Shown here piece after piece: positions 1 through 64,000 of a stretch of 64,000 nt of DNA. Below the pieces are notes generated by a model. The model did no database searches and was not told where the DNA came from. It was given only the letters and a program-made list of their open reading frames with translations. A program made the translations under genes and the position numbers. The stretch is taken from assembly GCF_036287235.1 (NCBI RefSeq), contig NZ_CP142850.1, positions 1,939,127 to 2,003,126 on the forward strand, written 5' to 3'. Position 1 is the stretch's first letter. Every line of letters begins with the position of its first letter. The stretch is from Exiguobacterium sp. 9-2. Its GTDB lineage: Bacteria > Bacillota > Bacilli > Exiguobacteriales > Exiguobacteriaceae.

Positions 1-651
1 CATATCCTGAAGATTTGCGAGCCCCTCCATGCCTTGTTGTCCGGAGAATAAATCAACTTGACGTTCTTCAACATCGACCTCGATCATTCGATCTTCGAGT
101 TGACCTGTCAGCAATTGCTGACGGAGTAGCGAACGATCAGCTGTTGCTTCCGATGTATCTGGCTCTTGCTGCTTTTGGTTCCCACCGAACAACATCTCAA
201 ACGGATTCGTTCCACCCCCGAGACCAGATGACGCTTTTTTGCCAGACAACGCATCAACGATTCGTTCGTTCGCCACTGCCTCCGCCTGATCTTTAAGCGC
301 TTCTTTTTTCTCATCTTTGACAAGACGTAGAGACGCTTCCACAAGATCTCGTACCATCGATTCTACGTCGCGACCGACATATCCTACTTCCGTGAACTTC
401 GTCGCTTCGATTTTGACGAACGGCGCTCGGACGAGTTTCGCGAGACGTCGCGCAATCTCTGTTTTTCCGACACCGGTAGGTCCGATCATCAGGATATTTT
501 TTGGCGTGACTTCATCCCGCATCGATGCATCGAGTAATTGTCGACGGTATCGATTACGTAAAGCGATCGCCACCGCACGTTTAGCATCAGCTTGTCCGAT
601 GACATGTTCATTCAACTTCTCGACGATTTGTCTTGGCGTCAATTCATGCAT
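1..651 (-). CDS. hslU: ATP-dependent protease ATPase subunit HslU (ClpY), partial
   Basis: AAA+ unfoldase that caps the HslV peptidase and feeds it unfolded substrates in the cytosol. The frame is open from the ATG at 651 to the window edge, giving the first 217 residues; the C-terminal half lies outside. The N-terminus reads [10 protein letters not shown] and is followed by the family-typical VIGQADAKR and the Walker A GPTGVGKT at about residues 57-64, then [13 protein letters not shown]. The charged low-complexity stretch after about residue 110 fits the start of the I domain. The start codon overlaps the last 8 nt of hslV, so the two subunits are translationally coupled. Gene order xerC-hslV-hslU matches B. 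subtilis codV-clpQ-clpY, where codY follows. Confidence 0.95.
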
Positions 652-1195
652 GATCATTGCCTCCGATCGTTTCTAAGATGATTTGATCGTTCGTAAAGAC
701 ACAGAGTTCTCCAGCCGTCTCAAGCGCCGCACGAGCGATTTCTTCTGCCGTGAGATGACTTGCGTGTCGAGCTAACGCGCGACCTGCAGCAAGCGCATAA
801 TTACCACCTGAACCGATCGCAAGAATGCCGTCATCCGGTTCGATGACTTCTCCGTTTCCGGATACAAGTAACAGATGTGTTCCATCCATGACGAGTAAGA
901 GTGCTTCTAGTTGACGCAACATCTTATCGCCTCGCCATTCCTTCGCCAGTTCAACAGCTGCCCGTTGTAAGTTCCCGTTATACATTTCAAGCTTCGCTTC
1001 GAATTTTTCAAAGAGTGTAAACGCGTCCGCGACACTTCCAGCAAATCCGGCAATGACTTTGCCACCATAGAGGCGCCGTACTTTTTTCGCACTTTTCTTC
1101 ATGATGACTTGGTTTCCGAAAGTCACCTGTCCGTCTCCACTCATCGCGGATTGTCCGTTATGTTGAATCGCAAAAATCGTCGTTGCATGAAACAT
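644..1195 (-). CDS. hslV: ATP-dependent protease peptidase subunit HslV (ClpQ)
   Basis: Proteasome-beta-like peptidase that forms the proteolytic core of HslUV. Family blocks are visible: [61 protein letters not shown]. The ATG at 1195 is preceded by GGGAGGAAAC at good spacing; an in-frame TTG one codon earlier is possible but less likely. The protein begins MFHATTIFA, so the Thr pair that aligns with the usual N-terminal catalytic Thr is internal (residues 5-6), and the N-terminal Ser known from B. subtilis ClpQ is absent. Processing up to the Thr would be needed for a Thr nucleophile. It lies between xerC and hslU in one operon. Confidence 0.95.
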
Positions 1196-1209
1196 CAATG
1201 TTTCCTCCC

Positions 1210-2088
1210 TTAGGCACGAGGATGTGCTTGTTGATAAACATGTCGTAATCGTTCCGTTGTTACGTGTGTATACTGACCGGTCGTCGAAAGAGATGCATGT
1301 CCAAGTAGCTCCTGGACCGCTCGCAAATCGGCTCCTCTTTCTAGCAGATCCGTCGCGAAACTATGACGAAGCGCATGGGGTGTCACATGTTTCCCAACGA
1401 GTTGTTCCCCTTTTTTCATGATTTTCCGAATCGCATCCGTCGTCAATCGACGTCCTGAATGAGACAAGAACAATGCTTGCTCATGACCTGCAACTGGATC
1501 TCGTGATGGTAAGTACAGTTCTAATGCATCTTTCGCAAAGGTTCCAATTGGCGCAATGCGCTCTTTCCCACCTTTTCCATACACATGGACGTAGGAATGA
1601 TCAGTTGCGAGATCACGAAGATCCAGTTGAACGACCTCGCTGACTCGCATACCCGTCGCATATAAAAGTTCCACTAACGCGACATTCCGGTTACCAAGCG
1701 TATCACTCGATCGAAATGCATCGAGGAAACGTTCATATTCCGTTGGGACAAGGAATGTCGGAAGTCCTTGTTGTCGTTTTGGTGCTTTTAATCCATCAAA
1801 TGGATTAGGTTCATCGGTGTCACGTGTCAAAAAACGACCAAATTGTTTGAGGCAGGAAACTTTTTGCGCAATCGTTGCTCGCGCCAGCTCCTGATCGTAA
1901 AGAGCATACAAATAACGCCGTGCACTTGCCAATTCAATCGATCGTAATTGATGATCGCGGCAAAAAGCGGCGTATTGTCGAAGTGTTTGATCATAAGAGC
2001 GACCTGTATTCGGAGATAATTGACGTTCAATATGAACATACCGCATGAAATCTTCTAGCAGTCGCTCAAAAGCAGTGTCTATCCCCAT
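1210..2088 (-). CDS. xerC: Tyrosine recombinase XerC (CodV)
   Basis: Site-specific recombinase that with XerD resolves chromosome dimers at dif. Visible are the N-terminal SAM-like core-binding domain and the C-terminal catalytic domain with the Arg in TGMRVSE, Lys in GKGGKER, the HALRH box, GHAS and the nucleophile Tyr in TGQYTHV (R148, K172, H238, R241, H264, Y273 from the chosen start). I chose the ATG at 2088 because AGAAGGGGGC precedes it; an in-frame ATG at 2115 has no ribosome site. A strong promoter lies just upstream and hslV starts 14 nt after the stop, so xerC leads the xerC-hslV-hslU unit. Confidence 0.93.
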
Positions 2089-2130
2089 GAATGCGCCCCC
2101 TTCTGACCATTTCATTCTCGAATCGCCCTT

Positions 2131-2159
2131 AGCATAGCACAGACCAAGTAGTCTGACAA
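2131..2159 (-). promoter_or_regulatory. sigma-A promoter for xerC-hslVU
   Basis: On the minus strand TTGTCA (2154-2159) and TATGCT (2131-2136) are separated by 17 nt, about 43 nt before the xerC start. It lies directly after the trmFO terminator, so this is probably an independent transcription unit. Confidence 0.75.
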
Positions 2160-2216
2160 TAGACCAAAAACCGAAAAATTAACGAAATTATCACGCTTTT
2201 ATGACAAATTAAGAAA

Positions 2217-2253
2217 TGGGGAGAAAGAGCGCTGAATCACGCCTTTCTCCCCA
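2217..2253 (-). terminator. Intrinsic terminator after trmFO
   Basis: An 11-bp stem (TGGGGAGAAAG pairing with CTTTCTCCCCA) around a 15-nt loop lies 8 nt past the trmFO stop and is followed on the minus strand by the T-rich TTTCTTAATTT. Confidence 0.75.
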
Positions 2254-2260
2254 TCAACAA

Positions 2261-3565
2261 TCACATATCCGTGAAATCTTTGATCGCTTCAAGCGCTCGC
2301 TCTGCATAGAGCGCATACTTCTCTGGTTTTTTCATCCGAACCGGGTGACCGACAAGTGCCGGAACCAAACCGAAGTTGGCATTCATTGGCTGGAAATTTT
2401 TCCCCTCCGTCGTCGTGATGTAATGCGACATTGCACCCATCATCGTCTCTTGCGGGAATGTAACCGGTTCTGCCTCGTTAACAAGACGCGCCGCATTGAT
2501 TCCGGCAGTCAAGCCGGATGCTGCTGACTCGACGTATCCTTCGACCCCTGTCATTTGACCAGCAAAGAACAAGTCGTCACGCGTACGTGTTTGATACGTC
2601 GGTTTCAACAAGTTCGGTGAGTTGACGAACGTGTTCCGATGCATAACACCATAACGGACGATTTCTGCATTTTCAAGACCTGGAATCAAACGAATGATCC
2701 GCTTTTGTTCGCCCCATTTTAAATGTGTCTGGAAGCCGACGAGATTAAACAGTGTCCCTGCTGAATTGTCTTGACGCAGTTGAACGACAGCATATGGTCG
2801 TTTTCCTGTTTTCGGATCTTCGAGTCCGACTGGCTTCATTGGTCCGAATAAGAGCGTTTTCGGACCACGAGAAGCGAGTACTTCAAAAGGCATGCATCCT
2901 TCGAAGTAAATCTCTTTTTCGAATTCCTTCAACGGAACGACTTCCGCATTGATTAGCTCGTCATAGAAGAGTTGGAATTCTTCTTCCGTCATTGGGCAAT
3001 TCAAGTAGGCAGCTTCTCCTTTATCGTAACGCGATTTTAGGTACACCTTCTCACGATCGATTGTATCCCCGTCGAGAATCGGTGCCGCTGCATCGAAGAA
3101 GTACAGGTAATCTTCGCCTGTGAATTGTTTAAGTGATTCCGATAATGCCGCACTCGTCAACGGACCCGTCGCAACGATCGTCGGACCATCTGGAATCGCT
3201 TCGATTTCTTCATGGTGGACTGTAACGTTCGGATGGTTTTTCAACGTTTCCGTCACGTATCCTGCAAAGTCATGCCGATCGACAGCAAGTGCTCCACCTG
3301 CTGGGACGCTCGCTAAGTCTGCCGCCTTCATGATCAAGGAATCGAGCTGACGCATTTCTTCCTTTAATACACCGACTGCGTTCGTCAGCTGATTTGCCCG
3401 AAGTGAGTTCGAACAGACGAGTTCTGCGAATTGGTCTGTATGGTGCGCGGGTGTCTGTTTGACTGGCCGCATTTCATATAAATCTACTTGTACGCCGCGT
3501 TTTGCAAGTTGCCATGCTGCTTCAGAACCTGCAAGTCCCGCGCCGATTACCGTTACACGTTTCAA
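2261..3565 (-). CDS. trmFO: Methylenetetrahydrofolate--tRNA-(uracil-54-C5)-methyltransferase TrmFO
   Basis: FAD/folate-dependent enzyme that makes ribothymidine at position 54 of tRNA, using 5,10-methylenetetrahydrofolate instead of SAM. The N-terminus carries the FAD-binding [10 protein letters not shown] (residues 8-17), followed by DLYEMRP and the Cys in [12 protein letters not shown]; a second conserved Cys is in FEGCMPFE. The C-terminal part has [18 protein letters not shown], the GidA-like FAD end motif. At 434 residues it is the normal family length. It begins 3 nt after the topA stop, so topA and trmFO share a transcript, ending at the hairpin just downstream. Confidence 0.95.
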
Positions 3566-3568
3566 CGG

Positions 3569-5665
3569 TCATTCCTCCTCTTGCTCCTGATCGATGCGTG
3601 TTTCATGATGTCCACAAGATGTACATTCTACTTTCACACCGTTCTTGATTTTCTTTTGTACCATCATACTGCTACATACCGGACATGGTTCTTCGACCGG
3701 TTTATCCCACGAAACGAACTCACATTCCGGATAGTTCGAACAACCGTAGAACAAACGTCCTTTTTTACTTCGTCGTTCGACGATATCACCGGTTCCACAT
3801 GTCGGACACTTCACACCAATCTCGACTTGGATCGGTTTCGTGTTACGACACTCTGGGAAATTCGAGCACGCCATGAACTTACCATAACGTCCCATCTTTA
3901 TGACCATCGGATGACCACAGACTTCACAATCTTCTCCAGCTGGTTCATCTTTGATTTCAATCTTCTCGATCTCTGCTTCCGCTCGTGTCAGACGTTTCGC
4001 AAAGGATTTATAGATTGGATCGACGACTTCCGTCCACTGCATGTCGCCTTTTTCGATCGCATCGAGTAAAGCTTCCATGTCTGCCGTGAACTGGACAGTG
4101 ATGAACTCTTGGAAATAGTCGCTGATCATATCGATGACGAGTTCACCAAGTTCCGTTGGTAAGAATTTCTTCTCTTCAAGCGTCACGTAACCCCGTTTTT
4201 GAATCGTATCAAGTGTCGGCGCATACGTCGACGGACGACCAATTCCGAGTTCTTCCATCGCCCGGACAAGACGCGCTTCCGTATAACGTGGTGGTGGTTG
4301 AGTAAAGTGTTGCTTCGGTTCGATTGCTGATTGTTTCAACTCTTCCCCTTTATCAAGTGGAGGAAGTAATCCTTCCTTGACGTCGGTGACAGCCTCATCA
4401 TCGGTATCTTCGATGTAAACCTTCATGAAGCCTGGGAATTTAACAGTTGATCCGTTCGCACGGAACATAACATCGTTCGAGACAAGGTCGATTTTGACGG
4501 TATCGAGAATTGCTGGCGCCATCTGACTTGCGACGAATCGTTCCCAGATCAGTTTATATAAACGGAATTGGTCACGCGATAGATACGATTTAACGAGTTG
4601 TGGTTCACGCATTGTCGAAGTCGGGCGAACCGCTTCGTGCGCATCCTGTGAGTTCGCTGATTTTTTTTCTTTGCGTTTTTCACTTGCGATGTATTCTTTT
4701 CCATACGCCTGCTCGATGAACCCGTGTGCTTCGAGGTTCGCCGATTCAGACGTCCGTGTTGAATCGGTACGCATATACGTGATCAAACCAACCGTACCTT
4801 CTTTTCCGATCTCGATTCCTTCGTATAGCTGTTGTGCGATCATCATTGTCTTCTTCGCTCGGAAATTCAGTTTACGTGCTGCTTCCTGTTGCAAAGAACT
4901 AGTCGTAAACGGTAACGCTGGATTCCGTTTCCGCTCTTTTTTCGTGACGGAATCAACTGTAAAGTTTTCTGAGAGTTGATTCAAGATTTGATCGACTTCT
5001 TCTTGCGAATGAAGTTCACGTTTCTTACCATCGACTCCGTAGAAGTTTGCTTCGAGCTTTTCACCGTTTGCATCGAGTTCGAGTTTGATCGTCCAGTATT
5101 CCTCTGGCATGAACGCATTGATTTCTTGTTCCCGGTCGATAATCATCTTAACGGCAACCGATTGTACACGTCCTGCAGATAAACCTTTTTTGATCTTCTT
5201 CCATAATAACGGACTCATGCTATAACCAACAAGGCGGTCCAAGATACGACGTGCTTGCTGTGCATCCACAAGATCATAATTGAGCTTGCGTGGTCGCTTG
5301 AACGAATCCTTGATGGCATCTTTCGTGATTTCATTGAAAACGACGCGGCACTCTGTTGATTCATCAACGCCTAATGCTTTGGCTAAATGCCATGCGATCG
5401 CTTCCCCTTCACGGTCGGGGTCGGCTGCGAGATAGATTTTTTGTGCTTTTTTCGCAGCTGTCTTGAGTTCTTTTAAGACCGGACCTTTACCACGGATCGT
5501 GATATATTTCGGTTCATAGTCATGTTCGACGTCGACTCCCATTTGGCTTTTCGGCAAGTCAATGACGTGCCCCATCGACGCTTTCACGGTATAGTTGGAT
5601 CCGAGATAACGTTTAATGGTTTTTGCCTTAGCGGGTGACTCGACGATTACTAGATATTTTGCCAT
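3569..5665 (-). CDS. topA: DNA topoisomerase I (type IA)
   Basis: Relaxes negative supercoils by single-strand passage. The TOPRIM domain occupies roughly residues 3-115, with E9 and the acidic DPDREGE (82-88). The active-site Tyr is Y297 in [12 protein letters not shown]. The C-terminus has three four-Cys zinc-ribbon repeats ([43 protein letters not shown]), the usual layout for Firmicutes TopA. It starts 48 nt after the dprA stop and runs into trmFO. Length of 698 residues is ordinary. Confidence 0.97.
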
Positions 5666-5713
5666 TGCAATCGCTCCCTATTAGAGGCGTACTCCGTATT
5701 TTAATCTCACTTA

Positions 5714-6541
5714 TCATAGTAGTCTCGATTCCCATTTGTCAACGTTCAGCCGAATAGTTTTTGAAACTTCTTCCGGATCAAGGAGTGGAATCGCTCCTTC
5801 TGCGATCAATTGATTCGTTCCGGCAAAGAACGTTTCAGTCGGACACCCCGGTAAACAATAGACATCTTTTCCTTGATCAAGCGCGTGACTTGCTGTGTTC
5901 ATCGTACCACTTCGTTTTGCTGCCTCGACGATGATCAACGACGAGGACAAGCCGGCAATAATCCGATTTCGTTCTAGAAATTGAAATTTTTGAATGGGTG
6001 TGCCAGGTGGATATTCGGAGAGAAGAAGACCATTCGAGAAGATACGTTCAAAAAGAGCAGCATGGGAAGTAGGATATAGACGATCAAGTCCGCCGGCCAG
6101 AACCGCAATCGTTGTCTGTTGATGTTTTAAGGATAGACGATGGACGAGGGCATCGATGCCATATGCGCCTCCGGAAACGGTGGCGAGATCTGGATGAAAG
6201 AAGGGTTGTAGAAAATGCATGCGGGAAAGGTGTTGCGGTGAGGGAGTTCGACTACCGATGATACTGATGCGTGGAAGAGTTAGGCGGGACGGATCACCGC
6301 GGTAAAAGAGGGCATAGATAGGTTGAGGAATCGTCAGTAGTACGGTTGGAAACAGTGGATCTCCTTTAACTAGAATCGACTCTTCGATCCGATCAAGTTG
6401 CAGTGCTTGTTCATATCGTTTTCGAAGCCGATTTGAAACGGGTAATTCATGACTTGGAACGATTCCGAACCGTTCAATCAATTGAACAATCGGATACGGT
6501 ACCTGACACATGGCGAAGCGGACATACAGTTCTCGATTCAT
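5714..6541 (-). CDS. dprA: DNA processing protein DprA (Smf)
   Basis: Loads RecA on incoming single-stranded DNA during natural transformation. The Rossmann-like core is clear: SIIGSRTPS, TVSGGAYGIDALVH, IAVLAGGLDRLYP, LLSEYPPG, ERNRIIAGLS, and SGTMNTASHALDQG with DVYCLPG. The N-terminal region (about 90 residues) is poorly conserved, as usual, and there is no clear C-terminal winged helix. The start ATG follows AAGGAGCG. It sits after the sucD terminator and before topA, the B. subtilis order. Confidence 0.9.
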   Translation of the reverse strand: MNRELYVRFAMCQVPYPIVQLIERFGIVPSHELPVSNRLRKRYEQALQLDRIEESILVKGDPLFPTVLLTIPQPIYALFYRGDPSRLTLPRISIIGSRTPSPQHLSRMHFLQPFFHPDLATVSGGAYGIDALVHRLSLKHQQTTIAVLAGGLDRLYPTSHAALFERIFSNGLLLSEYPPGTPIQKFQFLERNRIIAGLSSSLIIVEAAKRSGTMNTASHALDQGKDVYCLPGCPTETFFAGTNQLIAEGAIPLLDPEEVSKTIRLNVDKWESRLL

Positions 6542-6586
6542 GAGATCAACGCTCCTTCTTTAAGCTTCTTATTTATATAGAAGAAA

Positions 6587-6611
6587 GCCGTCCTGATTTG
6601 ATCAGGACAGC
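6587..6611 (-). terminator. Intrinsic terminator after sucD
   Basis: Stem formed by GTCCTGAT and ATCAGGAC with flanking GC/GC pairs and a 3-nt loop, lying 12 nt past the sucD stop. A T-rich run (TTTCTTCTATAT) follows on the minus strand, and a T7 run lies on the other side, so it may work in both directions. It separates sucCD from dprA. Confidence 0.85.
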
Positions 6612-6623
6612 TCTTTTTTTGAT

Positions 6624-7541
6624 TTATTTGACTGTGCTGTTCGTCACGCACTCGTCATAGATCCCTGCTTCTTTGATGACACGGATTAACGTCTCACCAA
6701 TAACAGCTGGTGTTTCTGCCACTTCAATTCCGTTTGCACGGAGTGTCTTGATTTTTTCAGCAGCTGTTCCTTTACCGCCGGAAATGATCGCACCTGCGTG
6801 ACCCATCCGTTTACCGGCAGGAGCCGTTTGACCACCAATGAAACCGATGACTGGCTTCGTCATGTTCGCTTTGACCCACTCAGCCGCTTCTTCTTCCGCT
6901 GTTCCACCGATTTCACCTAACATGATGACGGCTTTTGTTTCTGGATCTTCATTGAACGCTTTTAGTGTATCGATGAAGTCTGTTCCATTGACTGGGTCGC
7001 CCCCGATACCGACAGCTGTCGATTGACCGATGCCTGCCGTCGTCAATTGATGAACGGCTTCATACGTCAACGTTCCAGAACGCGAAACGATTCCGACATG
7101 TCCCGGTGTATGGATGTATCCTGGCATGATACCAAGTTTTGCGACACCTGGAGTGATGACGCCTGGACAGTTTGGTCCGATAAGACGAACTGGCTTGCCC
7201 TCAAGGTAACGTTTTACTTTAACCATATCAAGAACTGGAATACCTTCCGTGATACAGATGATCAATGCGATGTTCGCATCTGCTGCTTCCATGATCGCAT
7301 CTGCTGCGAATGCTGGTGGCACGTAGATAATCGATGCGTTCGCACCTGTTTTGTCGACCGCTTGTGCGACCGTATCGAAGACAGGAACACCACCAAGTAC
7401 TTCCGTACCGCCTTTTCCTGGTGTGACACCACCTACGAGGTTTGTTCCGTAGTCGATCATCTGTTCACCATGGAACATCCCTTGATTACCTGTAATCCCT
7501 TGAATAATGACTTTCGTCGATTCGTTCACCCAAATACTCAT
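6624..7541 (-). CDS. sucD: Succinyl-CoA synthetase (ADP-forming) alpha subunit
   Basis: TCA-cycle enzyme; the alpha subunit binds CoA and carries the phosphohistidine intermediate. The CoA-binding Rossmann part has [11 protein letters not shown] and [22 protein letters not shown] and [13 protein letters not shown] follow. The phospho-His is H248 in [13 protein letters not shown]. Length 305 residues. The gene follows sucC after 13 nt with GGGGGAGC as ribosome site. A stable terminator ends the sucCD unit. Confidence 0.96.
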
Positions 7542-7554
7542 CTTTAGCTCCCCC

Positions 7555-8715
7555 TTACTTCACGAGCGCAGCAATTTTTTCTGCGCCGTCTGCCATTGAT
7601 GTAGCTGCTGTAATCGCTAGACCTGAATCTTTGAGAATTTGTTTTCCTGCATCAACGTTCGTCCCTTCAAGACGAACGACGAGCGGCAATTCGAGACCGA
7701 CTTCTTTTGTCGCCGCAACGATACCTTCTGCGATGACGTCACATTTCATGATTCCACCGAAAATGTTAACGAAAATCCCTTTAACGTTCTCATCCGACAA
7801 GATCAGTTTGAAGGCTTCTGTTACCTTCTCCTTCGTCGCACCACCACCGACATCAAGGAAGTTCGCAGGATCACCACTGAAGTGTTTGATGATATCCATC
7901 GTTGCCATGGCAAGACCAGCACCATTGACAAGGCAGCCGATATTTCCATCGAGCGCGATGTAGTTCAAATCACTCTTCGATGCTTCGACTTCGCGTGGAT
8001 CTTCTTCTGTTTCATCACGTAACGCCACGATGTCCGCATGACGATATAATGCGTTCGAGTCGAAGTTCAACTTCGCGTCCAGCGCGAGAACTTCGCCATC
8101 CTTCGTCGTAACGAGTGGGTTAATTTCTGCGATTGAACAATCCTTGTCGACGAAGAAATTATAAAGTTTCGTGACCATACCGACGAACTTGTTGACGAGC
8201 TTCACAGGAACACCCATTGCGAACGCAAGTTTACGCGCTTGGAATCCTTGAAGACCAACAGCAGGATCGACGACTTCTTTAATGATTTTTTCCGGTGTCG
8301 CTTCCGCCACCTCTTCGATGTCCATACCACCTTCGCTTGATCCCATGATGACGACACGTCCTGTCACACGATCAAGTACGATTCCAAGATAGTATTCTTT
8401 ATCAATCGCACAGCCTTCTTCGACGAGAAGACGTTGAACGACTTTTCCTTCGGGACCTGTTTGGTGCGTGACGAGCGTTTTGCCGAGTAACTCCGTCGCA
8501 TATTCCTTCACTTCTTCTTGCGATTTCGCAAGCTTGACGCCACCTGCTTTACCGCGTCCCCCCGCGTGAATTTGAGCTTTGACGACTTTAATCGGGCCTG
8601 ACAATTGTTCTGATGCATCGACCGCCTCTTCGACGGTGAAGGCTGCGATTCCGTTTGGTACGGGTACCCCGTACGAACGAAGTAATTCTTTTGCCTGATA
8701 CTCATGTACATTCAT
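7555..8715 (-). CDS. sucC: Succinyl-CoA synthetase beta subunit
   Basis: Beta subunit with the ATP-grasp nucleotide site that pairs with Suc[21 protein letters not shown] is the classic N-terminus; [17 protein letters not shown] is the nucleotide-binding loop; EINPLVTT and [17 protein letters not shown] mark the metal and C-terminal ligase parts. Length 386 residues. The ATG follows AAGGGGG. Its promoter carries a cre-like sequence, so CcpA control is plausible. Confidence 0.96.
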
Positions 8716-8754
8716 GAAAAAATCCCCCTTAACCCCTTTAGTTTCGGCTCTTTC

Positions 8755-8783
8755 ATTGTAGTTAAAATTGGAAGCGCTGTCTA
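8755..8783 (-). promoter_or_regulatory. sigma-A promoter for sucCD with overlapping cre-like site
   Basis: Minus-strand TAGACA (8778-8783) and TACAAT (8755-8760) with a 17-nt spacer, 40 nt before sucC. The sequence TAGACAGCGCTTCCA (8769-8783) matches the CcpA cre consensus WTGNAANCGNWNNCW at all but two fixed positions and covers the -35 region, a position where binding would block polymerase. Confidence 0.65.
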
Positions 8784-8802
8784 TCGTTATCGACCGAAAG
8801 CT

Positions 8803-9063
8803 TTATTTTTTCAGAATTCCATCTTGATCAAGACGATATAAAAAGGCGAATAATTCGGCAATGACACCATATAGTTCTTCTGGGATCTGTTCTGATACTT
8901 GAACAGCATCCAGTAACGTCATCAGCGTTTCGTCCTGCCGGATCGGAATATCGTGCTTTAATGCCTCTTCTAAAATCCGTTCCGCGATATGTTCTGATCC
9001 CTTAGCGACGACTTTCGGCGCATGCATTTGTTCTTCGTATGATAGAGCAATCGCTTTTTTCAT
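8803..9063 (-). CDS. ylqH: FlhB C-terminal-like protein YlqH
   Basis: Eighty-six residues resembling the cytoplasmic C-terminal fragment of the flagellar export switch FlhB (APKVVAKGSEHIAERILEEA and DIPIRQDETLMTLLDAVQ). It starts just after the place where FlhB has its autocleavage NPTH motif, and has neither that motif nor a membrane part, so it is a free-standing FlhB-CC-like domain. It overlaps the stop of the upstream FliK-like gene by 4 nt (ATGA). This pair is kept beside rnhB in B. subtilis too. Role in flagellar export is not proven. Confidence 0.85.
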   Translation of the reverse strand: MKKAIALSYEEQMHAPKVVAKGSEHIAERILEEALKHDIPIRQDETLMTLLDAVQVSEQIPEELYGVIAELFAFLYRLDQDGILKK

Positions 9064-9926
9064 ATATGGAGATCCACCCTTCCATTACGCGTCGAGATAT
9101 CATGTGGTATGCGTTCTTTCGTCTGCTCGACCCAATCGAATCGCGTCAACGCATAGCCCTGTTCCTCGAGTCGTGCTTGAATCTGAGGCGTATAGGCTTG
9201 CATGAACGTATCGACGTGCGCATTTGGATGAAAGACGGAGATCGAAACGTTCCGGTCTACGATCAAGACATCAATTGCGACCTCACCAAGCGTCGGTAAT
9301 TGTAAGTATAAGACGATACGGGCATGATTTGGATCAAACGTTCGTTCGAACGGTGCTTCCATCATGAGATCAACATCTTCGAAAGGTCCGAATTGAGGTA
9401 ATTGAAATAAATATACTCCTTTTCCTACTTCATTTGTTGCTTGAACGAGTTGTTGCGCCAAAATCTGATCACTCGTCTTTCGATCAAGCGATCGACCTGC
9501 CTCGTCGCCCTTCGCCAATTGAACGAGTTCAGTAAGAGCGTGCTTTAACTGCTTCGCTTCTCCTTCCGTCACGGGTTGACCGATTTGCCTTAGTAGTTCC
9601 CGTGTTTCCGCAGTCGGTACCGTCTGGCGCTGTAAAAAGGAATCGAGTAACTGGGGTAATGCTGATTTTTGCGGGACAGACTCAGTCGAGATGATTTTTA
9701 AGACCGGTTGTCCTTCTGCTGAAACGACTTGAAAGCGATACATGCTCCCTTCTTTTAGTTCAGCCGTCGTCCCTGCCGTCAAGACGCGTTGACCGACCTG
9801 TAGTTCCATTAATCCGTCCGGCAACAGTTTTAAGACTTTGCCGACGATGTTTGCGCCTTCCCGTAACGGTAAGTTCGCATGATCGATGATTTTAAATGGT
9901 AGTAAGGCACGATGTTCGATGTGCAT
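9060..9926 (-). CDS. ylqG: YlqG-like protein, FliK-like C-terminal region
   Basis: Recognised mainly by position (rnhB-ylqG-ylqH) and by its shape: an N-terminal beta-rich part (GANIVGKVLKLLPDG, then YRFQVVSAEGQPVLKI), a helical middle, and a C-terminal half with LYLQLPTLGEVAIDVLIVDRN that resembles the C-terminal domain of FliK-type hook-length proteins. At 288 residues it is much shorter than my recollection of B. subtilis YlqG (about 500). No signal peptide or membrane segment. Coupled to the FlhB-like ylqH by a 4-nt overlap, which suggests that the two proteins interact. Function unproven. Confidence 0.7.
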   Translation of the reverse strand: MHIEHRALLPFKIIDHANLPLREGANIVGKVLKLLPDGLMELQVGQRVLTAGTTAELKEGSMYRFQVVSAEGQPVLKIISTESVPQKSALPQLLDSFLQRQTVPTAETRELLRQIGQPVTEGEAKQLKHALTELVQLAKGDEAGRSLDRKTSDQILAQQLVQATNEVGKGVYLFQLPQFGPFEDVDLMMEAPFERTFDPNHARIVLYLQLPTLGEVAIDVLIVDRNVSISVFHPNAHVDTFMQAYTPQIQARLEEQGYALTRFDWVEQTKERIPHDISTRNGRVDLHI

Positions 9927-9938
9927 GCTCGATCCCTC

Positions 9939-10691
9939 CTAGAGACGTTCTTTGACAGGACGGAATGTTTTTCGGTGAATCGGTGTGACGCCCAGTGTAT
10001 CAAGTGCTTGTAAATGCGTCGCAGTCCCGTAACCTGCGTGTGTTTCAAATCCGTATCCCGGATACTCGATCGCGTATTGTTCCATCATCACATCTCGTGT
10101 CTCTTTTGCGACGACGCTTGCTGCAGCGATGGAGACACTTCTCGCATCTCCTTTGATGAGAGAGAGTTGTGGTGTGTCGTCGTCGAGTGTCATCGCATCA
10201 ACCAGCAAGGCCTCAGGTTTGAGTTGACGAACCGCGACTTGCATTGCCCGTTTCGATGCTTGATAGATGTTGATCTCGTCAATTTCAGCTGGTTCGATGA
10301 TGCCGACCGCAATCTCTGCAACGTCTTGTAGGTGTTTAAATGCCGCTTGTCGTTGTATTTTACTCATTTGTTTTGAATCCGTTAGTCCTGGATGATAGAA
10401 CCCTTCTGGTAAGATGACAGCTGCCGCGACGACTGGACCAGCAAGCGGTCCCCGTCCCACTTCATCCACTCCGGCAATCCGTCTATATCCTTGCTGATGA
10501 TACTGTTCTTCAAACGTGAACCGCTCCTTGAAATCGATCCGTTGTTGCTCTTCGAGGGCAAATCGTCGTTCTGTCTGACGAAACAGTGTATGCACCCCTT
10601 TTCGCGCGTCCGATGCGAGTTCCTGCTTCAATTGTGAAAACTCCTCGATCGTGATGTTGTGTAGACGTTCCTTTAATTCCGTAATCTTCAT
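9939..10691 (-). CDS. rnhB: Ribonuclease HII
   Basis: Removes ribonucleotides and RNA-DNA hybrids. The signature RIAGVDEVGRGPLAGPVVAAAV holds the first catalytic acids (D76, E77); LLVDAMTL supplies a third, and SLIKGDARSVSIAAASVVAK is the conserved helix region. An N-terminal extension of about 70 residues is typical of the longer Bacillus-type RNase HII. The ATG follows AAAGGAGCG. A terminator lies only some 15 nt upstream of the start, leaving no space for a promoter between them. Confidence 0.95.
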   Translation of the reverse strand: MKITELKERLHNITIEEFSQLKQELASDARKGVHTLFRQTERRFALEEQQRIDFKERFTFEEQYHQQGYRRIAGVDEVGRGPLAGPVVAAAVILPEGFYHPGLTDSKQMSKIQRQAAFKHLQDVAEIAVGIIEPAEIDEINIYQASKRAMQVAVRQLKPEALLVDAMTLDDDTPQLSLIKGDARSVSIAAASVVAKETRDVMMEQYAIEYPGYGFETHAGYGTATHLQALDTLGVTPIHRKTFRPVKERL

Positions 10692-10713
10692 CTGTTTCGC
10701 TCCTTTGAAAAAA

Positions 10714-10739
10714 ACTTGGACATCGAAGGATGTCCAAGT
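10714..10739 (-). terminator. Strong intrinsic terminator between rbgA and rnhB
   Basis: Perfect 10-bp stem ACTTGGACAT / ATGTCCAAGT around the loop CCTTCG, followed on the minus strand by T7. It lies 4 nt past the rbgA stop and directly before the rnhB ribosome site. Confidence 0.92.
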
Positions 10740-10742
10740 CCG

Positions 10743-11606
10743 TTATGCATGCGTTTCCCATTCTTCCACTGTTTCGAGCGTCACACGCCCTAGCTTTTCC
10801 GTCCGTAGTTCATGCAGAAGCATTTCACTCGTCCGTTCGAAATCGACGTAGCCACCTGAAACGAATCCGCGCTTTTTACCGATGGCTTCGAGTACATCAA
10901 CCGCTTCTCCTGATACTTCGTCGAGACGATAACGCTCACGTAACTGCTCCGGATAACGCGTCTTTAGCTCACGAAGGGCAAACAGCGCAATATCATCGAT
11001 GTTTAAGATATCATCCTTGATTGCTCCTGTCGCTGCCAACCGATACCCGACGACTTGATCGTCGAACTTCGGCCAGAGGATACCTGGTGTATCGAGTAAT
11101 TCCATCTCGCCTGTCTTCATCTTGATCCATTGCTGGCGTTTCGTCACACCTGGGCGGTCACCCGTGATCGCAATGTTCCGACCGGCGAGTCGATTGATGA
11201 GTGTCGACTTCCCGACGTTTGGAATGCCGATGATCAAGGCACGAATCGCACTCGGATTCCGACCTTTCTCCCGCATTCGTGCATGTTTTTCTTTCATTAG
11301 TCGTAAAGCACCTTCATGAATTTGATTCAATCCTTTATTGTGCTTCGCGTCGACCGCGACGACATCAACACCATCTGCCCGTAATGCGTGCATCCACTGT
11401 TCTGTCACTCGTTTGTCCGCCATATCCGCTTTGTTGAGGACGATCAATCGTGGCTTACCTGCCGTGATTTGTTCGACCATCGGGTTACGGCTCGACATTG
11501 GAAGACGTGCATCGACAAGTTCGATCACGACATCGATCAACTTTAATTTTTCTGTAACTTCCCGCCGTGCTTTGGCCATGTGACCGGGGAACCATTGAAT
11601 CGTCAT
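10743..11606 (-). CDS. rbgA: Ribosome biogenesis GTPase RbgA (YlqF)
   Basis: Circularly permuted GTPase needed for late assembly of the 50S subunit. Motif order is permuted: G4 NKADMAD comes before G1 GIPNVGKST and G3 DTPG. The N-terminus [17 protein letters not shown] is diagnostic. I start at the ATG at 11606 (ribosome site GAGGTGAAGG) rather than an in-frame ATG at 11669 that adds 21 residues without family support. Length 287 residues. A -10-like TATACT at 11679-11684 may be its promoter, though no good -35 was seen. Confidence 0.95.
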
Positions 11607-11704
11607 ATCCTTCACCTCGTTCATATATTCCTGGACTTCTTGCTGATCATACGATACTTGAAAAAACATCCACTCTCTAGTATACGCAACTTAAGACAAG
11701 AAAA

Positions 11705-11746
11705 GAAGATGAGGTACTTACTTTTCACGGTAAGCGTCTCATCTTC
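11705..11746 (-). terminator. Intrinsic terminator after signal peptidase gene
   Basis: GAAGATGAG pairs with CTCATCTTC, with an inner CTTAC/GTAAG stem; CTTTTCTTG follows on the minus strand. It starts 7 nt past the lepB stop. Confidence 0.8.
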
Positions 11747-11753
11747 TTTCGTT

Positions 11754-12302
11754 TTAATCGACAGAGCGTACATCATTGAATGGATAGAATACGAAGTTCG
11801 TCGTTCCGACGATTTGATCCTCATCCACAAAACCGATATCACGACTATCTTTTGAATTTTGACGATTATCTCCCATGACGAATACCTTCCCTTTTGGAAC
11901 AGTCGTTTTTCCTGTCCGTTCCTCAAGTGTAAAGTCCTCCGTCAATGGAACACCATTCATCTGAGCTTTGTACTCTTTTAAATACGGTTCAGCTACTTTC
12001 TTATCGTTGACGTACAACGTATCGTCTTTATAATACATCGTATCTCCCGGAACAGCGATCACTCGTTTGATATAGTCGCGTGTTTCCGTTGCATGAAAGA
12101 CGACGATATCGCCTCTTTCTGGTTCATTAAAATAATACGGAATCTTATTGACGATCATCCGATCCGCATTGTGTAAGGTCGGCATCATCGATTCCCCATC
12201 GACGATGACGGGTACGAACAGGAACGTTCGAATGATGAACGCGATGACAAGCGCTACGACGAGCGCTTTTACCCAACTGAATAACTCCTTCACGAATTCC
12301 AC
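11754..12302 (-). CDS. sipS: Type I signal peptidase
   Basis: Membrane-bound serine protease that cleaves secretory signal peptides outside the cytoplasmic membrane. One N-terminal membrane segment (about residues 11-31) precedes the catalytic Ser38 in GESMMPTL; the general base Lys79 lies in DYIKRVIAVPGD; the C-terminal box is VFVMGDNRQNSKDSR. At 182 residues it is the short Gram-positive form with a single anchor. It sits between rplS and rbgA and is bounded by terminators, so it is likely monocistronic. TATACT at 12336-12341 is a possible -10. In B. subtilis sipS is elsewhere, so the position is a lineage difference. Confidence 0.93.
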   Translation of the reverse strand: MEFVKELFSWVKALVVALVIAFIIRTFLFVPVIVDGESMMPTLHNADRMIVNKIPYYFNEPERGDIVVFHATETRDYIKRVIAVPGDTMYYKDDTLYVNDKKVAEPYLKEYKAQMNGVPLTEDFTLEERTGKTTVPKGKVFVMGDNRQNSKDSRDIGFVDEDQIVGTTNFVFYPFNDVRSVD

Positions 12303-12364
12303 TCCCTTGATTAACGCAATTTCTTCCTATGGACTAGTATACGCATAAACAACAAAAAAAAGAA

Positions 12365-12382
12365 GCTTGTCCGGAGACAAGC
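12365..12382 (-). terminator. Intrinsic terminator after rplS
   Basis: GCTTGTC / GACAAGC stem with a TCCG tetraloop, followed by TTCTTTTTTTT on the minus strand; 15 nt past the rplS stop. Confidence 0.92.
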
Positions 12383-12397
12383 CACTTTTTCACATGA

Positions 12398-12751
12398 TTA
12401 ACGACGAATTTCTTTAATACGCGCCGCTTTACCACGAAGGTTACGGAGGTAGTAAAGTTTCGCACGACGGACTTTACCGTAGCGAACAACTTCGATTTGT
12501 GCAACACGTGGTGAGTGGAGCGGGAAAGCACGCTCAACGCCAACTCCGTAAGAAATTTTACGGACTGTGAATGTTTCACTGATGCCGCCACCGTGACGTT
12601 TGATGACTACGCCTTCGAAGAGCTGAATACGCTCACGCGTACCCTCGACGACTTTAACGTGTACACGGACTGTATCCCCAGGACGGAACGCAGGGACGTC
12701 TGACTTGATTTGTTCTTGTGTAAGTTCACGGAACAATTGTTGTGTGTTCAT
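12398..12751 (-). CDS. rplS: 50S ribosomal protein L19
   Basis: Protein at the 30S-50S interface. Family sequence throughout: [59 protein letters not shown] and [20 protein letters not shown]. Length 117 residues. The ATG has a strong GGAG site. It has its own promoter inside the end of trmD and a structured leader, so its level can be set apart from trmD. Confidence 0.97.
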
Positions 12752-12773
12752 GAATGATTTCTCCTTTTTTCAC

Positions 12774-12843
12774 CAATGTTCTTATCTTCATTTGCTTTCA
12801 GCATCCGACAGCGGAACATCGTTAATGGGTGGCTTTTGCCACA
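12774..12843 (-). ncRNA. Probable L19 (rplS) mRNA leader element
   Basis: The roughly 90-nt untranslated leader of rplS contains a GTGGC/GCCAC hairpin with loop AAAA (12829-12842), directly followed by CCATTAACGATGTTCCGCTG, which looks like the conserved block of the r-protein L19 leader of Bacilli. This is recognition from memory; a covariance search was not possible. Expected role: feedback control by L19. Confidence 0.65.
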
Positions 12844-12849
12844 TGTTTT

Positions 12850-12878
12850 AACTTATCATAGATTCAATCGTTTGACAA
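12850..12878 (-). promoter_or_regulatory. sigma-A promoter for rplS
   Basis: Minus-strand TTGTCA (12873-12878) and TAAGTT (12850-12855) with a 17-nt spacer and a TGA extension before the -10. The -35 lies in the last codons of trmD. Confidence 0.65.
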
Positions 12879-13592
12879 TCCTGAAATCGATTCTAAATAA
12901 AGACGATCATCCTCGGTTAATGGAGCATCAGCCAACAGATCCGGACGACGCTCAAATGTCCGCTTCAGCGACTGTTCCCGCCGCCATTTTGCAATCCGGG
13001 CATGGTTGCCTGATAACAAGACGTCGGGTACCTGGTATCCGGCATATTCAGCAGGACGTGTATAGTGTGGATATTCAAGAAGTCCCGTCGAAAAGGAATC
13101 ATCTTCATGACTCTCAGACGCACCGAGGACATCCGGTAAGAGACGGACGACAGCGTCAATCATTGTCATCGCAGCCAGTTCCCCTCCCGTCAAGACGAAG
13201 TCCCCAAGCGAGACCTCATCCGTTACAAGGTGATCATGAATCCGCTGATCAAATCCTTCGTAATGACCACATAGGAAGACCAGTTCTTCTTCTTGTGCCC
13301 ACTCTTCTGCCATCCGTTGCGAAAAACGTTTACCGGTCGGTGTCATGACGATGATTCGTCGTTTTCCTTCCGGCAGACTCGCCATCGCGTCGAAGACGGG
13401 TTGAGGGGTCAACAGCATGCCTGCTCCCCCACCATACGGGTAATCATCGACTTTACCATGACGATTCGTCGAGAAGTCTCGAAAATTGATTGTTTCAAGA
13501 CTGACACGTTCATCATCTTGCGCTCGTTTGACGATTGAATGATCGAGCGCTGAAAACATTTCCGGAAACAGCGTCAACACTCGGATGTTCAT
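12864..13592 (-). CDS. trmD: tRNA (guanine-37-N1)-methyltransferase
   Basis: SPOUT-family SAM-dependent enzyme that makes m1G37 and protects the reading frame. Key parts: [26 protein letters not shown], the knot region [15 protein letters not shown] and [10 protein letters not shown], and [10 protein letters not shown]. Length 242 residues. Its ATG overlaps the rimM stop by 4 nt. No promoter between rpsP and rimM, so rimM-trmD expression must come through the hairpin after rpsP. Confidence 0.97.
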
Positions 13593-14098
13593 TCTTCAAT
13601 CAATCCTGGAAGCGGTGTGATTTGGATACGTTTTTGCTCGACATCGACGGAAGCAACGACTTGCTCGATATACGGGATTAGGACATCCTTTTTCCCATCG
13701 CGTTTGATCGTCCAGACGTCATTTGCGCCTGTTTCAAGAATGTCGGATACGACTCCGATTTTCGTCTCACCGTCATAAACCGTACAACCGATGATCTCAT
13801 GATAGTAAAATTCATGCTCGTCTAAGTCTTGTAAATCTTCTGCGTGGACATAGAGTTTCAATCCTTTATACTTCTCGACGTCATTGATATGGTGCATCCC
13901 TTTGAACGTCACCATGATGAATTGTTTGTGTTTTCGGTAACCACTGATTGTCACTGGTGTGTACGTTCCGTCAGATCCAAGAAAAACTTCCTTCCCGACT
14001 TTAAAGCGTTCCTCCGGAAAATCCGTGCTCGCGAGTAACTTTAATTCACCTTTTAGACCATGTGTATTGGCGATTTTCGCAATTTCCAACCATTCCAT
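13589..14098 (-). CDS. rimM: Ribosome maturation factor RimM
   Basis: Assists 30S head assembly around S19. The N-terminal RimM domain begins [17 protein letters not shown], and the C-terminal PRC-barrel contains [14 protein letters not shown], then [10 protein letters not shown] and [10 protein letters not shown]. Length 169 residues. It lies directly after rpsP; the KH-domain gene khpA (ylqC) and ylqD, which lie between rpsP and rimM in B. subtilis, are absent here. Translationally coupled to trmD. Confidence 0.95.
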
Positions 14099-14128
14099 TC
14101 ATTTCACTTCCTTTCTTGAATTAAAAAA

Positions 14129-14154
14129 AGGAGGTAAGCTTTTGCTCACCTCCT
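14129..14154 (-). terminator. Operon-internal terminator between rpsP and rimM
   Basis: AGGAGGTGAGC / GCTTACCTCCT stem with an AAAA loop and a T7 tail on the minus strand. It begins 7 nt past the rpsP stop. Only about 25 nt separate its tail from the rimM start, so it probably acts as partial attenuation of rimM-trmD relative to S16. Confidence 0.88.
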
Positions 14155-14160
14155 AACGTC

Positions 14161-14436
14161 TTACTTCGCGAGTTTCGCGTTGTGGAATTTCTCCATGATA
14201 CCAGCTTGTGAGAAGAGGTTACGAACTGTGTCCGAAGGTTTAGCACCTTCAGAGAGCCATTTAAGAGCTAGCTCTTCGTTGATTTTAACTTCTGCTTCTG
14301 GTTTAGCAACTGGATTGTAGTATCCGATTTGCTCGATGAAACGACCATCACGTGGTGCACGTGAGTCTGCTACTACCACGCGGTAGAAAGGTGATTTTTT
14401 TGCGCCCATGCGCTTAAGACGAATTTTAACTGCCAT
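14161..14436 (-). CDS. rpsP: 30S ribosomal protein S16
   Basis: Small-subunit assembly protein. [26 protein letters not shown] and [11 protein letters not shown] are diagnostic. Length 91 residues. The ATG follows GGAGGGAC. A -10-like TATACT at 14496-14501 in the 93-nt gap after ffh suggests its own promoter; the -35 is weak. Confidence 0.97.
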
Positions 14437-14529
14437 TCGTAAGTCCCTCCAAATAATAAATGATTTTTTCGTTTAGTCAAATTGACAACTTCATTAGTAT
14501 ACAACGTTACAGCAAAAGAGAAAAGACTT

Positions 14530-15879
14530 TTAAAAGAATGGAAGGCCAAAGCCTTTCTTTTTCCCTTTGCCCATCTGTCCGGAAAATTGTTTCATCATTT
14601 TCCGCATGTCTTCGAACTGTTTAATGAGACGGTTGACTTCTTGGATACTGCGTCCGCTACCACGGGCAATCCGCTTCCGACGACTCGCATTCAAGATTTC
14701 AGGTTCAGTCCGCTCTCGTTTCGTCATCGATTGGATAATCGCTTCGACATACACGAGTTGCTTCTCATCGATTTGGGCGTTTTTCAACCCCTTCATCTTC
14801 CCTTTACCTGCCCCAGGGATCATTCCCAACAGTTCGTCGAGTGGACCCATCTGTTTCACTTGCTGCAACTGCTCGATGAAATCATCGAATGTAAACGATG
14901 CATCGCGCATTTTGCTTTCTAACTCTTTGGCACGCGTAGCGTCCATTTGTGACTCTGCTTTTTCAATCAGTGTCAGCATGTCTCCCATGCCTAGAATCCG
15001 AGACGCCATCCGCTCGGGATAGAATGGTTCGATGGCATCGAGCTTCTCTCCAAGACCGACGAACTTAATCGGTGCTCCGGTGACTGCCTTGATGGAGAGT
15101 GCTGCACCACCTCGCGTATCTCCGTCGAGCTTCGTCAGAACAACCCCCGTCACGCCAAGCTTCTCGTTGAAGCTTTCTGCGACGTTGACGGCGTCCTGAC
15201 CCGTCATCGAATCGACGACAAGGAAGATTTCATGCGGTTTGGCGATCTCTTTAACATCAACGAGTTCCTGCATTAGTTCCTCATCGACGTGCAGACGACC
15301 TGCCGTATCGATCAACACGATATCGTGATGATGCTCTTTTGCATAATCGAGTGCACCGGTAACGATTTCTTGCGGACTGACCTGATCTCCCATTGAGAAG
15401 ACCGGCAACTCCAATTGTTTCCCGAGTGTCTCTAATTGTTTGATTGCTGCCGGACGATAAATATCCGCCGCAACAAGCAAAGGACTACGATTATGTTTTT
15501 TACGTAAATGATTGGCAAGCTTACCCGTTGTCGTTGTTTTACCTGCCCCTTGCAGACCTGTCATCATGATGACGGTCGGAGGACGGTTCGCAAGCGTCAA
15601 TGGTGACACTTCCGCACCCATCAGATTCGTCAATTCATCATGGACGATCTTGACGACTTGTTGCCCTGGCGTCAAAGATGTCATGACGTCCTGTCCGACG
15701 GCACGTTCCTTTACATCATTTACGAATTGTTTGACGACCTTGAAGTTGACGTCGGCTTCAAGTAGCGCTAAGCGAACTTCGCGCATCATCTCTTTGACGT
15801 CTGCTTCAGAAATCTTACCTTTACCTCGCATTTTAGCGAGACTGGCTTGAAGCCGTTCCGATAATCCTTCGAATGCCAT
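14530..15879 (-). CDS. ffh: Signal recognition particle protein Ffh
   Basis: GTPase that, with 4.5S/6S RNA, delivers nascent membrane and secretory proteins to FtsY. N domain (residues 1-90), G domain with GLQGAGKTTTTGKL (108-120), DTAGRLHVDEEL and TKLDGDTRGGAAL, then the Met-rich M domain (FDDFIEQLQQVKQMGPLDELLGM and the RNA-binding SGRSIQEVNRLIKQFEDM). The tail is GKGKKKGFGLPFF. The ATG follows TAGGAGG and lies 12 nt after the ylxM stop. Confidence 0.97.
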   Translation of the reverse strand: MAFEGLSERLQASLAKMRGKGKISEADVKEMMREVRLALLEADVNFKVVKQFVNDVKERAVGQDVMTSLTPGQQVVKIVHDELTNLMGAEVSPLTLANRPPTVIMMTGLQGAGKTTTTGKLANHLRKKHNRSPLLVAADIYRPAAIKQLETLGKQLELPVFSMGDQVSPQEIVTGALDYAKEHHHDIVLIDTAGRLHVDEELMQELVDVKEIAKPHEIFLVVDSMTGQDAVNVAESFNEKLGVTGVVLTKLDGDTRGGAALSIKAVTGAPIKFVGLGEKLDAIEPFYPERMASRILGMGDMLTLIEKAESQMDATRAKELESKMRDASFTFDDFIEQLQQVKQMGPLDELLGMIPGAGKGKMKGLKNAQIDEKQLVYVEAIIQSMTKRERTEPEILNASRRKRIARGSGRSIQEVNRLIKQFEDMRKMMKQFSGQMGKGKKKGFGLPFF

Positions 15880-15891
15880 TAAGAATGCCTC

Positions 15892-16212
15892 CTACTCTAA
15901 TTGCTCCAATGTCTCAATGATCACTAGGGCTTCACCCGGAAGGTCGCATTGCTTCAGCTGATCGAGTAACTGCTTTCGCCGTTCGTGTTTCTTGAACAGG
16001 GATAGTCGTTCTTCATACTGCTCGAGCATGGCTTCCGTGCGTTTTATGTTGTCGTAGACTGCTTGTCGGCTGACTTCAAACTCATCGGCGATCTCACCTA
16101 AGGAAAAGTCATCTAAGTAATAGAGTGACATGTAATTCCGTTGTTTTGGCGTCAAAAGCTCCTGATAAAAGTCAATCAGATAGTTCATCCGGTTCGTTTT
16201 ATCAAGTGTCAT
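15892..16212 (-). CDS. ylxM: UPF0122 SRP-associated HTH protein YlxM
   Basis: Small helix-turn-helix protein resembling sigma region 4 ([39 protein letters not shown] at roughly residues 20-58), always next to ffh in Firmicutes and thought to modulate the SRP. The C-terminal half is a charged coiled coil. Length 106 residues. It is the first gene after a consensus promoter, with ribosome site CGGAGGTG. Confidence 0.92.
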
Positions 16213-16256
16213 CCGAGCACCTCCGCAATGTTAAGTGAAATTCCTTTACAGATAGT

Positions 16257-16285
16257 ATAGTACAGCCCTCACAGTGTGTTGTCAA
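16257..16285 (-). promoter_or_regulatory. sigma-A promoter for ylxM-ffh
   Basis: Minus-strand TTGACA (16280-16285) and TACTAT (16257-16262) with a 17-nt spacer, 45 nt before ylxM. One of the best promoters in the window; it makes ylxM-ffh independent of the upstream smc-ftsY unit. Confidence 0.85.
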
Positions 16286-16311
16286 GTTTTTTTCTTTACA
16301 TGAAACGTCGC

Positions 16312-17316
16312 TTATTCTGCGCTTTCTTCCGTGTCAACGTTTTCTTTTTCTTCAAAGACATCACCGAACAATCCATACACGAATTGTTCTGCATCAAACG
16401 GTTGTAAATCATCGATTTTTTCACCAAGACCAACGAACTTGACCGGGAGGTTCAATTCGTTCTTGATCGCAAGGACGATTCCACCTTTTGCCGTTCCATC
16501 AAGCTTCGTCAAGACGATCCCGCTGACGTTCGTCGCTTGTTTGAAGGCTTTCGCCTGCACCATCGCGTTTTGTCCTGTCGTCGCGTCAAGCGCCAGCAAT
16601 ACTTCGTGAGGAGCGCCTGGAATTTCACGTTCGATGACACGTTTGACCTTTTCAAGTTCGTTCATCAGGTTGACCTTGTTTTGAAGGCGTCCTGCCGTAT
16701 CGCAAATCAGGACATCGACCTTACGTGCTTTAGCTGCTTGGACAGCGTCGTAAACAACAGCGGCCGGATCCGATCCTTCTCCTTGACGGATGACCGGTAC
16801 ACCGGAGCGTTCGCCCCAGACTTGCAGTTGATCGATTGCACCCGCACGGAACGTATCACCCGCTGCTAACATGACGCTCTTGCCTTCTTGTTTCAAGCGG
16901 TTCGCAAGTTTCCCGATCGTCGTCGTCTTCCCGACCCCATTAACACCGACGAAGAGAATGACGTTCAGCTCATGATCGAGATCGAGTGCTGTCTCTTCCT
17001 CTTCAACTAACATCTTCGCGACGACTTCAACGAGGACATCACGTACTTCTTTTGGATCCTTGACGTTACGTCGTTTAACTTCTGTCTTTAACTCCTCGAC
17101 CAAATCCATTGTCGTCGTCACGCCGACGTCGGCTTGAATCAATACTTCCTCTAATTCTTCGAAGAAATCCTCATCGACTTCGCGGAAACGATAGACGAGA
17201 TCATTGACGGCACTTGCCAGTCCATCGCGTGTCTTCGTCAGTCCTTGTGTGAATTTCGTCGTGACTTCTTGCGTCGAAGTCGTCAAGCGGTCTTTCAGTT
17301 TTTTAAAGAAACTCAT
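16312..17316 (-). CDS. ftsY: Signal recognition particle receptor FtsY
   Basis: Membrane-associated GTPase that docks Ffh-ribosome complexes. A short N-terminal region (KKLKDRLTTSTQEVTTKFTQGL) is followed by the NG domain: GVNGVGKTTTIGKL (124-137), GDTFRAGAIDQLQ, CDTAGRLQNKVNLM, LDATTGQNA, LTKLDGTAKGG, GLGEKIDDLQPFD. The long acidic domain of proteobacterial FtsY is missing, as normal for Bacillales. Its ATG overlaps the smc stop by 4 nt. Confidence 0.97.
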   Translation of the reverse strand: MSFFKKLKDRLTTSTQEVTTKFTQGLTKTRDGLASAVNDLVYRFREVDEDFFEELEEVLIQADVGVTTTMDLVEELKTEVKRRNVKDPKEVRDVLVEVVAKMLVEEEETALDLDHELNVILFVGVNGVGKTTTIGKLANRLKQEGKSVMLAAGDTFRAGAIDQLQVWGERSGVPVIRQGEGSDPAAVVYDAVQAAKARKVDVLICDTAGRLQNKVNLMNELEKVKRVIEREIPGAPHEVLLALDATTGQNAMVQAKAFKQATNVSGIVLTKLDGTAKGGIVLAIKNELNLPVKFVGLGEKIDDLQPFDAEQFVYGLFGDVFEEKENVDTEESAE

Positions 17317-20300
17317 TGTTTAATCTCCTTTGGTTCTTCACTTAATGTACGTCGTGCCTCTTCTAGTTTAACGGATAACACTTCAGATATCCCGTTTTGC
17401 TGCATCGTGACGCCGTACAAGACGTCTGCCGCCTCCATCGTTCCTTTCCGATGGGTGATGATGACGAACTGTGTCTCGCGCGCTAGCTGATGGACAAATT
17501 CGCCGAATCGCGCGACGTTCGCTTCATCAAGTGCCGCCTCGACTTCATCGAGGACACAGAATGGGACAGGACGGGTCTTTAGAATCGCGAACAAGAGAGC
17601 GATCGCCGTCAAGGCACGCTCTCCACCTGACAAGAGCGACAAATTTTGTAGCTTTTTGCCTGGCGGTTTCGCGACGATATCGATTCCGCTCGTCAGTAGA
17701 TCAGTCGGATCGACGAGTACAAGGTCGGCTTCTCCACCCCCGAACAACTCCCGGAACGTTTCTCGGAAATGCTCACGGACGGCATCATACGTTTGTCGGA
17801 ACAATCGAATGACTTCCCGGTCCATCTCTTCAATGACACCATAGAGATCCGTTTTAGCGGCGACGAGATCATCTCGTTGCGCCGATAGGAACGTAAACCG
17901 TTCATCGACTTCCGCGAATTCTTCGATTGCACCGATATTGACGATGCCGATTTCTTCGAGTTGACGCTTGAGCAGATGAATTTCCTCTTTCGCCTCATCA
18001 TACGATTGATCGAGCGGAGCGATCAACTCGAGCAGTAATCCCATCTCTTCGAGCATTTCTTGTCTTGTCTCAAGGCGTGTACTCGTTTTCCCTTGTGAGA
18101 GTCGTAATTGCTCAAGTGCCTGTTTCGTCGTTTGTTGATCGTCCTTCGTCTTCGCTTCGCGAATTCGAATTAAGCGCAAGGATTCTGCCTGCACTTGAAT
18201 CCGTTGTCCAATCGCGACAATTTCGGTCTCGACCCGCTTCTGCTCCTGTTCCTGTTCACGCTGCTCGCCGTGCAAGGCATCGATTTTAGCTTCATCGAAG
18301 CCTTCAAGGACATGACGCAAGTCACGGCGTTTATGACCACGTTCAAGCTTCGCGTGACTGACCTGTTCCGTCAGACGCTCGATATCTTGCGTGAGTTGCG
18401 CTTGTTTCATTTGAATCGTCCGCTCTTCAAGAACTGCTTCTGCTTGTTCCTTCTTCAGTTCGTCCATCGTGACGGCACCACGAGCTTGAGCATCCTTAAG
18501 ACGATCAAGTGCTTGTCTGAGCTCTGTTTGACGTTCCGTCCATTTCGCGATCTCGACTTCTGACATTTCGATGATACGGCGTGCTTCCTGTTCTTGTTCG
18601 AGCACACGTGCCATCTGCCGATCTTCAACCGATAATTCGGATGTCATGACGGCGAGGTGACGCTTCGCATCTGCCAACGTATCCCGCGATTGCTCGAGTT
18701 GTCCTTGTAATTCTTGAATCGTTTCTGTCCGCGTCCGAGCAGTAGCATCAAGCGTCTGAATCGCCGCTCTTAGATCTTCCAAGCGGCGCATCTGCTCCCG
18801 AATGACCGCTTGCCCTCGCGTCAGTCCCTCTTTTAACTCGTCGAGCTCGCGCGATTGACTGAACAATGGTGTGCCTTTTTTCCGACTTCCGCCGGTCATC
18901 GTTCCACCGACGTTGACGACATCTCCTTCGAGCGTGACGAGACGATAGCGATGTCCTGTCGAACGGGCAATTTGGTTCGCTTGTTCAAGTGATTCGACGA
19001 CGAGTGTCGTACCGAGTAAGTTCATCTTTAATTTCGTCAGCGTCTCGTCTGTCGTCACAAGATCACTTGCGATCCCGACGAATCCAGACATCCCCCCGAC
19101 TTGTTCTCGCACCGAACGGTTGACTTCACGTGTTTGGAGTGAGGCGAGCGGCATGAACGTCGCTCGACCGGCATTTAAGCGTCGCAGTTCCTGGATTAGA
19201 CGACGTCCTGTCGCATCGGTATCAACGACGATGTTTTGCATTGCCCCACCAAGCGCCGTCTCGATTGCCGCTTCAAATCGCGCAGGGACCGAAATCAACT
19301 CCGCGACCGCTCCGTGAATACCTGGGTAATGATCTCGTTGTTTTAATATCGTCTTAACGGCACCGAAATAACCGCTATAGTCGGCTTTGACGGATTCAAG
19401 AAATTCAATCCGATCTTCCGTCTTATGACGACGTCGCTCTAAATCCGCAACGGACTGTTCGACTTGGCGTAACGTATGTTGTTGTTCGTCTCGTGCTGCG
19501 AGTGCCGTTGCCTCTTCCTCAGTCACTTGATCTAATTCTGTCCGGATCGAAGCAACGTCCGCTTCTAATCGAGCGACGTCTTCCTCAAGTTGACGACGGG
19601 TCGACTGCTTCGTACCGCTATCCACCGTAAAGGAACGTTGTTGTTCTTCTGCCTGCATGAGATCTTGCTTCGCCCGATTATAGGCATTATTCGTCGCAGC
19701 CAATCGGCTCGCCACTTCAAAGGCTTCCGAACGTAATGCTTCGGCTTCCTTATCAAAATCACGATCGGTTTGTGTCAACGCTTGATCAGCTCGTTCTCGC
19801 TCAGCCGTAATCCGTTTTGCTTCCTGATCGACTTCTGCTTGGCGTTCCTGTAAAGCGGTTAGTTCGAGTTCTAGTTCCTTGACGCGTTCTTCGACGATCG
19901 CGACCTCTTGTTCGAGTCGCTCTTTCGTCTCGGTACCGTGTTTTTCACGTTCTTTTGCTAGGTTAAGGGCACCTTGGATCTCAACAAGTCGCGTCGAGAC
20001 ATGTCGAAGTTGCTCCTGCAAAGCGTTTTCTTGTTGTCGTTCTTCTTCAAGCGTCGCTTCTTGTTTCTCCCGGGACACGACGGTCTCTTCGTGAGTCGTC
20101 TTTTGAGATGCAAGACGTTCTTCACATTGTGCGATATCACGCGCCAGTGTTTCGAGCTCCGTCTGATACGTCGTGATTTCATGCGCCAAGATGCCACGTT
20201 CCAGTACATCATGCCGTTCTCGAGCGACGAGATACTCTTTCGCGAGCGCCGCTTGTTCACGTAACGGCTCGATTCGTCCACCAAGTTCATATAAAATATC

Positions 20301-20876
20301 ATCGACACGCGATAGATTCGCTTCCGTATCACTTAATTTCCGCTCGGCTTGCTTCTTGCGATGACGATACTTCAAGACGCCTGCTGCTTCTTCAATGACA
20401 GCACGACGTTCTTCCGGTTTTCCGGAAATGACTTGTTCGACCCGACCCTGTCCGATAATCGCAAAGGCGTCACGCGACAAGCCTGTGTCCATGAACAAAT
20501 CAAGGACATCCTTCAGGCGACATGGTTTTTTATTTAAAAAATAATCGCTATCGCCATTACGGCTGACACGACGTGTAACACTGATCTCCTGATAAGGTAA
20601 CGCGACCGTTCCCGACTCGTTATCTAAGACGAGCGTCACTTCTGCAAATTGTTTTCGGTGTTCAGACAAACTGCCGGCAAAAATAACGTCTTCCATCTTC
20701 GCCCCACGTAGTGACTTCGCAGATTGTTCTCCGAGCACCCAACGGACAGCGTCCGATATATTTGATTTTCCACTTCCGTTCGGTCCGACGACTGCCGTGA
20801 CACCCGGAAGGAATTCTAGTTCAGTTCGATTGGCAAATGATTTGAAGCCATTGATTTCAATTCGTTTTAAGTACAT
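17313..20876 (-). CDS. smc: Chromosome partition protein SMC
   Basis: Condensin ATPase that compacts and segregates the chromosome. Walker A GPNGSGKSNISDAVRWVLGE is near residue 31; two long coiled coils flank the hinge (about 500-640, around GYFGAVKTILKQ and ALGGAMQNIVVDTDATGR). The C-terminal head holds the signature LSLLSGGERALTAIALLFAI and Walker B FCVLDEVEAALDEAN. I start at the ATG at 20876; the upstream GTG overlaps the GGGTGATC ribosome site itself. About 1187 residues, normal. smc-ftsY form a coupled pair separated from rnc by a plus-strand gene. Confidence 0.97.
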   Translation of the reverse strand: MYLKRIEINGFKSFANRTELEFLPGVTAVVGPNGSGKSNISDAVRWVLGEQSAKSLRGAKMEDVIFAGSLSEHRKQFAEVTLVLDNESGTVALPYQEISVTRRVSRNGDSDYFLNKKPCRLKDVLDLFMDTGLSRDAFAIIGQGRVEQVISGKPEERRAVIEEAAGVLKYRHRKKQAERKLSDTEANLSRVDDILYELGGRIEPLREQAALAKEYLVARERHDVLERGILAHEITTYQTELETLARDIAQCEERLASQKTTHEETVVSREKQEATLEEERQQENALQEQLRHVSTRLVEIQGALNLAKEREKHGTETKERLEQEVAIVEERVKELELELTALQERQAEVDQEAKRITAERERADQALTQTDRDFDKEAEALRSEAFEVASRLAATNNAYNRAKQDLMQAEEQQRSFTVDSGTKQSTRRQLEEDVARLEADVASIRTELDQVTEEEATALAARDEQQHTLRQVEQSVADLERRRHKTEDRIEFLESVKADYSGYFGAVKTILKQRDHYPGIHGAVAELISVPARFEAAIETALGGAMQNIVVDTDATGRRLIQELRRLNAGRATFMPLASLQTREVNRSVREQVGGMSGFVGIASDLVTTDETLTKLKMNLLGTTLVVESLEQANQIARSTGHRYRLVTLEGDVVNVGGTMTGGSRKKGTPLFSQSRELDELKEGLTRGQAVIREQMRRLEDLRAAIQTLDATARTRTETIQELQGQLEQSRDTLADAKRHLAVMTSELSVEDRQMARVLEQEQEARRIIEMSEVEIAKWTERQTELRQALDRLKDAQARGAVTMDELKKEQAEAVLEERTIQMKQAQLTQDIERLTEQVSHAKLERGHKRRDLRHVLEGFDEAKIDALHGEQREQEQEQKRVETEIVAIGQRIQVQAESLRLIRIREAKTKDDQQTTKQALEQLRLSQGKTSTRLETRQEMLEEMGLLLELIAPLDQSYDEAKEEIHLLKRQLEEIGIVNIGAIEEFAEVDERFTFLSAQRDDLVAAKTDLYGVIEEMDREVIRLFRQTYDAVREHFRETFRELFGGGEADLVLVDPTDLLTSGIDIVAKPPGKKLQNLSLLSGGERALTAIALLFAILKTRPVPFCVLDEVEAALDEANVARFGEFVHQLARETQFVIITHRKGTMEAADVLYGVTMQQNGISEVLSVKLEEARRTLSEEPKEIKQ

Positions 20877-21002
20877 CTTGATCACCCGTATGTTTAAATT
20901 TCTTTTGAATTTCTTTCAGTTTACCATAGCCGAAACGCTAGCAACATGATAGGTTTTAAGGTAGTATCATGCGAAACAAGAAGAAGAGGAGCGAATAACA
21001 CG

Positions 21003-21203
21003 ATGACGATTGAACAAATGATTGAAGCAATCTTAGATAAATTGAATATCATCAACAAAGGGGTCATTAAAGCAGAACAGTTCGATGGCTCAAAAAATGA
21101 GGACTTAAAAGAGATTTATGAGTTCGTCATGATGCGAGACTCGCTATCACTTGCAGAGGTCGACGCGATCGTCGACGAACTGAAATCTCTTAAGACTGTT
21201 TAA
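21003..21203 (+). CDS. DUF1128 family protein (YfkK-like)
   Basis: Sixty-six residues, entirely helical in appearance: MTIEQMIEAILDKLNIINKG, then EDLKEIYEFVMMRDSLSLAEVDAIVDELKSL. It resembles B. subtilis YfkK (DUF1128), whose role is unknown. The ATG at 21003 follows AGAGGAG at slightly long spacing; an upstream in-frame ATG at 20946 would add a non-conserved extension. It is the only plus-strand gene in the first 31 kb and splits rnc from smc, which are adjacent in B. subtilis. A bidirectional terminator ends it. Confidence 0.85.
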   Translation: MTIEQMIEAILDKLNIINKGVIKAEQFDGSKNEDLKEIYEFVMMRDSLSLAEVDAIVDELKSLKTV

Positions 21204-21227
21204 TCGAGTAAGCACCACACGATAAAA

Positions 21228-21263
21228 GCCGATCATCTCTTGTGCGTTCGAGAGATGGTCGGC
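21228..21263. terminator. Bidirectional terminator between the DUF1128 gene and rnc
   Basis: GCCGATCATCTCT pairs with AGAGATGGTCGGC (one wobble), with TTTTGTTG on the plus side and TTTTAT on the minus side. It serves two convergent genes. Confidence 0.85.
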
Positions 21264-21273
21264 CTTTTGTTGC

Positions 21274-22044
21274 TTAAAACTGTTTTTTTAATTCAAGTAA
21301 GGCTTGTTTTGCCGCTTGTTGTTCTGCCTCTTTTTTCGAACGCCCCGTTCCAATCCCTTCGAGCTCATCCGCGACTTGAACACGAGAGATGAACTCCCGA
21401 CTATGCGCCGGACCGCGTTCCTCGATGATTTCATATTCGATGACACCTAAGCCGACACGTTGAATCGCTTCCTGTAATTGACTCTTGAAATCTGTCTGTT
21501 CTTCGAAAAAGCCTGTCGCCACTTTCGGAAAAACCGCTTCGGCGAGGAATCGTTCGGCTGCTTCGATGCCTTGGTCAAGATACAAGGCGCCAATGAAGGA
21601 TTCGAAGACATCCGCAAGTAAGGCTGGACGATTCCGACCACCGGTCAGTTCTTCCCCCTTACCTAACAGAATCATATCGGAAAACTGATAGTGATTCGCA
21701 AATTGGACGAGTGACGGTTCACAGACGATCGCCGCTCGCAATTTCGTTAATTCCCCCTCGGAACGTTCCGGGTAGTGTTCGAATAGATAGCGTGACACCG
21801 TCAACTCTAAGACAGCGTCCCCTAAAAATTCTAGGCGTTCGTTATCCCCTTCCGACTCACGTTGTTCATTGACGAACGAAGAGTGCGTGAAGGCTTGTTT
21901 CAATAGCTCAACATTAGAAAACCTGATATTCAGACGCTCTTGTAACGCTTCGAATTTTTGCTCGATCTGAGCGAGCGTCCGAGCATCCTTGCGTCGTTTT
22001 ACATAGGGTCCTTTTCGGACACGACGTCCTTTTTGATTCGTCAT
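21274..22044 (-). CDS. rnc: Ribonuclease III
   Basis: Double-strand-specific endonuclease for rRNA and mRNA processing. The catalytic signature [14 protein letters not shown] and the second acidic site [15 protein letters not shown] are intact; the dsRNA-binding domain fills the last 70 residues ([12 protein letters not shown] to [16 protein letters not shown]). The chosen ATG at 22044 has AGGAGGAACT before it; an in-frame ATG at 22071 has no such site. Length 256 residues with a basic N-terminal tail. A hairpin lies between it and acpP, leaving only the ribosome site between hairpin and start. Confidence 0.95.
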
Positions 22045-22066
22045 AGTTCCTCCTAAACAGCTAAAG

Positions 22067-22087
22067 CCCACCGCAAATTGCGGTGGG
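22067..22087 (-). terminator. Hairpin between acpP and rnc, probable attenuator
   Basis: CCCACCGCAA / TTGCGGTGGG stem closed almost to the loop, within a longer AGCTGA...TTTAGCT pairing; the following minus-strand run is CTTTAGCTGTTT, a weak T tract. It lies 13 nt past the acpP stop. Confidence 0.6.
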
Positions 22088-22100
22088 TCAGCTTCAATGA

Positions 22101-22340
22101 TCAGACTTGTGTTTCGATGTAGTTGACGACATCGCCGACAGTCTTCAAGTTTTCTGCTTGCTCATCTTCGATCGTGATTTCGAACTTGTCTTCTAAGTCC
22201 ATGACGAGTTCCATGACTTCAAGAGAGTCAGCTCCGAGGTCGTCTTTGAACGACTTATCAAGTGTGATTTCACTTTGTTCTTTACCTAATTTTTCTGCGA
22301 TTGCTTCTTGTACGTCTACTAAGATTTGTTCTTTTGTCAT
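22101..22340 (-). CDS. acpP: Acyl carrier protein
   Basis: Carries growing acyl chains on a phosphopantetheine arm attached to S39 in [11 protein letters not shown]. Highly acidic, 79 residues, normal size. The ATG at 22340 follows GGAGGGAT; the longer reading frame upstream is not family-like. It is downstream of fabG but has its own promoter, giving the high level ACP requires. Confidence 0.97.
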
Positions 22341-22362
22341 TTTAAAATCCCTCCATGAGTTG

Positions 22363-22391
22363 AGTATATAAGATGATTGCCGATTTGGCAA
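22363..22391 (-). promoter_or_regulatory. sigma-A promoter for acpP
   Basis: Minus-strand TTGCCA (22386-22391) and TATACT (22363-22368) with a 17-nt spacer in the 70-nt fabG-acpP gap, starting 19 nt past the fabG stop. Confidence 0.75.
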
Positions 22392-22410
22392 AGTACTACC
22401 GTTAGTTGTG

Positions 22411-23142
22411 TTACATTGTCATGCCGCCATCGACGGCTAGAGTTTGACCTGTAATGTATCGTGCTTCATCTGAAGCAATGAAGCTGACGAGTGAAGCGAT
22501 ATCGTCGGTTTGACCGAAGCGTTTCAACGGAATTTGCCCGAGTGACAGGTTCCGCTGTTCTTCTGTCAATTCATCCGTCATGTCCGTCTCGATGAAGCCT
22601 GGACAGATGGCATTGACTGTGACACCCTTACTAGCGAGTTCACGTGCGACGGATTTCGTCAGCCCGATCAGACCCGCTTTCGCTGCGACATAGTTCGCTT
22701 GCCCTGGATTTCCAGAAATACCGACGACTGATGCGATATTGATGATACGACCGCTTGTTTTTAACAATGGACGTGTCGCGGCTTGTGTGACGAGGAATGC
22801 CCCTTTCAGGTTCGTATCGACGACGGCATCAAAGTCTGCTTCCTTCATACGCATCAGTAAACCATCGCGCGTGATGCCGGCATTATTGACGACACAATCC
22901 AGTTGACCGAACGCATCAATCGTTTGTTTGATCATCTGTTTGACAGCATCCGCTTCAGCGACATTCGCTTGAATCGCGAGTGCTTCACCGCCTGCTTCCT
23001 TGATTTCACGGACGACAGCTTCCGCCTTGTCCGTGCTTCCTGCATAGTTGACGACGACACGGAAACCATCTGTTGCCAATCGCTTTGCGATGGCAGCTCC
23101 GATACCGCGTGACGCGCCAGTGACGAGTGCTACTTTACTCAA
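22411..23142 (-). CDS. fabG: 3-oxoacyl-[ACP] reductase FabG
   Basis: NADPH-dependent reductase of fatty acid elongation. SDR features: TGASRGIG (8-15), NNAG (86-89), catalytic S138, Y151, K155 (NIASVVG and [10 protein letters not shown]). It starts with TTG at 23142, directly after GGAGGGAATTCG and overlapping the fabD stop by 4 nt. Length 243 residues. Confidence 0.96.
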
Positions 23143-24059
23143 CGAATTCCCTCCGCTTCCAATTGCTCAAGTGTCGTGATGCTGATGATTTTCGCATCTT
23201 TTTTGATTCGTTTCACGAGACCGCTAAGTGGAGATGACGGACCGAACTCGATGAACGTATCCGCACCCTCTTCGATGAGACGCTCGACGCATGATTCGAA
23301 CCGGACCGGCGAATAGAGTTGCTGAACGAGCAAACGAATCAATTCGTCTGGTTGATCGTGAAATGCACAATCAACGTTCGAGATGAATTTCGTCTTCGCC
23401 GCTTTAAACGGTGATGATACGAGAATATCTTCGAATCGTGGTGCAAAAGGTGTCATGAGCGACGAATGGAACGCACCCGAGACATCAAGTGGTAAGACTC
23501 GTTTTGCTCCGAGCTCTTTTAACTTCGCTGTGGCAGATTCGACCGCCGCGATTTGTCCAGAGATGACGAATTGTCCAGGACAGTTGTAGTTGGCGATTTG
23601 AACGATTTCTCCCGTTGCCGCAATTGATTCAACCGCGTGATGGGCTGCCTCGACATCATTCATGCCAATGACTGCTGCCATCGTTCCACCCGTGACTTGA
23701 TTCATGAGTTTTCCGCGTTCGCGGACGAGATAGACGGCTTCAGACGGTGTGATGACAGAAGCTGCGACGAGCGCGCTATATTCTCCAACACTGTGTCCGA
23801 GTACGAAATCAGGTGTATGCCCTTGTGCTGCGTACTGCTGTGCGAGTAATGCACTGTGTGCGACGATGGCTGGTTGAGCGATATCCGTCGCTTTCAATTC
23901 ATCCTTCGTCCCTGTCGTCATCAGCGTCGTCAGATCCAGACCAATTCGCGTTCCGAGGTCAGCGAGTGCTTGGCGTGTCTCGTCTTGCGTGATGAGCGTC
24001 TGTCCCATTCCAGGCGTCTGTGACCCTTGTCCCGGAAACATCCAAACTGTTTTCCCCAT
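23139..24059 (-). CDS. fabD: Malonyl-CoA:ACP transacylase FabD
   Basis: Moves malonyl from CoA to [16 protein letters not shown] at residues 7-19 and the nucleophile S90 in [11 protein letters not shown] are typical; the partner His is in SGAFHSSLM, and [16 protein letters not shown] is near the C-terminus. Length 306 residues. It follows plsX after 16 nt and is translationally coupled to fabG. Confidence 0.96.
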
Positions 24060-24075
24060 CTCGTCTCACTCCTTC

Positions 24076-25071
24076 TTAACGTGCTTCAGTTGCTTTCGCC
24101 TGAACGATTTTGGCAACGACTTCTTGTTCGACCATCTTTTCAGCTTGAACGAGCGCTCTGCTGAATGCATAGGCATTACTTGATCCATGCGCCTTGATGA
24201 CCGGAGCCGCAATACCGAATAGTCCGGCACCACCATATTCTTCATAGGCGAGCAACTGCTTCATTTTTTTCAACTTCGGTTTCAGTACGAGAGCGGCGAG
24301 CTTTGATGTCCACGAGCTCATGAATTGTTCTTTCATGACACCCATGATCATACTGGCTGCCCCTTCAGTACTCTTAAGTAACGTGTTGCCGGCAAAACCT
24401 TCCGTGACGATGACATCGACGTCACCGCTCATCGCTTCTCTCGCCTCGACGTTCCCAACGAAATGAATCGGTGCTGTCTCAAGTAGCGGATACGTTTCCT
24501 TCGTCAATGCATTCCCTTTACCGGCTTCTGATCCGATATTCAGGAGCCCGACTTTAGGACGTGTGATACCGCGAACTTGTTCTGCGTAGACAGACCCCAT
24601 GATGGCATAATCGAGCAAATGCTCTGCCTTCGCATCCGGGTTGGCGCCGACATCTAAGATGACGACACCCTTCCCATTACGTGTCGGGAAAGTCGGGGCC
24701 AGTGCAGGACGGTCAACTCCTTCGATCCGACCGATGACGAACAATCCGGCAGTCATGAGCGCTCCCGTGTTGCCTGCTGAAATCAAGGCATCTGCTTCTC
24801 CTGATTTCACCAGGTTTGCAGCCACAACGAGTGAGCTATCTTTCTTGCGGCGAATGGCACGTACCGGTTCATCTTCTCCGGTGATGACGGATGCTGCGTG
24901 GACGATCGTCACGCGCGGATCCTCGATTGTGTATGAGCGTAACTTCAATTCATCTCCGACTAGTCGGATATCGATGTTGTCGTTTGGACGTTCTGCCAGA
25001 TAGGCAACGACCCCTTCTACGATGGCACGGGGTGCATGGTCGCCCCCCATGGCGTCAACTGCTAAAATCAT
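24076..25071 (-). CDS. plsX: Phosphate acyltransferase PlsX
   Basis: Makes acyl-phosphate from acyl-ACP, the first committed step to phosphatidic acid in the PlsX/PlsY pathway. [14 protein letters not shown] and SAGNTGALM are family hallmarks, with [14 protein letters not shown] in the C-terminal half. Length 331 residues. The ATG overlaps the fapR stop by 4 nt, so regulator and first enzyme are coupled. Confidence 0.96.
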
Positions 25072-25637
25072 TTCGATTCCTCCTTACTACTTCGATACAC
25101 TGTGAATTCGCCGATAAAGACACATTCTTCACCGACATAACTCTCTACCGTGATGTCAGAACGTCCATCTTGGCGATGGGAACTGACGAATGCCTTCGCG
25201 ACAACGCGTTCTCCGACGTGGACGGAGCGTGTGAACTGAACGTTCGCACGGGTCGTTAACGCGAGTTCATCATCGATGAGCGCAATCGCAAGCGAGTTCG
25301 CCTGTGCGAACAAGATATGTCCACGGGCGATTGCATTTCGACTAAACGCATGTTCCGGCAAAACCTCAAGGATCGAGATGGCAGATGTATCAAGTTTCAG
25401 GTCAATCATATCACCAATGACTTCATTTTCAGTCAACGTACGCACATCATCCAGGCGTTCAGTCGCGACATGTTTAATTCGCTCCCGTAATTCCGGAATT
25501 TTTAATTCCATCCGGTCCAGACGAATCGTCTGGATACTGACACGAAATCGTGTCGCCAGCGCTTCATCCGTGATGAACGGATTTTGCTCGATCGTCTGTA
25601 ATAATTCTTGTTGTCTCTCTTTTTTAGGTACCCGCAT
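25068..25637 (-). CDS. fapR: Fatty acid biosynthesis transcriptional regulator FapR
   Basis: DeoR-type winged helix at the N-terminus ([40 protein letters not shown]) joined to a hotdog-fold domain that senses malonyl-CoA ([36 protein letters not shown]). Represses the fap regulon when malonyl-CoA is low. The ATG at 25637 follows GGGAGGAAC; the frame extends 5 codons upstream but through the ribosome site. Length 189 residues. Its own promoter carries a FapR operator, so it is autoregulated with plsX-fabD-fabG. Confidence 0.95.
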
Positions 25638-25669
25638 GTATGTTCCTCCCACAAGAAGGATGACTACTA

Positions 25670-25686
25670 TTATTACCTGGTACTAA
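25670..25686 (-). promoter_or_regulatory. FapR operator
   Basis: Minus-strand TTAGTACCAGGTAATAA is a 17-nt near-palindrome matching the known FapR box (TTAGTACC-N-GGTACTAA type). It lies 5 nt past the -10, over the expected transcription start. Confidence 0.88.
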
Positions 25687-25690
25687 CAGT

Positions 25691-25719
25691 AGTATATATC
25701 CCTTGTTGTTCACTTTCAA
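25691..25719 (-). promoter_or_regulatory. sigma-A promoter for fapR-plsX-fabD-fabG
   Basis: Minus-strand TTGAAA (25714-25719) and TATACT (25691-25696) with a 17-nt spacer, starting 3 nt past the recG stop. Confidence 0.82.
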
Positions 25720-25722
25720 GTA

Positions 25723-27753
25723 TTATTCGATTCTTTCTCCTTCAAGAAGCCCTTGCCGTTCGATATATTCACGTAAGACATCGTATTCCGGCGCTTGCCA
25801 AAAAGCATCCGATCGCAGTAATCGGACTGCATCTTGTCGGGCCGTTTCCATGACTTGAATATCAAGTGCTGGATCGGTTAAGACGAATCTCGGTAATCCA
25901 CTTTGTTCGGTACCGAAGAAATTTCCGGCTCCGCGCAGTTTTAAATCCTTTTCCGCTAGCTTGAAGCCATCGTTCGTCTCCGTCATTGTCTTGATCCGTT
26001 CTTTTCCCGTATCGGAAGAGGGATCGGCGATTAGAATACAGTAAGACTGGGCATCGCCTCGACCGACGCGTCCTCTTAATTGGTGTAATTGCGCAAGACC
26101 GAAGCGTTCTGCATCATGAATGACGATGATCGATGCATTCGGAACGTTCACACCGACCTCGACGACCGTCGTCGAAACAAGGATTTGAACGGTATTCTCC
26201 TTGAATGCCTGCATGACCTCGTCTTTTTCTGAAGAAGTCAAGCGCCCATGCATCAAACCGACATGATAGGACTTGAACCGCTCAGTCAATGTCGCATGTA
26301 ATTCGATCGCATTTTGAACTTCGAGTGATTCGGATTCCTCGATCAATGGCGTGATGACGTAGGCTTGTCGACCTTGCGACAATTCTTTCTCGACGAACCC
26401 GAAAACGCGTTCCATCTGTTGCGGTTTCGCCCAGTAGGTCTCGATTTCCTTTCGTCCCGCCGGCATCTCATCGATGATCGAAACATCCATATCTCCAAAG
26501 ACCGATATCGCAAGCGTACGCGGAATCGGTGTCGCTGTCATATATAATACATCTGCCTGTTCAGCTTTCGCACGCAATCGTTTCCGTTGTTCGACACCGA
26601 AGCGATGTTGTTCATCGGTGATGACGAGGTGTAATGCCTTGAACTGGACGGTGTCTTGAATCAGCGCATGTGTTCCGACCAAGACGTCGATCTCTCCTGT
26701 TACAAGAGCTTCGAGCAAGTGAGCACGCGCTTTCCCTTTAACGGAACTCGTCAGTAGACCGACTCGGATTCCAAGTGGTTCAAGCAATGGGGCGAGCGAC
26801 GCTGCATGCTGTTCCGCTAAAATTTCGGTCGGCACCATTAAGGCGCCTTGTCTTCCGGCACGAACCGTCGCGAACAAGGCGATGGCTGCGATGACGGTCT
26901 TCCCGCTTCCGACATCTCCTTGCAGCAACCGATTCATTCGTTCGCCGCGACCGATGTCGTCTAGGATCTCTTTTGTCACACGTTGCTGGGCACCTGTCAG
27001 CGGAAACGGCAGGCTCTTGATGAAATTGGCAATATCCGTTTCATGTAAAGGCAAGGCCATCCCTTGACCTTTCCGTCGTCCAAGACGTAACGCCTGTAAT
27101 TTCAGCTGGAAATAGAGGCACTCCTCGTAGACATAACTGCGACGAGCAGCCGTCAACTCTTGTCGATTCGTTGGGAAATGAAGCGACTTCAACATCGTCA
27201 TCCGGTCTTGCAACCGATACGTCTTCCGGATGCTATCCGGGATTCGTTCAGCTAATGCCTCAGTCTCCTTGAACGCCAAGTCGACGACGCGTCGGAATGT
27301 CTTCATCCGCATGTCACCCCGGAGCGAGTAGACTGGTGTCAATTCGCCTTCGATTGCCCCGAATTGCAATTCCGTCGCAGAGATCGTCATCCGGTGTAAA
27401 TCCCACTTGCCACTGACCGTCACTTCTGCTCCGAGTTGCAATTGGTCTTTGTAGAATGCCCGGTTGAACATTGTTACGGTCACACTATACCGTTCTTCAA
27501 CGAGCAGACGGAACGTTAAACGATTCTTTCCTTTGCCATAATAGCGCACAAGTGGTTCAGACTGGACTTGACCCGTGAACTTGACTTTATCCTCATGGAT
27601 TGCTTCCGTTAGACTTCCCGTCACGAAGTCGTCATAACGAAACGGGACGTGCTCGAGCACGTCCGCAACGGTGAGAATATTCATCTCTTCTAGTTTTTTC
27701 GCCAAATCCCGTCCGACACCTTTTAATGTCTTGACGTCACGTGATGGATTCAT
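25723..27753 (-). CDS. recG: ATP-dependent DNA helicase RecG
   Basis: Branch-migrating helicase that rescues stalled forks. N-terminal OB/wedge region (LKGVGRDLAKKLEEMNI, RYDDF, VTVSGKW), then the two RecA-like domains: GDVGSGKTVIA, MVPTEILAEQHA, ITDEQHRFGVEQR, MTATPIPRTLA, VEVGVNVPNAS, QLRGRVGRG. I start at the ATG at 27753 (GGAGAG upstream, MNPSRDVKTLKGVG), which overlaps the end of sdaAA by 17 nt; a longer frame start at 27816 lies deep in sdaAA. Length 676 residues. Confidence 0.96.
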   Translation of the reverse strand: MNPSRDVKTLKGVGRDLAKKLEEMNILTVADVLEHVPFRYDDFVTGSLTEAIHEDKVKFTGQVQSEPLVRYYGKGKNRLTFRLLVEERYSVTVTMFNRAFYKDQLQLGAEVTVSGKWDLHRMTISATELQFGAIEGELTPVYSLRGDMRMKTFRRVVDLAFKETEALAERIPDSIRKTYRLQDRMTMLKSLHFPTNRQELTAARRSYVYEECLYFQLKLQALRLGRRKGQGMALPLHETDIANFIKSLPFPLTGAQQRVTKEILDDIGRGERMNRLLQGDVGSGKTVIAAIALFATVRAGRQGALMVPTEILAEQHAASLAPLLEPLGIRVGLLTSSVKGKARAHLLEALVTGEIDVLVGTHALIQDTVQFKALHLVITDEQHRFGVEQRKRLRAKAEQADVLYMTATPIPRTLAISVFGDMDVSIIDEMPAGRKEIETYWAKPQQMERVFGFVEKELSQGRQAYVITPLIEESESLEVQNAIELHATLTERFKSYHVGLMHGRLTSSEKDEVMQAFKENTVQILVSTTVVEVGVNVPNASIIVIHDAERFGLAQLHQLRGRVGRGDAQSYCILIADPSSDTGKERIKTMTETNDGFKLAEKDLKLRGAGNFFGTEQSGLPRFVLTDPALDIQVMETARQDAVRLLRSDAFWQAPEYDVLREYIERQGLLEGERIE

Positions 27754-28633
27754 TCGATAACTCTCCGAAGATTTTCGCTTCGAGCCAGCGACCCGTCGGC
27801 GTATTCGCGAGTCCACCTTTTGCTGTCTCGCGAAGCGCAGACGGCATCATCTGACCAATCTCATGCATGGCTGAGATGACTTCATCACACGGAATCCGTG
27901 ACGTGATTCCAGCGAGTGCCATGTCGGCAGCGACAACAGCATTCGCCCCGCCCATCGCATTGCGTTTCACGCATGGCACTTCGACGAGTCCTGCGACAGG
28001 ATCACAGACGAGTCCGAGCATGTTCTTCAGTGCGATCGCAAAGGCATGTGCTGACTGATCCGGTGTTCCGCCCGCCATCTCAACGATGGCAGCAGCTGCC
28101 ATCGCTGTTGCTGAACCAACTTCTGCCTGACAGCCACCAGCCGCTCCGGAGATCGACGCATTGTTCGCGACGACGAAGCCGAATGCACCGGATGTGAATA
28201 AGAAACGTAACATTTGTTCACGCGTCGGGTTTAATCGATCTTTGACCGCAAATAGCGTACCCGGTACGACACCCGCACTCCCAGCCGTTGGTGTTGCACA
28301 AATTTTTCCCATCGCAGCATTGACTTCATTCGTTCCGATCGCCTTACTGACAGCATCGAGTAGCAGATCTCCTGATAATCCTTTGCCTGAAGCACGGTAC
28401 CGCTGGAGTAAGACAGCATCTCCACCAGTTAAACCTGTCACCGATTGGACACCGTCGCCATCAAGTGAACGAGCAACTGCTTCTTCCATCACTTGTAGGT
28501 TTCGTTCCATCATCGCATAGACTTCATCTCGTTCTAAATGACGAACCGTCATCTCTTGTTCGATCATGACTTCCGAAATCGGAATATTTCGTTCCGTCGC
28601 GATGGCGACGAGTTCTTTTACGGATTTAAACAT
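27737..28633 (-). CDS. sdaAA: L-serine dehydratase, iron-sulfur-dependent, alpha subunit
   Basis: Oxygen-sensitive [4Fe-4S] enzyme that deaminates L-serine to pyruvate with SdaAB. Conserved parts: KICATPTAGSAGVVPGTL, GAAGGCQAEVGSATAMAAAA, GLVCDPVAGLVEVPCVKRNAMG, with Cys residues that can ligate the cluster. Length 298 residues. It follows sdaAB after 4 nt and overlaps recG; this sdaAB-sdaAA-recG order is the B. subtilis one. Confidence 0.95.
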   Translation of the reverse strand: MFKSVKELVAIATERNIPISEVMIEQEMTVRHLERDEVYAMMERNLQVMEEAVARSLDGDGVQSVTGLTGGDAVLLQRYRASGKGLSGDLLLDAVSKAIGTNEVNAAMGKICATPTAGSAGVVPGTLFAVKDRLNPTREQMLRFLFTSGAFGFVVANNASISGAAGGCQAEVGSATAMAAAAIVEMAGGTPDQSAHAFAIALKNMLGLVCDPVAGLVEVPCVKRNAMGGANAVVAADMALAGITSRIPCDEVISAMHEIGQMMPSALRETAKGGLANTPTGRWLEAKIFGELSNESIT

Positions 28634-28637
28634 GTCT

Positions 28638-29300
28638 TCACTCTCCCATCATGACGGCACGCTCGACTTGAGGTAACCGATCGATTTCTTCCAACACTTC
28701 TGCCGTTATCCGGTCATCAATCTCAATTGCCATGAGTGCTTGTTTTCCTTTTTCGTGCCGTGACACTTCCATATGCCCGATGTTGATTTCGTAATCAGCC
28801 AAAATGCTCGTCACGGCTGCAATTGCTCCGAACCGGTCATGGTGTAAGACGACGAGTGCCGGTCCCCCACCAGACAAACGAAGCGGTACACCATTTAATT
28901 CCGTGATTTCAATCGTTCCCCCACCAATTGAAATACCGACCAATTCAAACTCTTCTACTCCATTCGTCAAATGGACACGAGCCGTATTTGGATGATCCGT
29001 CAACGCTTCACTCGTCTCGAAATGAATCTCAATCCCTTTCGACTTCGCGATATCGATCGATTGCGGAATCCGGTCGTCAAACGTATCGTATCCGAGAACA
29101 CCGCCGATGATGGCGACATCCGTTCCATGTCCACGATACGTATCAGCGAATGAACCGTAAAACGTGATGTGGATGACAGTAGGCGTTTCCCCGAATAATT
29201 TACCCGCCATCAATCCAATCCGTGCAGCCCCTGCTGTATGCGAGCTCGATGGACCAACCATGACTGGTCCGATGATGTCAAAGACGCTACGATATTTCAT
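28638..29300 (-). CDS. sdaAB: L-serine dehydratase, iron-sulfur-dependent, beta subunit
   Basis: Beta subunit: YRSVFDIIGPVMVGPSSSHTAGAARIG at the N-terminus is the typical serine-binding loop, and an ACT domain fills the last 75 residues (VVLHHDRFGAIAAVTSILADYEINIGHMEVSR). Length 220 residues; ribosome site AGAGGGG. It is separated from yloV by two hairpins, so it probably begins the sdaAB-sdaAA-recG unit, though I did not see a clear promoter. Confidence 0.95.
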   Translation of the reverse strand: MKYRSVFDIIGPVMVGPSSSHTAGAARIGLMAGKLFGETPTVIHITFYGSFADTYRGHGTDVAIIGGVLGYDTFDDRIPQSIDIAKSKGIEIHFETSEALTDHPNTARVHLTNGVEEFELVGISIGGGTIEITELNGVPLRLSGGGPALVVLHHDRFGAIAAVTSILADYEINIGHMEVSRHEKGKQALMAIEIDDRITAEVLEEIDRLPQVERAVMMGE

Positions 29301-29326
29301 TTCTTTTCCCCTCTCTATGAAACAAA

Positions 29327-29364
29327 CGAAATCCCACCTCTATTATCGCAGATGGTGGGATTCG
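29327..29364 (-). terminator. Second hairpin after yloV
   Basis: CGAATCCCACC pairs with GGTGGGATTTCG (one bulge) around a 15-nt loop, and TTTGTTTC follows on the minus strand. It backs up the first hairpin at 29366-29388. Confidence 0.7.
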
Positions 29365-29365
29365 T

Positions 29366-29388
29366 GAAAAGGCTAGTCGCCCTTTTTC
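29366..29388 (-). terminator. First hairpin after yloV
   Basis: GAAAAAGG pairs with CCTTTTC around GCGACTAG, 12 nt past the yloV stop. The tail is only TTTTC, so alone it is modest; together with the next hairpin the pair likely ends the yloUV transcript. Confidence 0.55.
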
Positions 29389-29400
29389 AGTATGATGGTT

Positions 29401-31074
29401 TTATTCGACGCTTAAAATGTACGAATAAAGTGGTTGTTTGCCGTCGTGGACTTCCACTTCAGCATCCGGATTAACCGATTCGATGTACGCGACGAGGTCG
29501 TCGACTTCTTCTGTCGAAACGCCTTCACCGTAAAGAACTGTGATGATTTCGTCGTCCTCTGTGACGAGTGTATCGACCAGTTTCTTGACAGCACCAAGAC
29601 TCGAAGTGTCCGTAGCAACGATTTGTTTTTCAGCAATCGCCATGTGATCGTCTTTCTTGATTTCAACACCATCAATATTCGTATCACGAACGGCATATGT
29701 GACTTGACCCGACTTCACAGCTGCGATCGCATCCTCCATGTGTGCTTCGTTCTCTTCAACAGTCGCTTCCGGATTATAGACGATCGTCGCCGCCAAACCT
29801 TGTGGGACTGTCTTTGATTTCACGACTGTTACGCCACAATTCGCAACAGAAGCTGCTTGTTCAGCGGCCATGATGATGTTCGAGTTGTTCGGATAAACAT
29901 AGACATGTTCAGCGTGTGCATCCTCGATCGCCTTGACGATGTCTTCCGTTGACGGGTTCATCGTTTGTCCGCCTTCGATGACGACACTGACACCGAGTGA
30001 TTTAAAGAGTTCACTGATACCTTCACCCATTGCGACTGTGACAAGGGCTGCTTTCGCTTTTGTCTTCGGTGCAGCGACTGGAGTGACTTGGTTCGCGCCC
30101 TCTTCTTCGAGGATCGTCGAGTGTTGTTGACGCATATTTTCAATCTTAACAGCAACGAGCTCACCGAAACGTTGTCCTTTTGTGATGACTTCTCCTGGCG
30201 TTTCAACGTGGACGTGAACTTTAAGGAGCTCTTCGTCCGCTACGACGAGCAACGAATCACCGAATTCCGCTAATTCGTTCCGGAATGCTTCTTCACTGAA
30301 CGGTGCATTTGCTAACTTGTCATCTTGGAAGCGAACCATGATTTCCGTACAGTAGCCGTAATGGATCTCTTCTGTCGACATGAAGCTTTGAGCCGATTTA
30401 TGATGCTCTGCTTCGACGAGTGCTTCCATGACTGGCGTATGTGGCTTATCAAGTTCTTTTCCTTCGAGTGTCGCGAGGAATCCTTCATAGATACAGACGA
30501 GACCTTGACCACCTGAATCAACGACACCAACTTCTTTTAATACAGGAAGAAGGTCAGGAGTTCCGTCAAGCGATACTTTCGATGCTTCGACGAGTTGACG
30601 CATCAACTCTAAGAAATCCGTCGTCGTTTCAGATTGTGCGATGGTCGCTACAGCTGTCTCACGGGCAACTGTCAAGATCGTTCCTTCGACCGGTTTCATG
30701 ACCGCTTTATACGCTGTATCGACACCTTTTTGCAATGCATCAGCGAACTCTTTCGTATCAATCGTTGCTTTTCCTTCGATTGATTTCGAGAATCCACGGA
30801 ACAATTGACTTAAGATGACACCAGAATTTCCGCGTGCCCCCATTAATAATCCACGTGCGAAGACGTTTGCGACCTCCGAAACAGAATCCGAAGTGGATTT
30901 ACCTGCTTCTTTTGCACCTGAAGTCATCGTCAAATTCATGTTCGTTCCCGTATCACCATCTGGCACAGGGAAGACGTTCAATGAATCGACGAAATCTGCG
31001 TTTTGATAAAGATTCGCCGCGCCATTTTGAATCATCTTGACTAACTGCGCTCCTGTTAAACGATCTACACTCAC
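29401..31074 (-). CDS. yloV: DhaL/DegV-type fatty acid kinase catalytic subunit (YloV, FakA-like)
   Basis: ATP-binding DhaL domain at the N-terminus (LNVFPVPDGDTGTNMNLTMTSGAKE, GLLMGARGNSGVILSQLFRGFSK, VDSGGQGLVCIYEG), a middle linker, and a FakA-type C-terminal domain. In Staphylococcus FakA phosphorylates fatty acids held by FakB proteins. I start at GTG 31074: a perfect AGGAGG precedes it and the protein then aligns residue for residue with B. subtilis YloV; the ATG at 31107 has no good ribosome site. Length 557 residues. It follows yloU and is likely co-transcribed with it. Confidence 0.92.
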   Translation of the reverse strand: MSVDRLTGAQLVKMIQNGAANLYQNADFVDSLNVFPVPDGDTGTNMNLTMTSGAKEAGKSTSDSVSEVANVFARGLLMGARGNSGVILSQLFRGFSKSIEGKATIDTKEFADALQKGVDTAYKAVMKPVEGTILTVARETAVATIAQSETTTDFLELMRQLVEASKVSLDGTPDLLPVLKEVGVVDSGGQGLVCIYEGFLATLEGKELDKPHTPVMEALVEAEHHKSAQSFMSTEEIHYGYCTEIMVRFQDDKLANAPFSEEAFRNELAEFGDSLLVVADEELLKVHVHVETPGEVITKGQRFGELVAVKIENMRQQHSTILEEEGANQVTPVAAPKTKAKAALVTVAMGEGISELFKSLGVSVVIEGGQTMNPSTEDIVKAIEDAHAEHVYVYPNNSNIIMAAEQAASVANCGVTVVKSKTVPQGLAATIVYNPEATVEENEAHMEDAIAAVKSGQVTYAVRDTNIDGVEIKKDDHMAIAEKQIVATDTSSLGAVKKLVDTLVTEDDEIITVLYGEGVSTEEVDDLVAYIESVNPDAEVEVHDGKQPLYSYILSVE

Positions 31075-31099
31075 TAAAGTTTCCTCCTCTATTTCCGCC

Positions 31100-31462
31100 T
31101 TAGACATTCGTCAAGCGGACTCCTTGGACAAAGATGTTCACAGATGTCACGTCAAGACCTAGTGCCTGACTGAGCGTGTATTTCACGCGACTCTGTACAT
31201 TGTTCGCCACCTCTGAGATTTTCGTCCCATAACTTACAATAATATGCATATCGATATGAACTTGCTCTGAAGACTGTCGAACGATGACACCGCGTGCAAA
31301 GTTCTCACGTTTTAAGAGTTCAGCAAGACCATCCTTGATTTGAGACTGAGATGCCATACCAACGACACCAAAACATTCCATTGCTGCGCCGCCCGAAAGT
31401 TGCGCGACGACATCATTATCTACATCAATCTTTCCATAGGTCGTTTTCATCTCGATCGCCAC
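31100..31462 (-). CDS. yloU: Asp23/Gls24 family protein YloU
   Basis: Asp23-family envelope stress protein. From the GTG at 31462 the product is 120 residues, beginning MAIEMKTTYGKIDVDNDVVA and including GGAAMECFGVVGMAS, KDGLAELLKRENFARGV and HIDMHIIVSYGTKISEVANNVQS. This GTG has AAGGGGG at 8 nt and matches the family start; the longer ATG frame (31549) adds unrelated residues. It is the usual upstream partner of the fatty acid kinase yloV. Confidence 0.92.
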   Translation of the reverse strand: MAIEMKTTYGKIDVDNDVVAQLSGGAAMECFGVVGMASQSQIKDGLAELLKRENFARGVIVRQSSEQVHIDMHIIVSYGTKISEVANNVQSRVKYTLSQALGLDVTSVNIFVQGVRLTNV

Positions 31463-31745
31463 CTGAGTAGCCCCCTTTGAATATTGTATTCTTCTCATAA
31501 TTCTACTATAAGGACCTACTATTGAAAAGTCGCCGTACTGACTATACAATGAATAAGTGAAAAATAGTAGCGGTCAAATGAACTTTTACCATCATCCTCA
31601 TTTATTATTTTAAATTTCGAGGTTGTCTGTCAAGTTTTTTTCTTGTCAGCTACTTTTTTTATGTTGCAACCGCCCTGACACCATGCTAAGATAGCAAAGT
31701 GTCTATTAGGACGAACGCAAAACAACATAAAAGGAGGCGGAACGC
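31463..31745. other. Divergent intergenic region yloU / rpmB
   Basis: An A+T-rich 283-nt gap between divergent operons. The plus side holds the rpmB promoter. Toward yloU I saw several AT-rich -10-like strings but no -35 at proper spacing. Short T runs near 31635 and 31655 have no stem, so they are not terminators. Confidence 0.5.
31664..31692 (+). promoter_or_regulatory. sigma-A promoter for rpmB
   Basis: TTGCAA (31664-31669) and TAAGAT (31687-31692) with a 17-nt spacer and a TGC extension before the -10. A roughly 45-nt leader with AAAGGAGGCGG leads to the rpmB ATG. Confidence 0.78.
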
Positions 31746-31934
31746 ATGGCACGTAAATGCTACGTTACTGGGAAATCGCCAAAGTCGGGTAACAACCGTT
31801 CACACGCATTGAACAAAACAAAACGTACTTGGGGAGTCAACGTACAAAAAGTACGTATCCTCGTCGACGGTAAGCCGAAAAAGGTTTGGGTTTCAGCTCG
31901 AGCTCTTAAATCAGGTAAAGTCGAACGCGTATAA
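31746..31934 (+). CDS. rpmB: 50S ribosomal protein L28
   Basis: Sixty-two residues, [21 protein letters not shown] and [17 protein letters not shown], the usual Bacillales L28. Only one Cys is present, so this is the zinc-free form. Monocistronic between its promoter and a strong terminator. rpmB divergent from yloU is the conserved order. Confidence 0.97.
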
Positions 31935-31943
31935 GGCGCAACC

Positions 31944-31969
31944 ACCGGATGGGAATCTTCCCTTCCGGT
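31944..31969 (+). terminator. Intrinsic terminator after rpmB
   Basis: ACCGGATGGGAA pairs with TTCCCTTCCGGT (one mismatch) with a 2-nt loop, followed by T7. Confidence 0.9.
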
Positions 31970-32005
31970 TTTTTTATTCTCTCATTTATTTTTCTCATAA
32001 ACTAA

Positions 32006-32034
32006 TTGTCGCTTTTATTGAAAACGCTTACAAT
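32006..32034 (+). promoter_or_regulatory. sigma-A promoter with cre site for the amino acid permease
   Basis: TTGTCG (32006-32011) and TACAAT (32029-32034) with a 17-nt spacer. TTGAAAACGCTTACA (32018-32032) fits the CcpA cre consensus WTGNAANCGNWNNCW at every fixed position and covers spacer and -10, so catabolite repression of the permease is predicted. Confidence 0.8.
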
Positions 32035-32074
32035 AGGAACGTACTTTATTTTGTCAGAATTGGGGGAAGTCATC

Positions 32075-33478
32075 ATGCAACTCAAACGAGAGATGACGAG
32101 TCGACACCTGTTCATGATCTCACTCGGTGGAATTATCGGAACAGGCTTATTTTTAGGATCAGGGTTAACGATTTCACAAGCAGGACCTCTCGGGGCGGTC
32201 CTCAGTTACATCGTGGGTGGGACCATCATGTATCTGACGATGTTATGTTTAGGGGAGTTAGCAGTTTTCTTGCCAGTCTCAGGATCATTCCAAACGTATA
32301 CGACACGCTTCATCGGACCAGGTATCGGCTTTGCCGTCGGTTGGATTTACTGGCTCGGCTGGGCTGTGACGGTCGCACTTGAAATCACAGCTGCCGGTAG
32401 TTTGATGGACCGTTGGTTTCCGAATGTGCCGGTCGTTGTCTGGTGTACCGTCTTTACGGTCTTGTTATTCGGTTTAAACGCCGTCTCCGCCAAAGCGTTC
32501 GGGGAAGCGGAATTCTGGTTCTCAAGTTTAAAGGTACTCGCCATTCTTTTCTTCATCATTCTTGGTGGCGCAGCTTGGTTTGGCTGGTTACCGATGGAAG
32601 CAGATCGTCCATCCTCGCTGTTTGCGAACTTCACGGCAAGCGGTTGGTTTCCGAACGGAATTCTCGGTGTCTTGACGACGATGATTGCTGTCAATTTTGC
32701 TTTTCAGGGAACCGAATTGATCGGTGTCGCGGCTGGGGAGTCTGACACGCCTGAAAAATCGATTCCAAAAGCTATCCGGAATACAGTTTGGCGCACGTTC
32801 ATTTTCTTTGTCTTATCGATCACGATCGTCGGTGCATTGATTCCGTATGAGACGGCTGGCGGAGTCAGTAGTCCATTCATCATGGTCTTTGATGCGATCG
32901 GCATCCCGTATGCCGCTGACTTGATGAACATCGTCGTCTTGACAGCACTATTATCCGTCGGGAACTCGGGACTGTATGCCGCGACCCGAATGTTATGGGC
33001 AATGGCACAAGAAGGGATGATTTCAAAGAAATTATCTTATGTTAATGCACGTGGTGTGCCGATGCGCGCTTTACTCTTTACGATGATGTTTGCGATGTTA
33101 TCGCTTCTGACAGCATTTTTCGCAGAGGATACCGTCTTCATTTGGCTCTTGTCTTTAGCTGGACTCGGTGCTCAAGTCGGTTGGATTTCAATTTCCGCTT
33201 CGCAACTTGCGTTCCGCCGTCAGTTCATCCGAAACGGACATGATCTATCCGAACTAAAGTTCAAGACGCCATTCTATCCAGTATTACCGTTGATATCGTT
33301 GACACTTAATGTCGTCGTCCTCGTCAGTCTTGCGTTTCAAGCGGATCAACGGATTGCTTTATACATCGGTGTTCCATTTTTCCTCGTCATGTGGGGAAGC
33401 TATCATCTGTTCGTTAAAGGAAAACACCTATCGGCTCAAAGTGACATTCGAGTCGCCCCTTCCCAACTCGAAGAATAA
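32075..33478 (+). CDS. Amino acid permease, APC superfamily (AAT family)
   Basis: Twelve predicted membrane segments in 467 residues. The first begins with the AAT-family block LKREMTSRHLFMISLGGIIGTGLFLGSG; later GWIYWLGWAVTVALEITAAG and AVNFAFQGTELIGVAAGES (TM6-7 region) match lysine/S-methylmethionine/GABA-type permeases. Proton-driven import of an amino acid is likely; the substrate cannot be set from sequence alone. The ATG at 32075 has a GGGGGAAG site; the longer frame start overlaps the promoter. A cre site overlaps the promoter. It lies between rpmB and thiN, where B. subtilis has other genes, so it is a local insertion. Confidence 0.88.
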   Translation: MQLKREMTSRHLFMISLGGIIGTGLFLGSGLTISQAGPLGAVLSYIVGGTIMYLTMLCLGELAVFLPVSGSFQTYTTRFIGPGIGFAVGWIYWLGWAVTVALEITAAGSLMDRWFPNVPVVVWCTVFTVLLFGLNAVSAKAFGEAEFWFSSLKVLAILFFIILGGAAWFGWLPMEADRPSSLFANFTASGWFPNGILGVLTTMIAVNFAFQGTELIGVAAGESDTPEKSIPKAIRNTVWRTFIFFVLSITIVGALIPYETAGGVSSPFIMVFDAIGIPYAADLMNIVVLTALLSVGNSGLYAATRMLWAMAQEGMISKKLSYVNARGVPMRALLFTMMFAMLSLLTAFFAEDTVFIWLLSLAGLGAQVGWISISASQLAFRRQFIRNGHDLSELKFKTPFYPVLPLISLTLNVVVLVSLAFQADQRIALYIGVPFFLVMWGSYHLFVKGKHLSAQSDIRVAPSQLEE

Positions 33479-33481
33479 TAC

Positions 33482-33527
33482 CATATGAAAAGAGGCCGCG
33501 GTATCATCCACGGCCTTTTTTCATATG
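33482..33527. terminator. Bidirectional terminator between permease and thiN
   Basis: Core stem GGCCGCGG / CCACGGCC (33494-33515, one mismatch) extended by complementary arms CATATGAAAA / TTTTTTCATATG. T runs on both strands serve the convergent permease and thiN. Confidence 0.88.
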
Positions 33528-33533
33528 CTTGTT

Positions 33534-34136
33534 CTATTCCTTAAGTGTTCGCATCATCAATAGTTCTCCTTGATGGAGCTCTACTGTCGCTTCTGACGTA
33601 CTCCATTCATTACTGACGGTCAAGGAACCTCCGACCGGAACAGGATGCATATCAAGTGGATATTTGACTCCAGCTAAACTCAAGATTGACGGCACAAGTG
33701 GAATGAAAGAAAGATAATGATAGCTTTCGGCTTCGACTGCATACAATCCTACTGCCAAATATCGCACCTCTTCCCGTTTCGTGACGAGTCGCGCTTCAGG
33801 GTATTGCTTCAATAAATACACATTTTGAACGGTCATGTCGAGTCGTCCACCTGTTGCTCCGACGATGATAGTATCATCAAACCGTTTCATCTCTGATACT
33901 GTACGAAGGGCGAGTTCGAGATCCGTCTCATCTTTCTCAGCCGGATGAACGATTGCTCCTTCAGGTACGTAACCAAGCGAATCAAAGTCACCGATCGTCA
34001 TGTCGCATGTCAGCCCAAACAATTCAATCGTCTGAACACCACCATCGACACCAATGATGAAATCACTAGACTGACAAAGCATCCGCAAATCAGGCACTTC
34101 TTCTTGAGGACCGGCACACACGAGAATCGCCCGCAT
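33534..34136 (-). CDS. thiN: Thiamine pyrophosphokinase
   Basis: Transfers pyrophosphate from ATP to thiamine, making TPP directly. Conserved parts: DFIIGVDGGVQTIELFG, CDMTIGDFDSLG, HPAEKDETDLELAL, IIVGATGGRLDMTVQNV; C-terminal thiamine-binding barrel with YHYLSFIPL. The ATG at 34136 follows GAGG and lies 1 nt after the thiT stop; a longer frame is not conserved. Length 200 residues. It is placed after rpe as in B. subtilis (yloS), but a thiamine transporter gene and riboswitch have come in between. Confidence 0.93.
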   Translation of the reverse strand: MRAILVCAGPQEEVPDLRMLCQSSDFIIGVDGGVQTIELFGLTCDMTIGDFDSLGYVPEGAIVHPAEKDETDLELALRTVSEMKRFDDTIIVGATGGRLDMTVQNVYLLKQYPEARLVTKREEVRYLAVGLYAVEAESYHYLSFIPLVPSILSLAGVKYPLDMHPVPVGGSLTVSNEWSTSEATVELHQGELLMMRTLKE

Positions 34137-34137
34137 C

Positions 34138-34698
34138 TCAGACGCCTCGTGCTGAATAACGTAGTAAACGTGGCGCAGTTGTAAAGAGGAGACCCGCGAC
34201 GACACCGCATAAAACATAAGATGGTACCATGTATGTCGCGTTATAAACTAATGAATATGGCACGACTGGACCTTCTGCATATTTCGCGAAGAACACGATT
34301 CCGCTTATGACATGACAGATATAACGGAGTCCTGCGCCTAATAGTGTTGCAAGGAGAACGAACGCCATCAAACGTTTCTTTTGTCCGTTACGTGCAGCTT
34401 GTCTAACCTGACGCGCGAACAGACCGCTCAGTCCGACGACACCGTATGCAATCGTGTAATCGAGTAATGGTTGGACGATCGTCAAGACTTGTGGGGCGAA
34501 CATCAGTTGGATCGTACCAACAAGCGCTCCTGTGACGACACCCCCGATGACACCGTGGCGAAATGCCATGACAAAGATTGGTAACATCGCTAAGCTGATT
34601 GAACCGCCTTGTGGCATTTTAAATGGAATCAGTAAATCAAAGACGACCCCGAGACTTGCAAAGATGGCAATTTCCATCATCATTTGTAACCGTTTCAT
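34138..34698 (-). CDS. thiT: Thiamine ECF transporter S component ThiT
   Basis: Six-helix membrane protein of 186 residues that binds thiamine for an energy-coupling-factor transporter. EIAIFASLGVVFDLLIPFKMPQGGSISLAMLPI, GALVGTIQLMFAP and YICHVISGIVFFAKYA fit the ThiT pattern. The ATG at 34698 has a strong GGAGG site. It is the first gene after a TPP riboswitch terminator and is followed at once by thiN, so uptake and pyrophosphorylation are controlled together. The ECF energizing genes are not in this window. Confidence 0.92.
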   Translation of the reverse strand: MKRLQMMMEIAIFASLGVVFDLLIPFKMPQGGSISLAMLPIFVMAFRHGVIGGVVTGALVGTIQLMFAPQVLTIVQPLLDYTIAYGVVGLSGLFARQVRQAARNGQKKRLMAFVLLATLLGAGLRYICHVISGIVFFAKYAEGPVVPYSLVYNATYMVPSYVLCGVVAGLLFTTAPRLLRYSARGV

Positions 34699-34735
34699 GC
34701 TATTTCCTCCTTCATTGTACGAGAGGACGCAAAAA

Positions 34736-34761
34736 GGCAGTACGACGAACGCCGTACTGCC
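34736..34761 (-). terminator. Riboswitch-controlled terminator before thiT
   Basis: GGCAGTACGGCG pairs with the CGTCGTACTGCC side around TT; T5 follows on the minus strand. It lies 13 nt past the TPP aptamer and 37 nt before thiT, the expression platform of an OFF switch. Confidence 0.9.
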
Positions 34762-34774
34762 TGCGTGCGCCACA

Positions 34775-34862
34775 TCCCTACGTCCGTTTGAACGGAACAG
34801 GTTCGAAGGGTTAAAGTCTAAAAGACTCCTCTCAGCCGCTTTTCAAGCGACACCCCTTGCGG
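34775..34862 (-). ncRNA. TPP riboswitch (THI element)
   Basis: Minus-strand blocks match the THI box in order: AAGGGGTG, GCGGCTGAGAGGAG, ACCCTTCGAACCTG and GGACGTAGGGA, with a GTCGCTTGAAAAGCGGC arm. With a terminator directly downstream, binding of TPP should stop transcription of thiT-thiN. The -10 TATAAT (34889-34894) sits over the rpe stop codon. Confidence 0.95.
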
Positions 34863-34888
34863 TCATCATATTTCGTTTTCTCGTTCTT

Positions 34889-34894
34889 ATTATA
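34889..34894 (-). promoter_or_regulatory. -10 element for thiT-thiN overlapping the rpe stop
   Basis: A consensus TATAAT on the minus strand includes the rpe stop codon TAA, 27 nt before the aptamer. No good -35 is visible at 16-18 nt, so promoter strength is uncertain. Confidence 0.55.
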
Positions 34895-35546
34895 CGGCAG
34901 CCCCTTGACGAATGCTAGTGATCGCTTCCGCATAATCTGGTGCATTGTAGATTGCTGATCCCGCGACAAGAACGTTCGCGCCGTTTTCGATGCAAAGTTT
35001 TGCTGTTTCCGGGTTGACGCCACCATCAATCTCGATTTCAAATGTCAGATCACGATCTGCTTTCATTTGTGCAAGTGATGCGAGTTTTGGCATGACACTC
35101 TCGATGAAGGCTTGTCCACCAAAGCCCGGATTGACCGTCATCAATAAGACCATATCGACATCCTCAAGGACGTGTTCAATCGTCGATAATGGCGTATGAG
35201 GATTCAAGACGACCCCTGCTTTTGCACCGGCTAGCTTGATTTGTTGTAAAACACGGTGGACGTGGTTCGTCGCTTCGACGTGGAACGTCACGATATCTGC
35301 CCCTGCCTTAACGAAATCTTCAACGAAACGTTCTGGCTGGTCAATCATTAAATGGACATCAAGGACCATATCCGTCTTTTGACGTAAACTGCTGAGCACA
35401 GGTAGTCCAAACGAGATATTCGGTACGAACTGACCATCCATGACATCGAAATGGATATAGTCCGCGCCTGCTGCTTCGACTGCTTTAACATCGCGTTCGA
35501 GATTCGCAAAATCTGCTGATAAGATAGATGGTGCAATTTTAATCAT
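34890..35546 (-). CDS. rpe: Ribulose-phosphate 3-epimerase
   Basis: Pentose phosphate pathway TIM barrel enzyme with a metal site. [59 protein letters not shown] and [11 protein letters not shown] are all present. The ATG at 35546 (CGGAGGTATT site) overlaps no family residues lost; it starts 2 nt after the rsgA stop. Length 218 residues. Confidence 0.96.
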
Positions 35547-35548
35547 CT

Positions 35549-36454
35549 TCAATACCTCCGGGCTCGATTCTTGATTTCGTCTATAAACATACCATAGTTC
35601 TCATAACGAGAGGACATGATTTCTTGTGCTTCGACGGCTTCCTTGACGGCACATCCGGGTTCATTCAAATGCAAACATCCTCGATACTTACATTCGTCCT
35701 GTACAGCCACGAATTCAGGAAAACTCCACCGTACATCCTCAATTTCCATATCATACGGAAAATCAAGGTTCGAGAACCCTGGTGTATCAGCAATCAAGCC
35801 TTCGGCAAGTGGCATCAACGTGACGTGACGTGTCGTATGGCGCCCACGTCCGAGTGATTTCGAAATCGCACTCGTCTCTAAGTCGAGTGTTGGTTCAAGT
35901 GCGTTCAAGAGCGAACTTTTCCCAACACCGGATTGTCCGGCAAGAACGCTCGTTTTCCCGGCCAGTAACGGACGGACTTGTTCAACACCTGTCAATGTCT
36001 CACTTGATGTCTCGATGACCGTATAACCAATCTTCCGGTAAGCGGCAATTGCCTCTCGAACTGCAGGACCTTTGACATCATCAAGCAAGTCCATCTTCGT
36101 TAACAGGATGACGGGTTGGATTTCCTTCGCTTCGATCAAGACGAGGAAACGATCGAGCAAGTGCGCTGAAAAATCAGGTTCTGCGGCCGAGACGACAAGC
36201 AACGCTTGATCGATATTCGCGACAGGAGGGCGTACTAAAAAGTTGTCTCGCTCCTTCACTTCGAGAATATATCCCGTCTCACTTTCGATATGAAGCACGA
36301 CTTCGTCTCCGACGACTGGACTGATGCCGCGTTTCCGGAAATTTCCTCTTGCCCGTGAACGAACCTCTCCTTCTGGTGTCATGACATCATAAAAGCCGCC
36401 CTGCAGGCGTATGATCGTTCCTTCTCGATTCTCTTCGATGCGTTGTTCCGTCAT
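35549..36454 (-). CDS. rsgA: Small ribosomal subunit biogenesis GTPase RsgA
   Basis: Circularly permuted GTPase for 30S maturation. OB domain first ([14 protein letters not shown]), then G4 [11 protein letters not shown]1 [21 protein letters not shown] and [10 protein letters not shown], then the zinc motif with C, C, H and C in [18 protein letters not shown]. The ATG at 36454 follows AAGGAGTG; the upstream frame to 36577 overlaps prkC and is not conserved. Length 301 residues. Part of the prpC-prkC-rsgA-rpe run. Confidence 0.95.
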
Positions 36455-36479
36455 CCTATGCACTCCTTTTTCATCATAT

Positions 36480-38414
36480 TCATTGTGCGTCTTTTGCTTG
36501 ATTGTACGTGATGGTTTTTGAACGATACACGGTATCGTCTTTATAAATCGTAATCTTTCCTTCTTCTCCCGGATCAATCGTCACCGGCACGTCGAATGTC
36601 TCATCTTGATCAATCGATTCCTCGATGACGGTCCGCTTCCCTTTTGCATCTTCCGTCTCAATCCGGATGACTTGTTTCGGCGGTTCCTCGTCCTCATTCT
36701 CGCTGACCGCATCATAGACGACCTTTTCAGGGAATGTCGCTGTCACTGTCTTTTCTTCCTCACCTTTTGAGATAAAGACAGTCACGGAGTCATTCGGTTC
36801 GACTTGAGCCCCTGCTTGTGGGAATTGACGGATAACTTGATCGAGTTTCACGTCGCTAGAAAATTCTTGCTCGAACGTTCCGTCGAGCCCTTTTTCGTCC
36901 AGGTAGGCTTTTGCTTCGTCACTCGATAAGTTCGTCAAATCCTTCAACTCGAAAGAAGATGTCCCTTCCGAGACGGTGATCGTAATCGTTTGTTCTTTCG
37001 CGATGACCTCCGTACCAGCCGAGATTGATTGCCGGATGACGTTACCTCGCGTGACCTCATCAGATTTCTCACGTTCGACCTCGACTTTAGCAAATCCAGC
37101 TTCTTTTAACGTCGCAATTGCTTCTTTTTCAACATCATCCGTTACATCTGGCACTTCGACCGGAGCACTGCCGGTTGAGACGACCAAATTGACTGTTGAG
37201 CCCTTTTTCACCTGCGCGTTTTCACGCGGTGTCTGACTGATCACGTCTCCTTCATCGACCGTATCACTGTTTCGTTCTGTCGTCTCAACGACAAATCCGA
37301 GTTTCTCTAGCTTCGTTTCCGCTTCATCTCCATCCGTTTTGACGACGGACGGTACCGTAACGGTAGGATCCGGCCACATCGCAAACGTCGTAGCCGCTCC
37401 ACCGAGTAATACCAGTAATAATAGGATGACCCACCAGCGTTTTTTCTTTTTCTTTTCTGACGATTTCGGTTGAACGGTCGTGACGACAGGTGTGCCCGGT
37501 TCTGCTTTTGATTCTTCTGGAACTTGTACAGGTGATAAGACCATCGTCTTTTCCATCTCATCCTCTTCAGCGCCTCGGATGCCTTCACTTGCTCGTTCGT
37601 CAGATAATGCGGTTACCATATCTTCCTTAAACGCTGCGACGGACTGTTGGCGGTCATGCGGTGCTTTTGCAAGCGCCTGCATGATGCAGTTCTCAAGCGC
37701 TTGTGGCACTCTTGGATTCAAGACGGATGGACGACGTGGTGTATCTTGCAGATGCTTCAGCGCGATAGCGACCGGTGAATCACCTTCAAACGGCACTTGT
37801 CCTGTAACGAGTTCATATAAGACAGCACCAAGCGAATAGATATCCGACTTCTCATCGGCAAATTTACCTTTAGCTTGTTCTGGCGAGAAGTAATGCACGG
37901 ACCCAAGGACAGACATCGTATGCGTCAACGTCGCATTCGACATCGCCACAGCGATTCCGAAATCCGTTACTTTGACGGTACCATCTTCTCGGATCAACAT
38001 ATTTTGCGGTTTAATGTCGCGATGGATGATCCGGTGTGCATGGGCGTGATCGATCGCATCACAAATTTGAGCAATGATATCAACGGCCTGTGGCACAGGT
38101 AATGCTTGATTTTCACAAAATGTCTTCAATGTCATACCATCGATATACTCCATGACGATGTAATAGATGGCATCTTCTTCGCCTACATCATAGACGGCAA
38201 CGATGTTTGGATGATTCAAGCTGGTAGCAGCATGCGCTTCACGTTCGAATCGACGAATGAACTGTTCGTCATGCGAAAATTCAGTCCGTAAAATCTTAAT
38301 GGCAACATGACGCTTTAAAATCTCATCATAGGCTTGATAGACATTCGCCATCCCGCCACTTCCAACTAGCCGTTCTATGCGGTAGCGGTCATTTAATCGA
38401 TCTCCGTATCGCAT
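36480..38414 (-). CDS. prkC: Serine/threonine protein kinase PrkC with PASTA domains
   Basis: Membrane kinase that senses cell-wall fragments. The Hanks kinase domain spans about 10-270: GSGGMANVY, K40 in VAIKI, HRDIKPQN (D133), DFGIA (151-155), and an activation loop rich in Thr (162-166). A basic stretch and one membrane helix (about 327-346) precede three extracellular PASTA repeats (about 350-565) and a short C-terminal beta domain. Length 644 residues. It begins 2 nt after prpC, its phosphatase partner. Confidence 0.96.
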   Translation of the reverse strand: MRYGDRLNDRYRIERLVGSGGMANVYQAYDEILKRHVAIKILRTEFSHDEQFIRRFEREAHAATSLNHPNIVAVYDVGEEDAIYYIVMEYIDGMTLKTFCENQALPVPQAVDIIAQICDAIDHAHAHRIIHRDIKPQNMLIREDGTVKVTDFGIAVAMSNATLTHTMSVLGSVHYFSPEQAKGKFADEKSDIYSLGAVLYELVTGQVPFEGDSPVAIALKHLQDTPRRPSVLNPRVPQALENCIMQALAKAPHDRQQSVAAFKEDMVTALSDERASEGIRGAEEDEMEKTMVLSPVQVPEESKAEPGTPVVTTVQPKSSEKKKKKRWWVILLLLVLLGGAATTFAMWPDPTVTVPSVVKTDGDEAETKLEKLGFVVETTERNSDTVDEGDVISQTPRENAQVKKGSTVNLVVSTGSAPVEVPDVTDDVEKEAIATLKEAGFAKVEVEREKSDEVTRGNVIRQSISAGTEVIAKEQTITITVSEGTSSFELKDLTNLSSDEAKAYLDEKGLDGTFEQEFSSDVKLDQVIRQFPQAGAQVEPNDSVTVFISKGEEEKTVTATFPEKVVYDAVSENEDEEPPKQVIRIETEDAKGKRTVIEESIDQDETFDVPVTIDPGEEGKITIYKDDTVYRSKTITYNQAKDAQ

Positions 38415-38416
38415 AT

Positions 38417-39151
38417 TCAGACCCTCTTTCTTTCTTTGAACCGGATGGCGGCAATCGTAATATTATCCGCGCCTCCTCGAGCATTCGCTTCTTTCACCAA
38501 TCGTCCGACGATCTCATCAAGCGGATCATCTCGTAAGATGATTTGTTCAATGACATCATCTGGCACTTCATCGGTCAACCCGTCGCTACACACAAGGACG
38601 AGGTCATAGTCTGGAGCATCTCTTACTTGAATGTCGACTTCGACCGTTTCGTTCGAGCCGACCGATCGTGTGATGACATTTTTACGTGGATGATTTTCGA
38701 CTTCCTCGTCCGAAAGCTCTCCCATTTGTCGTAACATGTTGACGTAAGAATGATCATCCGTCAATTGTTTTAACGCCGTACCTTCAAGAGCATAGACCCT
38801 ACTGTCTCCAACATGACCGATGACGAGCAAATCCTCGACCCAGCACACACAGGCAATGGTCGTTCCGACGATCGCAAGTTGTTCTTCTTTTGAAAACTGA
38901 AGAATCCGGGCATTCGCTTCGGCTACACGTTGTTCTATCCATTCGGACAATTCCATCGGGCGATTTGGCATGAGGGAAAAGGATGCTTCAAATACCTCGC
39001 GAACGATCGCACTTGCGATATCGCCAGCAGCGTGACCTCCCATACCATCCGCAACGACAGCAAGACCACGTTCAGCGTTCCCGATGAGTAATACCGTATC
39101 CTCATTTTTAGTCCTGACTTTCCCAGTGGTCGAAAGGTGAGCTAACTCCAT
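38417..39151 (-). CDS. prpC: PP2C-family protein phosphatase PrpC
   Basis: Mn/Mg-dependent phosphatase that reverses PrkC phosphorylation. Metal-binding motifs: RTKNED (D18), VADGMGGHAAGD (D35), VGDSRVY, LVCSDGLTDEV and ARGGADNITIAAI. Length 244 residues, cytosolic. It starts 18 nt after rsmB; the 23S methyltransferase gene rlmN that lies between these genes in B. subtilis is missing here. Confidence 0.95.
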   Translation of the reverse strand: MELAHLSTTGKVRTKNEDTVLLIGNAERGLAVVADGMGGHAAGDIASAIVREVFEASFSLMPNRPMELSEWIEQRVAEANARILQFSKEEQLAIVGTTIACVCWVEDLLVIGHVGDSRVYALEGTALKQLTDDHSYVNMLRQMGELSDEEVENHPRKNVITRSVGSNETVEVDIQVRDAPDYDLVLVCSDGLTDEVPDDVIEQIILRDDPLDEIVGRLVKEANARGGADNITIAAIRFKERKRV

Positions 39152-39169
39152 GACAGTCCTCCGTTCGTA

Positions 39170-40501
39170 TCAATCTTCTCGTTTCTTAAACGCGGCAATG
39201 TAGAAGCCATCCGTTCCGACTGTCGTCGGTAACAACTTGAGTTCTGCTCGATCTCCGATTAGATGCCGCACGGATTCTGGCATGCGTTCCGCGAAAGATG
39301 CATCAAAGTCAAAACCCTGATCGAGAATGAACGCTGTCTGCTCCTCGTTTTCGGTCGGATCAATCGTACAAGTCGAATAGACGAAGATTCCACCTTTTTT
39401 AACGAGTGGTAAGACAGATGTCAAGATGTCTCGTTGAATTTTTGGGAGTTGCTCGAGTTGTTCTGGACGTTTCGTCCATTTGATATCCGGTTTTCTCCGA
39501 ATGACACCAAGTCCTGAACAAGGTGCATCGACAAGAATCCGGTCAAAGGATTCTACTTCGAAGCGTTCCCCTGCTTTACGGGCATCTAACGCTTCTGCTC
39601 GAACAGTCGTAAGACCTAATCGTGTCGCTTGCTGTTCAATCAATTTAATCTTATGTGGATGAAGATCAAGTGCCTGTAGTGTACCCGTCGTCAAACCTTC
39701 AGCAATATGCATCGCTTTCCCACCAGGTGCGGCACAGCTGTCGAGTACATGATCGGATGCTTCTGCACCAAGCGCACGGGCGACGAGCATTGAGCTCTCA
39801 TCCTGAAGAGAAAGATACCCACGGTCAATCAGATCAGTTTTTTGGACGCTTCCTCGTTCGATTTCGAGACCGTCCGGCGCGACCGTGGATGGTTTTGCCG
39901 TCACACCTTGATCGAGTAGAAGCTCGATTGCTTCCTCCCGCGTCGTTTTCGTGCGATTGATACGGACCGTGACCGGTGCCGGTGTGTTATTCAATTGACA
40001 GATCTGAAGCGTTTCTTCCGGACCAAACAGTTCGATCCAGCGTTCGACGAGCCACTGCGGGTGACTCGTTTCGATGCTGATTCGTTTTGCAGCAGGCTCA
40101 ATCTCAGCGAAATGAGGCATTCCCGCCCGTAATACATTCCGTAGCACTCCGTTGACGACTTTTGAGACATGGACTTTCCCACGTTTTTTAGCAATTTCAA
40201 CGGCTTCATGAATGACGGCATGATCCGGTACACGATCGAGATAAAACAACTGATAGACACTCATTCGTAACAATGGGCGCATGAATGGATCAAGTTTTTT
40301 CTGTTTCGCTAAATATGGTTCTAAAATATAATCAAGCGTCAATTCACGACTGAGCGTCCCGTAGACGAGTTCCGTGAACAAGCCGACATCTGACGCCGAG
40401 ATGGCGCGTTTTTCAAGCATTTGGTGGACCGTAATTGTTGAGAAGGCGCCACCTTGTCCGATTTTCATTAATGTCGTTACTGCTGCGTCGCGTACATTCA
40501 T
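39170..40501 (-). CDS. rsmB: 16S rRNA (cytosine-967-C5)-methyltransferase RsmB
   Basis: N-terminal NusB-like RNA-binding domain (about 1-140) and SAM-dependent RsmB/Nop2 catalytic domain with LDSCAAPGGKAMHIAE, LVDAPCSGLGVIRRKPDIKW (first Cys) and VYSTCTIDPTENE (second Cys). Length 443 residues. Its ATG overlaps the stop of the Def-Fmt fusion gene by 4 nt. Confidence 0.95.
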   Translation of the reverse strand: MNVRDAAVTTLMKIGQGGAFSTITVHQMLEKRAISASDVGLFTELVYGTLSRELTLDYILEPYLAKQKKLDPFMRPLLRMSVYQLFYLDRVPDHAVIHEAVEIAKKRGKVHVSKVVNGVLRNVLRAGMPHFAEIEPAAKRISIETSHPQWLVERWIELFGPEETLQICQLNNTPAPVTVRINRTKTTREEAIELLLDQGVTAKPSTVAPDGLEIERGSVQKTDLIDRGYLSLQDESSMLVARALGAEASDHVLDSCAAPGGKAMHIAEGLTTGTLQALDLHPHKIKLIEQQATRLGLTTVRAEALDARKAGERFEVESFDRILVDAPCSGLGVIRRKPDIKWTKRPEQLEQLPKIQRDILTSVLPLVKKGGIFVYSTCTIDPTENEEQTAFILDQGFDFDASFAERMPESVRHLIGDRAELKLLPTTVGTDGFYIAAFKKRED

Positions 40502-41880
40502 GCGTTCTCACCTACTTGTTGTCCGAGTTCAAGCGATTGACCGATCCCGCGCATGAACGTGGCACCATCCATCCGTTTTTTGCCGGACGGCTGTAAGTCG
40601 ATCAGCTTCAACGCTGTTTCGGAACCTGTCGCGATGACGGGACCATCCGCTTCTAATGCGATGATTTCACCCGGTCGTCCCGTTCCTGAGACTTTCGTTG
40701 CGAAAAAGACTTTTAAGCGATCGTTCCCAAGCATCGTATACGTACTCGGGAATGGATTCATCCCACGAATTTGATCGTAGAGTGTCTCACCCGGTAGCGT
40801 AAAATCAAGTCGTTCCCGCTCACGTGAAATGTTCGGCGCAAATGTCGCTTCTTCCTCGACTTGTGCTTCCGGTGTCAATTCACCTGCTAACAGACGTGGT
40901 AACGTTTCAAGTAACAGGCGCGCTCCTGCGTCCGCTAACTTCTCAAACATCGAACCGGCTGTATCGTTCTCTTCGATTGGAACGATGATTTTTGACAACA
41001 TATCACCTGCGTCTAGCCGATCGACCATATACATGATCGTCACACCTGTCTCTTTTTCTCCATCGATGATCGCTTGATGAATCGGTGCACCGCCACGATA
41101 TTTCGGTAAGAGTGACGCATGGACGTTGATCGCCCCAAAACGTGGTGCTTCGAGAATAGCGGTCGGGACGATCTGACCGTAAGCTGCCGTGATAATGAGA
41201 TCTGGTTTTAAATCGAGAACATCTTGATAATCCTCTCGAATTCGTTTCGGTTGCAACACAGGAATGTCGTGTTCCATCGCGACGAGTTTTACAGGCGTCG
41301 GTTTGACTTCCCGTTTTCGTCCGACTGGTTTATCTGGTTGTGAGACGACACCGACGACGTCATACCCAGCATCGATGACTTCACGCAGCGTTCCTGCCGC
41401 AAACTCAGGCGTCCCCATGAAGACGACGCGCGGCTTTTCTTGCTCGACGAGTTTATCCGTAAACAGGACACCATCTAAATGATCCATCTCGTGTTGGATG
41501 GCACGTGCAAAAAAGCCGTTTGCTTTGATTTTAACCGTCCGCCCGAGACGATCTTGAGACTTGACGACGATTCGGTCGAACCGTTCAACCGGTCCGAAGA
41601 TGCCCGGCATACTGAGACATCCTTCATCATCGATTTGCGAACCGTCCGCTTCGATGATTTCCGGGTTGATCAGCTCGATTGGTCCCGTCTCATCATCGGT
41701 ATGAACGACGGCTACACGAATCGGCTGGTTGATTTGCGGTGCGGCTAAACCAACCCCGTCATATTCGTACATCGTATCGAACATCCGGTCGATCATTTTA
41801 CCGAGTTTTTTATCAAACTTCGTGACAGGTTCACACACCTGTCGTAATACATCATTTGGTACTTCTACTACTTTATACAT
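40498..41880 (-). CDS. Fused peptide deformylase / methionyl-tRNA formyltransferase
   Basis: One 460-residue open frame encodes two enzymes of N-formylmethionine turnover. Residues 1-148 are peptide deformylase with all three motifs: GVGLAAPQ (42-49), EGCLS (86-90) and HEMDH (130-134), so Zn/Fe ligands C88, H130, H134 and the catalytic E131 are intact. Residues from about 149 are methionyl-tRNA formyltransferase: VVFMGTPEFAAGTL, N252 and H254 in NVHASLLPKYRGGAP, and D290 in LDAGD, followed by the C-terminal tRNA-binding barrel. At the junction (about 41430-41440) the linker is EQEKPRVV; there is no stop, no ribosome site and no start codon at the usual fmt N-terminus. In relatives def and fmt are adjacent separate genes (priA-def-fmt-rsmB), which explains the fusion by loss of the def stop. 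Fmt adds and Def removes the same formyl group, so both should act on the same nascent-chain cycle. Confidence 0.95.
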   Translation of the reverse strand: MYKVVEVPNDVLRQVCEPVTKFDKKLGKMIDRMFDTMYEYDGVGLAAPQINQPIRVAVVHTDDETGPIELINPEIIEADGSQIDDEGCLSMPGIFGPVERFDRIVVKSQDRLGRTVKIKANGFFARAIQHEMDHLDGVLFTDKLVEQEKPRVVFMGTPEFAAGTLREVIDAGYDVVGVVSQPDKPVGRKREVKPTPVKLVAMEHDIPVLQPKRIREDYQDVLDLKPDLIITAAYGQIVPTAILEAPRFGAINVHASLLPKYRGGAPIHQAIIDGEKETGVTIMYMVDRLDAGDMLSKIIVPIEENDTAGSMFEKLADAGARLLLETLPRLLAGELTPEAQVEEEATFAPNISRERERLDFTLPGETLYDQIRGMNPFPSTYTMLGNDRLKVFFATKVSGTGRPGEIIALEADGPVIATGSETALKLIDLQPSGKKRMDGATFMRGIGQSLELGQQVGENA

Positions 41881-41889
41881 ACAGACACC

Positions 41890-44214
41890 TCACATGAATA
41901 CAAATGGATTCAAGTCAATCGCGACTTGTGTTTTTGATTTTTGACGACGGGATAAGATATCACGGAGATGTGTCCGGACATCCTCCTGTCCTTTATGTTT
42001 AATTAAGACCTGTTGCCGGTACATATTTTTGAGTCGAGCGAGTGGTGCATCAAACGGTCCATTGACGACTAAATCCTCAGATTCAAAGGCACGAAGCTCG
42101 GAAGCGATTTGCTGCGCTTCTGCTTGTGCTTCGAGCGGATGCGCTGCTGAAACTGTAATCAGACCAAGGAACCAAAATGGTGGATGCCCACCGAGCTTTC
42201 GCAATTGCATCTCTCGCTTATAAAACGTTTCGAAATCATGCTGTTTGGCCGTTTGAATGACGTAATGCTCCGGGTTGTAAGTCTGGATAATTGACTGACC
42301 AGCGAGTTGACCCCGTCCGGCACGACCCGACACTTGGGTGATCAACTGAAACGTGCGCTCACTTGCTCGAAAATCCGGAATACCAAGCGTCGCATCGGCA
42401 GCAATCACTCCGACGAGTGTAACGTTCGGAAAGTCGAGACCTTTTGCGATCATCTGTGTTCCGAGCAGAATGTTTCCTTCCTTGCGTTCAAAGGCATCGA
42501 GTAATTTCTCATGCGCACCTTTACGCGACGTCGTATCCTGATCCATCCGGATGATTCGCGCCTCCGGAATCAAGTGTGCCAATTCTTCCTCAATCTTTTG
42601 CGTACCCGTTCCGAACTGACGAATTTTCGTCGATTCACAGGACGGACAAGTTTTCGGCATTGCGGCTTCAAACCCACAGTAGTGGCATTTCAAGCGATCT
42701 TCATGTTGGTGATAGGTTAAATTCACGGCACAATGCGGACATTGTAGCGTCTCCCCGCAATCCCGACATAAGACGAAGGTCGTATATCCGCGACGGTTCA
42801 GGAGTAAGACGGTCTGTTCCCCACGTTCGATGCGTTCTTTGATGCCTTCGACTAGCGCGAGGCTGAACGGCGTACGATTGCCCCGTTCGAGTTCCTTACG
42901 CATATCAACGATGTCGACTGGAGGCAGTTCCCCACCGAATCGTTCACGAAGCGGTAAGTAACGATAAACCCCTTTTTGTGCCCGTGCATACGTCTCGAGT
43001 AACGGTGTTGCACTTCCGAGCACGACGGGACAACGATGATAGGCTGCCCGCCATTTTGCGACATCGCGCGTATGATAGCGCGGATTCTCTTCCTGCTTAT
43101 AAGTTGTTTCATGTTCTTCATCGAGAATGATGATTCCGATGTTCGTCAGCGGCGCAAACACAGCAGACCGTGCACCGACGACGACATCGACCTCGCCTTG
43201 GGCGATTTTGCGCCACTCATCATACTTTTCTCCGAGCGATAGACCGCTATGCAAGACAGCGACCCGTTCTCCGAAACGGCGTTTAAACCGTTTGACCATC
43301 ATCGGCGTCAGACTGATCTCTGGGACGAGCAAGATCGCTTGTCTACCGCGTTCGAGTTGTGCATGAATCGATTCAAGATACACTTCCGTCTTACCGCTTC
43401 CTGTTACGCCATGTAACAAAAACGTTCCGGTCTCAGCTTCAGCCGTAATCGCCGAGACAGCTTCCTGTTGCTTTTCCGTCAAAGAGGACGGCACAAAGAT
43501 GTCTTGGACGAGATGTTCATAAGGATTTCGCCGAACATCGATCGTCTCGACTTGAATGATGCTCTTTTTCTCGAGAGCGTTCAACGTCGCGCTCGTTGCG
43601 CCCGTTGCCTGCTTGACTTCACTCCAAAGCGCATCCGGAAATTCTTGAATATACGAGTAAAGTGCCGCTTGTTGGCTCGCTTGTTTCGTAAAAGTTGCTT
43701 GCTCCTCTAGAAGACGAATCCGTTTATCGATCTTAGACGTCTTTTTCTCGCGAATGACCGGTTGAAGCGTCACGTCAGCTTGTTTCGCGGCTGTTAAGAC
43801 GATTTGTTGGACTTCCGTTGGCAATTGACTCATTTTCTTGCCATGATATGCCCGAAGTGGGCCCAACTCGACTATGACCAGTTTATCATAACTCACCTTT
43901 AAGGCAGCCGGCAGCATCGCAAGCAATGCCGTCGCCTGAAAACACAAAGTCGTTTCCGATAGATACGCCGATAACTCGAGTAATTCCTGTGTATAGGTCG
44001 GGGTCTCATCTAAGACACGGACGATCGATTTGACGTTCGTCAGATCAGACGTTGCTTTTGTTCCGACGACGATTCCAAGCAACGCCCGTGGACCAAATGG
44101 TACTTCGACGCGCATACCGGGAACGATCAGCTCTTGCCAGAGTTCTGGAACGGCATAATCAAACGGACGATCGACCGTTGCTGCTGCGACGTCAACGATG
44201 ACTTCGGCTATCAT
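41890..44214 (-). CDS. priA: Primosomal replication restart helicase PriA
   Basis: Restarts collapsed replication forks. N-terminal DNA-binding domain (IAEVIVDVAAATVDRPFDYAVP), Walker A LLHGVTGSGKTEVY, LVPEISLTPMM, Walker B IIILDEEHETTYKQEENPRYH, then the zinc-binding insertion with eight Cys (CRDCGETLQCPHC ... CHYCGF ... CPSC) and RGGL-like motifs GTQMIAKGLDFPN and QVSGRAGRG. Length 774 residues. It overlaps coaBC by 4 nt. Confidence 0.96.
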   Translation of the reverse strand: MIAEVIVDVAAATVDRPFDYAVPELWQELIVPGMRVEVPFGPRALLGIVVGTKATSDLTNVKSIVRVLDETPTYTQELLELSAYLSETTLCFQATALLAMLPAALKVSYDKLVIVELGPLRAYHGKKMSQLPTEVQQIVLTAAKQADVTLQPVIREKKTSKIDKRIRLLEEQATFTKQASQQAALYSYIQEFPDALWSEVKQATGATSATLNALEKKSIIQVETIDVRRNPYEHLVQDIFVPSSLTEKQQEAVSAITAEAETGTFLLHGVTGSGKTEVYLESIHAQLERGRQAILLVPEISLTPMMVKRFKRRFGERVAVLHSGLSLGEKYDEWRKIAQGEVDVVVGARSAVFAPLTNIGIIILDEEHETTYKQEENPRYHTRDVAKWRAAYHRCPVVLGSATPLLETYARAQKGVYRYLPLRERFGGELPPVDIVDMRKELERGNRTPFSLALVEGIKERIERGEQTVLLLNRRGYTTFVLCRDCGETLQCPHCAVNLTYHQHEDRLKCHYCGFEAAMPKTCPSCESTKIRQFGTGTQKIEEELAHLIPEARIIRMDQDTTSRKGAHEKLLDAFERKEGNILLGTQMIAKGLDFPNVTLVGVIAADATLGIPDFRASERTFQLITQVSGRAGRGQLAGQSIIQTYNPEHYVIQTAKQHDFETFYKREMQLRKLGGHPPFWFLGLITVSAAHPLEAQAEAQQIASELRAFESEDLVVNGPFDAPLARLKNMYRQQVLIKHKGQEDVRTHLRDILSRRQKSKTQVAIDLNPFVFM

Positions 44215-45401
44215 GCCAATGCCTCCGCGAATTGGCGCATGAGCGATTTGGCGAGCGTCGATTTCAATTGTTGATCGTATCGCGTGACGGAATCGTTCTT
44301 TCCAAAAACGACGACTTCATTTTCATCACTGACGAATCCGATATCAGATCGTGACACATCATTCGCGACAATGAAATCGGCTTTCTTTCGGACGAGTTTT
44401 TGTTTAGCGAACGTCTCGACATCCGTCGTCTCAGCCGCAAATCCGACTAATAGCTGATGTTGTTTCTGCTCACCAAGCGTCTTCAGAATATCGGTCGTCT
44501 CTTCGAGTTCAATTCGAAGTGGTCCGTGGATTTTTTTCTGCTTCTGATCGTACTGGATAGACGGTCGATAGTCAGCTACGGCAGCGGACATGATGACGAT
44601 GTCTTGCGTTTCATAATCACGTAACATGGCTTCAAGCATCTCTTCTCCTGATTCAACAGCAATCGTCGCTATCCCGGTCGGTAATCCGATCCGAAGTGGT
44701 CCATGGACGAGCGTGACATCGGCACCTGCGTCTCTTGCCGCTTCTGCTAGCGCAATTCCTGTCTTTCCGGAAGAATCATTCGTCAAGTAACGAACCGGAT
44801 CAATCCGTTCCACGGTCGGTCCCGCACTGATCAAGACTTTTCGTCCGGCTAGATACTTCTCTTCAAAGAACGTTGAGAGTGTTGCGACTAAGTCTTCCGG
44901 TTCAGGTAAACGACCTTTCCCGACCCAACCACATGCGAGATTTCCGACTCCCGGTGCAATCACCTGGACACCGTCCTGCTTCAGTTGTTCGATGTTGCGG
45001 ACTGTCGCCGGATGTTCGAGCATGTTGACATTCATCGCTGGTGCGACGATGACGGGACATGTCGCTGCAAGGATCGTCGTCGTGATGAAATCATCCGCGA
45101 TCCCGTGCGCGAGTTTTGCAATCAAATTCGCGGTCGCTGGTGCGACGACGATCAGGTCCGCTTCGTCCGCTAAATCGATATGGGCGATCTTTGACGGATC
45201 ATGCTCGATGAAGACGTCATCATAGACCGCTTTTCGCGTCAGTGCTTCAAACGTCGTCTTACCGACGAATTGTTGCGCATTACGCGTCATCGCGACTTGA
45301 ACGTGTGCGCCTGCTTGAACAAGCTTTGAAGCGAGTGCTGCTGATTTGTAGGAAGCGATTCCACCGCCGACACACAGTAGAATGTTTCGGTTGGTTAACA
45401 T
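44211..45401 (-). CDS. coaBC: Bifunctional phosphopantothenoylcysteine decarboxylase / phosphopantothenate--cysteine ligase
   Basis: Two consecutive steps of CoA synthesis. The CoaC flavoprotein domain (1-190) has GGIASYKSA, the catalytic His in HIDLADEAD, PAMNVNMLEHP and the Cys in LACGWVGKGRLPEP; the CoaB domain follows with ISAGPTVERIDPVRYLTNDSSGKTG and AAVADYRP. The ATG at 45401 has AGGAGG; the upstream frame runs through the rpoZ terminator and is rejected. Length 396 residues. A terminator lies immediately upstream, leaving only the ribosome site between. Confidence 0.96.
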   Translation of the reverse strand: MLTNRNILLCVGGGIASYKSAALASKLVQAGAHVQVAMTRNAQQFVGKTTFEALTRKAVYDDVFIEHDPSKIAHIDLADEADLIVVAPATANLIAKLAHGIADDFITTTILAATCPVIVAPAMNVNMLEHPATVRNIEQLKQDGVQVIAPGVGNLACGWVGKGRLPEPEDLVATLSTFFEEKYLAGRKVLISAGPTVERIDPVRYLTNDSSGKTGIALAEAARDAGADVTLVHGPLRIGLPTGIATIAVESGEEMLEAMLRDYETQDIVIMSAAVADYRPSIQYDQKQKKIHGPLRIELEETTDILKTLGEQKQHQLLVGFAAETTDVETFAKQKLVRKKADFIVANDVSRSDIGFVSDENEVVVFGKNDSVTRYDQQLKSTLAKSLMRQFAEALA

Positions 45402-45427
45402 GTAGGTGTCCTCCTTATTGAAAAAAA

Positions 45428-45448
45428 CAGCCACGATGACAAGTGGCT
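45428..45448 (-). terminator. Operon-internal terminator between rpoZ and coaBC
   Basis: CAGCCAC / GTGGCTG stem around TTGTCAT-type loop, followed by T7 on the minus strand. It lies 10 nt past the rpoZ stop and 19 nt before the coaBC ribosome site and start. Confidence 0.88.
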
Positions 45449-45457
45449 GCTTCAAAA

Positions 45458-45661
45458 TTAGTCTTGCGGTTGGTTCGTGACGGATACTTCTTCGAAATAA
45501 AGCTCTTCTAAAGCTTTCCCGACCGGTTTATGCGATTTTGGGTTCGTGACTTTCACGCGTTTCCCGTCTTGGATTTGACGCGCACGCTTAGCGGCAACTG
45601 TAACGATTGTATATTTCGACGGTACTTTCTTTTGAAGCTTATCAACTGATGGATATAACAT
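45458..45661 (-). CDS. rpoZ: RNA polymerase omega subunit
   Basis: Small RNAP assembly subunit. From the ATG at 45661 the product is 67 residues: [30 protein letters not shown] and [15 protein letters not shown]. The ribosome site GGAGGT lies inside the last codons of gmk. The longer frame upstream is gmk sequence in another frame. Confidence 0.95.
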
Positions 45662-45662
45662 A

Positions 45663-46319
<657 letters not shown>

Positions 46320-46321
46320 TC

Positions 46322-46351
46322 ATATTAGCAGTAGAGATAGGAAGTTCGCAA
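46322..46351 (-). promoter_or_regulatory. sigma-A promoter for gmk-rpoZ
   Basis: Minus-strand TTGCGA (46346-46351) and TAATAT (46322-46327) with an 18-nt spacer and TGC just before the -10, 39 nt before the gmk GTG. Confidence 0.65.
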
Positions 46352-46448
46352 GTCATCTTTTTTAGCTCGACTGCTTTATCATACCATAACGATGCCATTT
46401 CTGTTACCTTTAGAAAGTGAGAACGAAATCAAGAAAGAAGGTAATCGT

Positions 46449-48140
46449 ATGGCTTTTGACGGATTGATGACGACACGCGTCGTCAAAGAACTCCAACCGC
46501 TCGTCGGAGGACGGATCAATAAGGTATACCAACCATATACATTGGATTTAGTATTCCAGGTCCGGGCCGAGCGAAAAAACGTATTGTTGCTCGCCTCTGC
46601 GAATGCCATGTATGCACGGATGCACATTACGTCGGAAGCGGTCAGCAACCCGAGTGAACCTCCGCTCTTCTGTATGATGCTTCGCAAGCATGTCGAAGGC
46701 GGATTCATCGAATCGATCGAACAACTCGAACGCGACCGGATCATTGTCTTACGTGTCCGTTCCCGCAACGAACTTGGCGATGAGGAAGCGAAAAAAATCT
46801 ATGTCGAGTTGATGGGACGACACTCGAACATCATTTTGACCGATGGACAAGATAAGATCCTCGATGCGATCAAACACTTACCACTCAGTCAAAATACATT
46901 CCGGACGATCATGCCAGGGATGACCTATCAACTTCCACCAGCACAGGATAAAGTGGATCCACTCACAGAAGATATCGAAAAGGCACTCCACCGAATCGAC
47001 TGGAACGCTGGGAAACTGGATCGCCAGTTACTTGGTCTCTTCAGTGGTCTGTCTCCACAAATTGCTAAGGAAGTCGTCACGCGGGCAGGTCTTGCGAACC
47101 GGACGAATCTTGCTACCGCTTTCCAGGACGTCTTAAAAGAACTAAACGGTCCTTATGTATTGCAACGGATGGAAGGCGGCAAGGAACGCTTTGCACCGGT
47201 CCGCTTAACGGAAGGTTCAATCATTGACGAAAAGACGTTCGCGACGAGTGGTCAAGTCCTCGACGCATTCTTCCATCAAAAAGCAAACCGCGATCGTGTC
47301 AAACAACAAGCGGCCGATCTCGAACGGTTCATCAAGAGTGAGTACGATAAGAATATCTTAAAGCGCTCAAAACTCGAAAAAGATTTAGAAGCGACGTTAC
47401 GAATGGATGAATGGAAGCATAAAGGAGAACTGCTGACGACTTATCTCTATCAGCTCGAACGCGGGATGAAGGAAGCAACCGTCGTCGATTACTATGATCC
47501 AGACGGTGCTGAAATCACGATCTCGCTTGATCCCCGCTTCTCGCCAAACGAGAACGCACAGCGTTATTACAAACGGTATAACAAATTAAAAACCGCCAAA
47601 GTCGAAGTCGCGCGCCAGCTTGAGAAGAACCAAGCCGAGATTGCGTACTTCGAAGGTTTGCTTGCCCAACTCGATGTCGCATCCCCGGAAGATATCCGGG
47701 AAATGCGCGAGGAACTCGTCGAAGAAGGTTATCTGCGCGAACGACAAAAGAAGAAAAAGAAACCACAACTCCCACAACTCGAAGAATATCGTTCTTCGAC
47801 CGGCCTTCCATTCTTCGTCGGAAAGAACAATAAACAAAATGATTACGCGACGTTCAAGTTTGGACGTCGGTCCGATACGTGGTTACACACGAAGGATATC
47901 CCAGGATCGCACGTCATCATTCAAAGTGATGCACCGGATGAGACAACGTTAAAAGAAGCAGCGATTGTTGCCGCCTACTACTCGAAAGCACGTGAATCGA
48001 GCCAAGTCCCGGTCGATTTTACGGAGTTACGATATGTCAAAAAACCGAGTGGTGCAAAACCCGGCTTCGTCATCTATACGGATCAAACGACACTTTACGT
48101 CACACCTGATCCAGATGTCGTCCAATCCTTACGTCAATGA
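46449..48140 (+). CDS. rqcH: Ribosome quality control protein RqcH (NFACT/FbpA family)
   Basis: Binds stalled 50S-peptidyl-tRNA complexes and recruits Ala-tRNA to add alanine tails that mark the chain for degradation; historically annotated as fibronectin-binding protein. NFACT-N domain with the Asp-Arg pair D96/R97 in LERDRIIVLR, HhH and long coiled-coil middle (about 270-440), and NFACT-R domain with GLPFFVGKNNKQND, DTWLHTKDIPGSHVII. The ATG at 46449 has AGAAAGAAGG upstream and begins MAFDGLMTTRVVKEL as in relatives. Length 563 residues. Divergent from gmk. Confidence 0.94.
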   Translation: MAFDGLMTTRVVKELQPLVGGRINKVYQPYTLDLVFQVRAERKNVLLLASANAMYARMHITSEAVSNPSEPPLFCMMLRKHVEGGFIESIEQLERDRIIVLRVRSRNELGDEEAKKIYVELMGRHSNIILTDGQDKILDAIKHLPLSQNTFRTIMPGMTYQLPPAQDKVDPLTEDIEKALHRIDWNAGKLDRQLLGLFSGLSPQIAKEVVTRAGLANRTNLATAFQDVLKELNGPYVLQRMEGGKERFAPVRLTEGSIIDEKTFATSGQVLDAFFHQKANRDRVKQQAADLERFIKSEYDKNILKRSKLEKDLEATLRMDEWKHKGELLTTYLYQLERGMKEATVVDYYDPDGAEITISLDPRFSPNENAQRYYKRYNKLKTAKVEVARQLEKNQAEIAYFEGLLAQLDVASPEDIREMREELVEEGYLRERQKKKKKPQLPQLEEYRSSTGLPFFVGKNNKQNDYATFKFGRRSDTWLHTKDIPGSHVIIQSDAPDETTLKEAAIVAAYYSKARESSQVPVDFTELRYVKKPSGAKPGFVIYTDQTTLYVTPDPDVVQSLRQ

Positions 48141-48148
48141 CGCTACAC

Positions 48149-48198
48149 AAAAAAGCGCTGTTTTTCCTAAATATCACTTAGGAGAGACAGCGCTTTTT
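48149..48198. terminator. Bidirectional terminator between rqcH and the exporter gene
   Basis: AAAAAGCGCTGT pairs with ACAGCGCTTTTT, with an inner TCCTAA/TTAGGA stem. T runs on both strands end two convergent genes. Confidence 0.9.
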
Positions 48199-48203
48199 CA
48201 TCT

Positions 48204-49115
48204 TCACTTCATTTTTTCTAACTGTTCCCGGTAATCGAGCAAATGCCCATGGATGATATCCTTCGCCTCGCTTAATTCTTGATCGAATGAGAACATCGCT
48301 TGTTTTCGTTCGTGGGAGAAGATGACATCGTAATGATGGCTGAGTAAGAAATCAATTTCCTGGCCGAGCGTCTTTTCCTGTTCTTCTGTCATCGGGATAT
48401 CCCGATGACTGGCAATGCTTTCAAGCAAGACGAGCAACTTGTCTTCAAGATCGACAAGCTCCTTCAGTCGGATGAACGCTTCACTTTGACCGCTTGCCAT
48501 CAATGGATATTTTTGATCTTCTTGAAGCATCAACATCATTTCTTCATGTTTGAGAATTTGTTTCCGAACGGCAAGCAGCCTCGTATCATCTTGCACAAGA
48601 CTCCGCCAATCTTCCATCAACTGTTGCGTCGTTTTTTTGACAAGCAAGAGTAAACGATCCTCATAATGTGGCGGGAAGACGATGTAATTGATGAGGACAG
48701 CAGATAACACACCGACGACAGTCAACAACGAACGTGATAATGCATAGTGGACGTAGTCGGCGGTCGGACTCTCGAACATCAACACGATGGCAAAGGCCGC
48801 GAACGTCGACATATCCGTTCTTCCAATCATCGAATTAAGGACGAGCGAGACAATTACGGCGAGTCCAATCGTCAGCGGATTCGCCCCAAGTGTCGCAACA
48901 ATCGCAAGACCACACATTAATCCAAGTACTGTTCCGAAAATCCGGTTGAAGACGATTTTAAACGACCGATGAATCGTCGGTTGCATGGCAACAATTGCTG
49001 CGACAGCCCCCATTCCCGAATAAATATCGAACACATACCAGGAGATACTAAGCGCAAGAGCTACCGCGATACCGGTCTTGACCGTTCGTAGTCCAATCCG
49101 AAACTTTAATTTCAC
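48204..49115 (-). CDS. Aromatic acid exporter family / UPF0421-like membrane protein
   Basis: 303 residues: about five to six membrane segments in the first 150 (GLRTVKTGIAVALALSISWYV, AVAAIVAMQPTIHRSF, GTVLGLMCGLAIVATLG, AVIVSLVLNSMIG, LTVVGVLSAVLINYIVFPPHYEDRL) and a cytosolic helical C-terminal half. This is the half-size layout of the FUSC/ArAE superfamily (YgaE-like); an export role is inferred from the family only. It starts inside the stop of the upstream DUF4097-like gene (4-nt overlap), so the two are made together. Confidence 0.8.
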   Translation of the reverse strand: MKLKFRIGLRTVKTGIAVALALSISWYVFDIYSGMGAVAAIVAMQPTIHRSFKIVFNRIFGTVLGLMCGLAIVATLGANPLTIGLAVIVSLVLNSMIGRTDMSTFAAFAIVLMFESPTADYVHYALSRSLLTVVGVLSAVLINYIVFPPHYEDRLLLLVKKTTQQLMEDWRSLVQDDTRLLAVRKQILKHEEMMLMLQEDQKYPLMASGQSEAFIRLKELVDLEDKLLVLLESIASHRDIPMTEEQEKTLGQEIDFLLSHHYDVIFSHERKQAMFSFDQELSEAKDIIHGHLLDYREQLEKMK

Positions 49116-50014
49116 TCGAGCGTCACCTGCCCGACTTCACTATTGACTGTCACTTCCGGTTTTTCTTGTTTCGACAGTTCATAAATTGTCTCATCCTTAT
49201 TCTTTTGTTTCGTATATCGGTCAGAGGCTTTAATATCGCCTCCTGTGTCAATCGTAATCGTACCGGCTGATTTATTTGGTTTTAGCTTCGTCGCGCCGTC
49301 AATCGTTGTGACGTCGAGACTCAACTTCGCCACATATTCCGCAAGAGAAACACTTTCACCTGTCACTTGCGCATGGACGGCATCCATCTCTTTGATGGAA
49401 ATCGCACGTGTTGCATTCAGTGTAATCTCATCACCTTTTACTTTATCGAGACTCATCGCTTCTCCGTCCATCTCGATCGTTTTTGCGTAGATGCCCATTC
49501 CTTTAAGTGTTCCAGCATCGACATCGACACGGTTCATATAACTCGGTAGTCCCACTTGAATCGTATAGTCTGCTGTTTTTTCGCTCGGACGATTGCCGAG
49601 TCGAGAGAGCCAACCATCTCGTCCTGTCACCGTTACCGTATTCGTCGATGTACTGATTTTCAGTCGTTTTCCACTCGATGCACTATCGACGAGTTTGATT
49701 TGGACGTTTCCGTCTGTGCTTCGAACGAATTGTACCGTTGCGTGCGGCGCCTCGATGGCGAGAGACTTATAGCGATTCGTCGTCTTGAATGTTTCGCCGC
49801 GCGATAACAATTCCGTTGAGACGAGCAATGTAATCGAATAGATGACGACAAGTCCGAGAACGACACCACCGTATAAATAAAGCGGTCGCTTCACTGGTCC
49901 TTTTTCTCCAATGCGGTTCAACCGTGCATCCATCTTTTGTTTTTGTTTATTTTTTAAGCGTGTGAACGACGATTGTTTTCGTTTCCGCACACTCCTACTG
50001 TTATGCTCTTCCAT
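49112..50014 (-). CDS. Membrane-anchored DUF4097-like protein of unknown function
   Basis: 300 residues. A very basic cytosolic N-terminus (RSVRKRKQSSFTRLKNKQKQK) precedes one membrane helix at about 45-66 (LYGGVVLGLVVIYSITLLVS); the remainder is outside and beta-rich with repeated short strands (NRVDVDAGTLKG, EITLNATRAISIK, SLDVTTIDGATK, GTITIDTGGDIK), the pattern of DUF4097 putative adhesin beta-helices. Partner of the downstream exporter-like gene. Function unknown. Start ATG follows GGAGGGAC. Confidence 0.75.
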   Translation of the reverse strand: MEEHNSRSVRKRKQSSFTRLKNKQKQKMDARLNRIGEKGPVKRPLYLYGGVVLGLVVIYSITLLVSTELLSRGETFKTTNRYKSLAIEAPHATVQFVRSTDGNVQIKLVDSASSGKRLKISTSTNTVTVTGRDGWLSRLGNRPSEKTADYTIQVGLPSYMNRVDVDAGTLKGMGIYAKTIEMDGEAMSLDKVKGDEITLNATRAISIKEMDAVHAQVTGESVSLAEYVAKLSLDVTTIDGATKLKPNKSAGTITIDTGGDIKASDRYTKQKNKDETIYELSKQEKPEVTVNSEVGQVTLE

Positions 50015-50040
50015 GTCAGTCCCTCCATCTCATGTCTACC

Positions 50041-50070
50041 ATTATTCCGAATATCTGAATCGACTGTCAA
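50041..50070 (-). promoter_or_regulatory. sigma-A promoter for the DUF4097-exporter operon
   Basis: Minus-strand TTGACA (50065-50070) and AATAAT (50041-50046) with an 18-nt spacer, 26 nt before the DUF4097-like start. Confidence 0.7.
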
Positions 50071-50173
50071 CAGCCCCTTCTTATCATAGAAGAAGTTCAC
50101 CGTTTCGCCATCGGGCGGAAGAAGGAAGCGTAATCGGATGAACTACAGATATTCCAGAAGAATAATCGACAAA

Positions 50174-50204
50174 AAGGAGAGGAACCTTGACGTTTCCTCT
50201 CCTT
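50174..50204 (-). terminator. Intrinsic terminator after the UPF0173 gene
   Basis: AAGGAGAGGAA pairs with TTCCTCTCCTT around ACGTCAAGG; TTTGTCG follows on the minus strand. Confidence 0.85.
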
Positions 50205-50218
50205 TGCTTAAGAACGGA

Positions 50219-50908
50219 TTATAATTCGAGTGACTCGCCGATCGCGAGTAAATGACCAGTTTGACCTTGCGCTTCAATTTGTTCACAGAATGCGTTCGCA
50301 TCTTGTTTGATTAAATCAAATGTATCGTAGTGGATCGGTACGACTGCTTTCGCTTGCAACATATCTGCAGCGATCAACGCATCATCCGGACCCATCGTGA
50401 AGCTATCACCGATCGGTAAGAAGGCTAAATCGATTGCGTGATGGGCGCCATAAAGGGCTAAATCCCCGAACAGTGCCGTATCGCCTGCGTGATAGATTTC
50501 TTTGCCTTCGATTGTCAGCAAGAATCCAGCCGGCATCCCCATATACGTAATGGTTTGTTTCTCTTCATCGATGATGCTTGATGAATGGAATGCCTGTGTC
50601 ATCTTTACTTTACCAAACGAGAATTCAAACTGTCCGCCAAGGTTCATCGGGTGGACATTCAATCCTTTGAAGCTTAAATACGTTGCCAACTCATGCGTAG
50701 CGATGATCGTCGCCCCCGTTGCTTTCGCGATCCGCTCTGCATCAAGCATATGATCGGCATGCGCATGCGTCAAAAGAATGAAGTCCGCCTTGACGTCATC
50801 GGGATTCGTCGTCGCTTTATCGTTACCACTAAAGAAGGGATCGATGACGAGATGGTGACCATTCGTTTCAATCGTTACTGTTGACTGTCCATGATAAGTT
50901 AGCTTCAT
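50219..50908 (-). CDS. UPF0173 metal-dependent hydrolase (YtkL-like)
   Basis: Metallo-beta-lactamase fold protein of 229 residues with the metal-binding LTHAHADH (H48, H50, D52, H53), [12 protein letters not shown] and [10 protein letters not shown]. It has the compact layout of the UPF0173 family, which includes B. subtilis YtkL; substrate unknown. It is followed by its own terminator. In Bacillus it usually lies elsewhere, so its position here is lineage-specific. Confidence 0.9.
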
Positions 50909-50927
50909 CTAGTTCACTGCCTCTCGA

Positions 50928-51240
50928 TTAGGATTCGGATAATTGATTCCCTTCCCCCCATGCACATAAACCTTTCATGACCGGTTGTAGTGTAAATGAC
51001 GCCTCTGTCAATTTGTATTCGACGTGCAGAACGGCTTCATCATACTCAATCTGCTCAATTATTTTGAGTCGTTCAAGTTCCTTCAACTGATCAGTCAAGA
51101 CTTTCCGAGAAATCCCGGGAATGGCACGTTGTAACTTAAAAATATTTCGTATCTTTCTCTAACGTGCAATATAATTGTGAACGCCATTTTCCGCCGATGA
51201 TGGCGAGCTCCCGATTGACCGGAAATTGTTCAGTCGACAT
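50928..51240 (-). pseudogene. HxlR-family transcriptional regulator, frameshifted
   Basis: From the ATG at 51240 (GGGGGAGAG upstream) the frame reads MSTEQFPVNRELAIIGGKWR and stops after TKYF. Removing one base from the T5 run (51138-51142) restores a full HxlR winged helix: LQRAIPGISRKVLTDQLKELERL, then VEYKLTEA, ending LSES at 50928. Total length 313 nt, one over a multiple of three. The usual N-terminal Cys of HxlR/YodB sensors is absent (FPVNRE). A single sequencing error at the homopolymer could mimic this, but the neighbouring VOC gene is also broken. Confidence 0.8.
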
Positions 51241-51344
51241 GTTGTTCTCTCCCCCAAAGTCGTTACTTCAAAGTGCGTACTATGAAATGGAGTGTAGCGC
51301 AGGTTAAAGTATGCTTAAATCATTTTGCAAAAAGAGTGTTAGAC

Positions 51345-51807
51345 ATGACGTATCCATATAATTTTTCGCACATCGGTCTTTCCGTGCCGAATCTCGACGA
51401 AGCTGTTCGTTTTTATCAAGAGATGAAGGACTGGTATATTATCATGGAACCATTTGATGTCCTCGAAGATGATTCTACCATCGGTGTCATGTACACAGAC
51501 GTCTTTGGTACATGATGGGACAAGTTCCGGATCGCCCACATGGCGTCAGATGATCGCATCGACATCGAGTTGTTTGAATTCCCGAACAATGAACAATCCG
51601 AGAGTAATTGCGAATTCCTGAAACAGGTATCTTGCATTATACGGTTCAAGGCCCAGATGTCGAAGGGTTCGTCGAAAAAATCGTCCTCACGGCGGTAAAC
51701 AACGGATGTCGATCTGCGAATACTATCCAGGAGACAAACCTTACCGGATAGTCTACTGTGAGGATCCATTTGGTAATCTCGTCGAAATTTACTCTCACTC
51801 ATATTAA
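51345..51807 (+). pseudogene. VOC-family (glyoxalase-like) protein, degraded
   Basis: The frame starts MTYPYNFSHIGLSVPNLDEAVRFYQ, typical of a vicinal-oxygen-chelate protein, then hits TGA at 51513-51515 inside VFGT*WDKFRIAHMAS. The homology continues (DRIDIELFEFPNNEQSES), shifts frame near 51610-51625 (LHYTVQGPDVEGFVEKIVLT) and again near 51691-51696 (KQRMSICEYYPGDKPYRIVYCEDPFGNLVEIYSHSY). Three lesions make sequencing error unlikely. It lies 29 nt before an intact oxidoreductase gene and is divergent from the broken hxlR, the remnant of a regulated detoxification cassette. Confidence 0.85.
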
Positions 51808-51836
51808 CTCACGTATTCGAAAGGAGCTTATTAAAC

Positions 51837-52808
51837 ATGAAAGCATGGTTAAACCACTCAGGTACAGCCATTGATCAATGGACATTCGAAGAGGTCAAGA
51901 CACCGACGCCAGGAGAAGGACAAGCCTTGATTCGCGTCAAGACGGTCGCACTGAATCCCGTCGACTATAAGGCAACCAAAAATCCAGCTTGGACGTTCCC
52001 GCATATTCCGGGCGTTGACCTAGCGGGTGTCGTCGAACAAATCGGACCCGGCGCAGAAGTGAAAATCGGCGATCGTGTAGCGATTCATACGAACCTGCAA
52101 TGCGATGGTGCTTTTGCTGAATACGTACTTGTTGATACACGTGCTCTTGCCCCGATTCCAGAAGACGTCTCATTCGCTGAAGCCGCTGCGATTCTTTGCG
52201 CAGGCATGACAGCTTATGAAGCGATCGTCCAAAAGATGAATACGACAGGTAAAGAGACGATTCTCATCCATGCTGGTGCAGGTGGTGTGGGTGGCATCGG
52301 CATTCAACTCGCAAAACGCCTGGGTCTTAAGGTCGCGACGACTGCTTCAACGGAAAACCATGAGTGGGTCAAGCGACTCGGTGCCGATCTTGCCATCGAC
52401 TACAAAAAAGAAAATGTAACCGAGGTCATTCGCGATTGGACGAATGATCGCGGCGCTGACTTGATTTTCAATACGGTCGGTCGAAATGAAGCAACAGCAG
52501 ATCTCGGACGTCTTGCCTTCTCGGGTCAACTCGCCTTCATCGCCGGCGGTCCTGATCAATCGGTCGTCAAGCCGTTCACGCTCTCCCCTTCGATCCATGA
52601 AGTAGCACTTGCGGCTGCTTATGCAAGCGAAGATGACCGCGCGATCCGAAACCTTGGTCATATGGCAAGTGAATTATTACAACTCGTCGCAACGAAAGAA
52701 CTCGATCCACTCGTCACAGAGGAGATTCCAGCAGCGGACATCGTCAAAGGATTACAACGTCTATCTGAACGTCACGTCCGTGGTAAAATCATCGCTAAAT
52801 TTAACTAA
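51837..52808 (+). CDS. Zinc-free medium-chain dehydrogenase/reductase, NAD(P)H:quinone reductase-like
   Basis: 323 residues with the GroES-like N-terminal half (LNPVDYKATKNPAWTFPHIPGVDLAGVV, KIGDRVAIHTN) and a Rossmann half with HAGAGGVGGIGIQLAK (about 145-160). The catalytic zinc Cys/His set of alcohol dehydrogenases is missing, as in quinone oxidoreductases (QOR/YhfP group). Likely reduces quinones or reactive enones with NADPH. It follows a dead VOC gene; AAAGGAG lies 10 nt before the ATG. The frame is intact although the putative regulator and partner have decayed. Confidence 0.88.
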   Translation: MKAWLNHSGTAIDQWTFEEVKTPTPGEGQALIRVKTVALNPVDYKATKNPAWTFPHIPGVDLAGVVEQIGPGAEVKIGDRVAIHTNLQCDGAFAEYVLVDTRALAPIPEDVSFAEAAAILCAGMTAYEAIVQKMNTTGKETILIHAGAGGVGGIGIQLAKRLGLKVATTASTENHEWVKRLGADLAIDYKKENVTEVIRDWTNDRGADLIFNTVGRNEATADLGRLAFSGQLAFIAGGPDQSVVKPFTLSPSIHEVALAAAYASEDDRAIRNLGHMASELLQLVATKELDPLVTEEIPAADIVKGLQRLSERHVRGKIIAKFN

Positions 52809-52827
52809 TACTTGCCGCGGCACAAAA

Positions 52828-52863
52828 CAGCCGACTGTCCTTAGATAATAGGACGGTCGGCTG
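52828..52863 (+). terminator. Hairpin after the oxidoreductase gene
   Basis: CAGCCGACTGTCC pairs with GGACGGTCGGCTG (one mismatch). The following TCGTACTCTATTTTTT has its T run about 12 nt away, so termination strength is uncertain. Confidence 0.6.
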
Positions 52864-52919
52864 CTGTCGTACTCTATTTTTTAATTCCTGAACGTTGACT
52901 GAAAAAGCATCAGCCATGT

Positions 52920-53729
52920 TCACCGGTAGCGTTCTTGTTTTTTGATATGTAAGGATCGTCCGACTAACTCGAAACCGACATGCTGATAGATTTTATTCGC
53001 TGTCTGGTTCGACCAATCGGTATAGAGCGTCACGACCGGATAAGACTGTAGGAGGTGTTCAGATAGTTTTGCGACAAGATAAGAAGCATATCCATTCCCA
53101 CGTAGTTTTTTCGGCGTATAGACGTAAGAAATCGTAATCCCAGTTTGCGTGGGACGTGTCGCTGCCGCCATCGCGACGAGCGTATTTCCGCTAAACAATC
53201 CGAACAAGCTTCCTTGCTGAATGTGTCGCGTCATTGACTGATGGAGTTGCGTAAGCTGTCGATCAGATGGACGCGTTTCGACCTCATATAAAAATCCGGA
53301 CGCAAATTCTAAGGCTTGTTGTCCTTCATCGTTCGAAACCGGTCGGAAGACGACGTTCTCTGGAACATGTGGCATCTCGACCTTCGTCAATGCATACATC
53401 CCTTGTTCCATATGTACCTCATACATGGAATGTGGGAGTAAAAGCGGCGCTAAGATGGCCTGTTCTCCGACGAATCCTGGACTATCCAGAATTCGCGCAA
53501 GCTTTCGAATCCCTTCTTGCGAGAACATATCCCCTGCGACGATGACTTGCTCCGGTATCGTTTGCAATATGACGAGACGATGATCGCCTTCTTGTGCCGT
53601 TGCCATCAAGAGCGGTTCATCCCCACGTTCTAATATACCTAGAATCAACTGATGCGTATCTGGACGTTCAAGCAGAAACGGGAGGACGACCATTTTGAAT
53701 TGTTCATAATCACGATAATGCGTCACCAT
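52920..53729 (-). CDS. GNAT-family N-acetyltransferase
   Basis: 269 residues. The C-terminal 120 residues carry a GNAT fold: SGNTLVAMAAATRPTQTGITISYVYTPKKLRGNGYASYLVAKLSE (acetyl-CoA loop RGNGYA) and YTDWSNQTANKIYQHVGFELVG. The N-terminal half is a divergent GNAT-like region, giving the two-lobed layout common in Bacillales acetyltransferases. Substrate unknown. It is monocistronic on the minus strand just past pyrE, with ribosome site AAGGAGG. Confidence 0.85.
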   Translation of the reverse strand: MVTHYRDYEQFKMVVLPFLLERPDTHQLILGILERGDEPLLMATAQEGDHRLVILQTIPEQVIVAGDMFSQEGIRKLARILDSPGFVGEQAILAPLLLPHSMYEVHMEQGMYALTKVEMPHVPENVVFRPVSNDEGQQALEFASGFLYEVETRPSDRQLTQLHQSMTRHIQQGSLFGLFSGNTLVAMAAATRPTQTGITISYVYTPKKLRGNGYASYLVAKLSEHLLQSYPVVTLYTDWSNQTANKIYQHVGFELVGRSLHIKKQERYR

Positions 53730-53810
53730 AGTCGACGACCTCCTTTATTTCTATAGTGTACCAAATCATGCACTAGAAATCGTAGGTCGTCCGACGGAAT
53801 CTATCTGTTT

Positions 53811-54439
53811 TTACACGTTTGCGGTAAAACGTTCGCTCCAAGCAACTGGGTCCTTCGACCAATCTGCCAATTGTTCCTGTTCTTCTACCGTGATATCCCC
53901 TTGTTGTTGTGCCGTTTCGAGTAACGCTTCGAACGTCAGTAATGCATCCGCGTCAATCTTCGCGTCTCGGAGATTGTTCTTCAAGCGTTCCATCCCGTAA
54001 GAGAAAATCGCTTGAATCCGAATGACGTTCGCTCCCTTTGCTTGGAGTGCTTCCGCTGCCTCGATCGCAGACATCCCCGTTGATAATAAGTCTTCGATGA
54101 CGACGACGCGTTGGCCTGGTTGAATAACACCTTCGATTTGATTACCTTTCCCGTGTTTCTTACTGCCACTACGCACGTAGACCATCGGTAACCCTAATCG
54201 TTCCGCGACGAATGCCGCGTGAGGAATACCTGCTGTCGCTGTTCCGGCAACGACTTCGATTCCTAAATCCTTCACTTTCTCAGCGAGGGCATCGGCAATC
54301 AAAGAGCGGACTTTTGGGTACGAAAGTGTCAACCGATTATCGCAATAGATCGGAGAACGGAGCCCACTCGCCCACGTATACGGATCGTTTGGAGATAACG
54401 TGACGGCTTTGATACGGAGTAATGCATTTGCAATTGGAT

Positions 54440-54446
<7 letters not shown>
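53811..54446 (-). CDS. pyrE: Orotate phosphoribosyltransferase
   Basis: Converts orotate and PRPP to OMP. NPIANALLRIKAV, WASGLRSPIYCDNRLTLSYP, GTATAGIPHAAFVAERLGLPMVYVRS and the PRPP loop VVVIEDLLSTGMSA are typical. The ATG at 54446 follows GGAAGGGG and overlaps the pyrF stop by 7 nt; the ATG at 54464 is less likely. Length 211 residues. Last gene of the pyr operon. Confidence 0.95.
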
Positions 54447-56772
<2,326 letters not shown>

Positions 56773-56776
<4 letters not shown>

Positions 56777-59700
56777 TGGATCACCACTTTCTTTTCGTGT
56801 GTGAAGGCTTGAATCGCACTCGCTTCGAACGAGCGACTCTCGATGACGCGTAGAATCGCTTCCGCCGTATCGAGTGATGTTAGACAAACGACTTGATTCT
56901 CCGCTGCTGCCCGGCGAATGATGAAGCCGTCTTTCGTGACTTGTGAGTCGCGACTCATCGTATTGATGACATACTCGATCTCCCCTTTTTCAATCACGTC
57001 GAGCATCGATTCGGAAGACGAGTCGATTTTACCGACCGTCTGAACCGGTAACCCTTGCTCCGTCAAGTACGCTGCCGTTCCTTCCGTCGCAAGCAACGTG
57101 AATCCAAGTGAGGCAAAGCGTCGTGCGAGATCCGTCATTTCTGCTTTGTCCGGGTCTGCGACCGTCAAGAGAACACGACCGTGTTCTGGAATCGCCATCC
57201 CTGAAGCAAGCAATCCTTTGTAGAGTGCTTTTTCAAGTGTTCGGTCTGTTCCAATGACTTCTCCGGTCGATTTCATTTCCGGTCCGAGCGTCGGGTCGAC
57301 TTCTTTAAGCTTCGCAAACGAGAAGACCGGTACTTTGACCGAGACGAGCGATTCTTCCGGTAGGACACCACTTGTTAACCCGTAAGAAGCGAGCGTTTCA
57401 CCGAGAATGATGTCCGTCGCGAGCCGCGCGACCGGAAGTCCCGTCACTTTCGAGATGAATGGCACCGTCCGGCTGGCACGCGGATTGACTTCAAGAACAT
57501 AGAGTGCGCCGTCCGCATAGACGAACTGGATGTTGAGCAATCCTTTGATGCCGAATGCTTTGGCGATTCGTGTCGTGTAGTCGACGATCCGGTCCTTGAT
57601 GTCTTGGGAGACACGTTGTGGCGGATAAACTCCAATCGAGTCACCTGAGTGAACACCGGCACGTTCGATATGCTCCATGATACCTGGAATGACGACATCT
57701 GTTCCATCACAGATCGCGTCGACTTCGAGTTCGATTCCTGTCAGGTAACGGTCGACGAGGACCGGTCGTTCCGGTGAGGCGATGACCGCGTGTTTCATGT
57801 AATGTTCCAGTTCTTCTTGTGCATAGACGATTTCCATTGCCCGACCGCCGAGGACATACGATGGACGAACGAGGACCGGGTAACCGAGTGACGCTGCTGC
57901 CGTGACCGCTTCTTCGACCGTGACGGCCGTTTTACCTGGTGGCTGTGGAATGTCGAGCGCCGTCAACGCTGCTTCGAACTGTTTTCGGTCCTCTGCCCGG
58001 TCTAAATCCTCAAGCGATGTCCCGAGGATTTTTACACCTTCTGCTGCTAATGACTCAGCTAAGTTGATTGCTGTCTGGCCACCGAACTGGACGATGACAC
58101 CGAGCGGACGTTCATTTCGGATGACTTCGAGGACATCCTCCGTCGTTAATGGTTCAAAGTAGAGTCGATCGGAAATCGAGAAGTCGGTCGACACGGTTTC
58201 CGGATTGTTGTTGACGATAATTGCTTCATAGCCAGCTTGACGAATCGCTTGAATCGAATGGACTGTCGCATAGTCGAACTCGACTCCTTGACCAATCCGG
58301 ATCGGACCCGATCCTAAGACGAGGATCGAAGAACGATTCGTCGCGATTGCCTCATTTTCGCGTTCGTATGTTCCATAGTAGTACGGTGTATCAGAAGCGA
58401 ACTCTGCCGCACACGTATCGACCATTTTATACACAGGATGAATCGCTTGCGCTTCACGCATCCGGCGAATCTCTGTTTCCGTTTGTCCTGTGATCCGGGC
58501 GAGCATTGGGTCACTGAATCCATACCGCTTCACATGAAGTAGCAGTTCAGGTGTCAAACCGGTAGCGACCGATTGCTCAAGTTGCCAAATGTGCTGTAGC
58601 TTTTCGAGGAATAAGCGATCAATTGCCGTCCAAGCATGAATCTGTTCGACGCTATAGCCGCGGACAAAACCAGCGTATAAGGCGAAAAGTCGATCATCTG
58701 TCGCCTGGCGAATCGCTTGTTGCAAAGCATCATCTGCCATTTCGATGAAGCGTGGCATGTACAAATCCGCTGTACCGATTTCAAGCGAACGAACGGCTTT
58801 CAGTAATGCCTCTTCCATCGTCCGCCCCATTGCCATAACCTCACCGGTCGCCTTCATCTGTGTCCCGAGCGTCCGATCTGCCGTTTCGAATTTATCGAAC
58901 GGCCAGCGCGGAATTTTGGCGACAACATAATCGAGTGCCGGTTCGAACGAAGCAAAGCTCGTCTCGGTGATCGGGTTCTTTAATTCAGATAAGGCATACC
59001 CGACGGCAATCTTTGCAGCAAGTTTTGCGATCGGATAACCGGTCGCTTTTGAAGCAAGTGCGGACGAGCGGGAAACACGTGGATTGACTTCGATGACATA
59101 GTAGTCAAAGCTCGTCGGATCCAGCGCGAACTGGATGTTACATCCACCTTCGATACCGAGTGCGCGAATGATATCGAGCGAGACGTTACGTAGCAGTTGA
59201 TAATCGCGATCCGATAACGTTTGCGTCGGAGCAAAGACGATCGAGTCTCCGGTATGAACACCGACCGGATCGAAGTTTTCCATCGCACAGACGATGATGG
59301 CTTGGTTCGTTGCATCACGCATGACTTCAAATTCGACCTCTTTCATCCCAGCAATTGATTTTTCAAGGAGTACTTGTGTTGCCGGACTTGCCTTGAGTCC
59401 CCCTTCGACGATTCGCGTGAACTCTTCCGGTGTATGGGCGATTCCACCACCCGTTCCTCCGAGTGTATATGCTGGACGGATGATGATTGGTAGACCAATC
59501 TGTTGTCGGAATTGTTGTGCTTCTTCGAGCGAATGCACGATTTCACTATCCGGTACGCCATGTCCGCGTCTAAACATCAGTTGACGGAACAAATCACGAT
59601 CTTCTGCCTCTTCGATTGCTGATAATTTCGTTCCGAGCAACTCGACATTGTATTCAGCTAGGACACCAAGACGATCTAGTTCAACAGCCAAGTTCAGACC

Positions 59701-59982
59701 CGTCTGACCGCCAAGTGTCGCAAGTAAGGCGTCTGGTCGTTCCTTCCGGATGATCCGCGAAACGAACTCTGCTTGAAGAGGCTCGATGTAGACACGATCA
59801 GCAACTGTTGGATCTGTCATGATTGTCGCTGGATTCGAGTTGACGAGGATGACTTCATATCCTTCTTCCTTTAAGGCTTGACACGCTTGTGTTCCTGCGT
59901 AGTCGAATTCAGCGGCTTGTCCGATTACGATTGGACCGGACCCGATAACGAGAATCTTCTGGATATCTTGACGTTTAGGCAT
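56773..59982 (-). CDS. carB: Carbamoyl-phosphate synthase large subunit
   Basis: 1069 residues. Two homologous ATP-grasp halves, each starting with a glycine-rich loop ([21 protein letters not shown] and [20 protein letters not shown]), and a C-terminal allosteric MGS-like domain ([20 protein letters not shown] onward). Makes carbamoyl phosphate from bicarbonate, ATP and ammonia delivered by CarA. It overlaps carA by 8 nt and pyrK by 4 nt. Being inside the pyr operon, it is the pyrimidine-dedicated enzyme. Confidence 0.97.
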
Positions 59983-61063
59983 GAGAGACCTCCTGTTGTT
60001 TCGTGATTTCTTCTAAAAACTGTTGGAATAGACCGTTCGCATCCATTGGACCGGGTGATGCTTCCGGATGATACTGGACGGAGAAGACGGATGCTGACGT
60101 ATGACGGATGCCTTCGACCGTTCCATCGTTGATTGCGAGATGCGTTACTTCAAGCACTGTATGTTGCAATGATTGTTCATCGACGGCATATCCATGGTTT
60201 TGCGACGTGATGTCGACGCGACCTGTCCGGATATCTTGGACGGGATGATTCGCACCCCGGTGACCGAATGGCAGTTTGAACGTATCCGCGCCATGTGCTA
60301 GTGCAATCAACTGGTGCCCAAGACAAATTCCGAAGATGACGACTTTCCCTGTCAATTCTTGAATCAGCGGAATCGCTGTCGGGACATCCTTTGGGTTCCC
60401 TGGTCCGTTCGACAGCATCACACCGTCTGGACGATAGCGTAAGACTTCCGTTGCGCTCACGTCGTATGGTACGACGACAACTTCACAGCCGCGTTTGACA
60501 AGTTCGCGGACGATTCCGAGCTTCGCTCCGAAGTCGACGAGAACGATTCGTGGTCCAGCTCCTGGGATGATATACGCCCGTTCCGTTGAAGCACGTTTGA
60601 CTTGATTCGTCTCGATTGGTGCATCTTGCAGGTGGCTTAATTCCTCTTCTAGGTCGAACTCTCCATCAACGAGTCGGCCGCGCATGACGCCTTTCGAGCG
60701 GATATGTCGTGTTAACTGTCGCGTATCGATTCCACTTAATCCTGGAATATCAAGATCTCGAAGAGCTGCATCGAGCGACATCTCACTCCGGAAGTTCGAC
60801 GGTGTTTGGCAATGTTCGCGGACAATCAATGCTTTAGCGAGTGGACGCGTCGTTTCATAGTCTTCTCGATTGACTCCGTAATTGCCGATCAACGGATTCG
60901 TCAGCACGATCATCTGATCACAGTAAGATGGATCCGATAGCATCTCTTGATAACCAGTCATTCCGGTTTGGAAGACGACCTCTCCTGTTGTTGTCGTGTC
61001 CGATCCAAACGCCGTTCCTTCAAACGTCATACCATCCTCTAACACCAGTGTCCGTTTACGCAT
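59975..61063 (-). CDS. carA: Carbamoyl-phosphate synthase small subunit
   Basis: Glutamine amidotransferase subunit. N-terminal domain [36 protein letters not shown], then class I amidotransferase with the nucleophile Cys in [14 protein letters not shown] and the His/Glu pair in [10 protein letters not shown]. Length 362 residues. Its start overlaps the pyrC stop by 8 nt. Confidence 0.97.
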
Positions 61064-62327
61064 GTGCTGTGTCCTCCTTGAATACGATTTCTCCCTTGAC
61101 GAGCGTCATGACCGGGAATCCTTTTAACCGTTCTCCTGCGAACGGTGTGTTCTTACCTTTTGAACGGAACCGTTCCGGTGAAACCGTCCGCTCCGTCTCT
61201 AGATCAAGCAGGACTAAGTCTGCTTCCGCTCCCACTTCGAGTTTCCCGTAAGGTAGTTCAAAAATCGCTGCTGCCTTGTCCGTCAAATTCCGAATCAGTG
61301 TCTCAAGTGTCATCTTGTCTTCAGCGACAAGCTTCGTATAGAGGAGCGGGAATGCTGTCTCGAATCCTGTGATGCCAAACGGGGCGCGTTCGATACCGAG
61401 TGCCTTCTCTTCTGCTGCATGAGGAGCGTGATCCGTTGCGATGCAATCAATCGTTCCGTCTGCTAATCCTTCGAGCAATGCTTGGCGATCTGCCTCACTC
61501 CGCAGTGGTGGATTCATTTTAAAGTTCGGATCCTGATTCGATATGTCTTCATCGATCAATACAAGATGGTGCGGTGTGACTTCTGCTGTCACTCGGATCC
61601 CTGCTCGTTTGGCGTCACGAATGACGCGAACGGATTCTTTCGTCGAGACATGACAGACGTGATAATGACAGCCGGTTTCTTCTGCAATCAGGACATCACG
61701 TGCGATGTGGATACTCTCAGCAAGCGATGGAATACCTTGCAAACCTTCCCGTCGACTGTAGTTTCCTTCGTGCACACATCCTGCTTTTAACGAATCATCT
61801 TCGCAGTGGGCAACAATCGTCTTCCCGAGCCGTGCTGCATGTTGCATTGCCGTTCGCATGACGGCTGCCGTCTGGACCCCGACACCATCATCCGTGAATG
61901 CCACGGCATCCGTTAATTGATCGAACGCGACGAGTTCTTGTCCGAGTTGATTTTTTGAAATCGCCGCGTAAGGCAAAACCCGGACAGATGCCGTCTCTTC
62001 AATCTTTTGGAACAATGCATCAAGTGTTTGACGATCGTCCGGTACGGGACGCGTATTCGGCATCGGACAAATCGTCGTAAATCCACCAGCTGCCGCAGCT
62101 GCCGTACCTGTCGCAATTGTCTCCTTATGTTCGCCGCCCGGTTCCCGCAGGTGGACATGGATGTCGACGAATCCTGGTGCAACGAATAATCCGGAAGCAT
62201 CAATGACCGTTTCCCCAACTTGCGGTATTGCTGCTAAGTCCGTGATTTTTCCAGCTTCGATTCGAATATCCCCTGTTCGAACTTGTCCAGCCTCGTACCA
62301 TCTCGCATTTTCAATTCGTGTTGTCAT
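61056..62327 (-). CDS. pyrC: Dihydroorotase
   Basis: Zinc amidohydrolase closing carbamoyl aspartate to dihydroorotate. [17 protein letters not shown] (metal His pair), [34 protein letters not shown] (catalytic Asp) and [14 protein letters not shown] take the second ATG (62327), 9 nt past GGAG; the first ATG (62333) is only 3 nt from it. About 423 residues. It overlaps the pyrB end by 17 nt. Confidence 0.95.
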
Positions 62328-63246
62328 CTGCATCGTCTCCTTTGATTGTTTTCATCGAAAAGCACCATTCCAGAATCGCCATTCGCGCAAAGACACCATT
62401 TTTCATCTGTTCAAAAATCCGCGATTGCGGGTGTTCGACGAGTTCGTCGGCAATCTCGACTCCGCGATTGACCGGTGCCGGATGTAGGACGATCGCTGAA
62501 GGTTTCAGTCGATTCATCCGCTCATGCGTCAATCCATGTGTGACGTGATAGACATCTGGATCAAACCGTGTCGTTCCGTCATGCCGTTCGTGCTGGACTC
62601 GAAGCAACATCAAGATGTCACACTGTTCAACTGCTTCGTCCATTGAAAGATACGGTATTCCCATCGCTTCGTCATACCATTCGCGTGGCCCTGATCCATA
62701 GACGATGGCGCCAAGTCGTTTTAAGATATCGGCATTCGACCGAGCGACACGACTATGTTGTAAATCCCCACAGATGACGACTACTTTTCCTACAATCGTT
62801 CCAAACGTCTCGACCATCGTCATCAAATCAAGCAAGGACTGCGATGGATGCTGTCCGCTCCCGTCTCCTGCATTGATGATCGGAATATCGAGTGTCTGAA
62901 TCAATTCTTCATAATAACCGGTGTCACCGTGACGAATGACCAATCCATCGGCGCCAATCGCTTCGAGTGTTTTGCACGTATCGTGTAACGTCTCCCCTTT
63001 TTGCACGGATGACGTCGCTGTTTCAAACGGCAGTAGATGCATGTTCAAACGATGCTCTGCCATTTCAAAGGAAGAGCGTGTCCGCGTCGAGTTTTCAAAA
63101 AACAGATTGACGAGTGTCTTGTCGGAAAAGTCTGGTGCCGGTTCGCCTTGTTTAAAAGCGAGACTACGTTCAATCAACGAATTGATCTCCGTTATGGATA
63201 AGCTTTCTAAATTGACGAAATGTCGGGTTTGCAAGATCGTTTTCAT
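62311..63246 (-). CDS. pyrB: Aspartate carbamoyltransferase catalytic subunit
   Basis: First committed step. [18 protein letters not shown] (carbamoyl phosphate site), [16 protein letters not shown] and [12 protein letters not shown] (aspartate site). No regulatory-subunit gene pyrI follows, as normal for Bacillales. The ATG at 63246 has GGAGTG upstream; the GTG 3 codons earlier overlaps that site. Length 311 residues. First gene after the PyrR attenuator. Confidence 0.96.
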
Positions 63247-63274
63247 GTATTTCACTCCTTCAGGTCATGAAAAA

Positions 63275-63301
63275 GGCGCACCTTCTAAGTGAAGGTGCGC
63301 C
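63275..63301 (-). terminator. Attenuator terminator before pyrB
   Basis: Perfect GGCGCACCTTC / GAAGGTGCGCC stem with an ACTTA loop and T5-6 tail on the minus strand, 28 nt before pyrB. It is the terminator of the pyrP-pyrB attenuator. Confidence 0.93.
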
Positions 63302-63366
63302 GAAAGAAGACAGAGGAGTCCCTGCATCTTTTCATGGCCTTCACTTTATCGTTCTCTCGGAACGTC
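63302..63366 (-). promoter_or_regulatory. PyrR-binding / antiterminator leader between pyrP and pyrB
   Basis: Directly after the pyrP stop the transcript can form a small hairpin CGTTCCGAGAGAACG (63350-63364) with a CNGNGA-type loop (CCGAGA), the PyrR recognition form. The stretch GTGAAGGCC downstream can pair with part of the terminator stem, so it can serve as antiterminator. Expected: UMP-PyrR binding favours termination before pyrB. Confidence 0.8.
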
Positions 63367-64000
63367 TTAAAAGTTGTTTGCTACAGATTGAGTTGTAGAG
63401 TTTTCCGTTGTTTCAGCTGTTTCTTCGACCTGTTCCGTCGTTTTCGGAAGGATCAGATTCAGGATGATCCCAAGGATCGTCGCCAGTGCCATACCTTCGA
63501 GGGAGAAGTTCCCGATTTTCAAGGCGGCCCCTCCGATTCCCGTGACAAGAATGACGGCTGTGATCGTCAAGTTCCGTTTATCGGCAAGGTCGATCTTACT
63601 TTCCGTCAGTGTCCGGAGACCGTTTGACGCGATGACTCCGAATAAGAGAATACTGATGCCACCCATGACTGGTGTAGGAATCGTCTTGATGAATCCTTCG
63701 ACATATCCGAGGAATCCGAAGCTGATAGCAAGAACCGCTGCCCCACCTAGAACGAAGACACTGTAGACCCGTGTGATCGACATGACGCCATTGTTCTCAC
63801 CGTACGTCGTAACCGGTGGTCCACCAAGCATCGAAGCGACTGTCTTCGCGATTCCGTCGCCAAGTACTGTCCGGTGCATCCCTGGATCAAGGAGCGTCTC
63901 GCGCCCGATGATCCGTGATGTCACTTTTTGTTCGCCGATGTGTTCTGTCAGTGTGACGAGCGTCACGGGAACGATCAGAAGCAAGGCAGCTGTATTCCAT
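63367..64000 (-). CDS. pyrP: Uracil permease, partial (C-terminal part)
   Basis: Nucleobase:cation symporter-2 family. The frame is open from the window edge to the stop at 63367, about 211 residues: LVTLTEHIGEQKVTSRIIGR, GDGIAKTVASMLGGPPVTTYGENNGVMSITRVYS (family signature region), several membrane helices and FGVIASNGLRTLTESKIDL. It ends in a polar Thr/Glu-rich cytosolic tail. Position before pyrB matches B. subtilis pyrP; pyrR would lie beyond the window. Confidence 0.93.
   Translation of the reverse strand, partial: WNTAALLLIVPVTLVTLTEHIGEQKVTSRIIGRETLLDPGMHRTVLGDGIAKTVASMLGGPPVTTYGENNGVMSITRVYSVFVLGGAAVLAISFGFLGYVEGFIKTIPTPVMGGISILLFGVIASNGLRTLTESKIDLADKRNLTITAVILVTGIGGAALKIGNFSLEGMALATILGIILNLILPKTTEQVEETAETTENSTTQSVANNF

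Follow-up and report, generated by a model that had tools for sequence, protein, structure and literature searches.

The def-fmt gene fusion of Exiguobacterium has lost the deformylase tail

The window analysed here is a stretch of 64,000 nucleotides from Exiguobacterium sp. 9-2, the assembly of which consists of one 3.06-Mb contig. On its minus strand a single open reading frame (40498..41880; ATG start, TGA stop, 460 aa) joins peptide deformylase (Def or PDF) to methionyl-tRNA formyltransferase (Fmt). The 20 bases before its start (41881..41900, minus strand) hold GAGGTG, a Shine-Dalgarno-like sequence that precedes the Def start in 38/38 genomes of the family. Directly upstream lies priA (41890..44214, minus strand), with coaBC and gmk beyond it. 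Downstream comes rsmB (39170..40501, minus strand), whose ATG overlaps the TGA of the fusion, and after it genes for a PP2C phosphatase and a PASTA kinase and then rsgA. All of these neighbours are of an ordinary housekeeping kind. In E. coli, and in many other members of the Bacillota than this family, def and fmt are adjacent genes in the same order as the two halves of the fusion, and E. coli reads def-fmt-rsmB where this window reads priA-fusion-rsmB. The adjacent genes have a stop between them and keep the Def tail, whereas the fusion has neither.

Profile searches recover both enzymes. Pep_deformylase (PF01327) matches residues 1-149 at 171.7 bits, Formyl_trans_N (PF00551) residues 151-326 at 140.8 bits and Formyl_trans_C (PF02911) residues 350-445 at 74.6 bits, and the match to methionyl-tRNA formyltransferase spans residues 151-448. 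The NCBIfam equivalogs TIGR00079 and TIGR00460 both score over their cut-offs, the latter with 314.5 bits against 201.5. The Def catalytic core is placed at residues 1-144 (41449..41880, minus strand) by PF01327, by a Foldseek match to 1ws0 and by the motifs GVGLAAPQ (42-49), EGCLS (86-90) and QHEMDH (129-134). It ends just past an eta3-like turn, FTDK, at residues 140-143. The linker VEQEKP (residues 145-150; 41431..41448, minus strand) leads into Fmt (residues 151-460; 40501..41430, minus strand), which has the formyl-transfer and C-terminal domains and carries N252, H254 and D290. A preliminary description of this DNA had called these three residues and the Def motifs GVGLAAPQ, EGCLS and HEMDH intact. 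They are, and the motif patterns of both halves recur in 38/38 family proteins, deformylase motifs I (GxGxAAxQ), II (EGCxS) and III (QHExDH) among them. The three Fmt residues are invariant across 63 alignment rows. The equivalog-level match, the catalytic Asn/His/Asp and the C-terminal domain together identify the second half as a methionyl-tRNA formyltransferase. The same description took both enzymes to be complete within the one frame. This is right for Fmt, which is whole, and for the catalytic core of Def, but the Def tail is absent. The linker was also put at eight residues; in this protein 7 residues lie between FTDK and RVVF.

A predicted structure agrees with these boundaries. AlphaFold2 on 63 alignment rows gave a mean pLDDT of 93.7 and a pTM of 0.70 (an earlier run on 30 fused rows was poor, with pLDDT 68.9 and pTM 0.47, and was not used). 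The Def part of the model matches B. cereus PDF 1ws0 in Foldseek (TMt 0.94, rmsd 0.6 over 144 columns) and the Fmt part matches B. anthracis Fmt 4iqf (TMt 0.95). There is a short helix at 140-143 and a first Fmt strand at 151-156, with no helix between them, and the lowest ten-residue pLDDT block is 141-150, at 80. The pTM is no more than consistent with two loosely held domains.

The fusion in this genome is real. It is one unbroken frame in 19/19 genomes of the genus and in 38/38 of the family, which covers two genera (the order comprises the same 38), and the proteins range from 100% down to 66% identity. The obvious worry is an assembly or sequencing artefact that erased a stop codon. An assembly error is excluded because the frame is unbroken in every one of the 38 genomes. 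These carry 18 different linkers, and the fusion has also been published from four Exiguobacterium reference genomes, each with a second PDF (PMC12690207; Mol Biol Evol 2025, msaf311, November 2025). We therefore reject the artefact as having a negligible chance of being correct.

The preliminary description had left open how widespread the fusion is, and the surveys answer this in part: it is present throughout the family and is not seen elsewhere in the Bacillota among the matches listed. Among 398 Bacilli genomes drawn, which included the 38 of the fusion family, 57 listed matches outside the family span Def and Fmt, and 57/57 have at least one stop. At E 1e-85 that draw left 57/398 genomes unmatched, and matches were listed down to about E 6e-104, so fusions that match more weakly could be missed. 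A draw of 398 Bacillota genomes gave spanning matches outside G000 that have at least one stop in 32/32 cases; at its threshold of E 1e-112 364/398 genomes had no match, so weakly matching fusions could escape here too. Four genomes with spanning matches in the Bacillota draw are also among the 57 of the Bacilli draw. In both draws def and fmt share a reading frame in many Bacillota, with a stop between them. For other phyla the survey covered plasmid records, searched by tblastn, and there the one-piece Def and Fmt matches examined have a stop after Def in 5/5 cases (6 such matches were listed; 25 records reached at least 80% cover, and the listing showed 23 of these). The raw material for this fusion is thus common in Bacillota, yet only one family shows it among the genomes surveyed.

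Eight metagenome-assembled contigs with def, seven from Clostridia bacterium and one from Candidatus Limadaptatus stercoravium, were taken by a DNA-pattern scan and are uninformative on the rarity of the fusion. In seven of them def and fmt form two separate frames, overlapping or closely spaced, and on the eighth (L048) def alone was recovered. On five (L046, L047, L050, L052 and L053) the two genes overlap by 4 nt and the Def tail is short, 21 residues counted from HExDH. Such an arrangement, overlapping genes with a short tail, comes close to being fused.

What separates the fusion from its neighbours is best seen at the junction. In the fused Def, HEMDHLDGVLFTDKL (15 residues) is followed by the linker and then by Fmt. 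Stand-alone Bacilli Defs have 25-33 residues counted from HExDH in 19/19 measured, and a wider set has 23-36 in Bacilli and 21 in seven of the metagenome contigs. At the DNA level, HExDH lies 66-87 nt from the F of FMGTP in the 38 fusions versus 89-120 nt in outgroups (19 loci measured out of 20, the remaining one having yielded no Def). In the outgroups this interval takes in the tail of Def, the stop codon of def and the start of fmt. All three are gone in the family fusions.

It is worth considering what this tail does in other organisms. E. coli PDF docks on L22 through its C-terminal helix (PMC8712518), with L149, K150, R153, K157, K160 and R163 as the ribosome-contact residues (PMC12690207). 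In the fusion the last residue of the Def core corresponds to E. coli L146, with the numbering checked on the K-12 sequence. Because the linker and then Fmt follow that position, the fusion has no counterpart of the ribosome-contact helix. The alpha3 helix after eta3 that docks at uL22, a feature of type 1B PDFs (the type found in E. coli), is likewise absent: between FTDK and the R[VI]VF of Fmt stand 5-12 residues, whose sequence takes 18 different forms among the 38 genomes. The eta3 turn itself is kept, FTDK standing where E. coli has FMDY, and trimming E. coli PDF past that turn lowers its activity (PMC5591237). The same work holds the C-terminal helix to be crucial in vivo for the PDF of E. 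coli, but it also describes the phage PDFs Vp16 and S-SSM7, which lack the ribosome-binding alpha3 helix, as the fused Def core does, and are active in vivo. The S-SSM7 enzyme keeps the eta3 turn, as is predicted for the fusion. Unlike the fusion, both phage enzymes are stand-alone proteins with no Fmt attached. The tails of stand-alone Bacilli Defs are short and mostly acidic and the E. coli helix is basic. Tail loss may matter little given tails of the Bacilli kind.

One can imagine that a separate Fmt is still made from an internal start. There is an in-frame ATG near the Fmt start in 38/38 genomes, the Met of FMGTP, and some of the more distant family genomes have scattered in-frame GTG or TTG codons at the junction. 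However, that Met is residue 155 here and falls inside the first Fmt strand. No in-frame start between HExDH and FMGTP is preceded by a Shine-Dalgarno match of more than 4 bases in any of the 38 genomes. The nine closest genomes, this one included, lack any in-frame start codon (ATG, GTG or TTG) from the Met of HEMDH up to FMGTP. The 38-genome comparison thus finds neither a conserved Fmt start nor a good Shine-Dalgarno sequence at the junction. Since both signals are lacking, a separate Fmt product appears unlikely, and we regard internal initiation as a very improbable addition to the fused product. The fusion, with a predicted product of 51 kDa, may still be cleaved after translation in the native host.

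The preliminary description had suggested looking for def and fmt elsewhere in the genome. There is a second PDF gene, a stand-alone 185-aa open frame at C1:2064732, so the source genome has two. It also has two PF00551 genes, but the one outside the fusion is PurN at C1:468615. The same arrangement, with the fusion in one unbroken frame and another PDF gene standing apart from it, as published for Exiguobacterium, holds in 38/38 genomes, with exactly two PF01327 matches in each. The stand-alone PDF is free of internal stops in 37/38. The one that is not belongs to G031, a genome of the second genus, where the gene (L128, C1:2262607-2263104) is broken at motif II by a single in-frame TAA and the remaining frame is open. 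Unless this TAA comes from a sequencing error, the fusion would be the sole intact PDF of that species.

A second PDF in every genome raises the question of whether the Def half is a decaying passenger while the stand-alone enzyme does all the work. The Def half does differ from the outgroups by more than they differ from one another. Fusion and outgroup Defs are 48% identical versus 55% among the outgroups themselves, and for Fmt the gap is smaller, 56% versus 59% (based on 8 of the 38 fusions and, for the outgroups, 30 of their 66 pairs). Selection says otherwise. The median NG86 dN/dS over three pair sets is 0.028-0.036 for the Def half and 0.030-0.058 for the Fmt half, rough values since the median domain dS is 1.2-2.1, from 37/38 proteins with L023 left out. 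For the six-residue linker it is 0.20-0.31, with dS undefined in 55/81, 16/36 and 67/171 pairs of the three sets. By this measure both domains are under strong purifying selection. A decaying Def would not be expected to keep its motifs in 38/38 proteins with a dN/dS of about 0.03, and G031 shows the reverse of what decay calls for, with the stand-alone PDF interrupted and the fusion intact. The fusion of a relative, E. alkaliphilum, also allows an E. coli delta-def-fmt strain to grow again (PMC12690207). We give the passenger idea very little credence.

Another proposal is that the halves are coupled. Fmt would then do the work of the lost tail and take Def to ribosomes at initiation or early in elongation, and formylation and deformylation would be linked in space. 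The Def core ends before the ribosome-contact residues, yet selection on it is strong. The E. alkaliphilum protein works in E. coli, where the PDF helix is called crucial, and in G031 the fusion is the sole PDF gene without a stop. Against this, a linker that varies in both length and sequence does not fit a fixed geometry. The tail-less phage PDFs work in vivo, so a substitute may not be needed, and the tails of stand-alone Bacilli Defs are short anyway. Coupling through Fmt is possible but unsupported, and we consider it improbable. A looser version holds that the fusion swapped the Def tail for Fmt and that Fmt, or nothing, now brings Def to ribosomes. We find this version doubtful as well. 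If true, the swap would give a natural deformylase that serves the cell without the standard docking tail, and one species would have the tail-less fusion as its sole intact deformylase.

We argue that the fusion is a genuine bifunctional Def-Fmt protein whose halves most likely act independently and are made at 1:1, and we put the probability of this at about 0.85. The ancestor of the fusion family, presumably in the Exiguobacterium lineage, would have had def and fmt as adjacent genes, as many Bacillota do. Loss of the Def tail, together with the stop codon of def and the start of fmt, then left one frame, whether through one deletion or in several steps. Judging from the signals described above, the fusion is probably translated from the def ribosome-binding site alone. 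With that as the sole start the ratio of Def to Fmt would be fixed at 1:1. The two halves would behave as beads on a short, loose string. The Fmt half would formylate free Met-tRNA(fMet) and the Def half would deformylate nascent chains once they are past the tunnel. Between these two steps the formyl group passes through initiation and translation. No direct futile cycle is therefore expected from joining the enzymes. Since the fused Def is without the docking tail of E. coli, it must find nascent chains without it. The stand-alone PDF probably shares the deformylation work.

It must be said that the Def-Fmt fusion is already known. PMC12690207 calls it unusual and describes the same architecture with a second PDF, and nothing essential in that description differs from what we find here. 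The preliminary description named no biochemical study of such a protein, but the complementation reported there is a functional one, from which its authors infer that both activities are present in vivo. The gene used was a codon-optimised plasmid copy in E. coli, which does not in itself show the efficiency of the native protein. Literature searches, judged by titles, found no other papers on a Def-Fmt fusion. To that description we add the anatomy of the junction, the loss of the tail, the variation of the linker and the interrupted second PDF. The family-wide count of 38/38 adds further detail to the published four genomes. The value beyond the published claim thus lies in the origin and spread of the fusion, the tail loss and the genome with an interrupted second PDF.

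The fusion joins the step that opens the formyl cycle to the one that closes it, at a fixed ratio. It suggests that a bacterium can be served by a Def core that has no tail, and it offers a natural, long-stable system for asking whether cells need PDF to dock on the ribosome. It is also a clean gene-fusion marker for one family.
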